A DNA stretch of 64,000 bases from assembly GCF_015476235.1 (NCBI RefSeq), contig NZ_CP064338.1, forward strand, positions 1,116,001-1,180,000, written 5' to 3'. Every line of letters starts with the position of its first letter. Positions within the stretch are counted from its first letter, which is position 1. Shown here in pieces: positions 1-64,000 of this stretch. The translations under genes and the position numbers were made by a program. The notes beneath the pieces were generated by a model. It saw only the letters and a program-made list of their open reading frames with translations, was not told where the DNA came from and did not search any database. The DNA is from Caldimonas thermodepolymerans. GTDB lineage: Bacteria > Pseudomonadota > Gammaproteobacteria > Burkholderiales > Burkholderiaceae_C.

Positions 1-337
1 CGCTGCCCGTGGCGAACTCGAGCAGCGGCCGCATGGCGCTCCGGATCACCAGCGTGAGGTCGAGGTAGAGGAACTCCTCGAAGGGCAGGTAGGCCGGGTT
101 GAACAGCCCGAGCTTGCGGGTGGTGGTCCGCATGCCGGGCCGGTCCAGCTCGCTCCAGCCGGCGCAGTCCCGGGTCTCCACGGCCGCCGGCAGCCGACGC
201 GCGCGGTCGGTGTAGCAATAGAGCTGGAACGGGCGGTCGCAGTGCCGGCCGAGCATCTCGTACATGCGGCTGACGTACTGGTCGCCCAGACCGTAGAAGT
301 CACCCAGTGCGAGGCAGACGATGGGAAGCGTGGACAC
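1..337 (-). CDS. Glycosyltransferase, GT8-like, partial (C-terminus outside window)
   Basis: The first 112 codons of a gene that runs off the left edge. The reading starts at GTG (335-337), nine bases after the upstream gene stops, and has no strong Shine-Dalgarno. The translation opens with a beta-strand and a YGLGDQYV segment. It then shows CYTDRAR, TTTRKLGLFNP and, near the edge, YLDLTLVI. A hydrophobic strand followed by an acidic D-x-T/D signature is typical of GT-A folds such as GT8 that bind nucleotide-sugar and metal. It is the last visible gene of the LPS operon transcribed from about 11.3 kb. The acceptor and sugar are unknown, and the family call is by motif only. An alternative start further upstream is unlikely because the preceding gene ends there. 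Confidence 0.7.
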   Translation of the reverse strand, partial: MSTLPIVCLALGDFYGLGDQYVSRMYEMLGRHCDRPFQLYCYTDRARRLPAAVETRDCAGWSELDRPGMRTTTRKLGLFNPAYLPFEEFLYLDLTLVIRSAMRPLLEFATGS

Positions 338-346
338 GGGTGCAGT

Positions 347-1213
347 CTAGCGGGAGGCTTGCAACGATTCCTGCCGCAGGCGCTGCAGGTCTTCGGGGCG
401 GTAGGTGGCTGCGAGCTGGCGGTCGTTGCCGCCGCCCTGGACGTTGTGGCGGTTCAGCGCACTTTTCTGGGTGCCGCGGATCTCCACGAAATGCACCGCC
501 TGTTCGCGGACCTGGCGCACGCGGTAGCCGTGGCGCAGCGCCTGCGCGTGCAGCCAGATGTCGTCGGCCGAGGGGCACAGGTCGACGAAGGCGTCGCCCG
601 CCTCCTTGAGCACCTGCTGGAACGCCGGGGGATGGACCACGCCGGAGACGCCGGTGGCGAAGTGCAGGTGGCTGGGCTGGCTGCTGCTGCATTCGGGCCA
701 GTCGTCGTACGGCGCGAAGCCGGTGTCGGTGAGGCGGATCCGCTTGGCGCGCAGGCAGTTGATCACGTCCGGATGCGCCGCGTAGGCCCGCATCAGCTCG
801 GCCAGCCAGTACTTCGCGTAGATGACGTCGTCGTCGGCGGTGACCAGCGGACGGTCGAAGCCGCCGTGCCCCTGCACGTAAGGGTAGTACTTCTTGTGCG
901 GCCCGTAGTTCCTGCAATAGCGGATCTCCAGCCCGCGCCTGGCGAGCCGCTGCAGGCTCACCGGCAGGCCGAGGTCCCGCTCGGCTTCGTCGATCCACAG
1001 GATCAGGCGCGAGGGCCGCAGGCGGCCGCGGCCGATCGATTCGATGGCCTTGTAGACGATGGGGATGCGCGGGCCGAAGGTGGTCAGCGAGACCACCGGC
1101 CCGGCGGGATCCAGCAGCGGGTCGTTGCACGTCAGGTTGCGGTGGAACATCCGCACCGAGCCGATGTGCGAAAGCAGCCTGTTTTTCTTGTGCAGGGCAA
1201 ACGGGTTTCTCAT
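347..1213 (-). CDS. Glycosyltransferase with DDD motif (GT-A-like)
   Basis: 288 residues. The protein opens its core with VSLTTFGPRI (about 41-50), has an ILWIDEAE strand (71-78), GPHKKYYPYVQ (104-114) and the metal-binding-type triad in TADDDVIY (DDD 127-129). This pattern occurs in a poorly characterised group of capsule/LPS glycosyltransferases that use a GT-A fold with divalent metal. It is presumably cytoplasmic and peripheral to the inner membrane. The gene lies 42 bases after the pyruvyltransferase and 9 bases before the GT8-like gene, so it is part of the same operon. The ATG is followed by a basic stretch (HKKNR). Donor and acceptor cannot be told from sequence. I am confident it is a glycosyltransferase and unsure of the CAZy family. 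Confidence 0.75.
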   Translation of the reverse strand: MRNPFALHKKNRLLSHIGSVRMFHRNLTCNDPLLDPAGPVVSLTTFGPRIPIVYKAIESIGRGRLRPSRLILWIDEAERDLGLPVSLQRLARRGLEIRYCRNYGPHKKYYPYVQGHGGFDRPLVTADDDVIYAKYWLAELMRAYAAHPDVINCLRAKRIRLTDTGFAPYDDWPECSSSQPSHLHFATGVSGVVHPPAFQQVLKEAGDAFVDLCPSADDIWLHAQALRHGYRVRQVREQAVHFVEIRGTQKSALNRHNVQGGGNDRQLAATYRPEDLQRLRQESLQASR

Positions 1214-1255
1214 CTTTTTCGAACGGATCGGTCCACCCGCTCCGTGTCCGGCGAC

Positions 1256-2272
1256 TCAGGCAAACACGTCGCGCCACAGCGCGGCGACGGCGTCCTGCTG
1301 TTGCCGGAGGTAGTCGTCGAGCCGCTCCGACTCTTCGGGGCTGTAGGCGGCGGCCTGGACGACGTCCTGGGCGCGCAGGCCGAGCCGCAGCACGTCGGGC
1401 AGCCCGGTGACCTTGCGCCTGGCGATGTCCAGGCCCGCATCGGCCAGCACGTAGTCGATCTTGCCGGTGTTGGACGCGCGGTAGAGGAAGGGCACGCGGT
1501 TGTGCAGGCAATACATCACGGCGTGGAAGCGTCCGGTGATCACGACACCGGCCCGGCGGACGGTGTCGTGGAACGTGGCACGGGACTGGTGCCGCACCAG
1601 GTCGAGCAGCAGGCCGGGGCGGGGCTGCAGGCGGACCACGCTGCGCGCGAAGGCGCGTGCAGCGGCGCGCAACGGCAGGTTCTTGCGCGAGCCGAAGCGG
1701 AACTCCTTGACGCAGGCGTAGCGCGCGTTGAAGTGTTGCCCGATCTCGACGAGTGCCGCGGTGGCGTCTTCCAGCACCGAGTCGGTGATCACGATGTCCG
1801 TGGCCGAGGCCGGGCGTTCGATGCGGGGGAACGACTGCAGGCTGAGGTCGCCGACCACCCGAGTCGACACCTGCGGGCACTGCCGCGCGAAGGTCCGTTG
1901 CGCCTGGGACTCGCGGAAGCACAGCAGGTCGCAGCGGGCGAGCAGGTTGGCCGTCACCTGCGAATTCGCGTCGTAGCAGCTGTTGAGCAGCACGACGCGC
2001 TTGCCCCATTCCTTGGCGACCGCCGCGAAGTGCGCGAGGTTCTTGCACCCCCGGCTGTCACCGTGCATCGTGCCTTCACCGTTGATGAGGACGAGGTCGG
2101 CGCGCGCCAGCAGGCGTTCGTAGTCCCGGCCGGTGATCTCCGTGCTGACCGGGTGACTCGCCACCTCGGTGTAGCCGTGCCGCCGGGCGGCTTCGCGGAT
2201 GGTGCGCATCACCGCGTCGCTGCCGACGTGCAGGTCCGGGGTGGTGTCATTGACGATGCAATAGGACTTCAT
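1256..2272 (-). CDS. Polysaccharide pyruvyl transferase family protein
   Basis: 338 residues from the ATG at 2270-2272. An upstream in-frame extension exists, but it would run deep into the preceding gene, and MKSYCIV is a normal family start. The GT-B-like scaffold shows INGEGTMHGD (63-72), CFRE (about 118-121), a VVGDLSL strand and the hallmark ITGRFHAVMYCL segment (245-256). Family members move a pyruvate ketal from phosphoenolpyruvate onto a sugar, making a surface glycan acidic. Some homologues act in other polymer modifications. The gene sits inside the LPS operon, 20 bases after the GT29-like gene, so the likely substrate is a glycan made by the neighbouring transferases. The substrate sugar is not predictable. 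Confidence 0.82.
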   Translation of the reverse strand: MKSYCIVNDTTPDLHVGSDAVMRTIREAARRHGYTEVASHPVSTEITGRDYERLLARADLVLINGEGTMHGDSRGCKNLAHFAAVAKEWGKRVVLLNSCYDANSQVTANLLARCDLLCFRESQAQRTFARQCPQVSTRVVGDLSLQSFPRIERPASATDIVITDSVLEDATAALVEIGQHFNARYACVKEFRFGSRKNLPLRAAARAFARSVVRLQPRPGLLLDLVRHQSRATFHDTVRRAGVVITGRFHAVMYCLHNRVPFLYRASNTGKIDYVLADAGLDIARRKVTGLPDVLRLGLRAQDVVQAAAYSPEESERLDDYLRQQQDAVAALWRDVFA

Positions 2273-2292
2273 GAGACGACGTGATGCCGGGG

Positions 2293-2919
2293 TCACCGCT
2301 CCAGGAAGACCAGCCGGCCTTCCCGTTCGAGCTGTTCGGCGTAGGCCCGCTCGGCGGACCAGGGGTGGCCTTTCCAGCCCTGGAAGCCGAACCCTGCCAG
2401 GGCGATCCGGTGTTCGGCCAGGCGCGGGTCGCGCACCATGTGCGCGAGGGCCATCCCCCCGGAGCTGGGCACCCACAGCGGCATGGCCCGGGCCAGTTCA
2501 CGGTAGCCCGGCCGCGCGCGCACGTAGGCCCGTACCTCCTCGTAGACACGGGCCGGCATGGGCTGGCATGTCAGGCCGTGGCGGGCCAGCACGGCGGCCA
2601 GGGCGCGCGAACGGTCCACGCCGGTGCCGCGCTTGCCGCGCAGCAGGCAGTGCAGCTGGCGCCACAGCGACACGGGCGGATAGCTGAAGACGATTTCCTT
2701 CGCCCCGCAGGCGGCCAGCGTGCGGTGCAGCTCCTCGGAGCGGATGAAGCGCCGCGCGACGCCGCCGGTGTTGCACAGGTAGACCCGGTCCGTGCGCGTG
2801 CCGTACTCGGCGCCCCAGGCGGCGCAGGTGTTGATGCGCGCGACGAAGTCCGCCCGGTCGATGTCGTCAGACAGGTCCCGCCGCGCCGGGGCATTGCCGA
2901 CCAGAACCGCCCACTTCAT
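2293..2919 (-). CDS. GT29 (sialyltransferase)-like protein
   Basis: 208 residues from the ATG at 2917-2919. The longer reading through an upstream non-coding stretch is not supported. The N-terminus reads VGNAP (7-11), then DLSDDIDRADFVARIN (15-30) and GTRTDRVYLCN (40-50). The order VGN-P, V-R-N and G-x-x-TD resembles the L-motif region of GT29-like bacterial proteins that may use CMP-activated acidic sugars. The C-terminal half has PSSGGMALAHMV, similar in layout to the S-motif region. The gene is 161 bases downstream of the sialyltransferase-like gene and 20 bases upstream of the pyruvyltransferase. The family assignment rests on spaced motifs only, and the gene may be an uncharacterised glycan enzyme. 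No CMP-sialate or CMP-Kdo synthesis gene is visible nearby. Confidence 0.5.
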   Translation of the reverse strand: MKWAVLVGNAPARRDLSDDIDRADFVARINTCAAWGAEYGTRTDRVYLCNTGGVARRFIRSEELHRTLAACGAKEIVFSYPPVSLWRQLHCLLRGKRGTGVDRSRALAAVLARHGLTCQPMPARVYEEVRAYVRARPGYRELARAMPLWVPSSGGMALAHMVRDPRLAEHRIALAGFGFQGWKGHPWSAERAYAEQLEREGRLVFLER

Positions 2920-3080
2920 GGCATGTGCTCGCAGCAAGACGCCGGGGCGCGCCCGGGCGCGGGACGCGGGTGGCTGCAGCGTCGCCGGGCGGCCCGGCCG
3001 ATGGCTCCGGAGGCACCGGTGGGAAATGCTTGCATGGATCGGCAGAGGAGGTCGGTGGTCCGCGATTGTGCCTGTTCCGT

Positions 3081-4106
3081 TCAGTGGACCAGCACGCCGG
3101 CGGCCCGGAACGCCGCGGCCATGTCGCGTCGCTCGCCGTTGGACTTGAAGCGCACCCGGTCCCAGCCGAACGCGGCGACGGTCGTGCCTTCGCCGTAGAG
3201 CTGCTTGGCGAACAGCAGGGCCGAGGAGCGCACCCCGGCGACGGCATCGAAGCGCTCGTGCGCAAGCCACAGCTCGAGCGGCTCGTCCAGCTCCAGCACC
3301 TCGTAGCCGGGGCGCCACAGCTCGCGCTGCGGGTCCTTGGGGTGGCCCTTGTAGCAGACCTGCTCGATTCCCTGCGCCTGCATCCAGCGCTCGATCTCGG
3401 TGCTGACGGCCTGCATCGCGGCGGTGTCGAGCAGGCCGGTGCCGGTGAGCGGCTGGCCGATCACCAGGCCGCGGCGCAGCCGCGGGGCGCCGGCGTCCGG
3501 CGCGGCGGCGGTGGCCAGCGGCGCGAGCGTGACCACCTTGTCGGCCGGGTACTCGTGCGGCAGGCCGGGCAGCACGTAGATGCGGTCGCAGAACGGCGCG
3601 TCCGAGCCGATGCGGTCGCCGGAGAAGGGCCAGTAGTCCAGCTCGGGGGCGGCCAGGCGGCGCAGCCGGCGCAGGTGCTGCGCGACGCGCTTGGCGGGCG
3701 AGAGCGGGTAGCGGCGCACGCTGATGATGCCGTCGGGCAGGATGCGCGCATGCATGGTGCGCGCACCGCAGGCGCGCGGCAGGGCGCGCAGGAAGTAGTT
3801 GATCGCCTCGGTGTCGAACACCGCGCTGTGCAGGTGCAGTTCGTCGCAGGGGCCGACCAGGTCGGCGACGAGGCGGATGTTGTCGCGCAGCCGCCGGTGA
3901 CGGCCCAGCGGGCCGGGCAACGGGTCCCAGCGCGGCCAGGGCAGGTAGGCGCTCGCGTCCCAGTGGTCCGGGCGCACCACCGGTCCGACGCCCGGCTTGT
4001 ACCAGAGCAGCACCTGGCGCGCGCCGGCCTCGAAGCGCGCGGCGATCTGCCGCGCAGCCAGGTACTGCAGCGGCGAGGCGACGAAGTAGACCGCGACGGT
4101 GCCCAT
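3081..4106 (-). CDS. Bacterial sialyltransferase/polysialyltransferase-like protein (GT52/GT38 type)
   Basis: 341 residues from the ATG at 4104-4106, seven bases after the preceding GT4 stops. The N-terminus YFVASPLQYLAARQ (7-20) is the entry strand typical of GT52-like and polysialyltransferase-like proteins. Three spaced motifs follow: LPDGI (123-127), KGHP (253-256) and GVRSSAL (291-297). Acidic-D-G, H-P and S-S/T motifs mark the GT-B bacterial sialyltransferase superfamily, in which the first supplies the catalytic base and the HP binds CMP. This suggests transfer of sialic acid or a related nonulosonic acid to the LPS made by this operon. The donor could also be Kdo or another sugar, since no neuA/neuB genes are present in the window. 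160 bases separate it from the next gene. Confidence 0.55.
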   Translation of the reverse strand: MGTVAVYFVASPLQYLAARQIAARFEAGARQVLLWYKPGVGPVVRPDHWDASAYLPWPRWDPLPGPLGRHRRLRDNIRLVADLVGPCDELHLHSAVFDTEAINYFLRALPRACGARTMHARILPDGIISVRRYPLSPAKRVAQHLRRLRRLAAPELDYWPFSGDRIGSDAPFCDRIYVLPGLPHEYPADKVVTLAPLATAAAPDAGAPRLRRGLVIGQPLTGTGLLDTAAMQAVSTEIERWMQAQGIEQVCYKGHPKDPQRELWRPGYEVLELDEPLELWLAHERFDAVAGVRSSALLFAKQLYGEGTTVAAFGWDRVRFKSNGERRDMAAAFRAAGVLVH

Positions 4107-4113
4107 GGACGCT

Positions 4114-5211
4114 TCAGCGCCGGCGCGTGGCGAGCACCTGCTCGTAGACGGCGCGGTTGCCGCGCACCATCGCGTCGATCGAGAACTCTTCCAGGGCCAG
4201 GGCGCGGCCGGCCTGGCCATAGGTGCGGCGCAGCGCTTCCGAGCCGAGCAGGGCGTTGACGCCCTGCGCCAGCGCCTCCGCGTCGCCGGGCGGCACCAGG
4301 ATGCCGGTGCGGCCGTCGACGACGATCTCGGGGATGCCGCCGGCGCGCGCGGCCACCATCGGCACCCCGCAGGCGGCCGATTGCAGCAGCGCCACGCCCA
4401 GGCCTTCCATCAGCGCCGGGTGCACCACCACGTCGATGCAGGGCAACACCTTGTCCAGGTCCTTGCGGAAACCGGCCAGCGAGACGCTGTCGCCCAGCCC
4501 CCGCGCGGCGATCAGCTCGCGCACCGCCTGCTGCTCGGGGCCCTGGCCGAACAGCAGCACCCGGGTGCGCGGGTGTGCGGCGAGGATGGCCGGCATCGCG
4601 TCGAGCAGCGTGCGGTGTCCCTTGCGCGGGATGAACTGCGCGACCATGGCCAGCACCGGTGCGCCATCGGGGATGGCGAACTCGCGCTGGAACCAGGCGC
4701 GGTCGTGGCAGCCGGGGCGGTAGCGCTCGGTGTCGACCGAGCTGTGCACGCACACCACCTTGTCGGCCGGCACGCCGCAGGCCAGCAGCACCTCGCGGAT
4801 GCCGTGCGAGATCGCGATCACGCGGTCGTAGAGGCGGTATTTCCAGCGCGCCCAGGCGCGCGGCTCGGGGTTGTCGACGCGCCGGCTCAGCACCACCGGC
4901 ACGCCTTCGAGCCTGGCCGCCACCCCGCCCCAGACGTCGCTGCCGCGTCGGCTGTGCAGGTGCACGAGGTCGGGGCGTTCGGCGCGGATCAGCCGGCGCA
5001 GCCGCCCGACCAGGCCGACGTCGGCGTCGCCGCCCATCGGCAGCTCGTGCACGCGCGCCGCATGCGGGCGCGCGGCCTCGGCGATCGCGCTGCCTTGCGG
5101 GCAGGCGAGCACGTGCTCGTCGCCGGGCCGCTGCAGGCCGCGCAGCAGGAATGCCACCTGCAGCGCGCCGCCGTAGAGGTGCATGCCGGATTCGAGGTGC
5201 AGCACCTTCAT
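4114..5211 (-). CDS. Glycosyltransferase family 4
   Basis: 365 residues from the ATG at 5209-5211, which overlaps the preceding GT9 stop as ATGA. It is a classical GT-B protein. The N-terminal Rossmann domain has a glycine loop (MHLYGGALQVAF, 10-21) and LVHLHSRRG. The C-terminal domain has MVAQFIPRKGH, GQGPEQQ, HPALMEGLGVALLQSAACGVP with the E-x7-E-type nucleotide-sugar site, and a GIPEIV..G.TG loop. It would transfer a hexose or similar sugar from a nucleotide donor, cytoplasmically, to the growing LPS core or O-chain. Tight coupling on both sides places it firmly in the operon. Donor and linkage cannot be assigned. Confidence 0.88.
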   Translation of the reverse strand: MKVLHLESGMHLYGGALQVAFLLRGLQRPGDEHVLACPQGSAIAEAARPHAARVHELPMGGDADVGLVGRLRRLIRAERPDLVHLHSRRGSDVWGGVAARLEGVPVVLSRRVDNPEPRAWARWKYRLYDRVIAISHGIREVLLACGVPADKVVCVHSSVDTERYRPGCHDRAWFQREFAIPDGAPVLAMVAQFIPRKGHRTLLDAMPAILAAHPRTRVLLFGQGPEQQAVRELIAARGLGDSVSLAGFRKDLDKVLPCIDVVVHPALMEGLGVALLQSAACGVPMVAARAGGIPEIVVDGRTGILVPPGDAEALAQGVNALLGSEALRRTYGQAGRALALEEFSIDAMVRGNRAVYEQVLATRRR

Positions 5212-6260
5212 GGCGCGTCCTCCATCAGCTGCAGCGCCTCGGCGAAGACCGCGTCCACCTCGTGACTGCGCATGCAGTCGAAGCGGCCACCGCAGGTCGG
5301 GTGGCGCCGGCAGGGCGAGCAGGGCAGCGCCTCGTACATCACCCGCGTCGGGGCCTGCGGCACCTGCAGGTACGGACGCGTCGAGCCGAACAGCGCCACG
5401 GTGGGCACGCGCATCGCGGAGCCGATGTGGGTCAGGCCGGTGTCGACGCCGACCAGCAGCGCCGCGCCCTGGATCGCTGCGGCGCTTTCGTCCAGGCGCA
5501 GCTCGCCGACCAGGCTGGCCGCGGGCGTGTCCGGATGGGCCAGGATCTCCTGCGCGGCGGCGCGGTCCGAGGGGCCGCCCAGCAGCACCGGCGTCAGGCC
5601 GCGCGCCTTCAGCCGTGCGGCGAGTGCTGCCCAGCGGTCCGGGAACCAGTGCTTCTGCGGGCGGGTCGTGAACGGGCACAGCGCCGCGTAGGGACCGGTG
5701 ACGCCGGCGCGCGCCAGCGCGGCCTGCGCGGCCTGCCGGGCCGCGTCCGACGGCACCACGTCCATGTGGAAGGCACCGGCCGGCGCGCCCAGGTGCAGGG
5801 CGACCTGGCGGTACTCCGAGCCAATTTCCGGGCGCTCGACCGCGCGGGGTTCGAAGCGCTCGGTCACCAGCCACTGGCTGCCTTCGCGCGGGTGGATGCC
5901 GATGCGCCGCGGCGCGCCGGTCCACCAGGCGCACAGCCCGCTCTTGAGCAGGCCCTGGGCGTCGATGACCAGGTCGTAGCGGCCGGCACGCAGGCGCTGG
6001 CGGAACTCGCGCCAGGCGCGCCACAGCTCGGCGTGGCGCCGTTCCTGCCACAGGCGCCGCCAGGCGGGGCGGTCCCAGACCAGCAGTTCGTCGAGCCGCG
6101 GGTTGGCGCGCAGCAGGGGCGCGGCGGCCGGCTCGGTCAGCCAGGACAGCCGCGCGTCCGGGTAGGCGGCGCGCAGCGCCGGGATCAGCCCGGAGGCCAT
6201 CGCGACGTCGCCGAGGGCCGACAGGCGGATCACGAGGATGGAGGCGGGCGTGCGGGTCAT
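5208..6260 (-). CDS. Glycosyltransferase family 9 (heptosyltransferase-like)
   Basis: 350 residues. It starts at the ATG in 6258-6260 and overlaps both neighbours by four bases (translational coupling). It has the GT9 signatures: IRLSALGDVAMASGL near the N-terminus (GD pair), FTTRPQKHWFPDRW with the K-x-W-P donor site, VGVDTGLTHIGSAMRVPTVALFGST, and a terminal Cys cluster (LPCSPC, TCGG, DCM). GT9 enzymes add L-glycero-D-manno-heptose from ADP-heptose to lipid A-Kdo. HldE, two genes upstream in the operon, makes that donor. It resembles WaaC/RfaC-type heptosyltransferase I in layout, but WaaC versus a later heptosyltransferase is not decided by the motifs. Confidence 0.85.
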   Translation of the reverse strand: MTRTPASILVIRLSALGDVAMASGLIPALRAAYPDARLSWLTEPAAAPLLRANPRLDELLVWDRPAWRRLWQERRHAELWRAWREFRQRLRAGRYDLVIDAQGLLKSGLCAWWTGAPRRIGIHPREGSQWLVTERFEPRAVERPEIGSEYRQVALHLGAPAGAFHMDVVPSDAARQAAQAALARAGVTGPYAALCPFTTRPQKHWFPDRWAALAARLKARGLTPVLLGGPSDRAAAQEILAHPDTPAASLVGELRLDESAAAIQGAALLVGVDTGLTHIGSAMRVPTVALFGSTRPYLQVPQAPTRVMYEALPCSPCRRHPTCGGRFDCMRSHEVDAVFAEALQLMEDAP

Positions 6261-7372
6261 CGCGCACCTCCGCCCTGCAGGGCGCGGCGGTAGACCGCCT
6301 CGGTCGAGGTCACCATGTGTTCGAGCGTGAACTGCCCGGCGTACAGCTGGCGCGCCTGCCGGCCCAGCGCGTGCGCCCGGGCGGGCTCCCGGGCGAGGCG
6401 GGCCAGCGCGGCGGCGAGCGCCTGTGCGTTGCCGGGCGGGACGAGCACGCCGGTCTGGCCGTCGCGCACGATCTCGGCCACGCCGCCCACGTCGGTCGCG
6501 ACGATGGGCAGCCCGGCGCAGGCGGCTTCCACCAGGGACAGCGGGAAGGCCTCGCGGTACGAGCTGGACGCGTAGGCATCGAAGGCGGGCAGCAGGCGCC
6601 GCACGTCGCCGCGGTAGCCGAGGAAGGTGACCTCGGCGCGGCCGCGCGCCGCTTCCTGCACGCCGCGGCCGTAGTCGGTGGCGGGGTCGCCCGCGAGGTA
6701 CAGGCGCGCGCCGGGCACCTGGCCGATCGCCTCGACCAGCAGGTGCTGGCCCTTGTCCGGGATGAAGCGCCCGGCGTTGAAGACGGCGAACTCGTCCTCG
6801 CCGATGCCCAGCTCGCGCCGCAGCGCCGCGCGGTCGCCCCCGGGCTGGTCGGCCACGCCGTTGTGGATCACGGTGATGCGGCGTGCGTCGTAGCCGGCAT
6901 CGACCAGCGTGCGGCGGACCGCTTCGGCCACCGCGATCAGCTCGCGGCAGTCCTGCATGTGCTTGCGTGCGGTGGTCGCGTGCGCGGTGCCGACCGCCGC
7001 GGCACGGCCGCAGGCCCAGCCGGCATAGCGCGCGCCGCGCAGCAGGTGGCCGTGGACGATGTCGGCACGCCAGCGCGCGACGAGGCGCCGCAGGCGCAAC
7101 CACGACACCACGTCGTACATGCCGACCATGGCCAGGTGCTCATGGTCGATGCCGGCTTCGGCGCAGCGCCCGGCCAGCCACGAGTCCGACGGGCCGGCAT
7201 ACAGCACCTCGTGGCCGCGCTCGCGCAGGCCTTTCATCAGCGCGAGCGCGTGCTGCTCGGCGCCGCCGTAGCCGTGGCTGTGCAGCACCTGCACGATGCG
7301 CAGGGGGCGGGCGTCGCCGGTCGGGGCAGGGGTGCGGCTGTCCGGCCGCATGCGTTGCTGTTCAGGGCTCAC
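6257..7372 (-). CDS. Glycosyltransferase family 4
   Basis: 371 residues if translation starts at the GTG in 7370-7372, which overlaps the deacetylase stop as GTGA, the coupling pattern used through this operon. An ATG seven codons in (7349-7351) is a possible alternative. GT-B architecture: VLHSHGYGGAEQHALALMKGL at the N-terminus with the GGAE loop, HGHLLRG, a NAGRFIPDKGQH strand opening the donor domain, and YREAFPLSLVEAACAGLPIV with the E-x7-E site followed by VGGVAEIV. It is likely a cytoplasmic transferase building the LPS core or O-unit. The specific sugar is unknown. Confidence 0.86.
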   Translation of the reverse strand: MSPEQQRMRPDSRTPAPTGDARPLRIVQVLHSHGYGGAEQHALALMKGLRERGHEVLYAGPSDSWLAGRCAEAGIDHEHLAMVGMYDVVSWLRLRRLVARWRADIVHGHLLRGARYAGWACGRAAAVGTAHATTARKHMQDCRELIAVAEAVRRTLVDAGYDARRITVIHNGVADQPGGDRAALRRELGIGEDEFAVFNAGRFIPDKGQHLLVEAIGQVPGARLYLAGDPATDYGRGVQEAARGRAEVTFLGYRGDVRRLLPAFDAYASSSYREAFPLSLVEAACAGLPIVATDVGGVAEIVRDGQTGVLVPPGNAQALAAALARLAREPARAHALGRQARQLYAGQFTLEHMVTSTEAVYRRALQGGGAR

Positions 7373-8145
7373 GAATAGACGTTGCTGGTCGCGCCCGGCC
7401 GGCCGCCCTTGCGCTCGTGCTTCATGTGCAGCTTCCACAGGAAGCCGACCAGGTTGTCGCCGTAGGAGATGGCCTTGCGCGGCAGCTCGTAGGCGTTGTC
7501 GGCGGTGTTCGCCGCGCCGCGGATGCAGGTCAGGCCGGTGCGGTAGCCGGCTTCGGCGACCAGGTCGCGTGCACGCAGGTCATAGTCGCCGTAGGGGTAG
7601 CAGAAGTCGGGCACGGCCTCGCCCAGCACGTCTTCCAGCGCGGCCTTGCTGTCGAAGATCTCGCGCCGCATCTGCGCCGTCTCGAGTCGCGACAGGCGCG
7701 GGTGCGACAGCGTGTGCGAGCCGAACGAGACCCCTTCGGCGCGCAGCTGGCGGATGCGCGCCGCGTTCATCAGCGGCGGCTGGGCCATGCCTTCGCCCAG
7801 CCAGCGCGCCGGCTGGCCGAGCAGGTCGGTGACCAGGAACACGGTGGCGGGAAAGCCGTGCCGGCGCAGGATCGGCCAGGCGTGCTCGGCGAAGTTCTCG
7901 TAGCCGTCGTCGAAGGTCAGCACGACCGCGCGCGGCGGCAGCGGCTTGCCGTGGAACAGGCCCTGCCAGGCCTCCTCGAGGCTGATGACATGGTAGCCGG
8001 CGCGCTTGAGCCAGCCCATCTGCCAGGCGAAGCGGCCCACGTCGCAATAGACGGCACGGTGCGCCTTGGGGCGCGGGAAGCGCCCGACCTGGTGGTACAT
8101 CAGGATCGAGACCGGCGGCTGGCCGGAAACGGGCGGTTGCATCAT
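7369..8145 (-). CDS. Polysaccharide deacetylase (NodB/CE4 family)
   Basis: 258 residues. The start codon (8143-8145) overlaps the hldE stop by four bases. The CE4 motifs are intact: MYHQVG at the N-terminus, LTFDDGYEN (motif 1, general base Asp plus metal Asp), FGSHTLSHPRL (motif 2, the two metal-binding His), CYPYGDYD (motif 3 region) and a C-terminal GLTC segment. Such enzymes remove N- or O-acetyl groups from glycans, with divalent metal. There is no signal peptide, so it probably acts in the cytoplasm on a lipid-linked sugar precursor or nucleotide sugar, as in several LPS operons. The substrate is inferred only from the neighbourhood. Confidence 0.88.
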   Translation of the reverse strand: MMQPPVSGQPPVSILMYHQVGRFPRPKAHRAVYCDVGRFAWQMGWLKRAGYHVISLEEAWQGLFHGKPLPPRAVVLTFDDGYENFAEHAWPILRRHGFPATVFLVTDLLGQPARWLGEGMAQPPLMNAARIRQLRAEGVSFGSHTLSHPRLSRLETAQMRREIFDSKAALEDVLGEAVPDFCYPYGDYDLRARDLVAEAGYRTGLTCIRGAANTADNAYELPRKAISYGDNLVGFLWKLHMKHERKGGRPGATSNVYS

Positions 8146-9566
8146 GGGCGTTCCTTCTGGATGCGCTCGACGATCGAGGTGGTCGACTTGCCCTCGACGA
8201 AGCGCAGCACCCGCACCTCGCCGCCGCGGGCCAGCACGCTCTCGTGGCCGGCGATCTGGTCGGTGCGGTAGTCGCCGCCCTTGACCAGCACGTCGGGCTG
8301 CACCGCCTCGATCAGCCGGGCGGGGGTGTCTTCGGAGAACGGCACGACCCAGTCGACGGCGGCCAGCGCGGCCAGCACCGTCATGCGGTCTTCCAGCGGC
8401 ACGATCGGGCGCGTGGGGCCTTTGAGCCGGCGCACCGACGCGTCGTCGTTGACCGCGACGACCAGGCGGTGGCCGAGCGCACGCGCTTCGGCGAGGTAGC
8501 GCACGTGGCCGGCATGCAGCAGGTCGAAGCAGCCGTTGGTCATCACGATGCGCTCGCCGCGTTCGCGCGCCTGCTGCACGCGCTGCAGCAGCGTGGCCTC
8601 GTCGACCACGCCGTGGTCGTCGCGCCGGCCGTGCGGCTCGGCGGCCTGGGCCAGCTCGGCGCGCGAGACCGTCGCCGTGCCCAGCTTGCCGACCGCGATG
8701 CCGGCGGCGACGTTGGCCAGGCGCGCGGCAGCCTCCCAGCTCGCGCCGGCGGCGCGCGCCGCGGCGAGCACGGCGACCACGGTGTCGCCCGCGCCGGTCA
8801 CGTCATAGACCTCCTGTGCCTGCGCCGGGATGTGCACCGGTTCGCGGCCGCGCTCGAGCAGGGTCATGCCCTTCTCGCTGCGCGTGACCAGCAGGGCCTC
8901 CCAGCCCAGGCGCTGCACCAGCTCCAGCCCCTTGGCGACCAGTTCCTCGTCGCTGGCGCAGGGGCCGACGGCGCGTTCGAACTCGGCGCGGTTGGGCGTG
9001 AGGATGCTGGCGCCGCGGTAGACCGACAGGTCGGCCTGCTTCGGGTCCACCACCACCGGCTTGCCGGCGCGGCGCGCGGCCTCGATCAGCGCCGCGACCT
9101 GGGCCAGCGCGCCCTTGCCGTAGTCCGACAGCACGACCGCATCGGCCTCGGCCAGGCGCGGCGCGAGCTGCGCCGGCGTCAGCGCGGCGGCGGGGCTGGG
9201 CGGGTCCTCGAAGTCCAGCCGGATCATCTGCTGGTGGTGGCTCAGCACGCGCAGCTTGGTGACGGTGCGCAGCGAGGCGTGGCGCTCGAAGGCGCACTCG
9301 ACGCCGTGGCGGGCGAGCAGCTCGGCAAGGATCTGCGCCGGCTCGTCCTCGCCGACCGGGCCGAGCAGCGACACCCGCGCGCCCAGCGCGGCCAGCCCCA
9401 GCGCCACGTTGGCGGCCCCGCCGGCGCGGTGGTCGGCGGTGCGCACGTTGACCACCGGCACCGGCGCCTCGGGCGAGATGCGCGAGGTGCTGCCCGACCA
9501 GTAGCGGTCGAGCATCACGTCGCCGGCCACGAGCAGGCGCAGCTGCGAGAAGTCGGGAAGGCGCAT
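8142..9566 (-). CDS. hldE: Bifunctional heptose 7-phosphate kinase / heptose 1-phosphate adenylyltransferase
   Basis: 474 residues, the normal full length for the fused enzyme. Residues 1-320 are a PfkB/ribokinase-fold kinase with GGAANVA, the DPK pocket and the anion-hole motif DVTGAGDT. Residues from about 340 to 474 are a nucleotidyltransferase domain with TNGCFDLLHAGHVRYL (HxGH) and a C-terminal KSTTSIVERI. It phosphorylates D-glycero-D-manno-heptose 7-phosphate at C1 and, after GmhB removes the C7 phosphate, adds AMP to give ADP-heptose for LPS inner core. It starts six bases after msbA stops and overlaps the deacetylase by four. A GmhB-like gene that would fill the middle step lies at 27526-28161. 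gmhA and hldD are not in the window. Confidence 0.95.
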   Translation of the reverse strand: MRLPDFSQLRLLVAGDVMLDRYWSGSTSRISPEAPVPVVNVRTADHRAGGAANVALGLAALGARVSLLGPVGEDEPAQILAELLARHGVECAFERHASLRTVTKLRVLSHHQQMIRLDFEDPPSPAAALTPAQLAPRLAEADAVVLSDYGKGALAQVAALIEAARRAGKPVVVDPKQADLSVYRGASILTPNRAEFERAVGPCASDEELVAKGLELVQRLGWEALLVTRSEKGMTLLERGREPVHIPAQAQEVYDVTGAGDTVVAVLAAARAAGASWEAAARLANVAAGIAVGKLGTATVSRAELAQAAEPHGRRDDHGVVDEATLLQRVQQARERGERIVMTNGCFDLLHAGHVRYLAEARALGHRLVVAVNDDASVRRLKGPTRPIVPLEDRMTVLAALAAVDWVVPFSEDTPARLIEAVQPDVLVKGGDYRTDQIAGHESVLARGGEVRVLRFVEGKSTTSIVERIQKERP

Positions 9567-9572
9567 GGGGGG

Positions 9573-11318
<1,746 letters not shown>

Positions 11319-11396
11319 CACTGCCTTCGGGCAAGCCAAGGAGCGGATTTTCCACTGTTCCGCGCCGACCCCGCTGCGCCGGGCGCGCCGGGCGCC

Positions 11397-11402
11397 CATA
11401 AT
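11397..11402 (+). promoter_or_regulatory. Possible -10 element giving a leaderless transcript
   Basis: CATAAT ends eight bases before the ATG of the acetyltransferase at 11411. No Shine-Dalgarno lies between them, and transcription from this element would start almost on the ATG. No good -35 is seen. Visual call only. Confidence 0.3.
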
Positions 11403-11410
11403 CGCCGCCC

Positions 11411-11905
11411 ATGACCCTGCAGATCCGACCCGCGACACCGGCCGACGTGCCCGTGCTGGTGCAACTGATCACGGCCTTGGCCGAATACGAGAAGCTCACC
11501 CACCTGCTCGAGATCACGCCCGAGAAGCTCGAGACGCAGCTGTTCGGACCGCGCCCGCCGGCCGAGGCGGTGCTGGCCGAGGTGGGCCCGCCCGAGGCGC
11601 GCCGGGTGGCCGGCTTCGCGCTGTACTTCACCAACTTCTCGACCTTCCTGTGCAAGCCGGGGCTGTACCTGGAGGACGTGTTCGTGCTGCCCGAGCACCG
11701 CGGCCAGGGCATCGGCAAGGCCCTGCTGCAGCACCTGGCGGCGCTGGCGGTCGAGCGCGGCTGCGGCCGCTTCGAGTGGAGCGTGCTGGACTGGAACGAG
11801 CCGGCGATCCGGTTCTACCAGGCCATGGGCGCCTCGGTGCTGCCCGACTGGCGCATCTGCCGGGTCACCGGGGAGGCCCTGGAGCAGCTGGCCGGGCGCC
11901 GCTGA
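11411..11905 (+). CDS. GNAT family N-acetyltransferase
   Basis: 164 residues with a complete GNAT fold: IRPATPADVPVLVQLI (beta1-alpha1), LYLEDVFVLPEHRGQGIGKALLQHL with the acetyl-CoA pyrophosphate loop (R/Q-x-x-G-x-G, residues about 96-102), and WNEPAIRFYQAMGA (alpha4/beta6). The overall pattern, including FSTFLCKPGLYLEDVFV, resembles the diamine/spermidine N-acetyltransferase and thialysine acetyltransferase subgroup. It probably acetylates a small amine in the cytoplasm. The substrate is not proven. It is divergent from msbA and lacks a clear ribosome binding site (see the -10 entry). Function beyond acetyltransfer is inference. Confidence 0.85.
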   Translation: MTLQIRPATPADVPVLVQLITALAEYEKLTHLLEITPEKLETQLFGPRPPAEAVLAEVGPPEARRVAGFALYFTNFSTFLCKPGLYLEDVFVLPEHRGQGIGKALLQHLAALAVERGCGRFEWSVLDWNEPAIRFYQAMGASVLPDWRICRVTGEALEQLAGRR

Positions 11906-11921
11906 CGCGGGTGTTCGCCAA

Positions 11922-11951
11922 TTGCGGCTGCGCGGGGGCGGCCCGTAGCAT
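11922..11951 (+). promoter_or_regulatory. Possible sigma-70 promoter of the acyl-CoA synthetase gene
   Basis: TTGCGG (11922-11927) and TAGCAT (11946-11951) are separated by 18 bases, about 40 bases before the ATG at 11992. This is a partial match by eye, with a GC-rich spacer. Confidence 0.3.
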
Positions 11952-11991
11952 CGTTTCCCGGGCATCCGACTGCCCGTCCGAGGAGACGACG

Positions 11992-13716
11992 ATGACCGGG
12001 GATCACCGCCTCTACGAAGCCCTGTACAAGGAGTTCCGCTGGCACGTGCCGGCGGTGTTCAACATCGCCGAGGTGTGCTGCGGACGCTGGGCGCGCCAGG
12101 CGCCACAGCGCGTGGCCATCCTGTACGAGAACGAGGAGGGCCACCGCGCCCAGCTGCGCTACGGCGAGCTGCAGGCGCGCGCCAACCGGCTGTCGCACCT
12201 GCTCGAGCGCCTGGGCGTCGGCCCCGGCGACCGCGTCGCGATCGTGATGCCGCAGCGCTTCGAGACGGCGATCGCGCACATGGCGGTCTACCAGCTCGGG
12301 GCGGTGGCGATGCCACTGTCGATGCTGTTCGGCCCGGATGCGCTGGCCTACCGCCTGCAGGACAGCGAGGCCAAGGTCGCGATCGCCGACGCGGTCTCGG
12401 TCGGCCCGCTGCGCAGCGTGGCGGGCACCTGCCCGGCACTGCAGCACCTGGTCGTCGCCGACCGCGCGGCAGCTCCCGGCGAGGTGGACTGGGAGGCGGC
12501 GCTGGCGCGCGAATCCTCGGTCTACGTCGGGCGCGCCACCCATGCCGACGACCCGGCCGTGCTGATCTACACCAGCGGCACCACCGGCCCGCCCAAGGGC
12601 GCGCTGATCCCGCACCGCGCGCTGATCGGCAACCTGCCCGGCTTCGTGGCCAGCCAGAACTGGTTCGGCTTCCCGCTGCCGCAGGAGCTGTCGTCGCCCT
12701 CGGCCACGCCGGCCGACGACCAGGTGTTCTGGTCGCCGGCCGACTGGGCCTGGACCGGCGGCCTGATGGATGCGCTGTTGCCCACGCTGTACTTCGGACG
12801 CAGCATCGTCGCCTTCCACGGCCGCTTCAACGCCGAGCGCGCCTTCGAGCTGATGCAACGCTACCGCGTCACGCACACCTTCCTGTTCCCGACCGCGCTG
12901 CGCGCCATGATGAAGGCCGTGCCCGAGCCGCGCCGGCACTTCGACCTGGCGCTGCGCGCGATCATGAGCGCGGGCGAGGCGGTCGGCGACGCCGTGTTCG
13001 CCTACGGCCAGCAGCAGCTGGGCATCACGATCAACGAGATGTTCGGCCAGACCGAGATGAACTACGTGGTCGGCAACTGCAGCGCCTGCTGGCCGGCGCG
13101 GCCCGGCAGCATGGGGCGGCCCTATCCGGGGCACCGCGTGGCGGTGATCGACGACGAGGGCCGCGAGTGCCCGCCGGGCACGCCCGGCGAGGTCGCGGTG
13201 CATCGCTGCGACATCCACGGCGACCCCGACCCGGTGTTCTTCCTCGGCTACTGGCGCAACGACGGTGCGACGCGCGCCAAGTTCACCGGCGACCCGGACA
13301 ACTCCTGGTGCCGCACCGGCGACACCGCGGTGATGGACGAGGACGGCTACCTCTGGTACCAGGGCCGCAGCGACGACGTGTTCAAGGTGGCCGGCTACCG
13401 CATCGGGCCGAGCGAGATCGAGAACTGCCTGGTCAAGCACCCGGCGGTGGCCAATGCCGCCGTGGTCCCCAAGCCCGACCCGGAGCGCGGCGCGCTGGTC
13501 AAGGCCTACGTGGTGCTGGCGCCCGGCCACACCGGCGACGAGGCGCTGGTGCAGGCGCTGCAGCAGCACGTGCGTGGCCGGCTGGCGCCGTACCAGTACC
13601 CCAAGGAGATCGAGTTCATCGACGCCTTGCCGATGACCACCACCGGCAAGGTGCAGCGCCGCCTGCTGCGCCTGCGCGAGGAGGAGCGGGTTGCCGCCGC
13701 ATCATCCGCCCGTTGA
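11992..13716 (+). CDS. AMP-dependent acyl-CoA synthetase
   Basis: 574 residues from the ATG at 11992, preceded by AGGAG. It is an ANL-superfamily enzyme. It has the P-loop YTSGTTGPPKGAL (about 188-200), the adenylate motif EMFGQTEMNY, the hinge-region YQGRSDDVFKVAGYRIGP and the C-terminal catalytic Lys in TTTGKVQRR. It activates a carboxylic acid to acyl-AMP and then acyl-CoA. The shape (Acs-like N-terminus, SPADWAWTGGL, NxxSACWPARPGSMG) fits the medium-chain/short-branched acyl-CoA synthetase group rather than canonical acetyl-CoA synthetase, which is longer. It stands alone with its own likely promoter. The acyl substrate is unknown. Confidence 0.9.
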   Translation: MTGDHRLYEALYKEFRWHVPAVFNIAEVCCGRWARQAPQRVAILYENEEGHRAQLRYGELQARANRLSHLLERLGVGPGDRVAIVMPQRFETAIAHMAVYQLGAVAMPLSMLFGPDALAYRLQDSEAKVAIADAVSVGPLRSVAGTCPALQHLVVADRAAAPGEVDWEAALARESSVYVGRATHADDPAVLIYTSGTTGPPKGALIPHRALIGNLPGFVASQNWFGFPLPQELSSPSATPADDQVFWSPADWAWTGGLMDALLPTLYFGRSIVAFHGRFNAERAFELMQRYRVTHTFLFPTALRAMMKAVPEPRRHFDLALRAIMSAGEAVGDAVFAYGQQQLGITINEMFGQTEMNYVVGNCSACWPARPGSMGRPYPGHRVAVIDDEGRECPPGTPGEVAVHRCDIHGDPDPVFFLGYWRNDGATRAKFTGDPDNSWCRTGDTAVMDEDGYLWYQGRSDDVFKVAGYRIGPSEIENCLVKHPAVANAAVVPKPDPERGALVKAYVVLAPGHTGDEALVQALQQHVRGRLAPYQYPKEIEFIDALPMTTTGKVQRRLLRLREEERVAAASSAR

Positions 13717-13802
13717 GGGGCCGGTGCACGGCGCGCCGGCTTGCGGCACACTGGGGCCTTTCGCGTTCCCGCAACTCCCCCGCGACAGGAGGACCCGACG
13801 AG

Positions 13803-14867
13803 ATGGAATACACCGAGCTGGGCCGAAGCGGCCTCAAGGTGGCGAAGATCTGCCTGGGCACGATGACCTTCGGGCGACAGGTGAGCGAGGCCGACGCCCA
13901 TGCCTTGATGGACCATGCGGTGGCCCGCGGCGTGGACTTCCTCGACACGGCCGAGATGTACCCCGTGCCGCCCAGCGCCGAGACCCACACGCACACCGAA
14001 TCGATCATCGGGCGCTGGCTGGCCGCGCGCCCGGGCATGCGCCAGCGCATCGTGCTGGCGTCCAAGGTGGCGGGCCCGGTGCGCGGCTACCAGTGGATCC
14101 GCAACGCGAGCCCCGACCTGACCGGCGAGGACATCATCCGCGCCTGCGAGGACAGCCTGCGCCGCCTGCAGACCGACTACCTGGACCTCTACCAGATCCA
14201 CTGGCCGGTGCGCAACGTGCCGATGTTCGGCGCGATCTACTTCGACCCGGCGCGCGACAGGCCGGTCAGCTCGATCCATGAGCAGCTCGACGCGCTGGGC
14301 CGCCTGGTGCGCGACGGTAAGGTGCGCGCGATCGGGCTGTCCAACGAGACGCCGTACGGCGTGGCCGAGTTCGTGCGCGTGGCCGAGCAGCACGGCCTGC
14401 CGCGCATCGCCAGCGTGCAGAACCCGTACTGCCTGATCAACCGCAGCGTCGAGAACGGGCTGGACGAGACCATGTACCGCTACGGCGTGTCGCTGCTGGC
14501 CTACTCGCCGCTCGGCTTCGGGCTGCTGACCGGCAAGTACGACGACAGCGGCATCGAGCCGCAGGGAGGCCGGGCCCCCGGCCGCATGGCGCTGTTCGAG
14601 TCGATGCGCAAGCAGCGCTGGGGGCGTCCCGAGGCGCTGGCAGCGGCGCGCCGCTACAACGCGCTGGCGCGCGAGCACGGCATGACGCCGGCGCGCATGG
14701 CGCTGGCCTTCTGCTACACCAAGTGGCAGGTCGCCAGCACGATCATCGGCGTGACCAACCGCGAGCAGCTCGACGAGGACATCGACGCCTGGGGCACGAC
14801 GCTCAGCCCCGAGGTGCTGGCGGAGATCGACCGCATCCGCTGGGAGATCCGCGACCCGGCGCAGTGA
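13803..14867 (+). CDS. Aldo/keto reductase (Tas-like)
   Basis: 354 residues with the full aldo/keto reductase catalytic set: Asp and Tyr in DFLDTAEMYP, Lys in VLASKVAGP and His in LYQIHWP. NADP(H)-site residues are seen towards the end in SLLAYSPLGFGLLTGKY and the STIIGVTNREQLDED segment. It has the length and insertions of the E. coli Tas/YghZ type (AKR), which reduce aldehydes with NADPH. GGAGG (13789-13793) precedes the ATG at 13803 by about nine bases. The next gene follows 13 bases later, so the two may be co-transcribed. The physiological substrate is unknown. Confidence 0.9.
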   Translation: MEYTELGRSGLKVAKICLGTMTFGRQVSEADAHALMDHAVARGVDFLDTAEMYPVPPSAETHTHTESIIGRWLAARPGMRQRIVLASKVAGPVRGYQWIRNASPDLTGEDIIRACEDSLRRLQTDYLDLYQIHWPVRNVPMFGAIYFDPARDRPVSSIHEQLDALGRLVRDGKVRAIGLSNETPYGVAEFVRVAEQHGLPRIASVQNPYCLINRSVENGLDETMYRYGVSLLAYSPLGFGLLTGKYDDSGIEPQGGRAPGRMALFESMRKQRWGRPEALAAARRYNALAREHGMTPARMALAFCYTKWQVASTIIGVTNREQLDEDIDAWGTTLSPEVLAEIDRIRWEIRDPAQ

Positions 14868-14880
14868 GGGCAGGCGAGCG

Positions 14881-15372
14881 ATGTCGCGCAAGGAACATGC
14901 CGGCGAGACGCCGGCCACCGTCTTTCTGCGTCAGCACGGCGTGGCCTTCGAGCCGCACCTGTACGAGTACGAGGAGCACGGCGGCACGCGCGTGTCCGCG
15001 CGCGAGCTGGGGGTCGACGAGCACTGCGTGATCAAGACCCTGGTGATGGAGGACGAGCGGCGCCAGCCGCTGATCGTGCTGATGCATGGCGACCGCACCG
15101 TCTCGACCAAGCAGCTGGCGCGCGAGGCCGGGCTGAAGAAGGTGCAGCCTTGCCAGCCGGAAGTGGCGCAGCGGCATACCGGCTACCAGGTCGGCGGCAC
15201 CTCGCCGTTCGGCACGCGCAAGGCGCTGCCGGTGTACATGGAAGCCAGCATCGCCGAGCTGCCGCGCATCTACATCAATGGCGGGCGGCGCGGCTTCCTG
15301 GTCGCGATCGACCCGAAGGAGCTGGTGCGGGTGCTGCAGCCCATGCCCGTGAACGTCGCGCTGGAGGGCTGA
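14881..15372 (+). CDS. ybaK: YbaK-type Cys-tRNA(Pro)/aminoacyl-tRNA deacylase
   Basis: 163 residues, full length for the family. The single YbaK/ProX domain shows FLRQHGVAFEPHLYEYEEHGG, VIKTLVMEDE with the invariant catalytic-site Lys, KQLAREAGLKKVQPCQPEVAQRHTGYQVGGTSPFG (GGxSPFG loop), and YINGGRRGFLVAIDPKEL. The family hydrolyses Cys mischarged on tRNA-Pro and stops mistranslation. It is soluble and cytoplasmic. It starts 13 bases after the aldo/keto reductase and converges on the regulator gene that ends 30 bases further on. EbsC and YbaK names are both used for this subfamily. Confidence 0.9.
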   Translation: MSRKEHAGETPATVFLRQHGVAFEPHLYEYEEHGGTRVSARELGVDEHCVIKTLVMEDERRQPLIVLMHGDRTVSTKQLAREAGLKKVQPCQPEVAQRHTGYQVGGTSPFGTRKALPVYMEASIAELPRIYINGGRRGFLVAIDPKELVRVLQPMPVNVALEG

Positions 15373-15402
15373 CGCCCGCCCGCGCAGGCAGCAGGGGCCG
15401 TC

Positions 15403-16770
<1,368 letters not shown>

Positions 16771-17277
16771 CTTCTTCCTCCAAAAGCGCAGACGATGCCG
16801 GGCTTGGTGTCTGCGCGTCGTGTGCCGGTCGATGCAGTGAAGCCTGCGCAACCGATGGACATCCCCGCATCGCTGCCGGCGCAGGGGTACAAAGGCCGGC
16901 GGGCATCATGCCCCGCTGGCTGTTCCGTCTCCTCGGCGGCTTCCCGAACGGTCGGGATGGTTGTCGTGCAGGTACGGGTCGCCGTGGCACCGTGACGGCC
17001 TTTGTCCCCAAGGCACGGGCGACGGGCCGCGTGCAGGACCGCTGACACTGCAGGCATTGCCGGGCGCCGTTGCACGCCTCGTACCTCCTGGCGTGCAGCC
17101 CGTGAGTGACACCCATTATGGGCCTGCAATGTCTCATTGCAATGGTTTCACCCTGCGCCGGCCCTGACAGTTATGACGGGGAGGCCGCCGGCCCGGAGTG
17201 CGCCGGGCAGAGGCGCATTCCGCGTGCCCGGCATGGCTATCCTGCCTCACGAACGCCGCGGGAGTTGCAACAGCGTG
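16771..17277 (-). other. 507-base gap between kinase and regulator genes
   Basis: No convincing gene in either strand. It holds the strong Shine-Dalgarno of the regulator gene (around 16776-16785), a perfect 8-base inverted repeat with an 11-base loop at 17071-17097, and a 6-base inverted repeat TGCAAT-N5-ATTGCA at 17125-17141. These could be a hairpin and an operator. Short reading frames here lack ribosome binding sites and family-like sequence. Confidence 0.6.
17071..17097. repeat. Inverted repeat / potential hairpin
   Basis: TGCACGCC and GGCGTGCA flank an 11-base loop. There is no T-tract on either side, so a terminator is not supported. It may be an operator or RNA hairpin in the leader of the response-regulator transcript. 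Confidence 0.4.
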
Positions 17278-18450
17278 TCAATCCGCGGGAGGCCTTGCTG
17301 CGGGGGGCTCTGCGCAAAGCGGCAGCGAGACCACGAAGCCGGTGTCCTGACCACCCCCCGTGCCCGGGGGATGCAGTTGTCCCCCGTGCAGCTCGACCAA
17401 GAGCCGGGCCAGCACCAGTCCGATCCTCGGCGCGACCGAGGGCGAGCCGAGGCCGGCGCCGGCGGCGTGGCCCGTCGACCCCTGCGTCTGCGTGGCGAGG
17501 TCGCAGGGGCACACGGCGATCTCGATGCCCTGCGCCGCCATGCGGGTGCGGATGGCGATCTCGCCATGCTCGGGCGTGAACCTCGCGACGTGCGCGATGA
17601 GCCGGGCCAGCGCCTGGTGCAGCCGCTGGCCGTCCGCATGCAGGCGGACCATGGAGGGAGGGCGTTGCAGCACCAGCTTCTGGTGCCGGGCCTCGGCCTG
17701 CGGCCGGCAGGTGGCGACGGCCCCTTCGAGCAGGGAGGCCAGCGGCACCTCGTGCAGGTCCAGCCGCAGCGCGCCCTGCAGCACCCGCTGCACGTCGAGC
17801 AGTTCGTCGATCAGGCGGGCCTGGGCCTGGACGCTGCGCTCGATCGCCTCGAGGGCGCGCAGCTGCGCGGCAGCGTGCCCGCCGCCATGGCGAAGCACAT
17901 GGGTCCAGCCGTGGATCGCGTTCAGTGGCGAGCGCAGCTCGTGCACGATGACGGCCAGGAACCCCTCGCTGGCGGGCATCCGTGCGGCATCGCGATGCGC
18001 GGCGTCCTGCCTGCGCGCGGTCACGTCTTCCGCGATGCCGCCGACGCGCACGACGTGGCCGGCCGCGTCACGCCAGGCGAAGCGCCGGTCGCGGATCCAG
18101 CGCACCGCGCCGTCGGGACGCCGGATGCGGTAGTCGAGCTCCCGCGACGCGTCCCCGGGCCGGCCGGCAAAGAACGGCTCGGGCAGGCGCGGGCGGTCGG
18201 CGGGCAGCAGTGCCTCGTTCCATCGCGACGGCGCCTCATGCAGGGCTTCGCAGGGGATGCCCCAGACCGCCTCGAAGGCGGGGCTGACGTACAGCAGTTC
18301 CCCGCGTTCGGGGTCGGCGAGCCAGAACACGTCGTCCAGGCTTTCGGCGAACGGGCGCAGGTCCGGCAGGCCGCCGGCAGCGTCGGCGGATCCGGCGACC
18401 AGCGGCGAAGCCCGTCTGCTGCTGCCAGTGCCAGGCAGGGGCGTGTGCAT
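17278..18450 (-). CDS. PAS-domain sensor histidine kinase with degenerate ATPase domain
   Basis: 390 residues from the ATG at 18448-18450. A PAS fold spans about 35-145 (DVFWLADPERGELLYVSPAFE). The dimerisation/phospho-acceptor helix has FLAVIVHELRSPLNAI with His170. The region that should be the ATP-binding domain keeps its length and the late G-x-G-F/LPL strand, but the N-box reads ALARLIAHVARF (about 280-291), without the invariant Asn residues. The D-x-G-x-G box is replaced by a CPCDLATQ segment (314-321). No transmembrane segment is seen, so it is probably cytoplasmic. It sits upstream of a response regulator on the same strand. It may bind signals and act as a phosphatase or dimer partner instead of a kinase. 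Confidence 0.75.
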   Translation of the reverse strand: MHTPLPGTGSSRRASPLVAGSADAAGGLPDLRPFAESLDDVFWLADPERGELLYVSPAFEAVWGIPCEALHEAPSRWNEALLPADRPRLPEPFFAGRPGDASRELDYRIRRPDGAVRWIRDRRFAWRDAAGHVVRVGGIAEDVTARRQDAAHRDAARMPASEGFLAVIVHELRSPLNAIHGWTHVLRHGGGHAAAQLRALEAIERSVQAQARLIDELLDVQRVLQGALRLDLHEVPLASLLEGAVATCRPQAEARHQKLVLQRPPSMVRLHADGQRLHQALARLIAHVARFTPEHGEIAIRTRMAAQGIEIAVCPCDLATQTQGSTGHAAGAGLGSPSVAPRIGLVLARLLVELHGGQLHPPGTGGGQDTGFVVSLPLCAEPPAARPPAD

Positions 18451-18753
18451 GGGTGGATCTTCCCCGGGTGCGGTTCCCGTGCGTGAAATCAACAGGAGGG
18501 CCAGGCAAGCGCGCGATGCTCGAGGCGCCGGGCGTCTTCCGGCGCGGCGCAGGACGGCGGCGCCGGCGCTGGCGGCCCGACGGCGGACCGCCCGGGTCAT
18601 CGCAATCCGCGTGCCCGACGGCGCGGACGGGGGTGGCACCCCCCGTTCCGGCCGAGCGGCACGCCGGTTGCTGGACCAGCCTGCGTGAGCGGTGCGTGTC
18701 CCGACGCGGGGATGCCGGTCGTTCACTTGTTCGTCCACCCACTTGACAGGAGC
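18451..18753. other. 303-base divergent gap
   Basis: This gap separates the divergent kinase and GlsB/YeaQ genes. It must hold promoters for both, but no strong -35/-10 pair, operator or small gene stands out. A Shine-Dalgarno (ACAGGAG) precedes the plus-strand gene. Confidence 0.5.
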
Positions 18754-19032
18754 ATGCCCGTGATCAACTTCATCGTTTGGTTAGTCGTTGGCGGCGTGAT
18801 CGGCTGGATCGCCAGCATGATCATGCGTACCGACGCCCAGCAGGGCGTCATCCTCAATGTCGTGGTCGGCATCATCGGTGCGGCGCTGGGCGGCTGGTTG
18901 ATCTCGCCGCTGGTCGGCGTGCCCAGCATCAACGAGAACGCCTTCAGCATCGGCGCCTTGCTGGTGTCGCTGGTGGGCGCTATCGTGCTGCTTGCCATCG
19001 TCAACCTGCTGCGACGCGGCAGCGTGCGGTAG
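18754..19032 (+). CDS. GlsB/YeaQ/YmgE family membrane protein
   Basis: 92 residues with three hydrophobic helices (about 4-22, 32-52 and 65-86). The glycine-rich turns are typical of the transglycosylase-associated/YeaQ family: VGGVIGWIASMIMR, then GVILNVVVGIIGAALGGWL. Such small inner-membrane proteins are often stress-induced. Their molecular role is not settled. An ACAGGAGC ribosome binding site precedes the ATG at 18754. It opens a run of small envelope-associated genes on the plus strand (DUF883, holin-like, lipocalin, acidic protein), suggesting a shared stress role, which is inference. Confidence 0.9.
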   Translation: MPVINFIVWLVVGGVIGWIASMIMRTDAQQGVILNVVVGIIGAALGGWLISPLVGVPSINENAFSIGALLVSLVGAIVLLAIVNLLRRGSVR

Positions 19033-19207
19033 GCAGCGCCCCTGGCCGGACCCGGAGCCGGCGTGCGGCTGCGTCGCGATCTGTGCGACCATGTCCTCGC
19101 GCCGCTGCCGGCCCGGTGCAAATCGCGCTGCAATTCCTACTAACCCGGCGGGTCTTGTCCCGTGAGCCTCAGGCTCGGTGACGCCGCACAACAAGGAGTC
19201 ATTCACC

Positions 19208-19555
19208 ATGGAAAACCAGACTGGAACGACGGCAGGCACCCCAGGCACCGGCGCCACGACAAGCAATGGCGTCGGTGCGACCGACGACGTGGTGGACCGT
19301 GTGGCGGCACGCGCGCATGAAACCATCGACCGCGTGGCGGCGAAGGCCGGCCCGGCGGTCGAGAAGCTGCGCGAGAGTGCGAGCACCTATCGCGAGCAAC
19401 TGCACGCCAAGGCCGACCGGCTCGGCGCGCTCGAGGAGCAGTGGATCGATTCGGCACGCAGCTATGTGCGCGAGCATCCGTTCACGTCGCTGGCCGTCGC
19501 GGCCGTGGCCGGCATGGTGATCGCGAAGATCTTCTCGTCCAGCCACCACCGTTGA
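19208..19555 (+). CDS. DUF883/ElaB-like tail-anchored stress protein
   Basis: 115 residues from the ATG at 19208, which has AAGGAG at the right distance. An upstream in-frame ATG lacks one. The N-terminal 35 residues are Thr/Gly-rich and probably disordered. A long amphipathic helix with heptad character follows (DVVDRVAARAHETIDRVAAK through the AKADRLGALEEQW region). The C-terminus is a single membrane helix after YVREHPFTSLAVAAVAGMV. That R-E-H/N-P-x-x-S/A-L-x-x-A motif marks the YqjD/ElaB/DUF883 family, inner-membrane proteins linked in E. coli to ribosome binding in stationary phase. It is followed two bases later by the holin-like gene, so the pair is co-transcribed. Confidence 0.85.
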   Translation: MENQTGTTAGTPGTGATTSNGVGATDDVVDRVAARAHETIDRVAAKAGPAVEKLRESASTYREQLHAKADRLGALEEQWIDSARSYVREHPFTSLAVAAVAGMVIAKIFSSSHHR

Positions 19556-19557
19556 CC

Positions 19558-20007
19558 ATGGCCGACAGCACGTCTGCCGACGCCGCCGCGCGCGCCGACG
19601 AGGCGTCTGCTGCGGCGGCGCATGCCGGCGCGCCGCCGGCTTCGTTCGGCGAAGCCGTCGGGGCCCTGTGGGGCGAGCTGCGCGCCAGCCTGCACGAGCG
19701 CGTGCAGCTGTTCTCGCTGGAGACGCAGCGCACCGGCCTGACGCTGGTGCAGCTGATGCTCTATGCGGTGATGGCCGCGGTGCTGATCGTCACCGCCTGG
19801 CTGGCGCTGGTGTGCGGCCTCGGTGCCTGGCTGGTGCTGCACGGCAACGTGCACTGGGCCGTCGCGGTGGCGCTGCTGATCGTGCTCAACCTCGCGATGG
19901 CGGCGTGGCTGGGCTGGTCGATGCGCTCGCTGGTCCATCGCCTGGGATTTCCGGCGACCATCCGCCAGCTGCAGTCCCTGGGGCAGCAGCCGCCCCCGTC
20001 ATCCTGA
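19558..20007 (+). CDS. Holin-X/YqjE-type membrane protein
   Basis: 149 residues. An Ala-rich, charged N-terminus (1-30) leads to an amphipathic helix (LWGELRASLHERVQLFSLETQRTG region) and two strong transmembrane helices (about 65-90 and 97-122). This layout matches the phage_holin_3_6/YqjE family, usually found next to YqjD/DUF883 genes as here (gap of two bases). Despite the name it is a chromosomal membrane protein, not part of a phage, and there are no lysis genes nearby. It probably forms an inner-membrane complex with the DUF883 partner. Function is unproven. Confidence 0.82.
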   Translation: MADSTSADAAARADEASAAAAHAGAPPASFGEAVGALWGELRASLHERVQLFSLETQRTGLTLVQLMLYAVMAAVLIVTAWLALVCGLGAWLVLHGNVHWAVAVALLIVLNLAMAAWLGWSMRSLVHRLGFPATIRQLQSLGQQPPPSS

Positions 20008-20027
20008 CCCGCGCCCCGAGGAGCCCC

Positions 20028-20951
20028 ATGCTGCGGTCCACGCTGGAACAGATCGAGCAACGCATCCGCGAGACCGAGGCGCGGATCCGCCAACAAGATG
20101 CCCGCACGGTCGCCACGTGGCAGCAGCTGCGCGCCGCCGGCCGGCAGCGCCTGCGCACCGCCCTGGTCGGCGCGGCCACCACGCTGGCGGGCGGCTGGCT
20201 GCTCGGCCGCCTGGGACGACGCCGGCGCACGGCCGCAGGTGCCGGGCCGCGCCGCCGCCGTCGCGCCCGCCACGGCCTGCTGCGCCCGCTGCTGACACCG
20301 GTACTGCTGCCACTGGTCACCTCGTTCGTCGCACCGCTGGTCGGGCGCAAGGGCGGGGCGTTCCTGGCCGGGTTCGGCCTGCCGTTTCCGGTGGTCGAAC
20401 CGCCCGAGCTTTCCGTCGTGCCGGTCGACCTGCAGCGCTATGCGGGGCTGTGGTTCGAGGTGGCTCGCCTGCCCAACCGCTACCAGGACGAGTGCGCCAG
20501 CGACGTGCAGGCGCTGTACGAGCTGCAACCTGAAGGCGGCTTGCGTGTCGTCAATCGCTGCGTGCGCAGCGACGGCACACTGCAGCAAGCGGAGGCGGTG
20601 GGGCGTCCGGCCGCCAGGATGCCGCCGGGCTGGCTGGAGGTCTGCTTCGCCCCCGCCTGGCTGCACTGGTGGCCGGGCGTGTGGGCCGACTACTGCGTGA
20701 TGGCCGTGGCACCCGACTACAGCAGCGCGCTGGTGGGCACGCCGGAACGCGATGCGCTGTGGATCCTCTCGCGCACGCCGCAGCTCGCCGACGAGGTCTA
20801 TGCCGGCTACGTCGAAAAGGCGCGCGGGCAGGGCTTCCCGGTCGAGAAGCTGGTGCGTACCGCCCACACCGCCCCTGACGAGGGCGCGGCGATGCCCCGG
20901 GTGCCTGCGCAGGCTGCGGCGGCCGCGGCGCAGGCGACGGCCCTGCACTGA
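20028..20951 (+). CDS. Lipocalin (Blc-like) fused to a basic membrane-associated N-terminal region
   Basis: 307 residues from the ATG at 20028, with GAGGAG upstream. Residues 1-40 form a charged coiled-coil-like helix (EQIEQRIRETEARIRQQDAR). Residues about 45-62 are hydrophobic, then comes a very Arg-rich stretch (RRRRRAR) and a second hydrophobic segment (LLTPVLLPLVTSFVAPLVG). The lipocalin domain starts around 135: YAGLWFEVARLPNRYQ with the G-x-W signature, ECASDVQALYEL, and WADYCVMAVAPDY near the end. Free-standing Blc proteins are short lipoproteins that bind lysophospholipids. Here the lipobox is replaced by a membrane-anchor module, which would hold the barrel at the inner membrane. It starts 20 bases after the holin-like gene. 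Confidence 0.75.
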   Translation: MLRSTLEQIEQRIRETEARIRQQDARTVATWQQLRAAGRQRLRTALVGAATTLAGGWLLGRLGRRRRTAAGAGPRRRRRARHGLLRPLLTPVLLPLVTSFVAPLVGRKGGAFLAGFGLPFPVVEPPELSVVPVDLQRYAGLWFEVARLPNRYQDECASDVQALYELQPEGGLRVVNRCVRSDGTLQQAEAVGRPAARMPPGWLEVCFAPAWLHWWPGVWADYCVMAVAPDYSSALVGTPERDALWILSRTPQLADEVYAGYVEKARGQGFPVEKLVRTAHTAPDEGAAMPRVPAQAAAAAAQATALH

Positions 20952-21020
20952 GCCGGCAGCCGGGGCACCCCGCTTGCTGGCAGGTGAAGACGGCCCTCGG
21001 CCGAGCGAAGGAGTCATGGC

Positions 21021-21467
21021 ATGGCACAAAGCAGCGTGGTGGGCGGACGCCGGGTCCCGCAAGCGGGCGAAGGCCGGCAGGGCGGGCCGCTCGGCCCGAG
21101 CGACAGTTCCGACAGCGGCAGCGACCTGCTGGGCGGACCCGGGCTGACCGATGCGCAGGCCGAAGGGCTGGATGCCGGCACCACCTCGGGGCTGGATCGC
21201 TCGCCCGGGGCAGGCGCCGACCAGGGGGATCCGGAACTCGACGACGGCAGCGATGCCGCGGGCACCGGGTCGCGGGCGCTGGCCGACCGCGATGGCGGCG
21301 TGACCGGAGGGGCCGACATCGCCCCGGACCGCGTCGTGCCGCTCGATCCCGAGCTGTTGCAGGAGCTGGGCGAGGACGGGCTGGAGGCGATCACCGGCGA
21401 GAACCTGGTCGTCGACGACGACGAAGAGGCCGACGAGGACGACGCGGCCGGACGGCCCGAGGACTGA
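21021..21467 (+). CDS. Acidic low-complexity protein of unknown function
   Basis: 148 residues, dominated by Gly, Asp, Ser and Ala, with almost no hydrophobic core. SDSSDSGSDLL (about 28-38), TTSGLD and GAGADQGDPELDDGSDAAGTG precede a more ordered PDRVVPLDPELLQELGEDGLEAI segment, and the C-terminus is a DDDEEADEDD tail. It is predicted to be disordered. Similar proteins are scattered through Burkholderiales, often under misleading names. GAAGGAG lies seven bases before the ATG at 21021. It closes the run of stress/envelope genes and converges on the hybrid kinase. No function is proposed. Confidence 0.7.
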   Translation: MAQSSVVGGRRVPQAGEGRQGGPLGPSDSSDSGSDLLGGPGLTDAQAEGLDAGTTSGLDRSPGAGADQGDPELDDGSDAAGTGSRALADRDGGVTGGADIAPDRVVPLDPELLQELGEDGLEAITGENLVVDDDEEADEDDAAGRPED

Positions 21468-21487
21468 GCCACCGCACCGGGCCGGCT

Positions 21488-24400
21488 TCAGGTGCCGGCC
21501 AGGATGTTCTGCAGCATCGCCACGTCGATCGGCTTGACCATGTGCGCATCGAACCCCGCGGTCAACGCGCGTTCGATGTCGTGCGGCTGCCCGTAGCCCG
21601 ACAGGGCGATCAGGCGCGTGCGGTGCCCGACCGCGCGCAGGCGCTGCGCCACCTCGTAGCCGTTCAGCCCGGGCAGGCCGATGTCGATCAGCGCGACGTC
21701 CGGCGTTTCCTCCAGCACCTTCTGCAAGCCCGTCTCGCCGTCCGGTGCGGTCGTCACGCGGTGGCCGGCGAGGGTGAGCAGGTTCTCGATCGCGGCTCGG
21801 GCGTCCTCGTTGTCCTCCACGACCACCACATGGCGCCGGGAGGCCAGCGGGGCCTGCGGGCGAGAGACGGCCATCACCGGCGGCGTCGCGCGCTTGAGCC
21901 GCACGGTGAAGGTGCTGCCCAGGTTCGGTCCGGGACTGGCGGCCTGCACCGTGCCGCCGTGCAGCTCGACCAGGCGCCGCACCAGGGTCAGCCCGATGCC
22001 CAGCCCGCCCTGGCGGCGGTCCAGCGTGCGCTCGCCCTGCACGAACAGGTCGAACACCCGGGGCAGCAGCGCCTCGGGGATGCCCGCGCCGGTGTCGCGC
22101 ACCTCCAGGACCGCGTCATTGCCGTCGATGCCGACACGCACGTGGATGCTGCCGCCATCCGGGGTGTACTTCACCGCGTTGGTCAGCAGGTTGGTCACCA
22201 CCTGCTCGAAGCGCATCGCGTCGACCATCACCCAGGCGTCCTGCAGGTCCACGGTGACGTGGTGATGCTTGAGCGCGCCGGAGACTTCGAGCGCACCGAG
22301 CGGGCGTTGCACCAGCTGGACCAGGTTCATGCACTGCCGGTTGAGGTTGATCTTGCCGGCCGTGGCGCGCGCCATGTCGAGCAGGTCGTTCATCAGGTTG
22401 GCCAGGTGGCTGGTCTGGCGGCTGATGATGCGACGCGCGCTCTGCGCGGTGTCGTTCTGTGCGCCCACGCGGTTGAGCACCTCCACGGCCGCGGCGATGG
22501 CGCCGAGCGGGTTGCGCAGCTCGTGGCCCAGCATGGCGAGGAACTCGTCCTTGGCGCGGTTGGCGTTCTCGGCGTCGCGCCGCGCGGCCTGTTCGCGCGC
22601 GATCAGTTCGGCACGCGCCTGCTCGGCCAGCTTCTGGTCGCTCACGTCCACGCTCACGCCGATCATGCGCGAGGGCCGGCCGTGCTCGTCGTAGGACAGC
22701 AGCACGCGGCTGGCGAGCCAGCGGATCGACCCGTCGGCGCGCTGCGCGCGGAACTCGAAGGTGGCCTGCCCGGCCTGCTGGGCAAGCGCCGCGTCGACCG
22801 CCTGGCGCACCGCGCGCGCGTCGTCGGACACCACGTGCTGTGCCCAGCCGTTCCAGCGCGGGTCGATCTGGTCCTGCGGGATGCCGAACAGCTTGGCCAG
22901 CCCCGAAGTCCAGACCATGCAGTCGTCGGCGAAGTGGTAGTCGAAGAAGCCGACATGGCCGGCTTCCTGCGCCAGCTCGACCAGGTTCTGGCTCTCGCGC
23001 AGCTGCCGCTCGGCGTCGATGAGGCGCTGCTCGGCACGCTTGCGCTCGGTGATGTCGGCAAAGGCCGCGATGGCACCGCGCGGCCGGCCTGCGGGGTCCA
23101 GCAGCGGCACCGCGTAGGCGAGCACGTTGATCGTGCGGCCGTCGGCGTGGACGATGTCGAGCTCCACGTCGCGCAGCTCGACGCCCTCGCGGCAGGCCTG
23201 CTGCAGCGGGCGCTGCTCGGCCGGCAGCTCCTGCCCGCGGCGGAACACCTGCGGCAGTCCGGCGGGCGAGGTGCCAGAGGGCTCCATGCGCGAGGCCTCC
23301 CGTGCAGGCGCGTCATCGAACATCGCCGCCAGCGCCGGGTTCATCAGCACCACGTTGCACTGCGGGTCCTGGGCGATCGCCAGCCCGATCGGGATGGTGG
23401 TGAACAGCGCCTCGAACTCGTCGGCCTTGGCCTGCAGGCGCGCGCGCGCCACCTCGCGCTGTTCGGCCGAGGAGACTAGTGCATCGCGCAGCGTCGCGAT
23501 CTCCCGCACGACGATCTTGCCGGGGGCGGACTGCGGGCCGTCCTTGGCCAGCTGCTGCAGCGGGCCGGTCACCTGGCGCGCCACCAGCAGGGCCAGCGCC
23601 AGTCCCAGCGAAAGCGACAGCAGGCCCGCACCCATGGCGGCCGCCACGGCAGCCAGCTGCGAGCGCTCGAACGGTTCGGCGGCGATGCCCACGCCGACGC
23701 CCCATCCGGCGGGCGGCACGCGGTGCCAGGCAGCGTAGGTGGTGCCGGCGACCAGGGGCGCATCGCGCAGCGGCGTGCCGTCGGCTCCGGCGTGCGCGGG
23801 GATCGTCTCGTGGCCGAGCGCCGGTGCGGCGTCGAGGCTGTGCGCGATGACCCGGTTGTTGGCGTCGAACAGCGACAGGAAGCCGCCCTTGGGCACGCTG
23901 GCCTGGCGCATCAGTGCCTGCCATTCGTGCGTGGTGATGCGCGCGCCCAGCACGTACCTCAGTTCGCCGCGCACCAGCACCGGCACCTGGATGCCGGTGA
24001 CGAGCTGGTCGGTGTCGTGGCCCAGCACGAGGTCGGTCACCACCGGCTCGCGGGTGCGCTTGATCTGGTCGAACTCCGGCGAACCGTCGACGTTGCCGAG
24101 CGGCGCGCCATACGGGCGGTCGGTGGAGAACAGCAGGGTGCCGTCGGAGGCGACCAGGTAGGCGCTGCGCCAGGTGTCGCGCATGGTCGGGCGGCGTGTC
24201 AGCGTGAGGTAGAAGCGGCGCACGTCGCCGGCCTGCAGCGAGTCGGACTGCGCCAGGATGGACAGCGCGTCGATGGACGACACGATCTCGCGCTCGACCG
24301 CCAGCGCGAAGGTGTGGGCGGTGCGGCGCAGCCCGTCCTCGATCTGCGAGCGGGCGCGCACCGTCTCCTGGTAGATCAGGTAGGAGACGAAGGCCGCCTG

Positions 24401-24544
24401 CGGCACCGTGGCGACCAGGATCACGATGACGAAGTAGGCGCGCAACGAGGCGGCCGGCCACTTCAGCCAGCCGCGCCCGGCCTCGCGGGCGCGGTCAGCA
24501 GGGCGCGCGCGTGCATCCTGCAGGCGGCGTGACGGTTCGGACAT
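21488..24544 (-). CDS. Hybrid sensor histidine kinase with two PAS domains and a receiver
   Basis: 1018 residues. Two transmembrane helices (about 34-55 and 302-325) enclose a periplasmic Cache-like sensor (LLFSTDRPYGAP, LVTGIQVPVLVRGELRY). Two PAS/PAC units follow (roughly 375-510 and 520-650, each ending in a D-I-T/DVSD boundary). The phospho-acceptor helix has FLAMLGHELRNPLGAI. The ATPase domain is intact, with N-box VVTNLLTNAVKYTP and boxes DTGAGIP and GLGIGL. A C-terminal receiver has VVVEDNEDAR and DIGLPGLNGYE with the phospho-acceptor Asp. It senses a small periplasmic ligand and signals to an unidentified partner. The divergent PRC-barrel gene is the closest neighbour upstream. Confidence 0.9.
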   Translation of the reverse strand: MSEPSRRLQDARARPADRAREAGRGWLKWPAASLRAYFVIVILVATVPQAAFVSYLIYQETVRARSQIEDGLRRTAHTFALAVEREIVSSIDALSILAQSDSLQAGDVRRFYLTLTRRPTMRDTWRSAYLVASDGTLLFSTDRPYGAPLGNVDGSPEFDQIKRTREPVVTDLVLGHDTDQLVTGIQVPVLVRGELRYVLGARITTHEWQALMRQASVPKGGFLSLFDANNRVIAHSLDAAPALGHETIPAHAGADGTPLRDAPLVAGTTYAAWHRVPPAGWGVGVGIAAEPFERSQLAAVAAAMGAGLLSLSLGLALALLVARQVTGPLQQLAKDGPQSAPGKIVVREIATLRDALVSSAEQREVARARLQAKADEFEALFTTIPIGLAIAQDPQCNVVLMNPALAAMFDDAPAREASRMEPSGTSPAGLPQVFRRGQELPAEQRPLQQACREGVELRDVELDIVHADGRTINVLAYAVPLLDPAGRPRGAIAAFADITERKRAEQRLIDAERQLRESQNLVELAQEAGHVGFFDYHFADDCMVWTSGLAKLFGIPQDQIDPRWNGWAQHVVSDDARAVRQAVDAALAQQAGQATFEFRAQRADGSIRWLASRVLLSYDEHGRPSRMIGVSVDVSDQKLAEQARAELIAREQAARRDAENANRAKDEFLAMLGHELRNPLGAIAAAVEVLNRVGAQNDTAQSARRIISRQTSHLANLMNDLLDMARATAGKINLNRQCMNLVQLVQRPLGALEVSGALKHHHVTVDLQDAWVMVDAMRFEQVVTNLLTNAVKYTPDGGSIHVRVGIDGNDAVLEVRDTGAGIPEALLPRVFDLFVQGERTLDRRQGGLGIGLTLVRRLVELHGGTVQAASPGPNLGSTFTVRLKRATPPVMAVSRPQAPLASRRHVVVVEDNEDARAAIENLLTLAGHRVTTAPDGETGLQKVLEETPDVALIDIGLPGLNGYEVAQRLRAVGHRTRLIALSGYGQPHDIERALTAGFDAHMVKPIDVAMLQNILAGT

Positions 24545-24829
24545 GGCGTTCAGCGCGATCGATCGGACGGGCCGGGGCGTGCTCTTGCAGGCCGGGGCGC
24601 TGCAGTGCGTAGTCTGCCCCCATCTCGCTCACAGGATGTAACTGATGCATACAAGTTGGGCGACGATGCGCCGGCGTCCGCGCTCGCGCCGGGACGGCAC
24701 GCCGCCGGTGCCTCGGGCACAGGGGTTGCCGACCATGGAGGGGCCCCGGCGTTGCGGGTCAGCTGCCCGGAACGGGGGGCACTCCGTTTCATTCCCTTGA
24801 AGTCACGACAGAGAGCAAGGAGACCGACG

Positions 24830-25234
24830 ATGGCCAACATCACACCGGGCGAAGGCGCCCGCATCGACATCAACAGCAGCGGCCCCGGCCCCCGTCTGAT
24901 GACGGCCGACACGCTGGAAGGCGACAAGGTGGTCAACCGCCAGGGCGAGACGCTCGGCAAGGTCACCGAGATCATGCTGGACGTGCCGCGCGGGCGCATC
25001 GCCTACGCGGTGATGTCCTCCGGCGGCTTCCTCGGCATGGGCGACAAGCTGTTCGCGATCCCGTGGGGGGCGCTCACGCTGGACACCGAGCGCAAGTGCT
25101 TCGTGCTCGACGCCGACAAGGAGGTGTTCGAGAGCGCGCCGGGGTTCGACAAGGACCAGTGGCCCAGCGATGCCGACATGGGCTGGCACCAGAGCGTGCA
25201 CCAGCACTACCACTCGCGCCCGTTCTGGGAGTGA
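24830..25234 (+). CDS. PRC-barrel domain protein
   Basis: 134 residues from the ATG at 24830 behind GCAAGGAG. The PRC-barrel fold covers about 22-105: TADTLEGDKVVNRQGETLGKVTEIMLDVPRGRIAYAV and then KLFAIPWGALTLD. A His-rich end (WHQSVHQHYH) follows. Stand-alone PRC-barrel proteins are small cytoplasmic or envelope-linked proteins of unclear role, frequently stress-responsive in this bacterial group. It is divergent from the hybrid kinase across 285 bases in which I see no gene. A clear terminator follows at 25251-25289, so it is monocistronic. Confidence 0.88.
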   Translation: MANITPGEGARIDINSSGPGPRLMTADTLEGDKVVNRQGETLGKVTEIMLDVPRGRIAYAVMSSGGFLGMGDKLFAIPWGALTLDTERKCFVLDADKEVFESAPGFDKDQWPSDADMGWHQSVHQHYHSRPFWE

Positions 25235-25250
25235 GCCTCCCCGGCCCGAC

Positions 25251-25289
25251 GGCCGCACGTCCCTGCCGGGGCGTGCGGCCTTCTTCTTT
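25251..25289 (+). terminator. Intrinsic terminator after the PRC-barrel gene
   Basis: A 9-base perfect stem (GGCCGCACG / CGTGCGGCC) with a 12-base loop is followed by TTCTTCTTT. It lies 16 bases after the stop codon. Confidence 0.8.
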
Positions 25290-25454
25290 GGCGCGCCGGG
25301 AAGTTTTACCGCGCTGCGGCGCGCAACTTACATGCAAGCCGCTTGAAGCTGCGCACGCCGCTGCCGGCGCGGGTCGCGACCGTGCGAGGCACGCCGATTG
25401 CCGGACCGGGGCACTGCCTTGCCGGCATCCGCCCGCAGTCCCCGGAGGTTCCGC

Positions 25455-26756
25455 ATGAAGATGGCCCGGATCAGCGAACACGCTTCGCCCCTGGCGACCC
25501 TGGGGGGCGTGGATGCAGGCGGACAGAACATCTATGTGATGCACATGGCGCAGTGCCTCGCACGCGCCGGACACGAAGTCGACGTCTACACGCGCCGCGA
25601 CGATCCGGCGCTGCCGACCGTCGTGCACCTGCGGCCCGGGCTGCGCGTGATCCATGTCGACGCGGGACCCGCCTGCTTCGTGCCGAAGGAGCAGTTGCTG
25701 CCGCACATGCAGGAGTTCGCGCAGGCCTGCGAGACGCGCTGCCGCCATGGCGGCGGCTACGACGTGGTGCATGCGAACTTCTTCATGTCAGGCTGCGTCG
25801 CGCTGCACCTCAAGCGCACCTTCGGAACGCCGTTCGCGATCACCTTCCATGCGCTCGGCCTCGTGCGGCGCGAACACCAGCGCGCCGCCGACGGCTTTCC
25901 CGACGAACGCATCGGCATCGAGCGCGAGCTGGTCGCGCAGGCGGACTGCGTCGTCGCCGAGTGCCCGCAGGATCGCCTGGACCTGATCCGCCTGTACGGC
26001 GCCGACCCCCGGCGCATGGTGACCGTGCCGTGCGGCTTCGACCCTGCCGAGTTCGGGCCGATGGACCGCACCGCAGTGCGCCGCGAGCTGGGGCTGGATC
26101 CCGACGAGTTCATCGTGCTGCAGCTGGGCCGGCTGGTGCCGCGCAAGGGCATCGACAACGTGATCCGGGCGATGGCGTACCTGGGCGAGGGGATGCCGTC
26201 GCGCCTGCTCGTGGTGGGCGGCGAGTCCGACACCCCGGACGAGCGCGTCACGCCCGAGATCGCCCGCCTGCGCGACGTCGCGCGCGAGGCCGGCGTGGAC
26301 GGGCGCGTGGTCTTCACCGGACGGCGCCAACGCGAGCGCCTGCGGCTGTACTACGGCGCCGCCGACGTGTTCGTGACCACGCCGTGGTACGAGCCCTTCG
26401 GCATCACGCCGCTGGAGGCGATGGCCTGCGGCAGGCCGGTGGTCGGCAGCGCGGTGGGCGGCATCCAGCACACCGTGATGCACGGCGTCACCGGCTTCCT
26501 CGTGCCACCGCACGACCCCGTGGCGCTGGGACGTCGCCTGGCCGCATTGCGCGACAACCCGGCACTGGCGCGCGCGCTCGGGCGCGCCGGCATCCGCCGC
26601 GCACGCTCGCTGTTCACCTGGGAGCGGGTGGCACGCCAGCTGGCCGGCGCGCTTGCGGTGCTGCGGCCCTCGCCGGTGCAGCACACGGCGGACGTCGTGC
26701 CCCTGCCGCGCGGTCGCTCCGCGCCGCTGGGCCTGGTCCATTCCGCGACCCACTGA
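25455..26756 (+). CDS. Glycosyltransferase family 4 (sucrose-synthase/SPS-like)
   Basis: 433 residues from the ATG at 25455, behind CGGAGG. The N-terminus ISEHASPLATLGGVDAGGQNIYV matches the G-G-x-D-x-G-G-Q-N loop of the sucrose synthase / sucrose-phosphate synthase / MshA-like GT4 group. AITFHALG, VPCGFDPAEF, QLGRLVPRKGIDN and YEPFGITPLEAMACGRPVVGSAVGG complete the donor site. It probably uses a UDP- or ADP-sugar. It is the first gene of the second glycan operon and is 20 bases before the SDR gene. About 165 bases upstream, after the terminator, must hold the operon promoter, but I cannot identify it. The acceptor is unknown. Confidence 0.85.
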   Translation: MKMARISEHASPLATLGGVDAGGQNIYVMHMAQCLARAGHEVDVYTRRDDPALPTVVHLRPGLRVIHVDAGPACFVPKEQLLPHMQEFAQACETRCRHGGGYDVVHANFFMSGCVALHLKRTFGTPFAITFHALGLVRREHQRAADGFPDERIGIERELVAQADCVVAECPQDRLDLIRLYGADPRRMVTVPCGFDPAEFGPMDRTAVRRELGLDPDEFIVLQLGRLVPRKGIDNVIRAMAYLGEGMPSRLLVVGGESDTPDERVTPEIARLRDVAREAGVDGRVVFTGRRQRERLRLYYGAADVFVTTPWYEPFGITPLEAMACGRPVVGSAVGGIQHTVMHGVTGFLVPPHDPVALGRRLAALRDNPALARALGRAGIRRARSLFTWERVARQLAGALAVLRPSPVQHTADVVPLPRGRSAPLGLVHSATH

Positions 26757-26776
26757 GCGCACGAAGGAGGGCAGGC

Positions 26777-27535
26777 ATGGTCACGTCGGCATCACCCGCG
26801 ATGACCCCGCTGGAGGGCCAGGTGGCGCTGGTCACCGGCGCCGGGCAAGGGCTGGGTGCGGCCATCGCGCGCACGCTGGCCGCCGGCGGTGCGCGCGTCG
26901 TGGTCGCCGATCTCCGGGGGCCGGGCTGCGAGCAGGTGGCCGGCGAGATCGAGGCGGCCGGCGGGCAGGCCCTGCCGCTGCAGCTCGACGTGGCCGACGC
27001 GGGCTCGGCCACCGCCGCAGTGGAGCACGCCGTGCAAGCGTTCGGCGCGCTCGACATCCTGGTCAACAACGCAGGCATCGATGTCACCAAGCCGGTCGAC
27101 GAGCTGACTTTCGCCGAGTGGGACCGGGTGATCGCGACCAACCTGCGCGGGCCGTTCGTGATGAGCAAGTGTGCGCTGCCTGTGCTGCGCGAGGGCGACC
27201 GCGGTCGCGGCGGGCAGATCGTCAACGTCGCCTCGACCGCGGCGCGGCGGGCCTGGCCGAACGCGAGCGCCTATCACGCCAGCAAGTGGGGCCTGCTCGG
27301 GCTGTCGCACGCGCTGCATGCGGAGTTCCGTCCGCACGGCGTGCGCGTGTCGGCGCTGATCGCCGGCGGCATGCGTACGCCGTTCCTGCTCGACCGCTTC
27401 GAAGGCATCGACCCGGGCAAGCTGCAGGACCCGGCCAACGTCGCGGTCGCGGTGCGCTTCCTGCTGACGATGCCGCGCGAATCGGTGATTCCCGAGATGA
27501 TGGTGTTGCCGCTGATGGAGACATCATGGCCCTGA
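26777..27535 (+). CDS. Short-chain dehydrogenase/reductase
   Basis: 252 residues. Classical SDR with TGAGQGLGAAIA (cofactor TGxxxGxG), ADLRG at the end of beta2 (suggesting NAD(H) preference), NNAGID, the catalytic Ser in NVASTA, and Y-H-A-S-K (YxxxK). It oxidises or reduces a hydroxyl/keto group in the cytoplasm. Its place between a GT4 and a heptose phosphatase suggests it modifies a sugar nucleotide or sugar phosphate, but the family is too broad to name the substrate. AAGGAGG precedes the ATG at 26777. It overlaps the next gene by ten bases. Confidence 0.85.
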   Translation: MVTSASPAMTPLEGQVALVTGAGQGLGAAIARTLAAGGARVVVADLRGPGCEQVAGEIEAAGGQALPLQLDVADAGSATAAVEHAVQAFGALDILVNNAGIDVTKPVDELTFAEWDRVIATNLRGPFVMSKCALPVLREGDRGRGGQIVNVASTAARRAWPNASAYHASKWGLLGLSHALHAEFRPHGVRVSALIAGGMRTPFLLDRFEGIDPGKLQDPANVAVAVRFLLTMPRESVIPEMMVLPLMETSWP

Positions 27536-28161
27536 ACCCCGATGCAACGGGCGGTGCGCCCGCGGTGTTCCTCGACAAGGACGGCACGGTGGTCGAGAAC
27601 GTGCCCTACAACGTCGACCCGGCGCAGCTGCGCTTCACCTCGCGCGCCGTCGCCGGGCTGCAGTGGCTGGCCGAGGCCGGCTACCGCATGGTGATGATCA
27701 GCAACCAGCCCGGTGTCGGCCTGGGACTGTTCGACGAACGCGCGCTGGCGCGCCTGCAGGAGGCCTTGATGCGCAGGCTTGCCGTGCATGGCGTCTTGCT
27801 CGACGGCTTCTACGCCTGCACGCATGCGCCCGGCCTGGACCCGTCCCGCCCGGGCTGCACCTGCCGCAAGCCCGCCCCCGGCCTGCTGCTGCGCGCGGCC
27901 GAGGAACTGCACCTCGACCTGTCGCGCTCGTGGATGGTGGGCGACATCCTGGACGACGTGGAGGCCGGCCGGCGTGCCGGCTGCCGTACCGTGATGCTGG
28001 ACGTCGGCAACGAGACGGTGTGGCGCACCTCGCCGCAGCGCATGCCGCACCACACGGCGCCCGACCTGCTCGCAGCGGCATGGCACATCACCGCGGCCGA
28101 CGGCGTCGCGGTCGCGACCCGTACGGCCGCGCGCCTGCCGGCCGCCCAACCCCGACCGTGA
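27526..28161 (+). CDS. gmhB: HAD-IIIA phosphatase, GmhB-like heptose bisphosphatase
   Basis: 211 residues, starting inside the end of the SDR gene. HAD motif I is FLDKDGTVVEN (nucleophile and acid/base Asp), motif II is MISNQPG, then come CRKPAPG (motif III Lys) and MVGDILDDVEAGRRAG (motif IV). A CTHAPG...CTC loop is the zinc-binding insertion typical of GmhB, which removes the C7 phosphate from D-glycero-D-manno-heptose 1,7-bisphosphate. It is slightly longer than E. coli GmhB at the C-terminus. It would complement HldE at 8142-9566 in ADP-heptose (beta) or serve a GDP-heptose (alpha) pathway. Anomer preference cannot be read from sequence. Histidinol phosphatase is a less likely alternative. 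Confidence 0.82.
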   Translation: MALNPDATGGAPAVFLDKDGTVVENVPYNVDPAQLRFTSRAVAGLQWLAEAGYRMVMISNQPGVGLGLFDERALARLQEALMRRLAVHGVLLDGFYACTHAPGLDPSRPGCTCRKPAPGLLLRAAEELHLDLSRSWMVGDILDDVEAGRRAGCRTVMLDVGNETVWRTSPQRMPHHTAPDLLAAAWHITAADGVAVATRTAARLPAAQPRP

Positions 28162-28170
28162 GGCCCACCG

Positions 28171-29295
28171 ATGCCATTGGCCGAAGGCTGGCGGGACGTG
28201 CGGCGGGTGCTGGCGGTGCGCCTGGACCACCTGGGGGACGTGCTGATGAGCACCCCCGCGCTGGGCGCACTGCGCGAGAGCCTGCCGGAAGTGCACCTGG
28301 CGCTGTGGTGTTCGCCCGCGGGCGCGGCGCTGGCGCCGCACCTGAGCGACGTGGACGAGGTCATCGTCTATGACGCACCGTGGGTGAAGGGGACCGCATC
28401 GCGCGTCGCGGAGGCCGACGGCCAGATGCTCGCGCAGCTCGCCGGCCGGCACTTCGATGCCGCGGTGATCTTCACCGTCTGCACGCAAAGCGCGCTGCCC
28501 GCCGCCCTGATGTGCCGGCTGGCCGGCATCCCGCTGCGCCTGGCGCACAGTCGCGAGAACCCCTACGAGCTGCTGACCCACTGGGTGCCCGATCCCGAAC
28601 CGCAGCAGGCGCAGCGCCACGAGGTGGAGCGCCAGCTGGCCCTGGTGGGCAGCGTGGGCCTGCGCACGCGCGACGAACGCCTGCGCTTTCACTGCCGGGA
28701 GGCCGACCGCGTCGCGGTGCGGGCGTTGCTGTCCGGCATCGGCCTCGCCGACGGCGAGCCGTACGTCGTCGTGCACCCGGGCGCGAGCGCCGCGTCGCGG
28801 CGCTGGCCGGCGGCGCGCTTCGGTGCCGCGGCCGATGCGATCGCGCGCGAGACCGGCTGCCTCGTGGTCTACACCGGCAGCCGGGCGGAGGCGACGCTGG
28901 TGGGCGAGGCGCAGGCGGCGATGCGGCAGCGCTCGGTCTCGCTGGCGGGGCAGCTGGCCATCGGCGAGCTGGCCGCGCTGCTGGAGCAGGCCCGCGTGCT
29001 GGTCTCGAACAACAGCGGGCCGGTGCACCTGACCGCGGCGCTCGGGACGCCCGTGGTCGACCTGTATGCCCTGACCAATCCGCAGCACACCCCATGGCAG
29101 GTGCCGCACCGCGTGCTCAACCACGACGTGCCGTGCCGCGACTGCCTGAAAAGCGTCTGCCCGCAGGGCCATCACGACTGCCTGCGCAAGGTGGAGCCGC
29201 AGGCGGTGGTGGCCGCGGCGTTGCAGCTGATGGGGGCGGACCGTCCGACCACCGCCACCGGCCACCCCCGGCCGACGGAAGCCGCCTGGGCATGA
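28171..29295 (+). CDS. Glycosyltransferase family 9 (heptosyltransferase-like)
   Basis: 374 residues. VRLDHLGDVLMSTPALGALR is the GT9 entry motif. YVVVHPGASAASRRWPAARF holds the donor-binding segment, and LVSNNSGPVHLTAALGTPVVDLYALTN the second nucleotide site. The cysteine-rich tail (VPCRDC, SVCPQGHHDC) is a common GT9 feature. It likely transfers heptose or a related sugar from the donor that the GmhB-like neighbour helps make. It lies nine bases after gmhB and overlaps the carbamoyltransferase by four bases (ATGA). The last 20 residues are low-complexity. Confidence 0.85.
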   Translation: MPLAEGWRDVRRVLAVRLDHLGDVLMSTPALGALRESLPEVHLALWCSPAGAALAPHLSDVDEVIVYDAPWVKGTASRVAEADGQMLAQLAGRHFDAAVIFTVCTQSALPAALMCRLAGIPLRLAHSRENPYELLTHWVPDPEPQQAQRHEVERQLALVGSVGLRTRDERLRFHCREADRVAVRALLSGIGLADGEPYVVVHPGASAASRRWPAARFGAAADAIARETGCLVVYTGSRAEATLVGEAQAAMRQRSVSLAGQLAIGELAALLEQARVLVSNNSGPVHLTAALGTPVVDLYALTNPQHTPWQVPHRVLNHDVPCRDCLKSVCPQGHHDCLRKVEPQAVVAAALQLMGADRPTTATGHPRPTEAAWA

Positions 29296-31040
29296 TCACG
29301 CTGGGCATCAACGCAGCCTTTCACGACAGCTCGGCCGCGCTGGTGCGCGACGGCGAGCTGGTCGCCGCCGCCGAGGAGGAGCGCTTCACGCGCATCAAGC
29401 ACGCCAAGCGACCGGTGCCGTTCAGCACCTGGGAGCTGCCGTTCCACGCCATCGACTACTGCCTGGCCGAGGCCGGCCTGACGCTGGCCGAGGTCGACCA
29501 CGTCGCCTACAGCTACGACCCGCAGCGCTTCCTCCGCGAGCGCGTGCCCGGCGAGACGGTGACGCTGCCGATGCAGCCCTCGGCCGGGCCGGCAGGCGAA
29601 TGGGAAAGCGTCTGGGACCCGCTGTTTGCCAGCTACATCGTCAATGCGCCGCGCCAGCTGGCCGCCGGCGCGCCGCACCACCTGAAGCGGCGGTTTGCCG
29701 GCGTGCGGCACGACGGGCCGTTCCGCTGGCACTTCGTCGATCACCACCTGTCGCACCAGGCCAGCGCGTTCCTGGCCGCTCCCTTCGAGCGCTGCGCGGT
29801 GATGACGCTGGACGGCCGCGGCGAGGAGGTCAGCACCACCTACGGGCGCTGGCGCGACGGCCGCTACGACGCGCTCGGCGAGGTGCGCATGCCGCATTCG
29901 CTCGGCATGCTCTACGAGCGCATCACCGGGCACCTGGGCTTCCTGCATTCGAGCGACGAGTACAAGGTCATGGCGCTGGCCGCCCTCGGCCGCCCGCGCT
30001 GGCTGGACGCCTTCCGCCGCATCGTGCAGGTCGGCGCGCAGGGCGGCTACGCGGTGGCGGACTTCGACCCTGTGGCGCTGTTCGGGCCGGCACGCGAGCG
30101 CGGCGCGCCGCTGGAGCAGCACCACCTCGACCTGACGGCCTCGCTGCAGTCGGTGCTCGAGGACACCGTGCTGGCACTGGCCACCTGGCTGCGCGAGCGC
30201 AGTGGCGAGCACCAGCTGGCGATGGCCGGCGGCGTCGCGCTCAACTGCGTGATGAACGCGAAGCTGCGCGATGCCGGCATCTTCGACGAGGTCTGGGTGC
30301 AGCCGGCCGCAGGCGACGCGGGCACGGCGCTCGGCGCGGCCCTGTGGACCGACTGGCGCGAGCGCAGCGTGCAGCGCGGCGCCCCGGCCCCGCGGGTCTG
30401 GAGCATGCAGCATGCGTACTGGGGGCCCGGCTACGACGACGAGGCGATCGAGGCCCTGCTGCGCTGGGCCGGGCTGCCGTACCGGCGCCTGGTCGACGTG
30501 CCGCGCGAGACCGCCCGGCTGCTCGCCGACGGCGCCGTGATCGGGTGGTTCCAGGGCCGGATGGAGTTCGGCCCGCGTGCGCTGGGGGCGCGCTCGATCC
30601 TGGCCTCACCGGTCGACCCGGCCATGCAGGCGCGGCTGAACGAGTTGAAGGACCGCGAGGATTTCCGCCCCGTCGCCCCGGCGGTGCCGCAGGAGGACCT
30701 GGCGCAGTGGTTCGAGCCGGCCGACGCCAACCGCGGCGAGGCGCCGTTCATGCTGTTCGTCTACCGGGTCCGACCCGGGCAGGCTGCGCGCATTCCCGCA
30801 GTCTGCCATGCCGACTGCACGGCACGCGTGCAGACGGTGCGGCGCGAGACCAACCCGCCGTACCACGACCTGCTGAAGGCCTTCGGCGCACTGAGCGGCG
30901 TGCCGGTGCTGGTCAACACCTCGTTCAACGTGCGGGGCGAGCCCGTGGTGTGCACGCCGCAGGACGCGCTGCATGCGTTCTACAGCACGCCGCTGGACGC
31001 CCTGGTGATCGGCTCCTTCCTGCTGGAGAAACGACCATGA
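29292..31040 (+). CDS. Carbamoyltransferase (NodU/CmcH/TobZ family)
   Basis: 582 residues, full length. The N-terminal Kae1-like domain starts GINAAFHDSSAALV (5-18) with AAEEERFTR (26-34), and carries metal-binding DHHLSHQASAF (150-160) and EEVSTTYG. MAGGVALNCVMN is the actin-like ATPase glycine loop. The C-terminal YrdC-like domain has FQGRMEFGPRALGARSILA, DREDFRPVAPAV and NTSFNVRGEPVV. The enzyme makes carbamoyl-adenylate from carbamoyl phosphate and ATP and then O-carbamoylates a hydroxyl, usually on a sugar. In this operon the acceptor is most likely a sugar of the same glycan. Coupled by ATGA overlaps on both sides. Confidence 0.92.
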   Translation: MITLGINAAFHDSSAALVRDGELVAAAEEERFTRIKHAKRPVPFSTWELPFHAIDYCLAEAGLTLAEVDHVAYSYDPQRFLRERVPGETVTLPMQPSAGPAGEWESVWDPLFASYIVNAPRQLAAGAPHHLKRRFAGVRHDGPFRWHFVDHHLSHQASAFLAAPFERCAVMTLDGRGEEVSTTYGRWRDGRYDALGEVRMPHSLGMLYERITGHLGFLHSSDEYKVMALAALGRPRWLDAFRRIVQVGAQGGYAVADFDPVALFGPARERGAPLEQHHLDLTASLQSVLEDTVLALATWLRERSGEHQLAMAGGVALNCVMNAKLRDAGIFDEVWVQPAAGDAGTALGAALWTDWRERSVQRGAPAPRVWSMQHAYWGPGYDDEAIEALLRWAGLPYRRLVDVPRETARLLADGAVIGWFQGRMEFGPRALGARSILASPVDPAMQARLNELKDREDFRPVAPAVPQEDLAQWFEPADANRGEAPFMLFVYRVRPGQAARIPAVCHADCTARVQTVRRETNPPYHDLLKAFGALSGVPVLVNTSFNVRGEPVVCTPQDALHAFYSTPLDALVIGSFLLEKRP

Positions 31041-32182
31041 GTTCGACGCACGCCAGCCCGCTGGACCCCGCCGGGGGGGCGGGTTTCGGGCCGGAGGCTG
31101 CACCGGTGGCGCGGCAGCGCGACGGGCGGTCCGAGGTGTCGCCGCCGGCCGCCGGTGCGGCCGGGACGGCCGACGCCGCGGCCCGGATGCCGCTGGCGCA
31201 GGAGGCGGCCGCGCTGCGCGTGTCGGTCGTCGTGCCGACCTGCCGGCGCCCGGCGTTGCTGCGCCGCTGCCTGGAAGCCCTGCTCGAACAGCGCTTCGAC
31301 CCGACCGCTTACGAGATCGTGGTCGTCGACGACGGCTGCAGCGAGGACAGCGAGGACGTGGTCGCCGCCATCGCCGCGCAGGCCGGCGGCACGCCGGAGG
31401 TGCGCTACCTGCGTGCCGAGGACACCCGGGGGCCGGCGGCCGCGCGCAACCGCGGCTGGCGTGCGGCCCGTGCGCCGGTGATCGCCTTCACCGACGACGA
31501 CACCATTCCCGACCCCGACTGGCTGCGCTACGGCCTGCTGGGCATGAGCGTGGGTCGCGTGGCGGTGTGGGGCCGCATCGTCGTGCCGACCTCGCCGGTG
31601 CCGACCGACCATGAACGCAACACCCAGGGGCTGGAGAGCGCCGAGTTCGCCACCGCCAACGCCTTCGTGCTGCGCGAGGCGCTGGAGGCGGTGGGCGGGT
31701 TCGACGAACGTTTCCAGCGCGCCTGGCGCGAGGACGCGGACCTGTACTTCACCTTGCTGGAGCGCTTCGGCACCGTGGCCCACGTGCCCGCCGCGCTGGT
31801 GGTGCACCCGGTGCGCGAGGCGCCTTGGGGCGTGAGCCTGCGCCAGCAGGGCAACATGCGCTTCGACGCGCTGCTGTACAAGAAGCACCCGCAGCATTAC
31901 CGCGAACTGATCCGGCGCCTGCCGCCGTGGCGCTACTACGTCGTGGTGCTCGCCACGCTGGCCGCGCTGGCCTGTGCGCTGGGCGGCGCCGGCGGCTGGG
32001 CGGCGGTGTTCGCGGCGGTCGCGGCCGGCTTCATCGGCGAACTCGCCTGGCGGCGGCTGCGCGGCACCTCGCACGCGCCGCGCCACGTGGCCGAGATGGT
32101 GGTCACCTCGATCGCGATTCCCTACGTGGCGGTGTTCTGGCGCCTGGCCGGCGCGGTGCGCTACCGCGTGCCGTTTCTCTGA
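31037..32182 (+). CDS. Glycosyltransferase family 2, membrane-anchored
   Basis: 381 residues. The first ~55 residues are low-complexity (Ala/Gly/Pro-rich) and probably disordered. If a later start is used they would be absent, but the ATG at 31037 overlaps the carbamoyltransferase stop as the coupling pattern predicts. The GT-A domain has VSVVVPTCRRPALLRRCLEAL, VVVDDGC, ARNRGW, FTDDDTIPD (DxD-like metal site) and GGFDERFQRAWREDADL. Two C-terminal hydrophobic helices (about 292-325) and a helix near 355-370 anchor it to the inner membrane. It probably adds a sugar to a lipid-linked intermediate. Donor unknown. Confidence 0.85.
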   Translation: MSSTHASPLDPAGGAGFGPEAAPVARQRDGRSEVSPPAAGAAGTADAAARMPLAQEAAALRVSVVVPTCRRPALLRRCLEALLEQRFDPTAYEIVVVDDGCSEDSEDVVAAIAAQAGGTPEVRYLRAEDTRGPAAARNRGWRAARAPVIAFTDDDTIPDPDWLRYGLLGMSVGRVAVWGRIVVPTSPVPTDHERNTQGLESAEFATANAFVLREALEAVGGFDERFQRAWREDADLYFTLLERFGTVAHVPAALVVHPVREAPWGVSLRQQGNMRFDALLYKKHPQHYRELIRRLPPWRYYVVVLATLAALACALGGAGGWAAVFAAVAAGFIGELAWRRLRGTSHAPRHVAEMVVTSIAIPYVAVFWRLAGAVRYRVPFL

Positions 32183-32205
32183 CGCCCAACCCAGGGAGGG
32201 CAGGC

Positions 32206-33213
32206 ATGACGACCCACACCTTGCCGCCTGCGCCGGACACGACGCTGCCGCCGCTGCCGCGCTTCGCGCAGATCGAGCCGACCGGCCTGTGCAACCTCGC
32301 GTGCCCGATGTGCACCGTCAACCACCGTGCCGATGCGCCGCGCCATCTCACGTTCGAGCGTTTCCGGCAATGGATCGAACAGCTGCCGCAGCTGCAGGAG
32401 CTGCACCTGCAGGGCCTGGGCGAGCCCATGCTCAACCCGCAGTTCTTCGAGATGGTGGCGTGGGCCAGCGCGCGCGGCATCCGCGTCTCGGCCAACACCA
32501 ACCTGACGCTGCTGACGCCGCAGCGCGCGCAGCGCTGCATCGACAGCGGCCTGCACGCGCTGTCGATCTCGATCGACGCGGCCGATGCGCAGCTGTACCA
32601 GTCGGTGCGGGTGCGGGCCTCGTTCGACAAGGTGCTGCGCAACCTCGCGCGGCTTGCCGCGTTGCGCGACCGGGCTGCAGGGCGCGGCCCGGAGGTGCGG
32701 TTGGTGATGGTGCTGATGCGCCGCACGCTGGACCAGCTGCCGGCCGTGCTGCGGCTGGCGCAGCGCTTCGGCGTGCACGAGGTGCAGGTGCAGCGCCTGT
32801 CCAGCGACCTGGAGCAGCCGGACCTGCCCGAGCGCTACATCCCGATCCGCGAGCACGTGCGCCAGGCCGAGCTGGCGCCCGAGGACCTGGCCCACGCGCG
32901 CGCCGTGTTCGCGCACGCCTCGCGGCTTGCCGCGGCGCTGGGCGTGACGCTGCACCTGCCGCGGCTGACGCCCAACCCGCAGGCGGCGCGCTGCACCTGG
33001 CCCTGGGACGGGCTGTACCTGACGGCGGGCGGCGAGATGCTGCCCTGCTGCATGGCGGGCACCCCCGACCGGGCCAGCTTCGGCAGCGTCGACGACGGCG
33101 GCGTGCTCGCACGCTGGCACGGCGAGGCGGCGCGGCAGTTCCGCGCGCGCCTGGCGAGCGAGGAACCGCCCTCGGTGTGCCGGCACTGCGCGCTGTACCG
33201 CGGCGCGTTCTGA
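32206..33213 (+). CDS. Radical SAM protein with C-terminal SPASM-like cysteines
   Basis: 335 residues. The N-terminal CNLACPMC (C29, C33, C36) is the CxxxCxxC cluster that binds the 4Fe-4S used to split S-adenosylmethionine. LQGLGEPMLNPQF and SISIDAADAQLYQSVR follow in the TIM-barrel order. The C-terminal part has RCTWPW, LPCCMAG and VCRHCALY, resembling a SPASM/twitch auxiliary cluster. Members of this group modify peptides or sugars and often sit in glycan clusters without a known reaction. Epimerisation, dehydration or C-C chemistry on the operon's sugar are all possible. GGGAGG precedes the ATG. Confidence 0.85.
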   Translation: MTTHTLPPAPDTTLPPLPRFAQIEPTGLCNLACPMCTVNHRADAPRHLTFERFRQWIEQLPQLQELHLQGLGEPMLNPQFFEMVAWASARGIRVSANTNLTLLTPQRAQRCIDSGLHALSISIDAADAQLYQSVRVRASFDKVLRNLARLAALRDRAAGRGPEVRLVMVLMRRTLDQLPAVLRLAQRFGVHEVQVQRLSSDLEQPDLPERYIPIREHVRQAELAPEDLAHARAVFAHASRLAAALGVTLHLPRLTPNPQAARCTWPWDGLYLTAGGEMLPCCMAGTPDRASFGSVDDGGVLARWHGEAARQFRARLASEEPPSVCRHCALYRGAF

Positions 33214-33224
33214 AAGGGCATGCG

Positions 33225-34274
33225 ATGCGGCCGCTCGATGCCGGCGTGCGACGCATCGCGCTCTTCCGCGCGCTGGTGCTGGGCGACGTGCTGTGCGCGG
33301 TGCCGGCCTGGCGGGCGTTGCGTGCAGCCTGTCCTGCGGCGCGCCTCACCCTGGTCGGGTTGCCGTGGGCGCGCGAGCTGGCGCAGCGCCTGTCCTGCCT
33401 GGACGACTTCGTCGCGTTTCCCGGCCACCCGGCGCTGCCGGAGGGGCGCTGCGACGCCCGGGCCTGGCCGGCCTTCCTCGCGCGGCTGCGGGCGCAGTCC
33501 TGCGACGTGGCGTTGCAGATGCACGGCAGCGGCACCGTCACCAACCCGCTGGTGCGGCGCTTCGGCGCGCAGCGCACGGTCGGCTTCTGCACCGGCGGCG
33601 ATGGCGGGGAAGACCCGGCGGACTTCATGCCGTGGCCGCAGCAGGGCCACGAGATCGACCGCCTGCTGTCCTTGACCGACGCGCTGGGCGTGCCGCGCCG
33701 GGGCCGGGCGCTGGAGTTCCCGCTCGGCGAGGCCGACCGTCGGGCGCTGCGGCAGCGCGGGCTCGTGCCCCCGCGTTCTTACGTGGTCGTGCACCCGGGG
33801 GCGCAGTTGCCGTCGCGGTGCTGGCCGGCTGCGTGCTTCGCCCGCGTGGCCGATGCCCTGGCCGGTGCAGGACATGCCGTCGTGCTGACCGGCACGAGCG
33901 GGGAAGCCCCGCTGGTCCGGCAGGTGCAGGCCGCGATGCGTGCGCCTGCGACCGACCTGGCCGGTCGCACCGGGCTGTTCGAGCTCGGGGCCCTGGTCGA
34001 GCGGGCGCGGCTCGTGGTGTGCAACGACACCGGCATCTCGCACGTGGCCGCGGCGCTGCAGGTGCCCAGCGTCGTGATCAGCTCGGGCGGCGACGTGGCG
34101 CGCTGGCGGCCGCTCGATGCGCAGCGCCACCGCGTGCTCTGGCGCGACGCGCCGTGCCGGCCGTGCGCCCACCCGGTCTGTCCGTACGGTCACGAATGCG
34201 CCCGCGGCGTGCCGGTCGAGGCCGTGCTCGATGCTGCGCGGGCCCTGCTGCGGAAGGAACCCCATGCCACGTAG
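33225..34274 (+). CDS. Glycosyltransferase family 9
   Basis: 349 residues from the ATG at 33225. An ATG five bases earlier is out of frame. The entry motif FRALVLGDVLCAVPAWRALR is divergent in the usual R-L-x-x-x-G-D pattern but keeps the GD. VVVHPGAQLPSRCWPAACFARV and VVCNDTGISHVAAALQVPSVVI are the two GT9 donor segments. The tail has CRPCAHPVCPYGHEC. It is a second heptosyltransferase-like enzyme in the same operon and resembles glycan cluster GT9s rather than WaaC/WaaF. It overlaps the next gene by 11 bases. Confidence 0.83.
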   Translation: MRPLDAGVRRIALFRALVLGDVLCAVPAWRALRAACPAARLTLVGLPWARELAQRLSCLDDFVAFPGHPALPEGRCDARAWPAFLARLRAQSCDVALQMHGSGTVTNPLVRRFGAQRTVGFCTGGDGGEDPADFMPWPQQGHEIDRLLSLTDALGVPRRGRALEFPLGEADRRALRQRGLVPPRSYVVVHPGAQLPSRCWPAACFARVADALAGAGHAVVLTGTSGEAPLVRQVQAAMRAPATDLAGRTGLFELGALVERARLVVCNDTGISHVAAALQVPSVVISSGGDVARWRPLDAQRHRVLWRDAPCRPCAHPVCPYGHECARGVPVEAVLDAARALLRKEPHAT

Positions 34275-35223
34275 ACGACTGAGGGTCCTGACCTGGCACG
34301 TGCATGGCAACTACCTGTACTACCTCACGCAGGTGCCGCACGATTTCCACCTGGTCACCGACGACGGACGCACTCCGCACCACAGTGGCTGCAGCGGCGC
34401 GTTGCCCTGGGGCGACAACGTGCACGAGGTGCACGTCAGCCGCATCCGCGAGATGGAGTTCGACGTCATCCTGTTCCAGTCCCGCGACGCCTGGGAGAGC
34501 GAGCAACACCAGCTGCTGGGCGCTGCGCAGCGCGCGCTGCCGCGCATCTACCTGGAACACGACCCGCCGCAGGAACACCCGACGAACACGCGCCACTGGG
34601 TGCAGGACCGCAATGCCCTGCTGGTGCACTGCACGCACTTCAACGCGCTGATGTGGGACAGCGGCATCACGCCCGTGCGGGTGGTGGAGCACGGCGTGAA
34701 GCTGCTGTCGCCGGCAGCCTACCGCGGCGAACGCGCCGAGGGCCTCGTGGTCGTCAACCACCTGCTGAGGCGCGGACGCCGCCTGGGCCTGGATGTCTAC
34801 CTGCAGGTGCGCGAGCAGGTGCCGCTGAGCCTGGTGGGCATGGGCTCGCTGGAACTGGCACATGCCGGCGGGCGGGGCGAGGTGGAGAACCACCGGCTCG
34901 CCGAGGTGATGGCCGGCTACCGCTTCTTCTTCAACCCGATCCGCTACACCAGCCTGGGACTGTCGGTGATCGAGGCGATGATGGTCGGCGTGCCGGTGGT
35001 GGGGTTGGCCACCACCGAGCTGGCCAACGTGATCCGCAGCGGCGACAACGGCCTGGTCGACACGCGCCTGCCGGTGCTGGTCGAGGCGATGCAACGGCTC
35101 ATCGACGACCCCGGGCTGGCGCGCGCCTGGGGCGAACGGGGGCGGCGCACTGCGCTGGAGCGCTTCGGGATCGAGCGCTTCGTGCGCGACTGGCTGGCGG
35201 TGTTCGACGAGGTGACGGGCTGA
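34264..35223 (+). CDS. GT-B glycosyltransferase (GT4/CgeB-like)
   Basis: 319 residues. It begins VLTWHVHGNYLYYLTQVPHDFHLV, then shows IYLEHDPPQEHP, VHCTHFNALMW and VEHGVK in the N-terminal domain. The donor side has FFFNPIRYTSLGLSVIEAMMVGVPVVGLAT with the E-x7-V/P pattern of GT4. Total length is shorter than typical GT4 enzymes, and there is no GGxE loop, so it belongs to a compact branch similar to CgeB-type proteins. It ends the second glycan operon, nine bases before the convergent methyltransferase. No terminator is visible between them. Substrate unknown. Confidence 0.78.
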   Translation: MPRRRLRVLTWHVHGNYLYYLTQVPHDFHLVTDDGRTPHHSGCSGALPWGDNVHEVHVSRIREMEFDVILFQSRDAWESEQHQLLGAAQRALPRIYLEHDPPQEHPTNTRHWVQDRNALLVHCTHFNALMWDSGITPVRVVEHGVKLLSPAAYRGERAEGLVVVNHLLRRGRRLGLDVYLQVREQVPLSLVGMGSLELAHAGGRGEVENHRLAEVMAGYRFFFNPIRYTSLGLSVIEAMMVGVPVVGLATTELANVIRSGDNGLVDTRLPVLVEAMQRLIDDPGLARAWGERGRRTALERFGIERFVRDWLAVFDEVTG

Positions 35224-35232
35224 GGCCGCCCG

Positions 35233-36003
35233 TCAGCCCGAGCGCGGACGCAGCTCGACCTGCAGCAGCCAAGCCTGACCCTGCAGCCAGGCGTGCCCCA
35301 ACAGCAGGTCGTCGGTGCGGCGCGCCAGTTCGGCCACCTTGCGGTGGTTGCCGAACAGCATCGGCAGGTAGGGGCGCAGCAGCGCGTGGTGGCGGATCTT
35401 CACGTCGACATGTTGCTGCAGCTGCTCGATCGAACGGCGGTCGAACGGCATTTCGCCCGGGGTACGCAACGACGGCGTCAGCCGACGGAACAGCCGCAGC
35501 AGCGCGTTGCCCTGGGCCGGCTCGACGAAGCGTGCCAAGCCGCCCGGCGCGAGCTTGCGCGCTAGCGCAGGGGCGAAGCGGGAGAGCTCCAGATGATGCA
35601 GCACCCCCTGGCCGAAGGCATGGTCCACGCTGCCGTCCTCGACCGAGTCGAGCACGTTCGCGTCGTCGACGCGGAACTCGAAATGCGCCGGCAGGCCCAG
35701 CGACTGGCAGTGACGGATCGCGGCCGGGCTGATGTCGATGCCGAGATAGTGGCCCTGGAAATCGGGCGCGCGGCGGGGCTGGTCCCCGAGGAAGCAGCCG
35801 ACTTCCAGCACCCGCTTGCCCCGGTGCTCGACCGGCGACAGCGTCGCGAACTGGTAGACGTCGGCCACGCTGGCATAGACATAGCTCAGGCGCTCGCCCT
35901 GGTCGTGTTCGATGCGCTCGTCGTGGAAGCGCGCTTCCTCGTGCAGGCTGGCACCCATGCGCTCGGCTTCGCGACCCGTCCCACCTTCGTGCTGGACCTG
36001 CAT
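35233..36003 (-). CDS. SAM-dependent class I methyltransferase
   Basis: 256 residues from the ATG at 36001-36003 with CAGGAG upstream. A Met 15 codons in is an alternative. The Rossmann core shows KRVLEVGCFLGDQ (motif I, about 63-75), YLGIDISPAAI (motif II, acidic residue binding ribose), DDANVLDSVEDGSVDHAFGQGVLHHL (motifs III-IV) and LAPGGLARFVEP. It is typical of small-molecule or sugar methyltransferases in glycan loci. It lies tail-to-tail with the second glycan operon and may modify the same polymer, though it could be independent. The acceptor atom is not predictable. Confidence 0.82.
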   Translation of the reverse strand: MQVQHEGGTGREAERMGASLHEEARFHDERIEHDQGERLSYVYASVADVYQFATLSPVEHRGKRVLEVGCFLGDQPRRAPDFQGHYLGIDISPAAIRHCQSLGLPAHFEFRVDDANVLDSVEDGSVDHAFGQGVLHHLELSRFAPALARKLAPGGLARFVEPAQGNALLRLFRRLTPSLRTPGEMPFDRRSIEQLQQHVDVKIRHHALLRPYLPMLFGNHRKVAELARRTDDLLLGHAWLQGQAWLLQVELRPRSG

Positions 36004-36103
36004 GGCGTGCTCCTGCGAAGAACAGCACTGTCGGACGCCCCCGGAGCAGGGACAAGCCCCCGTTCGACGGGGCGGATCGCGTCGTCCGGCGCGCGGCCCG
36101 GCG

Positions 36104-37375
<1,272 letters not shown>

Positions 37376-37555
37376 GCTTGTTTCCTTTCGATGGTGACGG
37401 GGTACGTCGTGGCCTGCGATCCAGCGGGCAAGTCAGCTCGTGGCTGTGCCCTGGACCTGTGCCTTGAACTGTAGGCGCGAAGTGCCGCCCAAACTATGCG
37501 TAATGTGCATGACGGGGGTTATCGCGCGCCGTGCCCGGTCCCGCGCCTGCGGCGC

Positions 37556-38644
37556 TCACAGCTGCAGCAGCCCCATCAGCCTGCGCTCCGGCGCACGCAG
37601 CGCGGCGGGCACCCGCGCCCCGTGGCGGCCGGCCGCACAGGCCAGCGAGTCGGCCAGCGTGCCCTCGACGAAGCAAGCGAGCACGCGCGGGTGCACGTAG
37701 GACTTGCGGCACACCGCGACGGTGTTGCCCAGCTGGCGCGCCACGTGCGCCAGCGCCTCGCGCACCAGGCGGCGCGCCTCGGCCGGCGAGCCGGCCGTGC
37801 AGCGCGCGAGCCGTTCGAGCGCCTGCACGCTCGCATGCCAGGTGCGGAAATCCTTGGCGGTGAAGTCGGCGCCGGCCGCTTCGCGCAGGTAGTCGTTGAC
37901 GTCGGCCGAGCCGATGCTGCGCGGCGTGCCGTCCGCGTCCAGGTACTGGAACAGCTCCTGGCCCGGCAGGTCCTGGCAGCGACGCACGATGCGCACGATG
38001 CGCGGGTCGTCGACCTCGATCTCGTGCACCACTGCGCTCTTGCCCTTGAACTTCAGCCGGAGCGCCCCGCCGAGGAACCGCGCATGGCGGTCGCGCAGCG
38101 TCGTGAGCCCGTAGGAGCCGTTGAGGCGCGCGTACTCGTCGTTGCCGATGCGCACGAAGGTGGTGTCGAGCAGGTGCACCAGCGTCGCGATGACCTGCTC
38201 GCGCGCCAGGCCGCCGGCGGCGAGGTCGCGCCGGATGCGCGCGCGCAGGCGCGGCAGCGCCCGGCCGAACTCGAGCATGCGCTCGAACTTGTCGGCATCG
38301 CGCTGCGCCTGCCAGTCCGGGTGGTAGCGGTACTGCTTGCGGCCGCGCGCGTCGCGGCCGGTGGCCTGCAGGTGGCCGTTCGCTTGCGGGCAGATCCACA
38401 CGTCGGTGTAGGCCGGAGGGATCGCCAGGCGGCGGATGCGCTGCAGCGCCTCGCGTTCGCGCAGCGGCCGGCCTGCGGCATCGAGGTAGGCGAAGCCACG
38501 GCCGCGCCGCACCCGCTGCCAGCCCGGCTGCTCGTCGCTGACGTAGACCAGCGCCGGCTGGAGGGTGCGGGCCAGGGCCCGGGCGGTGCGCCGTGCCGGG
38601 CCGCGCAACGGGGCCTGCGCCTTGGACGACATGCTGCCGGCCAT
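37556..38644 (-). CDS. DNA topoisomerase IB (poxvirus/eukaryote type)
   Basis: 362 residues, complete. Basic N-terminus, then YVSDEQPGWQRVRRGRGFAYLDA, PPAYTDVWICPQANGHLQATGRDARGRKQYRYHP (DNA-clamp motif with catalytic Arg), FKGKSAVVHE, FTAKDFRTWHASV (second catalytic Arg), and the nucleophilic Tyr316 in RKSYVHP. It relaxes supercoils through a 3'-phosphotyrosine link without ATP. Type IB enzymes are uncommon in bacteria but recurrent in Burkholderiales. A 21-codon reading frame with a good ribosome binding site lies 15 bases upstream. An alternative start four codons in (MSSK) is possible. Confidence 0.93.
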   Translation of the reverse strand: MAGSMSSKAQAPLRGPARRTARALARTLQPALVYVSDEQPGWQRVRRGRGFAYLDAAGRPLREREALQRIRRLAIPPAYTDVWICPQANGHLQATGRDARGRKQYRYHPDWQAQRDADKFERMLEFGRALPRLRARIRRDLAAGGLAREQVIATLVHLLDTTFVRIGNDEYARLNGSYGLTTLRDRHARFLGGALRLKFKGKSAVVHEIEVDDPRIVRIVRRCQDLPGQELFQYLDADGTPRSIGSADVNDYLREAAGADFTAKDFRTWHASVQALERLARCTAGSPAEARRLVREALAHVARQLGNTVAVCRKSYVHPRVLACFVEGTLADSLACAAGRHGARVPAALRAPERRLMGLLQL

Positions 38645-38659
38645 CGCCGATGCGTCCGG

Positions 38660-38725
38660 TCAGCGGCGGCGAACCGGCTCGCCGGCGGGCGGTTCGACCG
38701 GGTGGAGGGTGGGGCGGCCTTGCAT
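38660..38725 (-). CDS. Candidate 21-residue small protein upstream of topoisomerase IB
   Basis: ATG at 38723-38725, TGA at 38660-38662, 21 residues, proline- and arginine-rich (P-T-L-H-P-V-E-P-P, ending in VRRR). It is preceded by GAAGGAG at ideal spacing, the best Shine-Dalgarno in this intergenic stretch. Its stop is 15 bases from the topoisomerase start, which itself has a weak site, so it could act as a leader peptide or coupled small gene. Nothing else in the 38645-38952 gap looks like a gene. The call rests only on the ribosome binding site and position. Confidence 0.3.
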   Translation of the reverse strand: MQGRPTLHPVEPPAGEPVRRR

Positions 38726-38952
38726 GTGCTGCTCCTTCGGAACCTGTGCCGCCGCACGTCCGTCGAATGCAGCGGCCTGGCATGCCGGCAGGCGACGTGC
38801 CTGCCGCGGGCATGGCGCTTGCCGCGCCAGCGCCACGGCGCCCCGTGGGCGCCGCGATGGTGCGAGGGCCGGCATGGCCCCCGGGGGCGAGGGCCACAGA
38901 CGGCGTCGTCCCGCGACGCGGGCGGACCGCGAGCCAGCAGGGAGGTCGGACG

Positions 38953-40101
38953 ATGAATGCGAGACAGGGGCCGCACCTGGCCGACGTCACGATGTTCTGG
39001 AGCGCCAACAGCGGTGGCGTGCGGCGCTACATCCAGGCCAAGCGCCAGTGGCTGATGCGGCACACCGACTGGCGCCACACGATCGGCGCGCCGGTGACCG
39101 ACGCCGAGCGCATGGTGCGCATGCCCGGCGTGCCGCTGCCGTTCTCGCAGGGCTACCGGGTGCCGGTGGCGCGCGCGGCATGCGCGGAGATCCTGCGCCG
39201 CCTGCGGCCCGACCTGATCGAGGCCGGCGACCCGTACTGCCTGGCCTGGGCGGCGCTCGACGCGGCGCGCTCGCTGCACGTGGCCAGCGCGGCGTTCTGC
39301 CACAGCGACCTGGAGGAGCTTGCGGTGCGCACCTTCGGCCGGTGGGCCGCCCGGCCGGTGCGCGCCTACGTGCGCAAGCTTTACAGCCGCTTCGACCTGG
39401 TGCTCGCGCCCAGCGAGTCGATGCGCCAGCGGCTGCTCGACAGCGGCGTGCCGGCGGTCGAGCGCCAGCCGCTCGGCGTGGACACGCAGGTGTTCCACCC
39501 GCGCCGGCAGGACATGATCTGGCGCGCCTCGCTGGCGCTGCCGCCGCGTGCGCGCCTGCTGGTCTACGCCGGCCGCTTCGCGCCCGAGAAGCGCCTGGAC
39601 CTGCTGTGCCAGGCCGTGGCCCGCCTGGGCAGTCCGTACGTGCTGCTGGCGCTGGGGGCGGGCCCGACGCCGCCGTCCGGGCCGCGCGTGATCGTGCGCC
39701 GCTTCGAGCACGACAGCCTGCGCCTCGCGCACGTGCTGGCCAGCGCCGACGCGTTCGTGCATGCTGGCGACCAGGAGACCTTCGGGCTGTCCGTGCTGGA
39801 GGCCATGTCCTGTGGGCTGCCGGTGATCGCCAGCGCGCGCAAGGGGCTGGGCGAGCTGGTCGACGAGCAGGTCGGCATCGCGGTGCAGCGCCAGGATGCC
39901 CAGGGCTATGCCGAGGCGATCGAGGCCTGCTTCGCGCGCGACCGCCGGGCGCTGTCGGCGGCGGCACGGCTGCGCGCCGAACAGTACGACTGGCAGCACG
40001 TGATGCCGCAGCTGATGGGCCGCTACCGGCGCCTGCTCGGCCGGCGCGCCGAGGACGAGGCCGTGTCCGGGCGGTTGCCGCTGCCGGCCGGGCCGGCCTG
40101 A
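38953..40101 (+). CDS. Glycosyltransferase family 4
   Basis: 382 residues from the ATG at 38953, behind GGAGG. The N-terminal half has FWSANSGGVRRYIQAKRQWL with the SGG loop, EAGDPYCLAW and a FCHSDLEE segment. The donor half has VYAGRFAPEKRLDLL, LALGAGP, HAGDQETFGLSVLEAMSCGLPVIAS (E-x7-E type) and LGELVDE. It is followed four bases later by the DUF2334 gene and, across the convergent junction, by PAP2 and another GT4. A GT4-deacetylase-PAP2-GT4 neighbourhood suggests a lipid-linked sugar or glycolipid. Specific donor unknown. Confidence 0.86.
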   Translation: MNARQGPHLADVTMFWSANSGGVRRYIQAKRQWLMRHTDWRHTIGAPVTDAERMVRMPGVPLPFSQGYRVPVARAACAEILRRLRPDLIEAGDPYCLAWAALDAARSLHVASAAFCHSDLEELAVRTFGRWAARPVRAYVRKLYSRFDLVLAPSESMRQRLLDSGVPAVERQPLGVDTQVFHPRRQDMIWRASLALPPRARLLVYAGRFAPEKRLDLLCQAVARLGSPYVLLALGAGPTPPSGPRVIVRRFEHDSLRLAHVLASADAFVHAGDQETFGLSVLEAMSCGLPVIASARKGLGELVDEQVGIAVQRQDAQGYAEAIEACFARDRRALSAAARLRAEQYDWQHVMPQLMGRYRRLLGRRAEDEAVSGRLPLPAGPA

Positions 40102-40105
40102 ACGC

Positions 40106-40960
40106 ATGGACCCGCGCCTGTGCATCGTGCTGCACGACGTGGCGCCGACCACCTGGGCGGCGTGCTGCCGCGTGCTCGATGCGGTGGGCGAGCTCACGCC
40201 CGGGCCGCTGACGCTGCTGGCGGTGCCGCGCCACCACGGCGCGCCGCGCAGCCTGGCGTTCGACACCCAGCTGACGGTCCGGCTGGAGGCGGGCGACGAA
40301 CTCGCGCTGCACGGCTACACGCATCGCGACGACGGGCGCCCCCTCGGCCCGGTGGACTGGCTGATGCGGCGCTGCTACACCGCCGGCGAAGGCGAGTTCG
40401 CGGCGCTCGGGCACGAAGCCGCCCTGCAGCGCCTGGTCGCCGGCGCGCGCTGGTTCCAGGCCAACGGCTGGCCGCTGCACGGCTTCGTCGCGCCGGCCTG
40501 GCTGCTCGGGCGCGGCGCCTGGTCGGCACTGCGCGCGATGCCGCTGCTGCGCTACACCGCGACGCTGCGCCACCTGCACGCGCTGCCGCAGGGGCCGGCG
40601 CTGGCCGCGCCCTCGGTGGTGTACTCGACGCGCGCTGCGTGGCGCCGAGCGACGTCGGTGGCCTGGAACGCGTGGCAGGGCCGCTGGATGCAGCAGGCGC
40701 TGCTGGTGCGCTTCGAGCTGCACCCGCATGACGCGGACCACGCGGCGGTGCGCCGTTCGTGGCAGCAGCTGCTGGCGCGCGAGCTGGCATACCGGCGCGT
40801 CGTCACGGTGGCGGGTTTCGTGGACGCCTGGCTGGACGGGTTGCGGCCCGCCGCGGCGGGGGTGCCGGGCGGCGGCGCCGGCGCGGGTCAGAACAGCGCC
40901 AGTACCCCGAACGCCATCAACGCGCCGATGCCGGCGCCGGCCAGCACGTCGCTCGGGTAG
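40106..40960 (+). CDS. DUF2334/polysaccharide-deacetylase-like protein
   Basis: 284 residues. LCIVLHDVAPTTW (5-17) is the DUF2334 entry, where the H-D pair is the metal/base site. ELALHGYTHRDD (about 68-79) is the second metal motif, and GFVAPAWLLG (about 130-139) the third. The fold is a NodB-like barrel acting on carbohydrates. The reaction is not established for this group. The last ~30 residues are low-complexity and overlap the end of the convergent PAP2 gene by 73 bases, so the functional domain probably ends before 40890. It is coupled to the upstream GT4. Confidence 0.82.
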   Translation: MDPRLCIVLHDVAPTTWAACCRVLDAVGELTPGPLTLLAVPRHHGAPRSLAFDTQLTVRLEAGDELALHGYTHRDDGRPLGPVDWLMRRCYTAGEGEFAALGHEAALQRLVAGARWFQANGWPLHGFVAPAWLLGRGAWSALRAMPLLRYTATLRHLHALPQGPALAAPSVVYSTRAAWRRATSVAWNAWQGRWMQQALLVRFELHPHDADHAAVRRSWQQLLARELAYRRVVTVAGFVDAWLDGLRPAAAGVPGGGAGAGQNSASTPNAINAPMPAPASTSLG

Positions 40961-41469
40961 TGCAGGCCGAGCACCACGCGCGACAGCGCCACCAGCAGCG
41001 TGAACGGCACCAGCACCCAGGCCGTGCCCGGGAAGTACTCGATCAGCACGATCGAGAAGGCCACCGCGTGCAGCGTGTGCCCGGAGGGGAAGCTGAACTG
41101 GTCCAGCGCGCGCACGCAGGCGCGGATGTCCTGGCAGGCGACGTAGGGGCGGGGCCGGCTGGCCCAGCGCTTGAGCAGCAGGTAGATCGTCAGGTTCAGC
41201 AGCCCCAGCACCATCATGCGCAGCGAGCAGGCCCAGCCGCGCGCGCCGGCCACGAGCGGCAGCACGGCCATGCCGGCGTACCACAGCAGGCCGTCGCCGA
41301 GGCGGCTGACCACCGCCAGCAGCAGCACCAGCGCGGGGAAATCCGCGCCGCGGTGCAGGCGGCGGGTCCACGACAGTTCGCGCGCGGCCCACGATGCGCG
41401 GCTCGCGCGCAGCAGCAGCCCCGGGTCAAGCCGGGCAGGCGCTTCGGGCGTCCGATGTTTCCACAGCAT
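40888..41469 (-). CDS. PAP2 superfamily phosphatase (membrane)
   Basis: 193 residues with about five transmembrane helices. The three PAP2 signature blocks are present: KRWASRPRP (KxxxxxxRP), FPSGHT (PSGH) and [16 protein letters not shown] (SRxxxxxHxxxD). The family dephosphorylates lipid phosphates such as undecaprenyl pyrophosphate or phosphatidic/phosphatidylglycerol phosphate at the periplasmic face. Near the GT4/DUF2334 pair a role in recycling a lipid carrier is plausible. Its start overlaps the upstream GT4 by 44 bases in another frame, and its end overlaps the convergent DUF2334 gene by 73 bases. Confidence 0.9.
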
Positions 41470-42583
41470 GGGCGGCTTCCCTCAGGTGGGCCTCGAAGCG
41501 GTCGAACACCGCCGGCCAGCTGGCGTGCAGCGCCGCCTGGCGCGCGCGCGTGCGCATCCAGTCCAGGCGCGGGTGCTGCAGAGCCAGCGAACGCGCGGCG
41601 TCGATGAAGGCGGCTTCCTCGCCGGGCGGGGCGAGCAGGCCGTTGTCGCGGTCGTCCACGTGCTCGCTGGCGGCACCGGCGTCGTAGGACACCACGGCCA
41701 GCCCGCTGGCCATCGCCTCCAGCACCACGTTGCCGAAGGTGTCGGTCAGGCTGGGAAACAGGAAGATGTCCGCCGAGGCGTAGTGGCGTGCCAGCGCCTC
41801 GCCGCGCAACGCGCCGACGAAGCGGGCGGCCGGGAACTCGCGCTCCCAGCGCCGCCGCATCGGCCCGTCGCCCACCACCACCATCTGCGCGTCGGGGCGC
41901 TGCCGGCGCACCGCCTCGAAGGCGCGCAAGGCCAGCGGCACGTTCTTCTCGGCGGCCAGCCGGCCGACGTAGAGCAGCACCGGGGTCCCGTCGCGTGCGC
42001 CCCATGCGGCACGCAGCGCCGCGCTGCGGTGCTGCGGCGAGAAGCACCGGGCGTCGACGCCGCGGCCGACCACCACCAGCCGCTCGAAGCCGCAGCGCGC
42101 GAGCTCGCGCCGCACCGCCTGGGTCGGCACGAGGGTGCGATGGGTCCGGTTGTGCAGCCCGCGCAGGTAGGCGCAGACCAGCGGCTCGACCCAGCCGAGG
42201 CCGTAATAGTGACTGTACTGATGGAAATTCGTGCGGAAGTCGCTCGTGACCGCGATGCCCAGCGAGCGCGCCGCGCGCACTGCCGCCCAGGCCAGCGGCC
42301 CGGGCGTGGCCACGTGCACCAGCTGGGGCCGGCGCCCTTGCCACTGTGCGCGGAAGCTGCGCGCCAGCGCCAGGCCGAAGCGCAGGTCGCGGTACATCGG
42401 CAGCGGCGCGCCACGCGTGCGCCACTCCTCGTCGTCGCGGCGCGCCAGCTCGCCCGGCTGGCGCGGGCGCACGAGCTGGACTTCGTGGCCCCGCGAACGC
42501 AGGTGCCGCACGGTCCGCTCGACGGTCAGGGCGACCCCGTTCAGTTCGGGCGGATAGGTCTCGGTGACGTAAACGATGCGCAC
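41426..42583 (-). CDS. Glycosyltransferase family 4 (mannosyltransferase-like)
   Basis: 385 residues from a GTG (42581-42583). [27 protein letters not shown] with the NGV loop, [20 protein letters not shown] and [15 protein letters not shown] are typical of the MgtA/PimB-like GT4 branch that glycosylates diacylglycerol or inositol lipids. The donor half has [27 protein letters not shown] and [24 protein letters not shown]. It would be a cytoplasmic-face enzyme making a glycolipid. Pairing with PAP2 (44-base overlap) agrees with a lipid substrate. The divergent mscS gene is 130 bases upstream. Confidence 0.87.
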
Positions 42584-42713
42584 GGTCAGGTTCGCAAGAC
42601 GGATGCGTCACAAGAGGGCAAATGCCATGCCCGTGCCGGTTTGTCAACGGCGCGCCGGCCCGGGCGGAGGTGCTAGGCTGCGCCGGTTCTTCCGTTTGCC
42701 ATTGACTGCAAAG

Positions 42714-43532
42714 ATGAGCTGGGATTCCCTGCAGAACGCCTTGCACGACATCGACGTGCGCCTGTTTTCGTTCGGCGGCACCGACTTCACGCTGACCTCG
42801 CTGCTGAAGCTGACGCTGGCGCTGGTGCTGCTGTTCATGCTGGCGTCGCGGTTGCGCCTGTGGATGATCAACCGCGTGCTGCTGCGCCTGCACATGGACC
42901 TCGGCACCCGCCAGGCGTTCGGCTCGATCGTGCGCTACCTGGTGCTGATCGTCGGCCTGCTGGTGATCCTGCAGAACGCGGGCATCGACCTCACTACCTT
43001 CAACGTGGTGGCCGGTGCGCTGGGCGTGGGCGTGGGCTTCGGCCTGCAGAACGTGTTCAGCAACTTCATTTCCGGCCTGATCGTGATGTTCGAGCGCCCG
43101 ATCAAGGTCGGCGACCGCATCGAGGTGGGCGGCGTCGAGGGCGTGGTGCAGGAGATCGGCGCGCGGCGCACGACGGTGGTCACCAACGACAACATCGCGA
43201 TCCTGCTGCCCAACCAGCGCTTCATCACCGACAACGTGGTCAACCTGGTGCACCTGGAGCGCCCGGTGCGGCTGCGCGTGCCGGTCAGCGTCCCGTCCGG
43301 CACCGACATCGGCCTGGTACGCCGGCTGCTGGAGGAGGCCGCCCGCAGCAACCCGCGCGTGCTCGGCGAACCGGCGCCCGCGGTGCTGCTGCTGTCGATC
43401 GGGGGGGCCGCGATGAGCTTCGAGCTGGCGGCCTGGTACGACCCTTCCGGGTGCAGCCGGCAGCAGCTGCACAGCGAGCTGAACTACGCCATCGTCGAGC
43501 GGCTGCGCGCCCACGGCATCGCCGGCGCATAG
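42714..43532 (+). CDS. Small-conductance mechanosensitive channel (MscS family)
   Basis: 272 residues. Three transmembrane helices (about 25-45, 60-80 and 85-115). The third is the glycine/alanine pore helix ([33 protein letters not shown]), followed by the beta domain [24 protein letters not shown] and [11 protein letters not shown]. The C-terminal alpha/beta domain is complete. It opens under membrane tension to release osmolytes after hypo-osmotic shock. The ATG at 42714 follows AGACT-poor sequence without a strong Shine-Dalgarno. It is divergent from the GT4 gene. Confidence 0.92.
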
Positions 43533-43608
43533 CACGGGCGCCGGCCCGCCGGCGGGGCACAGGGCTTGCTGCGCGAGGCCCACACCTCCACAACGCAAGC
43601 GAGCCGCC

Positions 43609-44598
<990 letters not shown>

Positions 44599-44651
44599 AA
44601 CCGAAGGCGGCGGCACGCGGCTTGCCGGTCCCGGGGCATGCCAACCACCGT

Positions 44652-44672
44652 CCGCACCGCCACAGGGTGCGG
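44652..44672 (+). promoter_or_regulatory. Hairpin just before the outer-membrane barrel gene's ribosome binding site
   Basis: CCGCACC and GGTGCGG flank a 7-base loop and end one base before CAAGGAG of the next gene. It could stabilise the 5' leader or influence translation. No T-tract follows, so it is not a terminator. Confidence 0.35.
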
Positions 44673-44684
44673 CAAGGAGCCGAA

Positions 44685-45290
44685 ATGAGCCAACGTCGTC
44701 TTCGCCGTTCGGCCTGCGCCTGGGGGCTTGCCGCCCTGGCGCTGCCGGCAATGGCCCAGGACGGGCAGGGCCTGCGCGTGCAGGAGCGCCCCTCCTGGAT
44801 TCCGCACACCACGCATGGCTACCTGGGGATCAACCTCGGCCGCAGCGACTTCGACGTTTCCTGCAGCGGGGGCTTCCGCTGCGACCGCACCGACTGGGGC
44901 GGCAAGATCTCCCTGGGCGGCATGGCCACGCCCAACTTCGGCGTGGAGGTGGGTTACGTCAACGTCGGCGAGGCCGACCGCGATGGCGGATCGACCGAGG
45001 CACAGGGCATCAACATCAGCGCCGTCGGCGTGCTGCCGCTGTCGACCTCGTTCAGCCTGGTGGGGCGGCTCGGCACCACCTACGGCTGGACCGACACCAG
45101 CGCCTCGTCGCAGTCCGGGGCCGACACCGGCAGCGCGCACGGCTTCGGCCTGAGCTACGGTGCCGGACTGTCGCTGGACCTGTCGCGCGACTGGGCTGCG
45201 GTGCTGGAGTGGGACCGCTACCGCTTCCGCTTCGAAGGCGGGCGCGACGACGTGGACCTGTACTCGATCGGCCTGAAGTACAAGTTCTGA
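44685..45290 (+). CDS. Outer-membrane beta-barrel protein (opacity/OmpA-like domain)
   Basis: 201 residues. A signal peptide (RRLRRSACAWGLAALALPAMAQ, cleavage after AMA around 24) precedes a barrel of about eight strands: GYLGINLGRSDFDV, GGKISLGGMATPNFGVEVGYVNV, INISAVGVLPLS, FSLVGRLGTTYGW, GFGLSYGAGLSLDLS, and the final DLYSIGLKYKF ending in Phe, the barrel-assembly signature. CAAGGAG precedes the ATG at 44685. Two Cys near residues 63-68 could form a disulfide in a loop. Role unknown; such small barrels stabilise the envelope or bind lipids. The next gene starts 24 bases downstream. Confidence 0.85.
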   Translation: MSQRRLRRSACAWGLAALALPAMAQDGQGLRVQERPSWIPHTTHGYLGINLGRSDFDVSCSGGFRCDRTDWGGKISLGGMATPNFGVEVGYVNVGEADRDGGSTEAQGINISAVGVLPLSTSFSLVGRLGTTYGWTDTSASSQSGADTGSAHGFGLSYGAGLSLDLSRDWAAVLEWDRYRFRFEGGRDDVDLYSIGLKYKF

Positions 45291-45314
45291 GATCGGGCCG
45301 CGAGGAGATCCGCG

Positions 45315-45695
45315 ATGCACACGACCTGGCGGCACGCCGCGATCGGTTGGGTCTGGGCCGGCGCCGCGCTGGCCCAGCCGGTGTCCTCCCCCGTGACGGG
45401 CCGCCCGCCGCCGGAGGTCGGGCCGGCACCGGTGGTGCAGCCCGATGCGGTGCGCCACGCCGAGGGCAGCGAAGGCGCCCGCCCGCGCAGCGACCCGTTC
45501 ATGGACTTCAACGACCCGCGCCTGCGCGACGAGATGTCGCGCTGCACCGCGCAGGCCCGCGAGGCGCGCGGGGACTGCGTGCGCGGGCTGGGGGCGGGCC
45601 CGCCCGCCGACGCGCGCGAACCCGCGCCGGCGGCACCCCGCGACCCGGGGCGGCCGCTGCGCGATCGCGACCCGGGCCTGCGCCTGCCGCGCTGA
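45315..45695 (+). CDS. Small secreted protein of unknown function
   Basis: 126 residues. A short hydrophobic N-terminus (HAAIGWVWAGAALAQ) looks like a signal peptide cleaved around residue 20. The mature part is Pro/Arg/Asp-rich with a conserved-looking core FMDFNDPRLRDEMSRCTAQAREARGDCVRGL (two Cys), then a low-complexity tail. GAGGAG precedes the ATG at 45315. It follows the barrel gene by 24 bases and may be co-transcribed. The end is six bases from the convergent exporter gene. I do not recognise the family. Confidence 0.6.
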   Translation: MHTTWRHAAIGWVWAGAALAQPVSSPVTGRPPPEVGPAPVVQPDAVRHAEGSEGARPRSDPFMDFNDPRLRDEMSRCTAQAREARGDCVRGLGAGPPADAREPAPAAPRDPGRPLRDRDPGLRLPR

Positions 45696-45701
45696 AGGCG
45701 C

Positions 45702-46814
45702 TCAACGCGGCGGGCGGCGCGCCAGCAGCGGCCCGAACGGCTGCGGCGGGGTGTCGACCTCGTTGATGAAACCGCACAGCACGCGCAGCCGCGGCACGCG
45801 CCGGCACACGGTGCGCAACGCCAGCAGCATCGGCACGGCGATCAGCGCGCCGGCCATGCCCCAGATCCAGCCCCACAGCAGCACCGACAGGAACACGAAC
45901 ACCGGGTTCAGGCGCAGGCGCCGGCCCATCAGCCAGGGGCCGACCAGGTTGCTCTCCAGCGCGTTGAGCGCGAGGTAGGCCAGCGCCGGCGCGAGCATCA
46001 GCCCGGCGTGGTCGAACGTGGTGATGCCGGCCATCAGCAGCAGCACGGCCATCAGCACCGGGCCGATGTAGAAGACGAAGTTCAGCAGCGCCGCCAGCGT
46101 CCCCCACAGGATCGGGTTGGGCAGGCCGATGGCGTGCAGCACCAGGCCCGTGCCGATGCCCAGCCCGATGTTGAGCAGCGTCATCGTGGTCAGGAACCGG
46201 CCGATGTCGCGCTGCGCCTCGCGGATGCCCGACAGCACCAGGGCCCGCACCCGCGGGCGCCCGATCGCCAGCATCGTGCGCCACACCAGGTGGTACTCGG
46301 TGCACAGCAGGAAGAACAGCAGGATGACCGTCGCGGCGGCGGAGACCACGAAGTACCAGAACTGCCCCAGCACGACGCGCGTCAGCGCCATGCCCTCGTG
46401 GCGCAGCTGTTCCTGCAGCTGCGCGTCGTCCAGCGGCGAGGCGGCAGGGGCGGCCGGCTGCCCGTTGCCGAACAGGGCGGCGCGCAGCCGCTCCAGCGCC
46501 TCCATCAGCTGCTGCAGGTTGGCCGGGGCGCGCTCCCACCAGGTCGCCGCCGGCGTGACGAGCGTGCTGCCGAACAGCAGCAGCGCCGCGACCAGCGACA
46601 CCAGCACCAGCCCGGCGCCGGCCGGCGCAGGCAACCCGAGGTCGCGCAGGCGCCGCACCGCCGGGGCGAGCACGAAGGTCAGCAGCACGGCCAGCGTCAC
46701 CGGCAGCAGCACCAGCTTGGCCGCGCGCAGCAGGAAGACGGTGGCGACGACCAGCAGCGCCAGCCCGACCCAGCGCGGCACGCCGCGCGTCCGGGGTGCG
46801 GTCGGCGTGCCCAT
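45702..46814 (-). CDS. AI-2E family transporter (TqsA/PerM-like)
   Basis: 370 residues from the ATG at 46812-46814. An upstream extension is Arg/Pro/His-rich and unlikely to be translated. About eight transmembrane helices: two near the N-terminus (VGLALLVVATVFLLR, LLPVTLAVLLTFVLAP), a soluble middle region with EALERLRAALFG, and a C-terminal bundle with TLLNIGLGIGTGLVLHAIGLPNPILWGTLAALLNFVFYIGP, the hallmark of the family, and ALESNLVGPWLMGRRLRLNPVFVF. Members export small solutes or signals or exchange ions. The substrate here is unknown. Confidence 0.9.
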   Translation of the reverse strand: MGTPTAPRTRGVPRWVGLALLVVATVFLLRAAKLVLLPVTLAVLLTFVLAPAVRRLRDLGLPAPAGAGLVLVSLVAALLLFGSTLVTPAATWWERAPANLQQLMEALERLRAALFGNGQPAAPAASPLDDAQLQEQLRHEGMALTRVVLGQFWYFVVSAAATVILLFFLLCTEYHLVWRTMLAIGRPRVRALVLSGIREAQRDIGRFLTTMTLLNIGLGIGTGLVLHAIGLPNPILWGTLAALLNFVFYIGPVLMAVLLLMAGITTFDHAGLMLAPALAYLALNALESNLVGPWLMGRRLRLNPVFVFLSVLLWGWIWGMAGALIAVPMLLALRTVCRRVPRLRVLCGFINEVDTPPQPFGPLLARRPPR

Positions 46815-46995
46815 CAGCACGCGGCGGCCGGCCCCGGGCGGCGGGGGGCGGAGGGCGACCGCGCGGGCGTGCGGATGCGGGTGGCGATGGGACGCAGCGG
46901 ACGGGGGAACATGCCGGGCCTCTCCAGGGTGTCGTGCGGGGAATCGCAACCGCGGCAGCAGTTTTCGTTCCCGCGCGCGGCTGGGGGCGGCCTGC

Positions 46996-47001
46996 GACAA
47001 T
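46996..47001 (+). promoter_or_regulatory. Possible -10 element giving a leaderless rarA transcript
   Basis: GACAAT ends seven bases before the rarA ATG at 47009 with no Shine-Dalgarno between. The arrangement repeats the one seen before the acetyltransferase at 11411. No clear -35. Confidence 0.3.
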
Positions 47002-47008
47002 CGGGTGC

Positions 47009-48331
47009 ATGTCCGACCTGCTGTCCTTCGCCGATCCGCCTGCCGCCCCCGACATGCCCCTGGCCGAGCGCCTGCGTCCGCGCAGCCTGGACGAGGTCAT
47101 CGGCCAGCAGCACCTGCTCGGGCCGGGCAAGCCGCTGCGCGCCGCGTTCGAGTCGGGGCAGCCTCACTCGATGATCCTGTGGGGCCCGCCCGGCGTCGGC
47201 AAGACCACGCTGGCGCGGCTGATGGCCGACGCCTTCGACGCGCAGTTCATCCAGATCTCGGCGGTGCTGGGCGGGGTCAAGGACATCCGCGACGCGGTGG
47301 AGCAGGCGCAGGTGGCGCGCAGCCAGGGCCGGCGCACCATCGTGTTCGTCGACGAGGTGCACCGCTTCAACAAGGCCCAGCAGGACGCCTTCCTGCCGCA
47401 TGTCGAGTCGGGGCTGTTCACCTTCATCGGCGCGACCACCGAGAACCCGTCGTTCGAGGTCAACTCGGCGCTGCTGTCGCGCGCCACCGTGCACGTGCTG
47501 CAGGCGCTGGGCGACGAGGACATGCGCGCGCTGCTCGAACGCGCCCGCGCGCTGCTCGGCTCGCCGGGGCTGACCGACGCCGCCCGCGACCGCCTGATCG
47601 GCTATGCCGACGGCGACGCGCGCCGCCTGCTCAACACCTACGAGAACCTGGTGCGCATGTGCGGCCCGCAGGGCGTGCTGGAGATCGACGAGGCGATGCT
47701 GGAGCGCTCGCTGGGCGAGCAGCTGCGGCGCTACGACAAGGGTGGCGAACAGTTCTACGACACCATCTCGGCGCTGCACAAGTCGGTGCGCGGCTCCGAC
47801 CCGGACGCCGCGCTGTACTGGCTGGTGCGCATGCTCGACGGCGGCGTCGACGCACGCTACATCGCGCGCCGCCTGATCCGCATGGCCTGCGAGGACATCG
47901 GCCTGGCGGACCCGCGCGCGCTGCGCCTGACCCTCGATGCGGCCGAGACCTACGAGCGGCTCGGCTCGCCCGAGGGCGAGCTGGCGCTGGCCGAGGCGGT
48001 GGTCTACCTGGCCGTCGCGGCCAAGTCCAACGCCGTCTACGCCGCCTACAACGCCGTGCGCGCCTTCGTGAAGCGCGACGGCACGCGGCCCGTGCCGCTG
48101 CACCTGCGCAACGCCCCGACCCGCCTGATGAAGGACCTGGGCTACGGCAAGGGCTACCGCTACGCGCACGACGAGGAAGACGCCTTCGCCGCGGGCGAGC
48201 GTTATTTCCCCGAGGGTATTCCCGAGGACCTGCGTTTCTACGAGCCGGCGCCTCGCGGGCTGGAGATCCGCATCGGTGAAAAACTCGAAGAATTGCGCAA
48301 AAGGAACGAGGAATCGCGTAAAAGGCGATGA
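47009..48331 (+). CDS. rarA: Replication-associated recombination protein A (AAA+ ATPase)
   Basis: 440 residues, full length. PLAERLRPRSLDEVIGQQHLLG is the family start. Walker A GPPGVGKTTLAR, Walker B IVFVDEVHRFNKAQQDAFLP, sensor-1 GATTENPSFEVN and an Arg finger (LLSRA) are intact. The C-terminal oligomerisation domain has YDTISALHKSVRGSDPDAALYWLVRML and PVPLHLRNAPTRLMK. RarA/MgsA works at stalled replication forks, with single-strand binding protein and the clamp loader. It has its own promoter and is followed by a hairpin before the liv operon. Confidence 0.95.
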   Translation: MSDLLSFADPPAAPDMPLAERLRPRSLDEVIGQQHLLGPGKPLRAAFESGQPHSMILWGPPGVGKTTLARLMADAFDAQFIQISAVLGGVKDIRDAVEQAQVARSQGRRTIVFVDEVHRFNKAQQDAFLPHVESGLFTFIGATTENPSFEVNSALLSRATVHVLQALGDEDMRALLERARALLGSPGLTDAARDRLIGYADGDARRLLNTYENLVRMCGPQGVLEIDEAMLERSLGEQLRRYDKGGEQFYDTISALHKSVRGSDPDAALYWLVRMLDGGVDARYIARRLIRMACEDIGLADPRALRLTLDAAETYERLGSPEGELALAEAVVYLAVAAKSNAVYAAYNAVRAFVKRDGTRPVPLHLRNAPTRLMKDLGYGKGYRYAHDEEDAFAAGERYFPEGIPEDLRFYEPAPRGLEIRIGEKLEELRKRNEESRKRR

Positions 48332-48404
48332 TTCTCCCGAATCGTTGTTGGATTCACGGAGAAAGAAGGGTAAACCCCGAATTTTTCACCACATGACCCG
48401 TGGA

Positions 48405-48410
48405 TACAAT
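48405..48410 (+). promoter_or_regulatory. livH: Possible -10 element for the liv operon
   Basis: TACAAT, with T-rich sequence 17 bases upstream (TTTTTC) as a weak -35. It lies about 218 bases before livH, in an AT-richer stretch than the rest of the window. Confidence 0.4.
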
Positions 48411-48435
48411 CCGCGCCACTTTGCGGGTCGAAGAG

Positions 48436-48465
48436 GGGAAGATTCGGGTTAACCCGTAAATCCTC
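48436..48465 (+). promoter_or_regulatory. Palindrome in the liv leader, possible operator
   Basis: A perfect 12-base palindrome CGGGTTAACCCG (48445-48456) is flanked by AGAGG/CCTCT-type arms, making an extended imperfect inverted repeat of about 30 bases. It starts about 30 bases after the TACAAT element, where a regulator could bind or a leader hairpin could form. Confidence 0.45.
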
Positions 48466-48479
48466 TGTGTCGGTCTGCT

Positions 48480-48512
48480 CGAGCCGGCAGCGGGACTCTC
48501 GTTGCCGGCTCG
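48480..48512 (+). terminator. Hairpin between rarA and livH
   Basis: A 13-base stem (one G-T pair) with a 7-base loop, followed by CTGTTT. It may end rarA transcripts or act as an attenuator in the liv leader. The T-tract is weak. Confidence 0.4.
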
Positions 48513-48627
48513 CTGTTTGGGCCTAGAGTGGGAATCGTGCCCGACGCATGCCGTGCCGTCCGTCGGCGCGCGGGGGTGGGTCCGGTTTTTGCTCCGCCCC
48601 GCGTTCACTTTTCCTGGAGACCGACTG

Positions 48628-49557
48628 ATGGACATCTTTCTCCAACAGATCATCAACGGTCTGGTGCTCGGCAGCATGTACGCGCTGGTGGCACTGGGCT
48701 ACACGATGGTCTACGGCATCATCAGCCTGATCAACTTCGCGCACGGCGAAGTGCTGATGGTGGGGGCGATGACCAGCTGGACCGTGGTGACGTTCCTGCA
48801 GGAGCTGGCGCCCGGCATGCCCGGCTGGCTGATGATGCTGATCTCGCTGCTGTGCGCGATCGTGGTCTGCGCGGTGCTCAACTTCACGATCGAGAAGGTG
48901 GCCTACCGGCCCCTGCGCGGCGCGCCCCGCCTGGCGCCGCTGATCACCGCGATCGGCATGTCCATCCTGCTCCAGACGATCGCGATGATCATCTGGAAGC
49001 CCAATCCCAAGCCCTACCCGCTGCTGCTGCCCACCGAGGTGATCCCGATCGGCGGGGCGGTGATCACGGTGACCCAGGTGCTGATCCTCTCGACCACCGT
49101 GGTGCTGCTGTGCGGCCTGCTGTGGCTGGTGCATCGCACCAAGCTGGGCCGCGCGATGCGCGCCACCGCCGAGAACCCGCGCGTGGCCGCGCTGATGGGC
49201 GTGCGTCCCGACATGGTGATCTCCGCGACCTTCGTGATCGGCGCCTCGCTGGCCGCGGTGGCCGGCGTGATGTGGGCCTCCAACTACGGCACCGTGCAGC
49301 ACACGATGGGCTTCCTGCCCGGCCTGAAGGCGTTCACCGCGGCGGTGTTCGGCGGCATCGGCAACCTGGCCGGCGCGATGCTCGGCGGCGTGCTGCTGGG
49401 CCTGATCGAGGCCATCGGTTCCGGCTACCTGGGCGACCTGACCGGCGGCGTGCTGGGCAGCCACTACGCCGACATCTTCGCCTTCATCGTGCTGATCCTC
49501 GTGCTGACCCTGCGTCCCTCGGGCCTGCTGGGCGAACGCGTGGCGGACCGCGCCTGA
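48628..49557 (+). CDS. livH: Branched-chain amino acid ABC transporter permease
   Basis: 309 residues with about eight transmembrane helices. IINGLVLGSMYALVALGYTMVYGIISLINFAHGEVLMVGA is the LivH entry, and AATAENPRVAALMGVRPD is the conserved cytoplasmic loop that contacts the ATPases. GFLPGLKAFTAAVFGGIGNLAGAMLGGVLLG closes the core. It pairs with LivM in the inner membrane to import Leu/Ile/Val or related amides. CTGGAG lies upstream of the ATG at 48628. First gene of a livHMGF operon that lacks a binding-protein gene in the window. Confidence 0.93.
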   Translation: MDIFLQQIINGLVLGSMYALVALGYTMVYGIISLINFAHGEVLMVGAMTSWTVVTFLQELAPGMPGWLMMLISLLCAIVVCAVLNFTIEKVAYRPLRGAPRLAPLITAIGMSILLQTIAMIIWKPNPKPYPLLLPTEVIPIGGAVITVTQVLILSTTVVLLCGLLWLVHRTKLGRAMRATAENPRVAALMGVRPDMVISATFVIGASLAAVAGVMWASNYGTVQHTMGFLPGLKAFTAAVFGGIGNLAGAMLGGVLLGLIEAIGSGYLGDLTGGVLGSHYADIFAFIVLILVLTLRPSGLLGERVADRA

Positions 49558-49575
49558 TCGCCGGGAGACACTGAC

Positions 49576-50664
49576 ATGCTGCAAAAGAACAAGCTGCTGA
49601 GCTTCGTGCTGATCGGGGTGGCCCTGCTGGTGCTGCCGCACGTGGCGCTCTACTTCGGCCAGGGCTGGGTGCGCATCATCGACCTGGCGCTGCTGTACGT
49701 GATGCTGGCGCTGGGCCTGAACGTGGTGGTCGGCTACGCCGGCCTTCTGGACCTGGGCTACGTGGCCTTCTACGCGGTCGGCGCCTACATGTTCGCGCTG
49801 ATGGCCTCGCCCCACTTGTGGGAAACCTTTCCGGCAGTCGCACAGATGTTCCCCAACGGGCTGCACACGCCGATCTGGGTGGTCGTGCCGCTGGCCGCGG
49901 GGCTGGCGGCGCTGGCCGGCGTGCTGCTGGGCATGCCGGTGCTGCGCCTGCGCGGCGACTACCTGGCGATCGTGACGCTGGGCTTCGGCGAAATCATCCG
50001 GGTGTTCATGAACAACATGGAATACCCGATCAACATCACCAACGGTCCGCGCGGATTGAGCGGCATCGATTCGATGCGCCTGTTCGGGTTCGATTTCGGA
50101 AAACCGATGCGCATCGGCGAATATCTGATACCGCCGGTCGTCAAATACTATTACCTGTTCATGTTCCTCGTGCTGGTCAGCATCTGGATCTGCTACCGGC
50201 TGGAGAACTCCCGCATCGGCCGCGCCTGGATGGCGATCCGCGAGGACGACGTCGCCGCCAAGGCCATGGGCATCAACGTGCGCAACGTCAAGCTGCTGGC
50301 CTTCGCGATGGGCGCGACCTTCGGCGGCGTGGCCGGCTCGATGTTCGCCGCCTTCCAGGGCTTCATCTCGCCCGAGTCGTTCAGCCTGATGGAGTCGATC
50401 ATGATCGTCGCGATGGTCGTGCTCGGCGGCCTGGGCCACCTGCCGGGCGTGGTGCTGGGTGCGCTGCTGCTGGCCGCGCTGCCCGAGGTGCTGCGCTACG
50501 TGGCCGGTCCGCTGCAGCACATGACCGACGGGCGGCTGGATGCGGCCATCCTGCGCCAGCTGCTCATCGCGCTGGCGATGATCATCGTGATGCTGCTGCG
50601 TCCGCGCGGCCTGTGGCCCGCGCCGGAACATGGCAAGGCTGCCGCGCAGCCGGCGACGAAGTGA
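49576..50664 (+). CDS. livM: Branched-chain amino acid ABC transporter permease
   Basis: 362 residues with about nine to ten transmembrane helices. LGLNVVVGYAGLLDLGYVAFYAVGAYMFAL, RLRGDYLAIVTLGFGEIIRVFMNN and NGPRGLSGID are typical LivM segments. GRAWMAIREDDVAAKAMGINVRNVKLLAFAMGA is the ATPase-contact loop. The final part has GGLGHLPGVVLGALLL. Compared with E. coli LivM it lacks a long N-terminal extension, as usual in Burkholderiales. It starts 18 bases after livH and is followed by livG after ten bases. Confidence 0.93.
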   Translation: MLQKNKLLSFVLIGVALLVLPHVALYFGQGWVRIIDLALLYVMLALGLNVVVGYAGLLDLGYVAFYAVGAYMFALMASPHLWETFPAVAQMFPNGLHTPIWVVVPLAAGLAALAGVLLGMPVLRLRGDYLAIVTLGFGEIIRVFMNNMEYPINITNGPRGLSGIDSMRLFGFDFGKPMRIGEYLIPPVVKYYYLFMFLVLVSIWICYRLENSRIGRAWMAIREDDVAAKAMGINVRNVKLLAFAMGATFGGVAGSMFAAFQGFISPESFSLMESIMIVAMVVLGGLGHLPGVVLGALLLAALPEVLRYVAGPLQHMTDGRLDAAILRQLLIALAMIIVMLLRPRGLWPAPEHGKAAAQPATK

Positions 50665-50674
50665 GGGGCACGGC

Positions 50675-51463
50675 ATGAGCGAACAACGACAGGACATCAT
50701 CCTCAGGGTCAGCGGCGTTTCCAAGCGCTTCGGCGGCTTGCAGGCGCTCAGCGACGTCGGCCTGGAAATCAAGCGCGGCCAGGTCTACGGCCTGATCGGC
50801 CCCAACGGCGCCGGCAAGACGACCTTCTTCAACGTGATCACCGGGCTGTACACGCCCGACTCGGGCACCTTCGAGCTGGAGGGCAAGCCCTACAAGCCGG
50901 AGGCGGTGCACGAGGTGGCGCGCGCGGGCATCGCGCGCACCTTCCAGAACATCCGCCTGTTCCCGGAGATGACCGCGCTCGAGAACGTGATGGTCGGCCG
51001 CCACATCCGCACCCGCTCGGGGCTGATCGGCGCGATCTTCCGCACCCGCGCGTTCAAGGAGGAAGAAGAGCAGATCCGCGAGCGCGCGATGCAGCTGCTC
51101 GAGTACGTGGGCATCGCCAAGTACGCCGACTTCCGCGCCCGCACGCTGAGCTACGGCGACCAGCGTCGGCTGGAGATCGCACGCGCGCTCGCCACCGACC
51201 CCAAGCTGGTCGCGCTCGACGAGCCGGCCGCAGGCATGAACTCGACCGAGAAGATGGTGCTGCGCGAGCTGATCGACCGCATCCGCAAGGACGGCCGCAC
51301 CATCCTGCTGATCGAACACGACGTGAAGCTGGTGATGGGCCTGTGCGACCGCGTCACCGTGCTCGACTACGGCAAGGCGATCGCCGAGGGCACGCCCTAC
51401 GAGGTGCAGCGCAACGAGAAGGTGATCGAGGCCTACCTCGGCGCCGGCCATGCGGCGCATTGA
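50675..51463 (+). CDS. livG: Branched-chain amino acid ABC transporter ATP-binding protein
   Basis: 262 residues. Walker A GPNGAGKTT (about 43-51), Q-loop RTFQNIRLFPEMTALENVMVG, signature LSYGDQRRLEIARAL (LSYG replaces LSGG, usual for LivG), Walker B LVALDEPAAGMN and switch His in IEHDVKLVM. The C-terminal IEAYLGAG segment is the family end. It drives transport with LivF. It follows livM closely. About 97 bases separate it from livF. Confidence 0.94.
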   Translation: MSEQRQDIILRVSGVSKRFGGLQALSDVGLEIKRGQVYGLIGPNGAGKTTFFNVITGLYTPDSGTFELEGKPYKPEAVHEVARAGIARTFQNIRLFPEMTALENVMVGRHIRTRSGLIGAIFRTRAFKEEEEQIRERAMQLLEYVGIAKYADFRARTLSYGDQRRLEIARALATDPKLVALDEPAAGMNSTEKMVLRELIDRIRKDGRTILLIEHDVKLVMGLCDRVTVLDYGKAIAEGTPYEVQRNEKVIEAYLGAGHAAH

Positions 51464-51560
51464 GGCACCGACCGGTGCGACGTCCGGCATCCCGGCCCGC
51501 GGTCACAGGCGCGCGCCGGGCACCGGACACTGACGATCAAAGATCTGGAAGAAGCGCAAG

Positions 51561-52277
51561 ATGAGCGAGACCATCCTCAAGATCAGCGGCCTGCGCGTGG
51601 CCTACGGCGGCATCCAGGCCGTCAAGGGCGCGTCGCTCGAGGTCCGGCAAGGCGAGCTCGTGAGCCTGATCGGTGCCAACGGTGCCGGCAAGACCACCAC
51701 GCTGAAGGCGATCACCGCGACCCTGCCGGTGGCCGACGGCTCGATCGAATACCTGGGCCAGCCGACCAGGGGCAAGGGGGCCTGGGACCTGGTGCGCCAG
51801 GGCCTGGTGATGGTGCCCGAAGGCCGCGGCACCTTCACCCGCATGACCATCACCGAGAACCTGCTGATGGGCGCCTTCACGCGCAACGACAAGAAGGAGA
51901 TCGAGGAGGACATCGAGAAGGTCTTCGCGCTCTTCCCGCGCCTGAAGGAACGCCGCAACCAGCTCGCCGGCACGATGTCCGGCGGCGAGCAGCAGATGCT
52001 GGCGATGGGCCGCGCGCTGATGGCGCGCCCCAAGCTGCTGCTGCTGGACGAGCCGTCGATGGGCCTGTCGCCGATCATGGTCGACAAGATCTTCGAGGTC
52101 GTCAGCGACATCCACCAGCAGGGCGTGACGATGCTGCTGGTCGAGCAGAACGCCAGCCGCGCGCTGCAGCTGGCCGACCGCGGCTACGTGATGGACTCGG
52201 GCGAGATCACGATGAGCGGCGACGCCAAGGCCCTGCTCAACGATCCCAAGGTGCGCGCCGCCTACCTGGGCGAGTGA
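51561..52277 (+). CDS. livF: Branched-chain amino acid ABC transporter ATP-binding protein
   Basis: 238 residues. LRVAYGGIQAVKGASLEV, Walker A GANGAGKTT, VPEGRGTFTRMTITENLLMGAF (LivF-specific Q-loop region), signature MSGGEQQMLAMGRAL, Walker B LLLLDEPSMGLSP and LVEQNASRALQLADR. The end KVRAAYLGE is typical. Forms a heterodimer with LivG. A strong bidirectional terminator follows 24 bases later. Confidence 0.94.
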   Translation: MSETILKISGLRVAYGGIQAVKGASLEVRQGELVSLIGANGAGKTTTLKAITATLPVADGSIEYLGQPTRGKGAWDLVRQGLVMVPEGRGTFTRMTITENLLMGAFTRNDKKEIEEDIEKVFALFPRLKERRNQLAGTMSGGEQQMLAMGRALMARPKLLLLDEPSMGLSPIMVDKIFEVVSDIHQQGVTMLLVEQNASRALQLADRGYVMDSGEITMSGDAKALLNDPKVRAAYLGE

Positions 52278-52301
52278 GGCCTGCCGGCCGCTCCTGAACG
52301 C

Positions 52302-52331
52302 ACAAGGGCCGCCTGCGGGCGGCCCTTGTTC
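52302..52331. terminator. Bidirectional intrinsic terminator after livF
   Basis: A perfect 12-base stem (ACAAGGGCCGCC / GGCGGCCCTTGT) with a 4-base loop. It ends both the liv operon and, on the other strand, the convergent Bug-protein gene. Confidence 0.88.
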
Positions 52332-52358
52332 ATGGCAACGGGTGCCGGAGCTGGCGCG

Positions 52359-53339
52359 TCACTCGATGCGCGCGCCGCTGAGCTTGACCACCTGCTCGTA
52401 CTTGGCCAGCTCGGCCTTCACGAACTCGCCGAACTGCTGCGGCGTGGTCGGCGAGGGCTCGGCCAGGAAGGACGCGAAGCGGGCCTTGACGTCCGGCGCG
52501 TTGAGCACCGCGACGAAGGCCTGGTTCAGGCGCTCGATGACCGCCTGCGGCGTCTTCGCCGGCGCGAACAGGCCGAACCAGGTGTCCACCGCGAAGCCGG
52601 GCAGGCCGGATTCGGCGATGGTCGGCAGCTCGGGCATCGCGCTGGAGCGCTGCGGCGTCGTGACCGCCAGGGCCTTGAGCTTGCCGGCACGGATGTTGGC
52701 CGACGCCGTGGCCAGGTTGTCGAAATTGAGGTCCACCTGGCCCGACAGCAGCCCCATCTGCGCCGGCGCGCCGCCGGCGTAGGGGATGTGCACCATGCTG
52801 ATGCCGGCCTGCTTCTTGAACATCTCGCCAGCCAGGTGCCCGGCGCTGCCGTTGCCGCCCGAGCCGTAGTTCAGGCGTCCCGGGTTGGCGCGAGCGTAGG
52901 CGATCAGCTGCTGCACCGAGTTGATGTTCAGCCGCGCGGCCGTCTCGGCGTTGAGCACCAGCACGTTGGGCACGCGTGCCACCAGCGTGATCGGCGCGAA
53001 GTCGCGGATCGGGTCGTAGGGCACGCGCGCGTACAGCCAGGGGTTGATCGCGTGCGTGGCCACCGCGCCCATCACGATGGTGTGGCCGTCGGGCGCGGAC
53101 TTGGCGACATGGTCGGCGCCGAGGTTGCCGCCGGCGCCGGGCCGGTTCTCGACGATCACGTTGCCCAGTGCGTCACGGGCCTTCTCGGCCAGCAGCCGCG
53201 CGATCGCATCCAGCGGCCCGCCGGGCGGGTAGGGCACGACCAGCTTGATCGGCGGGTCGGACTGCGCGTGCAGCAGCGCGGGAAAGGCCAGGGCGCCGGC
53301 CAGGGCGACGTGGGTTTGCAGCCAGAGTCGTCGGTTCAT
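52359..53339 (-). CDS. Bug-family (TctC-like) extracytoplasmic solute-binding protein
   Basis: 326 residues. A signal peptide (RRLWLQTHVALAGALAFPALLHAQ) is cleaved around residue 26. The mature protein shows IKLVVPYPPGGPLDAIARLLAEK, VIVENRPGAGGNLGADHVAKSAPDGHTI and PELPTIAESGLPGF, the strong Bug signatures. Bug proteins bind carboxylates or amides for tripartite tricarboxylate transporters or signalling. Burkholderiales carry many orphan copies without tctAB, as here. It is not a LivK-type binding protein despite its position beside livF. Ligand unknown. Confidence 0.92.
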   Translation of the reverse strand: MNRRLWLQTHVALAGALAFPALLHAQSDPPIKLVVPYPPGGPLDAIARLLAEKARDALGNVIVENRPGAGGNLGADHVAKSAPDGHTIVMGAVATHAINPWLYARVPYDPIRDFAPITLVARVPNVLVLNAETAARLNINSVQQLIAYARANPGRLNYGSGGNGSAGHLAGEMFKKQAGISMVHIPYAGGAPAQMGLLSGQVDLNFDNLATASANIRAGKLKALAVTTPQRSSAMPELPTIAESGLPGFAVDTWFGLFAPAKTPQAVIERLNQAFVAVLNAPDVKARFASFLAEPSPTTPQQFGEFVKAELAKYEQVVKLSGARIE

Positions 53340-53454
53340 CGTGGACAGGGCGCGCGAGCGCCCGCAGGAAGCGGAACACAGTCCGCCAGTATGGCGCGTC
53401 CGGCGCCCGCCCGCAGGGAGGGTGTGCCCGGAGTCCGCCGCCCCGGCACGGGCC

Positions 53455-54486
53455 TCAGTGCTTGTCCGCCTCGCTGGTGAAGGCGTCGGCGTAGAACTCC
53501 TCGGCCGGCAGGCCGGCGTGGGCGACGAAGTCGCGCTGGGCAGCCTCCACCATCACCGGCGCGCCGCACGCGTAGACCTGGTGGCCGGACAGGTCCGGCA
53601 GGTCCTGCAGCACGGCCTGGTGGACGAAGCCGGTGCGGCCGCTCCACTGGTCCTCGGGCTTGGGCTCGGACAACACCGGCACGTAGGTCAGGTTGGGCAT
53701 GGCCGCGGCGGCCTGCTCGGCCCACTCGTGCAGGTACAGGTCGGCGCGGCTGCGGCAGCCCCAGTACAGCACCGCGGGGCGGGTGATGCCCTTGTGCTGC
53801 ATGTGCTCGATGATGGCCTTGATCGGCGCGAAGCCGGTGCCCGAGGCCAGCAGCACGACGGGCTTGTCGGAATCCTCGCGCAGGAAGAAGCTGCCGAACG
53901 GGCCTTCCAGGCGCAGGATCTCCTTTTCCTTCATCGTGTTGAACACGTGGTCGGTGAACTTGCCGCCGGGCATGTGGCGGATGTGCAGCTCGATGCCCGG
54001 CTGCTCGGCCTGGGTGTGCGGCGCGTTGGCCATCGAGTAGCTGCGGCGCGTGCCGTCGCGCAGGATGAACTCGATGTACTGGCCGGCGTGGTACTGCAGC
54101 TGGTCGTTGGCCGGCAGCTGCAGGCGCAGCACGGCCACGTCCGGGGCGCGCTTCTCGATCGCGGCGACGCGGCAGGGCATCTTGCGCACCGGGAACTGGC
54201 CGGCCCCCACCACCTCGCGCGACTCGATCACGATGTCGGTCTGCGGCGTGGCGCAGCAGGTCAGCGTGTAGCCCGCTTCTTCCTCGGCCGGCGACATGGC
54301 CTTCACCTGGTGGGCGCCATGGATCACGCGGCCTTCGAGCAGGCGGCTCTTGCAGGACCCGCAGGCGCCGTCCTTGCAGCCGTAGGGCAGGCCCACGCCC
54401 TGGCGGATGGCGGCGGCGAGCACGGTCTCGTCGCGTTGCACCTCGAAGGTGTGGCCGCTGGGCTGCACGGTCACGGTGAAGGTCAT
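53455..54486 (-). CDS. 2Fe-2S/FAD NAD(P)H reductase (CDP-6-deoxyglucoseen reductase-like)
   Basis: 343 residues from the ATG at 54484-54486, with GGAG upstream. N-terminal plant-type ferredoxin domain with the cluster Cys C37, C42, C45 and C77. A ferredoxin-reductase-like middle (RSYSMANAPH, the FAD motif RxYS) and an NAD-binding end (LASGTGFAPIKAIIEH, CGAPVM) follow. It transfers electrons from NAD(P)H through FAD to the iron-sulfur cluster. AscD/CDP-6-deoxy-delta-3,4-glucoseen reductases, phenol hydroxylase reductases and similar proteins share this layout. The electron acceptor is not in the neighbourhood, so the annotation is generic. Confidence 0.85.
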   Translation of the reverse strand: MTFTVTVQPSGHTFEVQRDETVLAAAIRQGVGLPYGCKDGACGSCKSRLLEGRVIHGAHQVKAMSPAEEEAGYTLTCCATPQTDIVIESREVVGAGQFPVRKMPCRVAAIEKRAPDVAVLRLQLPANDQLQYHAGQYIEFILRDGTRRSYSMANAPHTQAEQPGIELHIRHMPGGKFTDHVFNTMKEKEILRLEGPFGSFFLREDSDKPVVLLASGTGFAPIKAIIEHMQHKGITRPAVLYWGCRSRADLYLHEWAEQAAAAMPNLTYVPVLSEPKPEDQWSGRTGFVHQAVLQDLPDLSGHQVYACGAPVMVEAAQRDFVAHAGLPAEEFYADAFTSEADKH

Positions 54487-54572
54487 CGGAGGCTCTCCTG
54501 GCTCATAAACTGCGAAACCCGACATTTTGCCCCGGAACCGGGCCGGCCCCCGGATGACACCGTGAGCGACGC

Positions 54573-55466
54573 ATGACCCAGACGTCTTCCACCCTGCGGC
54601 GCCGCCCGCGCCTGCTGATCGTCGGCTGCGGCGACATCGGGCGGCGCGTGCTGCGCCTGCTCGCCTCGCGCTGGCGCGTCTGCGCGCTGACCTCGCAGCC
54701 ACGGCGTTGCGCCGAGCTGCGCGCGCTGGGCGCGGTGCCGCTGGTCGGCAACCTGGACGATCCGGCCACGCTGCACCGCCTGGCCGGGCTGGCCGACGCG
54801 GTGCTGCACCTCGCGCCGCCGCCGGCCGAGGGCGACACCGACCCGCGCACCGCGGCGCTGTTGCGGGCGCTGGCGCGCCGCGGGGCCCCCGGCGTGCTGG
54901 TCTACGCGAGCACCACCGGGGTGTACGGCGACGCGCAGGGCGCGCGCTTCGACGAGACGCGCCCGGTGGCCCCGGCCACGGCGCGCGCGCGGCGCCGCGT
55001 CGATGCCGAGCAGCGGGTGCGCTGGTGGGGCCGGGCGGTCGGCGCGCGGGTGACCATCCTGCGCATCCCCGGCATCTACGCGCCGGAGCGTCCCGGCGGC
55101 GACCCGCGCGAGCGGCTGCGGCGCGGCACGCCGGTGCTGGTGCCCGAGGAGGACGTCTATACCAACCACATCCACGCCGACGACCTGGCGCGCGCCTGCG
55201 CGGCGGCGCTGTGGCGCGGCCGCCCGCAGCGCGTGGTGCACGTGTGCGACGACACCGAGCTGAAGATGGGCGATTACTTCGAGCTGGTGGCCCGGCTGTG
55301 CGGGCTGCCGCCGCCGGCGCGCATCGGCCGCGCCGAGGCGGCGCAGCGGCTGTCGCCGGCGCAGCTGTCGTTCCTGGCCGAGTCGCGGCGGCTGCGCAAC
55401 GACCGGCTCAAGCGCGAGCTGCGCCTGCGGCTGCGTTACCCGACGGTGCGCGAGGGGCTGGCCTGA
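54573..55466 (+). CDS. NAD-dependent epimerase/SDR (YeeZ-like)
   Basis: 297 residues. LLIVGCGDIGRRVLRLLASRWRV is an atypical-SDR glycine loop (GxGxxG). LTSQPRRCAELRALGAVPLVGNLDD, VLHLAPPP, YASTTGVYGD (Ser/Thr region) and RIPGIYAPER follow. Compared with classical epimerases, the catalytic Tyr/Lys pair is not clearly conserved (RARRRVDAEQRVR occupies the expected region), as in the YeeZ group of SDRs with unknown substrate. Divergent from the reductase across 86 bases. Confidence 0.8.
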   Translation: MTQTSSTLRRRPRLLIVGCGDIGRRVLRLLASRWRVCALTSQPRRCAELRALGAVPLVGNLDDPATLHRLAGLADAVLHLAPPPAEGDTDPRTAALLRALARRGAPGVLVYASTTGVYGDAQGARFDETRPVAPATARARRRVDAEQRVRWWGRAVGARVTILRIPGIYAPERPGGDPRERLRRGTPVLVPEEDVYTNHIHADDLARACAAALWRGRPQRVVHVCDDTELKMGDYFELVARLCGLPPPARIGRAEAAQRLSPAQLSFLAESRRLRNDRLKRELRLRLRYPTVREGLA

Positions 55467-55478
55467 GCGGGCGCCGGC

Positions 55479-56567
55479 TCAGATGCCCCGCGCGCGGCGC
55501 AGCGTCTTCATGCGGTCGGCGGTGCGCGCGGTGAGCGTGAGCAACCCGGCGCCGCGGCCGACCTCCAGCGTCACCTCGCGTTCGGCGCGGGGGTCGCTCC
55601 ACAGTCGCCGGTAGAACGCCTCCAGGCGGCCGACCGGCTCGCCGTCGAGCTTGAGGATCACGTCGCCCGGCTGCAGGCCGGCGGCTTCGGCCGGGCTGCC
55701 GGCCTGCACCCGCACCACGCGCACCAGGCCCTGGTGGTCGACGCAGTGCGCCCCCAGCCAGGCGCGCGTGCTGCGGCGCGAGGCGCCGTGGCGGCGCAGC
55801 TCGTCCTGCACCGCCTTGTACAGGTCGACCGGCACGAACATGTTGCCCGGCTGGTGGCGCCCGGGGCCGAGCGCCTCCATCACGAACAGCGAGCCGATGC
55901 CCAGCAGCTCGCCGCGCGCGTTGAACAGGCCGGCGCCGCTGTGGTCGGGGCGCGGCGGCACGGTGAAGATCGCGTCCTCGACGTGGTACTCCCAGTAACC
56001 GGAGAACGGCCGCTGCGACACCACCTGCGCGACGCTCATCGCGCCGTCCGGGCCGCCGGTGGCGATCACGTAGGGCTCCTCGGTGTCCAGCCCGCCGGAC
56101 TGCCCCAGCGGCGCGGGCACCAGCTGCACCGGCACCACCGGCTGCACCAGGGCGAAGCCGGTGGCCAGGTCGTACGCCACCACGCGGCCGGGCAGCGCGC
56201 GCCCGTCGGGCAGCAGCAGGTCGACCTTGTCGGCCTCCAGGACCAGGTAGCCGATCGTCAGCACCAGCCCCTGCGCGTCGATCACGACGCCCGAGCCCTG
56301 GCGTACCTGCCCGAGGCTTTCGCTGGAGGCCGCATCGGGCGCGGCCAGCGCGCGCACGCCGACCACCGAGGCGCTGACCTGGCGCAGCACCCGGGCCTGC
56401 TCGACCACGGCGGCTTCCTCCTCGTCGCCGGCGGGTGGTTGCTGCGCCGCCGCCGGCAGGCCCGCCCCGAGCAGCAGGCCCAGCACCAGGCCGGCGAAGC
56501 GCCGCCGGCGGGGGCGGGCAGGGCGCAGGCGACGGCGGAGCATGGCGGCGGCAGAGACTGGCAGCAT
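55479..56567 (-). CDS. HtrA/S1C-like PDZ protein with degenerate catalytic triad
   Basis: 362 residues from the ATG at 56565-56567, preceded by a GGGGGTG-type site. Later Met codons are possible. A basic stretch and a hydrophobic core (RRRRFAGLVLGLLLGAGLPAAAQQ) form a signal peptide. The S1C fold runs from about 90: GSGVVIDAQGLVLT, where the His of the usual NHV motif is Tyr107, and LATGFALVQ, where the usual catalytic Asp is Gly137. The Ser is kept in DHSGAGLFN (S210). A PDZ domain (about 285-345) has AGLQPGDVILKLDGEPV. Secreted to the periplasm, it may be a chaperone-like pseudoprotease. It diverges from the uracil operon. Confidence 0.82.
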   Translation of the reverse strand: MLPVSAAAMLRRRLRPARPRRRRFAGLVLGLLLGAGLPAAAQQPPAGDEEEAAVVEQARVLRQVSASVVGVRALAAPDAASSESLGQVRQGSGVVIDAQGLVLTIGYLVLEADKVDLLLPDGRALPGRVVAYDLATGFALVQPVVPVQLVPAPLGQSGGLDTEEPYVIATGGPDGAMSVAQVVSQRPFSGYWEYHVEDAIFTVPPRPDHSGAGLFNARGELLGIGSLFVMEALGPGRHQPGNMFVPVDLYKAVQDELRRHGASRRSTRAWLGAHCVDHQGLVRVVRVQAGSPAEAAGLQPGDVILKLDGEPVGRLEAFYRRLWSDPRAEREVTLEVGRGAGLLTLTARTADRMKTLRRARGI

Positions 56568-56780
56568 GGCACCCCCGGCGGCGGTCGATCGGGCGCAGCA
56601 TCGCGCGTCCACCTTTTCCCGGCGCGCGGCAGGGACAAGCGCGGGCGCGTTGCATCGAAGCGGTGCGGCCCCGTGCCGCCGGTGCGCCGGGAACGGGCCG
56701 GGCAGGCACCGGACTGGGGCGAGGGCGGGGCGGCCGGCCGGGTTCGTGCTGGCATCGGGGTTGCTTGAACGGGCGCAAAG

Positions 56781-56796
56781 TTGACCATCCGGTCAG
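56781..56796. promoter_or_regulatory. RutR-type operator upstream of the URC operon
   Basis: TTGACCATCCGGTCAG matches the published E. coli RutR consensus TTGACCANNTGGTCAA at 12 of 14 fixed positions. It lies 51 bases before the ATG of the first operon gene (56848), and a RutR-like regulator is encoded four genes downstream. No second copy was seen before the regulator or the transporter genes. This is a consensus match by eye. Binding is inferred. Confidence 0.75.
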
Positions 56797-56847
56797 GTTC
56801 CGGGCGCAGGGCCCGGGGCGGCGGCCGGGTCGTCGGAGGAGGAACCC

Positions 56848-58083
56848 ATGTCCGCCCACATCGTCCTGACGTCCCACCCCCGGCGCGACGCCTCGTCGCT
56901 GGACATCCGCTGGGGGGCTCCCACGGCGAAGGAGCGCGGTCCGCTGGTGGCCAGCCTGACCAACCCCGCGCACCGCAACGTGATCGGTTCGCACTCGGGC
57001 TCCTACGCGGTGTACCGGGCGCTGGCGGTGGCCTCGGGGGCGCTGAGGCGCGACCACAGGCCCGACCTCACCAACACCGCGCCGGCGGTCAACATCGGCC
57101 CCTTCCCCCAGTGGAGCGACCCGGACCTGATCGTCTCGCTGGACCCCTGGGGCCACATGGTCGCCACCGAGTTCGCCGAGCCGCTGGCCGCAGGCGTGGA
57201 CGTGCGGCCGACCATCGCGGTCACGCGCGCCCACATCAACATGCCCGAGCTGAAGGACGCGATCGCCGCGGGCCGGCTCAAGCCCGACGGCGAGATCCTG
57301 ATGGCCAACGGCGACGTGCGCGTGACCAAGGCCGCGATCGAGCCGGTGTGGTACCTGCCCGGGATCGCCAAGCGCTTCGGCGTCAAGGAAAGCGCGCTGC
57401 GGCGCTGCCTGTTCGAGCAGACCGCGGGCATGTTCCCGGAGCTGGTGACGCGGCCCGACCTCAAGGTCTTCCTGCCGCCCATCGGCGGCATGACGCTGTA
57501 CATGTTCGGCGACGTCACGCGCCTGGGGCGGCCGCAGACCCGCATCGCCTGCCGCCTGCACGACGAGTGCAACGGCTCGGACGTGTTCGGCTCGGACATC
57601 TGCACCTGCCGCCCGTACCTGGCGCACGGCATCGAGGTGTGCATCGAGATGGCGCAGCAGGGCGGCGTGGGCCTGGTGGTCTACAACCGCAAGGAAGGCC
57701 GCGCGCTGGGCGAGGTCACCAAGTTCCTGGTCTACAACGCGCGCAAGCGCCAGGAAGGCGGCGACCGCGCCGAGACCTACTTCCTGCGCACCGAGTGCGT
57801 CGCGGGCGTGCAGGACATGCGCTTCCAGGAGCTCACGCCGGACGTCTTCCACTGGCTGGGCATCACGCGCATCGACCGCTGGGCCTCGATGAGCAACATG
57901 AAGCACGGCGCGCTGACCGCCGCCGGCATCGAGGTGGTCGAGCGCGTGCCGATTCCCGAGGAGCTGATCCCGGCCGATGCGCGCGTCGAGATCGACGCGA
58001 AGAAGGCCGCGGGCTACTTCTCGACCTACACCCCCGACCCGTCGGAGCTGGCCGTGCCCAAGGGGCGCGGGCTGGACGAATGA
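56848..58083 (+). CDS. GTP cyclohydrolase II family protein, URC1-like
   Basis: 411 residues, about twice the length of E. coli RibA. The N-terminal ~215 residues (RWGAPTAKERGPLVASLTNPAHRN, GSHSGSYAVYRAL) are the extension typical of the URC1-type branch. The GCHII core follows: zinc Cys C241, C252 and C254 in the same spacing as RibA, YNRKEGRALGEV, the D323-x-R325 pair and K352. URC1 proteins take part in the uracil-degradation pathway first described in yeast, in which UMP-level intermediates are opened. GGAGGAGG precedes the ATG. Adjacent DUF1688 and UPRT genes favour this role over riboflavin synthesis, for which no other rib gene is nearby. Confidence 0.85.
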   Translation: MSAHIVLTSHPRRDASSLDIRWGAPTAKERGPLVASLTNPAHRNVIGSHSGSYAVYRALAVASGALRRDHRPDLTNTAPAVNIGPFPQWSDPDLIVSLDPWGHMVATEFAEPLAAGVDVRPTIAVTRAHINMPELKDAIAAGRLKPDGEILMANGDVRVTKAAIEPVWYLPGIAKRFGVKESALRRCLFEQTAGMFPELVTRPDLKVFLPPIGGMTLYMFGDVTRLGRPQTRIACRLHDECNGSDVFGSDICTCRPYLAHGIEVCIEMAQQGGVGLVVYNRKEGRALGEVTKFLVYNARKRQEGGDRAETYFLRTECVAGVQDMRFQELTPDVFHWLGITRIDRWASMSNMKHGALTAAGIEVVERVPIPEELIPADARVEIDAKKAAGYFSTYTPDPSELAVPKGRGLDE

Positions 58084-58093
58084 GGGAGGCGGG

Positions 58094-59359
58094 ATGAGCC
58101 ACACCCCCCACGCGCTGGCCCACGGCCCGGGCTGGCACACGCCGGTGCCGCCGCAGCACCCCGCCGCGCCGCTGCTCGGCGCCGAGGCGGTGCGCACGCA
58201 CTGCGCCGAGGTGATGGCCTGGGTGGAAGCCGGGCATTCGGCCCATTTCAGCTGGCACCCCGAACGGCTGGCCGACACCGCGGCCTATGTCGTCGACACC
58301 ATCCGGCGGCACTACCCGTCGCTGGCGGTGCCGTACCACAGCCGCTGGCGCCACTTCGAGGCAGGCGGCGTGGACCGCTGGGCGCGGCTCGCCGGCGAGG
58401 CCGGGCTCGACGCGGACGTGCGCGAGCGGGCGCGGGTGCGCATCGACCTGGTGATCCCGAGCGTGCTGCTCGATGCCGGCGCCGGCCCGGACTGGCGCTA
58501 TGTCGACGCCGTGGCCGGCCAGACGCTGGCGCGTTCCGAAGGGCTCGCGGTGGCAAGCCTGGACCTGTTTGCATCCGGGGCGTTCTCGGCGCATCCCGCG
58601 CAGCCGCTGCGCAGCGAGGCGGCGGCGCTGGCGCGCATGACGCCGCAGCGCCTGGCCGCCGGCTTCCAGGTGCGCGAGGACAACCCGCTGGTGGGGCTGG
58701 AAGGCCGCGCCGCGCTGTTGCGCCGGCTCGGCGAGGTGGTACAGGCCACGCCCGCCGTGTTCGGCCCGGCGGGGCGGCTCGGGCACCTGCTGGACTTCCT
58801 CGAGGCCCACGCGACGGACGGCCGCATCGAGGCGGGCCTGGTGCTGGCCACGCTGCTGCGCGCGCTCGGGCCGGTGTGGCCGGGCCGCATCGGGCTGGAC
58901 GGCGTGTCGCTCGGCGACTGCTGGCGCCATCCGGCCGCCAGCGGCGGGCTGGTGCCTTTCCACAAGCTGACCCAGTGGCTGACCTACTCGCTGCTCGAGC
59001 CGCTCGAGGACGCGGGGTTGGTGGTCACGGGGCTGGATGCGCTGACCGGGCTGCCCGAGTACCGCAACGGCGGCCTGCTGCTGGACCTGGGCCTGCTGCA
59101 GCCACGCGATCCCGGGTTCTTCGAGGCGACCTGGACCGTCGACAGCGAGGCCGTCGTCGAATGGCGCGCCGTGACCGTGATCGCGCTGGACCGCCTCGTC
59201 GCCGAGGTGCGCCGCCGGCTGGGCCTGACCGAAGTGCAGTTTCCGCTGGCGCGGGTGCTGGAAGGCGGCACTTGGGCGGCCGGGCGGCGTGCCGCGGCCG
59301 AACGCCGCCCCGGGGGCGGCCCGCCCCTGCGCCTCGTCAGCGACGGCACCGTGTTCTGA
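58094..59359 (+). CDS. DUF1688 protein, URC4-like
   Basis: 421 residues, ten bases after the URC1-like gene. Conserved-looking blocks: RTHCAEVMAWVEAGHSAHFSWHPERL, YPSLAVPYHSRWRHFEAGGVDRW, DLVIPSVLLDAGAGPDWRY, LDLFASGAFSA, NPLVGLEGRAALLRRLG, GGLVPFHKLTQWLTYSL and VDSEAVVEWRAVTVIALDRL. No transmembrane segment or signal peptide. The domain is DUF1688 (URC4 in yeast), genetically required for URC uracil use but of uncertain chemistry. Its position between URC1 and UPRT homologues is the strongest argument for function. The C-terminal RRPGGGPPLRL stretch is variable. Confidence 0.85.
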   Translation: MSHTPHALAHGPGWHTPVPPQHPAAPLLGAEAVRTHCAEVMAWVEAGHSAHFSWHPERLADTAAYVVDTIRRHYPSLAVPYHSRWRHFEAGGVDRWARLAGEAGLDADVRERARVRIDLVIPSVLLDAGAGPDWRYVDAVAGQTLARSEGLAVASLDLFASGAFSAHPAQPLRSEAAALARMTPQRLAAGFQVREDNPLVGLEGRAALLRRLGEVVQATPAVFGPAGRLGHLLDFLEAHATDGRIEAGLVLATLLRALGPVWPGRIGLDGVSLGDCWRHPAASGGLVPFHKLTQWLTYSLLEPLEDAGLVVTGLDALTGLPEYRNGGLLLDLGLLQPRDPGFFEATWTVDSEAVVEWRAVTVIALDRLVAEVRRRLGLTEVQFPLARVLEGGTWAAGRRAAAERRPGGGPPLRLVSDGTVF

Positions 59360-59374
59360 CCCACAGGAGCAAGC

Positions 59375-60004
59375 ATGACCTTCGTCCACGTCGTCGACCA
59401 CCCGCTGCTGCAGCACAAGCTCACCTACGTGCGCAGCGAGGACACCACCACCGACAACTTCCGCCGCCTGGTGCGCGAGATCGCCGCGATGCTGGCCTAC
59501 GAGGTGACGCGCGACCTGCCGACCGAGCGGATCACGATCCGCACGCCGGTGGCCAGCTGCGAGGCACCGGTGATCAGCGGCAAGAAGCTGTGCCTGGTCT
59601 CCATCCTGCGCGCCGGCAACGGCATGCTCGACGGGATGATCGAGCTGCTGCCCGGCGCCCGCATCGGCCACATCGGCCTGTACCGCGACCCCGAGACGCT
59701 GGAACCGGTGGAGTACTACTTCAAGGTGCCCGACGACATCCAGGACCGCCTGGTCATCGTGGTCGACCCGATGCTGGCCACCGGCAACTCGGCCATCGCC
59801 GCCCTCAGCCGCCTCAAGGAGGTGGGCGTGACCAGCCTCAAGCTGGTCAACCTGCTCGCCTCGCCCGAGGGCATCGAGGCGGTGCGGGCCGCACATCCGG
59901 ACGTGCCGATCGCGGTGGCGGCGATCGACGAGCGGCTCAACGAGCACGGCTACATCGTGCCGGGCCTGGGTGATGCGGGCGACCGCATGTTCGGCACCAG
60001 GTAG
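59375..60004 (+). CDS. upp: Uracil phosphoribosyltransferase
   Basis: 209 residues, full length. [28 protein letters not shown] is the typical start. [12 protein letters not shown] and the PRPP-binding [21 protein letters not shown] are intact, as is the uracil-site end [16 protein letters not shown]. It converts uracil and PRPP to UMP. In this operon it would provide the first step of the URC pathway, which works on uridine-level phosphates, rather than simple salvage. 15 bases after the DUF1688 gene, with ACAGGAG before the ATG. Confidence 0.95.
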
Positions 60005-60019
60005 CCCCGGGCGACCGCG

Positions 60020-60760
60020 ATGAGCCAGGCCGCACCCGCACCGCGACCCGCCGCGTCCTCGCCGCACCGCGGCGGGTCGCACGCGCACGCCGGGACCGGG
60101 CGGCGCCCACCGCGCGAGGGCGGGGCGGCCGCGCCCAAGGGCCGCATCCGCCAGGCCGCCGAGGCCGGCATCCTGAAGGCCGCCGAGACGGTGTTCGCGC
60201 GGGCCGGCTTCGGCGGCGCGACGATGGCCGAGATCGCCGCGCGCGCCGGGCTGCCCAAGGCCAACCTGCACTACTACTTCCGCAGCAAGCAGGCGCTGTA
60301 CCGCGCGGTGCTGCTCAACATCCTGGCGCTGTGGCTGTCCGACACCGACCGCATCACCGAAGACGCCGACCCGCGCGAGGCGCTGTCGCACTACGTGCGC
60401 GCCAAGATGCGCTGGACGGCCGAGCGGCCGGACGCCTCGCGCACCTTCGCCAACGAGCTGCTGCACGGCGCCGGCGAGATCGGCGACATCCTGCGCACCG
60501 AGCTGCGCGCGCTCGTCGAGGCAAAGGCCCGCGTGATCGATGCCTGGATCGCGCAGGGGCGCATGGCCCCGGTGGACAGCACGCACCTGTTCTTCACGAT
60601 CTGGGCGGCGACCCAGACCTATGCCGATTTCGAGTCCCAGGTGTGTGCGGTGCTGGGCACGGCGCACCTGGACGAGGCGCAGCTCGAGCGCGCCACCGAC
60701 CACGTGCTCGGGTTCGTGCTGCGCGGCTGCGGGTTGACACCGCTGCCGGCGGGCGGCTGA
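60020..60760 (+). CDS. TetR family regulator, RutR-like
   Basis: 246 residues. The first ~40 residues are Pro/Arg/Gly-rich. The TetR helix-turn-helix follows (ILKAAETVFARAGFGGATMAEIAARAGLPKANLHYYFRSKQALY). The ligand domain has ASRTFANELLHGAGEIGDILRTELRALVEAKARVIDAWIAQGRMAPVDSTHLFFTIWAATQTYADFESQV, which keeps the block order of E. coli RutR, a uracil-responsive regulator of the rut operon. It is embedded in the URC operon 15 bases after upp, and the operator-like site at 56781 is its likely target. Uracil would then induce the pathway, as for RutR. This is inference. Confidence 0.88.
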   Translation: MSQAAPAPRPAASSPHRGGSHAHAGTGRRPPREGGAAAPKGRIRQAAEAGILKAAETVFARAGFGGATMAEIAARAGLPKANLHYYFRSKQALYRAVLLNILALWLSDTDRITEDADPREALSHYVRAKMRWTAERPDASRTFANELLHGAGEIGDILRTELRALVEAKARVIDAWIAQGRMAPVDSTHLFFTIWAATQTYADFESQVCAVLGTAHLDEAQLERATDHVLGFVLRGCGLTPLPAGG

Positions 60761-60826
60761 GTGGGTACGCTTCTTGCGCTCGTCCGGCCCCGACATCTTC
60801 CTCCCCACCCCCGAAAGGACCCAGCG

Positions 60827-61831
60827 ATGACCACTTCCACCCGTCGTACCCTGCTTGCCGCCGGCCTGGCGCTCGCGGCTGCCTGTTCCGGACTGGCCAC
60901 CTTGCCCGCCCATGCCCAGGCGAAGCTCAAGGTGGCGGGCATCTACACCGTGCCGGTCGAGCAGCAATGGGTCTCGCGCATCCACAAGGCGCTCAACGCC
61001 GCCAAGGCACGCGGCGAGATCGAGTACGTGTTCTCCGAGAACGTCGCCAACGCCGACTACGAGCGCGTGATGCGCCAGTACGCCGAGGCCGGCCACCAGC
61101 TGATCCTGGGCGAGGTGTTCGGCGTCGAGGCGGCGGCCCGCAAGGTCGCGCGCGACTACCCGAAGACCGCCTTCCTGATGGGATCGTCGGGCAAGCCGCA
61201 GGCGCCCAACTTCTCGGTGTTCGACAACTACATCCAGGAGCCGGCCTACCTCACCGGCATGATCGCCGCCGGCATGAGCAAGACCGGCCACATCGGCATG
61301 GTGGGCGGCTACCCCATCCCCGAGGTCAACCGCCTGATGCACGCCTTCATGGACGGCGCGCGCGAGATCAACCCCAACGTGAAGTTCACGGTGAGCTTCA
61401 TCGGTTCCTGGTTCGACCCGCCCAAGGCGAAGGAAGCCGCCTTCGCGATGATCGACAAGGGCGCCGACGTGCTCTACGCCGAGCGCTTCGGCGTCTCGGA
61501 CGCGGCCAAGGAGCGCGGCAAGCTCGCGATCGGCAACGTCATCAACACCCAGGACCAGTACCCCGAGACCGTGGTGGCCTCGGCGCTGTGGAACATGGAA
61601 CCCACCGTCGATGCCGCGATCGCCAAGGTCAAGGCCGGTCAGTTCACCGCCGAGGACTACGGCCCGTACTCGATGATGAAGCACAAGGGCTCGGAGCTCG
61701 CCCCGCTGGGCACCTTCGAGGGCAAGGTGCCGGCCGAGGTGATGGCCAAGGTGCGCGCCCGCGAGAAGGCCATCCTCGAGGGCAAGTTCACCGTGAAGGT
61801 CAACGACAGCGAGCCGAAGTCCTCCAGGTGA
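60827..61831 (+). CDS. BMP-family ABC transporter substrate-binding protein
   Basis: 334 residues from the ATG at 60827 behind GAAAGG. A Tat-like or Sec signal peptide (RRTLLAAGLALAAACSGLATLPAHAQ) is cleaved after AHA. The mature protein has KVAGIYTVPVEQQWVSRIHKAL, GEVFGVEAAARKVARDYPKTAF, MGSSGKPQAPNFSVFDNYIQEPAYLTGMIAAGMSKTGHIGMVGGYPI and NPNVKFTVSFIGSWFDPPKAKEAA. BMP/PnrA proteins bind purine or pyrimidine nucleosides in several bacteria. Being in the URC operon, a uracil- or uridine-type ligand is likely. It is coupled to the ATPase gene by a GTGA overlap. Confidence 0.88.
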   Translation: MTTSTRRTLLAAGLALAAACSGLATLPAHAQAKLKVAGIYTVPVEQQWVSRIHKALNAAKARGEIEYVFSENVANADYERVMRQYAEAGHQLILGEVFGVEAAARKVARDYPKTAFLMGSSGKPQAPNFSVFDNYIQEPAYLTGMIAAGMSKTGHIGMVGGYPIPEVNRLMHAFMDGAREINPNVKFTVSFIGSWFDPPKAKEAAFAMIDKGADVLYAERFGVSDAAKERGKLAIGNVINTQDQYPETVVASALWNMEPTVDAAIAKVKAGQFTAEDYGPYSMMKHKGSELAPLGTFEGKVPAEVMAKVRAREKAILEGKFTVKVNDSEPKSSR

Positions 61832-63384
61832 CCGCCACGACCTCCGCGGCCGCGCCGGTCCTGCGCCTGCACGGCATCACCAAGCGCTTCGGCGCGTTGG
61901 TGGCCAACGACGACATCTCGCTGGACCTCGGGCCCGGCGAGGTGCTCGCGCTGCTCGGCGAGAACGGCGCGGGCAAGAGCACGCTGGTGTCCATCCTGTT
62001 CGGCCACTACGTGGCCGACGCCGGGCACATCGAGGTGTGCGGCCGGCAGCTGCCGCCCGGCCAGCCTAAGGCCGCGCTGGCCGCGGGCATCGGCATGGTG
62101 CACCAGCACTTCACGCTGGCCGACAACCTCAGCGTGCTGGACAACGTGCTGCTCGGCACCGAGCCGCTGTGGCGGCCGTCCTCGCAGCGTGCGGCGATGC
62201 GCGAGCGCCTGCTCGATGCCGCGCAGCGCTTCGGCCTGCAGGTGCGGCCCGAGGCGCGCGTGGGCGACCTGTCGGTGGGCGAGCGCCAGCGCGTCGAGAT
62301 CCTCAAGGCGCTGGTGCGCGGCGCCCGCATCCTGATCCTGGACGAGCCCACCGCGGTGCTCACCCCGCAGGAAAGCGAGTCGCTGTTTGCGACGCTGCAG
62401 CAGCTGGTCGCGCAGGGGCTGTCCATCGTCTTCATCAGCCACAAGCTCGACGAGGTGCTGCGCGTCTCGCATCGCGTCGCGGTGCTGCGCGCAGGCCGGC
62501 TGGTCGCGGTGCGCGAGGCGGCCGGCTGCAGCAAGGCGGAGCTGGCCGAGCTGATGGTGGGCCGCAGCGTGCGCATGCCCCGGCGCGAGCGCCGCGCCCC
62601 CGGCGACGAGGTGCTGGTGCTGGAGCGCGTGAGCGTGCCGGGCCACCCGCCGCTGCACGAGGTGGACCTGCGCGTGCGCGCCGGCGAGGTGGTCGGCATC
62701 GCCGGCGTGGCCGGCAACGGGCAGGAGACGCTGGCCGGGCTGCTGTGCGGCCTGCTCCCGCCCCGGCAGGGGCGGCTTGCGGTGGCCGGCCAGGCGCTGC
62801 CCGCCACGCCTTCGGCCTGGGTGCGCGCCGGCGTGGCCCGCATCCCCGAGGACCGCCATGCGGTCGGCGTGGTCGGCGACCTGCCGCTGTGGGAGAACGC
62901 GATTGCCGAGCGCCTGCACACGACGGCCTTTTCCCGCTTTGGCTTCGTGCGCCAGCGCGCCGCGAGGCAGTTCGCCGCCGACCTGGTGCAGCGCTTCGAC
63001 GTGCGCGGCGGCGGGCTGGACGCGCCGGTGCGGGCGCTGTCGGGCGGCAACATGCAGAAGCTCATCCTCGGCCGGGCGCTGGCCGTCGGCGGGCCGCGCC
63101 CGCCGGTGCTGGTGGTCGCGAACCAGCCCACCTGGGGCCTGGACGTGGGCGCGGTGGCCTACGTGCACCAGTGCCTGCTCGACGCGACCGTGCAGGGCGC
63201 GGCCGTGTTGCTGATGTCCGAGGACCTGGACGAGATCCTGGCCCTGTCCGACCGCGTCGCGGTGATCCACCACGGGCGGCTCGGCCCGGCGCGCCCGACC
63301 GGGGACTGGACGCTCGCCGCGCTGGGCCTGGCGATGGCCGGCGCCGATGCACCCTCGGCGCAGGAGGTGCGCGATGCGGCTTGA
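61828..63384 (+). CDS. ABC transporter ATP-binding protein, two nucleotide-binding domains
   Basis: 518 residues from a GTG at 61828 that overlaps the previous stop as GTGA. Two ATPase halves: the first has Walker A GENGAGKST, signature LSVGERQRVEILKAL, Walker B ILILDEPTAVLT and switch His ISHKLDE. The second has GVAGNGQETL in place of a canonical P-loop, signature LSGGNMQKLILGRAL and ANQPTWGLD (degenerate Walker B), as usual in the RbsA/YufO type that power BMP transporters. It energises a nucleoside-type importer with the following permease. RbsA-like asymmetry is normal and not a defect. Confidence 0.9.
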   Translation: MTATTSAAAPVLRLHGITKRFGALVANDDISLDLGPGEVLALLGENGAGKSTLVSILFGHYVADAGHIEVCGRQLPPGQPKAALAAGIGMVHQHFTLADNLSVLDNVLLGTEPLWRPSSQRAAMRERLLDAAQRFGLQVRPEARVGDLSVGERQRVEILKALVRGARILILDEPTAVLTPQESESLFATLQQLVAQGLSIVFISHKLDEVLRVSHRVAVLRAGRLVAVREAAGCSKAELAELMVGRSVRMPRRERRAPGDEVLVLERVSVPGHPPLHEVDLRVRAGEVVGIAGVAGNGQETLAGLLCGLLPPRQGRLAVAGQALPATPSAWVRAGVARIPEDRHAVGVVGDLPLWENAIAERLHTTAFSRFGFVRQRAARQFAADLVQRFDVRGGGLDAPVRALSGGNMQKLILGRALAVGGPRPPVLVVANQPTWGLDVGAVAYVHQCLLDATVQGAAVLLMSEDLDEILALSDRVAVIHHGRLGPARPTGDWTLAALGLAMAGADAPSAQEVRDAA

Positions 63385-64000
63385 ACTGCGCCCGCAGCCG
63401 TCGCTGGCCTGGCAGCTGGCCGCGCCCTTCGTCGCGGTGCTGGCCACGCTGCTGCTCGGCGCCGGGCTGGTCACCTGGGCGGACGCCCCGGTCGGTCGTG
63501 CCTACGCGCTGCTGTTCGAAGGCGCCTTCGGCAGCCGCTTCGCGATCACCGAGACGCTCACCCGCGCCACGCCGTTGATCCTCACCGGGCTGGCCGCGGC
63601 CGTGGCCTTCCGCGCGCGGCTGTTCAACATCGGCGCCGAAGGGCAGCTGTACGCCGGGGCGCTGGCGGCGATCGCCGTCGGCGGCCAGCATGCCTCGGGC
63701 GCGATCGACCTGCCGCTGGCGCTGCTGTTCGTGCTGATGGTCGCGGCCGGGGCGCTGGCCGGCGCGCTGCTGCTGCTCGGGCCTGCATGGCTCAAGGTGC
63801 GGCTGGGGGTCGACGAGGTGGTGACCACGCTGCTGCTCAACTTCATCACGCTGCTGTTCGTCTCGATGATGCTGGACGGGCCGATGAAGGACCCGCTCGC
63901 GATGGGCTGGCCGCAGAGCGTGGCGATGATCCCGGAGCTGGAGTTCTCGCGCCTGCTGGAGCGCTCGCGCGTGCACAGCGGGCTGCTGCTGGCCTGCGCG
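63374..64000 (+). CDS. ABC transporter permease, partial (C-terminus outside window)
   Basis: Starts at ATG 63374, eleven bases inside the end of the ATPase gene, behind AGGAGG. 209 residues are visible before the window edge. The protein has about five hydrophobic helices: AAPFVAVLATLLLGAGLVTWA, TETLTRATPLILTGLAAAVAFRARLFNIGAEGQLYAGALAA (the YufP/BMP-permease signature FNIGAEGQ) and LGVDEVVTTLLLNFITLLFV. It forms the channel with a second permease that should follow beyond the window. It extends the URC operon. Confidence 0.9.
   Translation, partial: MRLELRPQPSLAWQLAAPFVAVLATLLLGAGLVTWADAPVGRAYALLFEGAFGSRFAITETLTRATPLILTGLAAAVAFRARLFNIGAEGQLYAGALAAIAVGGQHASGAIDLPLALLFVLMVAAGALAGALLLLGPAWLKVRLGVDEVVTTLLLNFITLLFVSMMLDGPMKDPLAMGWPQSVAMIPELEFSRLLERSRVHSGLLLACA

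Follow-up and report, generated by a model that had tools for sequence, protein, structure and literature searches.

The URC route of uracil breakdown is long known from studies of yeast. Published work describes this pathway in Lachancea kluyveri (URC1, URC4, URC6), which employs urea amidolyase, and the clustered, uracil-induced urg1-urg2-urg3 genes of S. pombe, and places a putative zinc-finger regulator at the fungal locus (PMC2174524, PMC3869809, PMC7530994). Yeast URC4 is assigned there to the step from ribosylurea to urea (PMC7530994) and a bacterial URC operon is already described (PMC3869809). Three protein families are common to these fungal systems and to the operon analysed here. 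The operon as such is not new; the mechanism of URC4, which Pfam still labels as a 'protein of unknown function', is the part worth testing.

Gene content of the locus and the URC1-type enzyme

The window is a stretch of 64,000 nucleotides from Caldimonas thermodepolymerans (contig NZ_CP064338.1, positions 1,116,001 to 1,180,000). A first-pass annotation had described seven co-directional genes at 56848-64000 as a complete uracil-degradation operon. The ORF coordinates agree with this layout, with gaps of 10 (URC1-DUF1688), 15 (DUF1688-UPRT), 15 (UPRT-TetR) and 66 bases (TetR-BMP) and overlapping ORFs at the BMP-ATPase and ATPase-permease 1 junctions. The window does not hold the whole operon: past 64000, on the same strand, come another permease gene and then a cytosine deaminase gene, and ORF and profile searches across the window edge bring the total to nine genes (Table 1). 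The proposed gene identities hold in both Pfam and NCBIfam, except that DUF1688 is recognized in Pfam only. Alternative starts exist for DUF1688, as a longer in-frame ORF from 57977 (the ATG at 58094 is preceded by GGAGGCGGG), and for the BMP protein, as an in-frame GTG at 60761 that gives a longer ORF.

Table 1. Features of the nine-gene operon and its predicted operator
Feature	Position	Strand	Evidence
RutR-type operator TTGACCATCCGGTCAG	56781..56796	.	core TGACC-N4-GGTCA
URC1-type pyrimidine-nucleotide cyclohydrolase	56848..58083	+	PRK07198, PF12471, PDB 7ej3/7eev
URC4 / DUF1688, proposed nucleotide N-ribohydrolase	58094..59359	+	PF07958, AF2 model, Foldseek
Uracil phosphoribosyltransferase (upp)	59375..60004	+	TIGR01091
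RutR-like TetR-family regulator	60020..60760	+	PF08362, 3loc
BMP/PnrA-type ABC substrate-binding protein	60827..61831	+	PF02608
ABC transporter ATPase, two ABC domains	61828..63384	+	PF00005, two stretches
ABC permease 1	63347 (or 63374)..64000, cut by the window; true end window-equivalent 64441	+	PF02653
ABC permease 2, outside the window	C1:1180441-1181388	same strand	BPD_transp_2
Cytosine deaminase, outside the window	C1:1181391-1182665	same strand	PRK07572

Pfam and NCBIfam searches find URC1 and URC4 linked with a uracil phosphoribosyltransferase (TIGR01091, 275.5 bits, cut-off 208.35). The second gene, annotated beforehand as URC4-like DUF1688, falls well inside that family (PF07958, E 1e-144, 482.8 bits against a cut-off of 25). 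Given this match, and given that URC1-URC4-UPRT keep one order on one strand in 68 of the 80 named loci, the cluster is not a chance arrangement. The search for the same gene order in other Burkholderiales, which the first-pass annotation had proposed, recovered all nine genes in 10/80 named loci (Caldimonas and nine Cupriavidus). At other loci, the neighbouring genes offer hints only. A dehydrogenase near URC1 in one of them (L058) was considered as a three-carbon branch enzyme and dropped, as an opposite-strand ORF intervenes.

The first gene matches PF00925 and carries the NCBIfam name 'GTP cyclohydrolase II', as would an ordinary riboflavin enzyme in a cluster unrelated to uracil degradation. 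However, in a profile check set beforehand it scored 778.2 bits with PRK07198 (cut-off 403, NCBIfam) and stayed far under the RibA models (TIGR00505, 48.5 against 205.85; PRK00393, 55.8 against 148). It has an extra N-terminal domain (PF12471, 284.9 bits, Pfam), its closest PDB relatives (7ej3/7eev, E 4.2e-187, 68-69% identical) are titled UTP cyclohydrolase, and a separate, better RibA-type match lies elsewhere in the genome (C1:2713520, 119.7 bits). An ordinary RibA was rejected on the sub-threshold RibA models and the RibA-type gene elsewhere, and we regard this reading of the cluster as highly improbable. Residues C241, C252, C254, Y279, D323 and R325 of the URC1-type protein are invariant among 53 sequences. 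The PDB titles of its relatives suggest that it may open the ring of a uridine nucleotide. The yeast URC literature generally speaks of UMP; the difference from the UTP of the PDB titles speaks against the pathway proposed below.

Predicted fold and active site of URC4

QNG1 is the queuosine-5'-phosphate N-glycosidase of queuine salvage in animals, vertebrates included. The AlphaFold (AF2) model of DUF1688 (pLDDT 92.8) was compared with the PDB using Foldseek, and all 11 matches under E 0.001 were QNG1/DUF2419 chains (E 2.8e-9 to 4.4e-7; the following match had E 0.84). The best of these had a probability of 1.00 and a TM score, for the predicted model, of 0.76 by target length and 0.60 by query length, so that the model has the QNG1 fold. 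QNG1 K199 and D231, the active-site residues mutated in PDB entries 7u5a and 7ulc, align with K291 and E322 of DUF1688, both invariant in 66/66 sequences: the lysine is kept and the aspartate position is glutamate in all 66.

Sequence comparison gave a weaker signal. The Q_salvage family (PF10343) was matched by 13 of 66 DUF1688 members, the best at 16.6 bits against a gathering score of 25 (E 0.0061, the value of one protein among the 66 scanned); the window protein had no match. Alignment of DUF1688 to QNG1 with hhalign gave E 0.00099 over 216 collinear columns, yet a probability of just 21.6 (3.0, with E 0.015, for the smaller alignment A1), and the URC1 control gave E 0.14 over 20 columns. 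A profile built from three QNG1 sequences scored at most 8.8 bits on DUF1688 (median -0.5, 62/66 reported), a slight signal beside the best of 1320 shuffled sequences (3.3 bits, 745 reported), reversed sequences (-0.7) and URC1 (-1.1). PDB sequence searches with DUF1688, as a single sequence and as a profile, found no QNG1 and nothing relevant; the predicted fold is therefore the main basis of the QNG1 link, and the weak sequence signal comes second. Q_salvage matched 0/398 phylum genomes, but no control matched either, so its absence there is not established. With a QNG1-like plasmid protein as query, 399 genomes of the order yielded 3 partial matches, which were left out of account. Single QNG1 queries found nothing in phages and viral contigs, and a viral structure library held no match to the DUF1688 model under E 0.12. 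No link between URC4 and QNG1 was found among the open-access papers listed for the URC pathway and QNG1; work named 'UTP cyclohydrolase', which may cover URC4, and subscription journals lay outside that search.

Because the model matches QNG1, K291/E322 fall on K199/D231 and the sequences weakly agree, the most likely role of URC4 is that of a nucleotide N-ribohydrolase. More specifically, the model points to a likely member of the QNG1 superfamily, with an active-site change from Asp to Glu, that would split ribosylurea 5'-phosphate into urea and ribose 5-phosphate. A DUF1688 relative is also carried by the laboratory strain C. metallidurans CH34. The QNG1 fold indicates a superfamily and not a substrate, and with Glu at the Asp231 position, DUF1688 might instead serve the URC operon in another way, for example as a brake that returns UMP to uracil, or in another late step. 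We consider this unlikely, given the steady pairing of DUF1688 with URC1 and UPRT in those 68 loci, the step assigned to the yeast protein (PMC7530994), and its co-occurrence with urea-degrading enzymes: within the same phylum sample, urease or urea amidolyase was found in 30/33 DUF1688 genomes and in 16/36 others. The three remaining DUF1688 genomes have neither enzyme over threshold, which counts against the pathway proposed below.

Regulator, importer and genome context

The TetR regulator, described as RutR-like in the first-pass annotation, bears out that description (PF08362, E 3e-49, Pfam; E. coli RutR chain 3loc, E 1.3e-43), and stays below the RutR equivalog cut-offs (TIGR03613, 197.7 against 368; PRK15008, 172.4 against 230, NCBIfam). 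The uracil-contact residues of E. coli RutR, given as W77, Y97, W167, Q171 and Q179 in PMC10891134, are all five kept in the window protein and in 21/21 named loci with this TetR. A palindrome of about 16 bases, TTGACCATCCGGTCAG, lies upstream of the operon with 51 bases between it and the URC1 ATG. It has two mismatches to the RutR consensus; 0.04 matches of such quality were expected in the window and 2 were found. Of the loci examined, 20 of the 22 that have a match to this TetR carry the exact core upstream of URC1, against 0/59 that lack one, and within the operon the single exact site is the one before URC1. Taken from sequence, the regulator is likely a uracil-responsive repressor acting on this predicted operator.

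The importer combines a BMP protein (PF02608, E 5.6e-40, Pfam) with an adjacent ATPase and two BPD_transp_2 permeases, the first of which, taken as a whole protein (L002:9347-10441), matches PF02653 at E 2.2e-38. The start of the BMP protein resembles a signal sequence by eye, and the protein scores under the thresholds of the 'B6' BMP models in NCBIfam. BMP proteins bind various nucleosides and bases, and the nearest PDB relative, 6pi5 ('Atrazine periplasmic binding protein', E 1.2e-36), binds guanine. A BMP gene at an identity of at least 45% is found in 14/80 named URC loci and missing in 66/80, so the importer is optional. These observations would fit an importer and regulator that serve purines or nucleosides, with the URC genes as passengers under shared control. 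Against this stand the uracil-contact residues kept wherever a named locus has the TetR, the position of the sole exact operator site, and the presence in 24/80 named loci of a cytosine deaminase from the family seen here (PRK07572; 829.8 bits, cut-off 438); we judge such an arrangement quite improbable.

The genome supplies a urea-degrading enzyme in the form of urease, whose alpha subunit was found outside the operon (174.5 bits); urea amidolyase had no match over cut-off in the genome and was rejected as the urea step here. The first-pass annotation had also asked whether rut and reductive pyd genes are lacking. Judged by RutA (161 against 498 bits) and dihydropyrimidinase (73 against 393 bits), both with sub-threshold matches only in this genome, these routes were rejected.

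Proposed pathway and comparison with known systems

The nine-gene operon quite probably serves cytosine/uracil uptake and uracil breakdown by the URC route, with URC4 as the enzyme that cuts the N-glycosidic bond. From the computed gene content, homologies, conservation of operator and ligand residues, and predicted DUF1688 fold, we infer substrates, reaction order and induction as follows. The BMP-type importer would take in the pyrimidine, cytosine deaminase would convert cytosine to uracil, and UPRT would convert uracil to UMP. The zinc-dependent URC1, of the GTP-cyclohydrolase-II superfamily, would then open and strip the ring, probably on UTP after phosphorylation; should its mechanism follow that of GTP cyclohydrolase II, its product would be a 5'-monophosphate, here ribosylurea 5'-phosphate, together with a three-carbon fragment. 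URC4 would cleave the N-glycosidic bond in the manner of QNG1, giving urea and ribose 5-phosphate, and the urease encoded elsewhere could release ammonia from the urea. The RutR-like repressor would occupy the operator before URC1 and be released upon binding uracil. The earlier view of the locus as a URC module for uptake, sensing and degradation is supported, within limits: the urease lies elsewhere in the genome and the importer substrate is putative.

If true, this reading would close the open URC step in bacteria and fungi, place URC4 in one enzyme superfamily with the vertebrate queuine-salvage enzyme, and connect pyrimidine degradation, through a bacterial cassette, to QNG1. The predicted fold, the two residues proposed for the active site and the stated products mean that URC4 can be assayed directly; since the cassette carries a repressor and an operator that likely respond to uracil, it would lend itself to study and switching as a single unit.

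With QNG1/DUF2419 (7u07, 7u91, 7ulc, 7ugk), DUF1688 shares the predicted fold and the collinear motifs F[YH]K..Q and LT...[DE]Y[KR], whereas it is 15-18% identical, roughly 80-100 residues longer and expected to act on a different substrate. The identity of URC1 to the UTP cyclohydrolases 7eev and 7ej3 extends over nearly the whole protein. In alignment with E. coli RibA (2bz0), URC1 keeps the zinc-cysteine and catalytic positions, and differs by the additional N-terminal domain and by falling outside the RibA cut-offs. The regulator has its family, five uracil-contact residues and operator half-sites in common with E. coli RutR; unlike in the E. coli rut operon, it accompanies URC1-URC4-UPRT instead of rutA-G and lies below the equivalog cut-offs. 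Finally, in contrast to the fungal URC systems, the bacterial operon combines the shared enzymes with a RutR-like repressor, a BMP ABC importer and a cytosine deaminase, and a urease is encoded elsewhere in the genome.

Gene content of the operon

The first-pass annotation described a complete URC-type uracil-degradation operon with its own regulator and importer. An ORF check returned the same gene positions, gaps of 10, 15, 15 and 66 bases and two overlaps, and the seven genes on the forward strand within the window stand. Completeness does not, as same-strand genes continue beyond the window edge in an overlapping fetched stretch (L002), whose initial 10 kb match the end of the window exactly. 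The window corresponds to C1:1116001-1180000 in a genome that forms a single contig of 3,858,501 bases. Profile searches identified gene 2 as DUF1688 (482.8 bits), gene 3 as uracil phosphoribosyltransferase (UPRT), gene 4 as a TetR regulator with a YcdC/RutR C-terminal domain and genes 5-8 as a BMP-type ABC importer, as proposed for the genes inside the window. Gene 1 likewise falls outside RibA: it matches PRK07198 with 778.2 bits and lies under the cut-off of every RibA model matched, and a separate gene at C1:2713520 is a better GTP cyclohydrolase II family match. The divergent trypsin-like/PDZ protein scores above Pfam cut-offs and under the NCBIfam HtrA-family cut-offs.

Coordinates of the operon, its flanks and related loci (window positions unless a locus is named)
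Feature	Position	Strand	Remark
Trypsin-like/PDZ protein, HtrA/DegP relative	55479-56612	minus	divergent from operon
Putative RutR-type operator, TTGACCATCCGGTCAG	56781-56796		51 bases before URC1 ATG
URC1 (gene 1)	56848-58083	plus	
URC4/DUF1688 (gene 2)	58094-59359	plus	
Permease 1	end at window-equivalent 64441	plus	same strand as operon
Permease 2	beyond window	plus	between permease 1 and cytosine deaminase
Cytosine deaminase (gene 9)	end at window-equivalent 66665	plus	profile match
Extra exact core site	L002:14147-14162 (window-equivalent 68147)		start codon of small minus-strand ORF 13680-14162
Plasmid pAZI09 (Azospira sp. I09) stretch	L135:1-5147		QNG1-like gene
Rearranged URC locus, gammaproteobacterial MAG	L075:10001-18969		URC1 and BMP-type importer on other strand
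dCMP/cytosine-type deaminase	L075:11399-11860		between URC4 and URC1
Metalloenzyme-superfamily gene	L065:7252-8508	same as URC1	upstream of URC1

A putative operator accompanying the TetR regulator

According to an excerpt of PMC10891134, the DNA target of RutR is a palindrome about 16 bases long, the protein is released upon binding uracil, and it contacts uracil through W77, W167, Q171, Y97 (via water) and Q179'. All five residues are identical in the window TetR and in 21 named TetR-bearing loci, in keeping with the RutR-like assignment made earlier; the window protein lies under the RutR equivalog cut-offs despite this identity. With TTGACCAnnTGGTCAA, which we take to be the RutR consensus, and at most two mismatches, the window holds two matches against 0.04 expected by shuffling, namely the putative operator and a second site at 10705.

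We compared 81 loci, our own and 80 named. Of the 22 with a match to this TetR, 20 carry an exact TGACC-N4-GGTCA core, in every case upstream of URC1, and the remaining two (L050 and L055) keep 9 of the 10 core bases. It is absent from all 59 loci without a tblastn match to TetR (1.05 Mb). The 22 TetR-bearing loci hold 21 copies within 443 kb, the additional one at L002:14148, and 59 other orderings of the same five letters gave at most 5 copies. An initial control drew random windows from these loci; for those with TetR the fractions came to 0.003 to 0.047, in part owing to windows that may themselves cover the operator site. Flanking bases are conserved inside Cupriavidus and vary in other genera, where the core is kept. 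Because the loci are related, the 20 core-bearing loci are one conserved association seen repeatedly, not 20 independent events. The extra core site in L002 may be due to chance.

DUF1688, QNG1 and a proposed route from UTP

No solved relative of DUF1688 was found by single-sequence or profile search of the PDB. An AF2 model (mean pLDDT 92.8, pTM 0.91) was built from 66 sequences, comprising the window protein and 65 of the 80 loci; 11 presumed near-duplicates, one sequence with an internal stop and three further Cupriavidus were left out. Foldseek against the PDB returned 11 chains with E < 0.001, all of them DUF2419/QNG1 (queuosine-5'-phosphate N-glycosidase), from human (7ugk) and a second source, presumably a bacterium. 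Their E-values run from 2.8e-9 to 4.4e-7 at 15-18% identity, with TM scores of 0.70-0.77 by target length and 0.58-0.60 by query length; rank 12 is unrelated (E 0.84).

At the sequence level the signal is weak, though it too favours a QNG1 relation. Q_salvage (PF10343) is the second most frequent Pfam match, in 13 of the 66 proteins, with a best E of 0.0061 (a single-protein value, 66 scanned) and matches in two collinear regions; scanned singly, 6 of 10 members matched. Alignment with hhalign to three QNG1 sequences gave E 0.00099 over 216 collinear columns with a probability of only 21.6, compared with 0.14 over 20 columns for the URC1 control, and a smaller DUF1688 alignment (A1) gave E 0.015 and probability 3.0. 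A QNG1 profile reached at best 8.8 bits on DUF1688 versus 3.3 for the best of 1320 shuffled sequences, a slight excess. QNG1 mutants in the PDB include K199C and D231N, the latter complexed with queuosine-5'-monophosphate. The motifs around these residues, FYK199RAQ and LTAFAD231YK, have counterparts FHK291LTQ and LTGLPE322YR in DUF1688 (spacing 31, against 32 in QNG1), and all 66 DUF1688 sequences share K291 and E322. Because the PF10343 cut-off is missed and Glu322 occupies the position of Asp231, we take DUF1688 to be a sister family of QNG1 rather than a member.

On the conjugative plasmid pAZI09, a gene annotated 'queuosine salvage family protein' neighbours a DEAD/DEAH helicase, a DUF4031 gene, unknown genes and a DNA methyltransferase; its relative on a Variovorax plasmid (L136) adjoins an ATP-binding protein gene. 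We would guess at a defence or DNA-modification island for this plasmid setting rather than queuine salvage.

For gene 1, PDB sequence comparison gave 7eev and 7ej3 as closest solved relatives (E 4.2e-187), whose titles, obtained via an AF2 model of gene 1 (pLDDT 84.3), read 'Structure of UTP cyclohydrolase' and 'UTP cyclohydrolase'. C241, C252, C254, Y279, D323 and R325 are invariant in 53 URC1 sequences (the window and 52 named loci) and align with what we take to be the zinc-binding cysteines and catalytic positions of E. coli GTP cyclohydrolase II.

The GTP cyclohydrolase II reaction gives off pyrophosphate and ends in a 5'-monophosphate. QNG1 cuts the base from the ribose of a nucleoside 5'-monophosphate, with which its complexes in the PDB agree. 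Yeast urc4 mutants reportedly accumulate ribosylurea. We infer that the UTP cyclohydrolase and QNG1 hints from the PDB combine into one scheme: acting on UTP as GTP cyclohydrolase II does on GTP, URC1 would yield ring-opened ribosylurea 5'-phosphate, which would be a fitting type of substrate for a QNG1-like URC4. In yeast, as an excerpt of PMC7530994 has it, URC1 and URC6 convert uracil to 3-hydroxypropionate and ribosylurea, and URC4 converts ribosylurea to urea.

Distribution, urea fate and comparison with known systems

Of 398 genomes sampled from the phylum, 26 carry DUF1688; among 300 genomes of the order, 11 do so over cut-off (12 at E 0.001). At least 586 relatives were confirmed among 84,980 species (one genome each); the best 80 were fetched, among them Cyanobacteria and a single record with the label Planctomycetota. 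Caldimonas caldifontis is the nearest named relative among the matches listed (77% in DUF1688), records very near the window possibly being omitted; the source is therefore probably a member of the Burkholderiales. Scoring presence as a tblastn match of at least 45% identity, URC1 was found in 76/80 and UPRT in 75/80 of these best loci, and URC1-URC4-UPRT are ordered on one strand in 68/80; at least L093 and L103 among the 12 others stop near the gene cluster. The gene order is shared with other Burkholderiales: all nine genes occur in 10/80, Caldimonas caldifontis and nine Cupriavidus. L078, L080 and L089 have DUF1688 and no URC1 match within the fetched flank; those genomes may encode URC1 at another site, or DUF1688 may serve a second function.

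A BMP component is present in 14 of the best 80 loci (at least 45% identity), and therefore the importer is an add-on; its nearest solved relative is 6pi5, 'Atrazine periplasmic binding protein' (E 1.2e-36). Other loci carry different genes that fit pyrimidine use. Cyanobacterial L083, L092, L095, L113 and L115 have an NMT1/THI5-type ABC binding-protein homologue (Pfam scan of L083 only), and distant BMP-type importer matches occur in L094, L095, L100, L113 and L115, also cyanobacterial. The L075 deaminase belongs to a different Pfam family from that of the window operon. A metalloenzyme-superfamily gene with a phosphopentomutase-like reading (Pfam-scanned in L065) precedes URC1 on its strand in seven loci, L065, L073, L082, L090, L102, L106 and L111; its distance from the URC1 match is about 3 kb in L073 and at most 300 bases in the other six. 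This suggests that nucleosides feed the URC route there.

For the rut and reductive routes, whose absence the first-pass annotation proposed to check, the genome was searched for RutA and dihydropyrimidinase, and neither scored over cut-off. Urease is present, and no urea amidolyase scored over cut-off in the genome. More broadly, one or the other was found in 30/33 DUF1688 genomes versus 16/36 others (Fisher p 4e-5, kinship uncorrected), and urease itself in 29/33 versus 15/36. The DUF1688 set of 33 takes in every carrier over cut-off in the phylum and order samples (weak match G633 omitted). The controls were picked in even steps through the phylum sample by taking G numbers that end in 5 and passing over four DUF1688 carriers, and urease matches below 35 bits (e.g., G256, G075) were scored as none. 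Among genomes of at least 3.5 Mb (controls also at completeness of at least 90), the counts were 30/31 versus 12/21 (p 6e-4, kinship uncorrected).

In plasmid annotation, relatives bear the name 'URC4/urg3 family protein' in 8 of the 12 records listed. Neither the TetR-operator pairing nor the QNG1-URC4 relation was found in the literature searched, which lay outside subscription papers and work named for 'UTP cyclohydrolase'. The operon itself is of an already known kind, of which this one is a further member.
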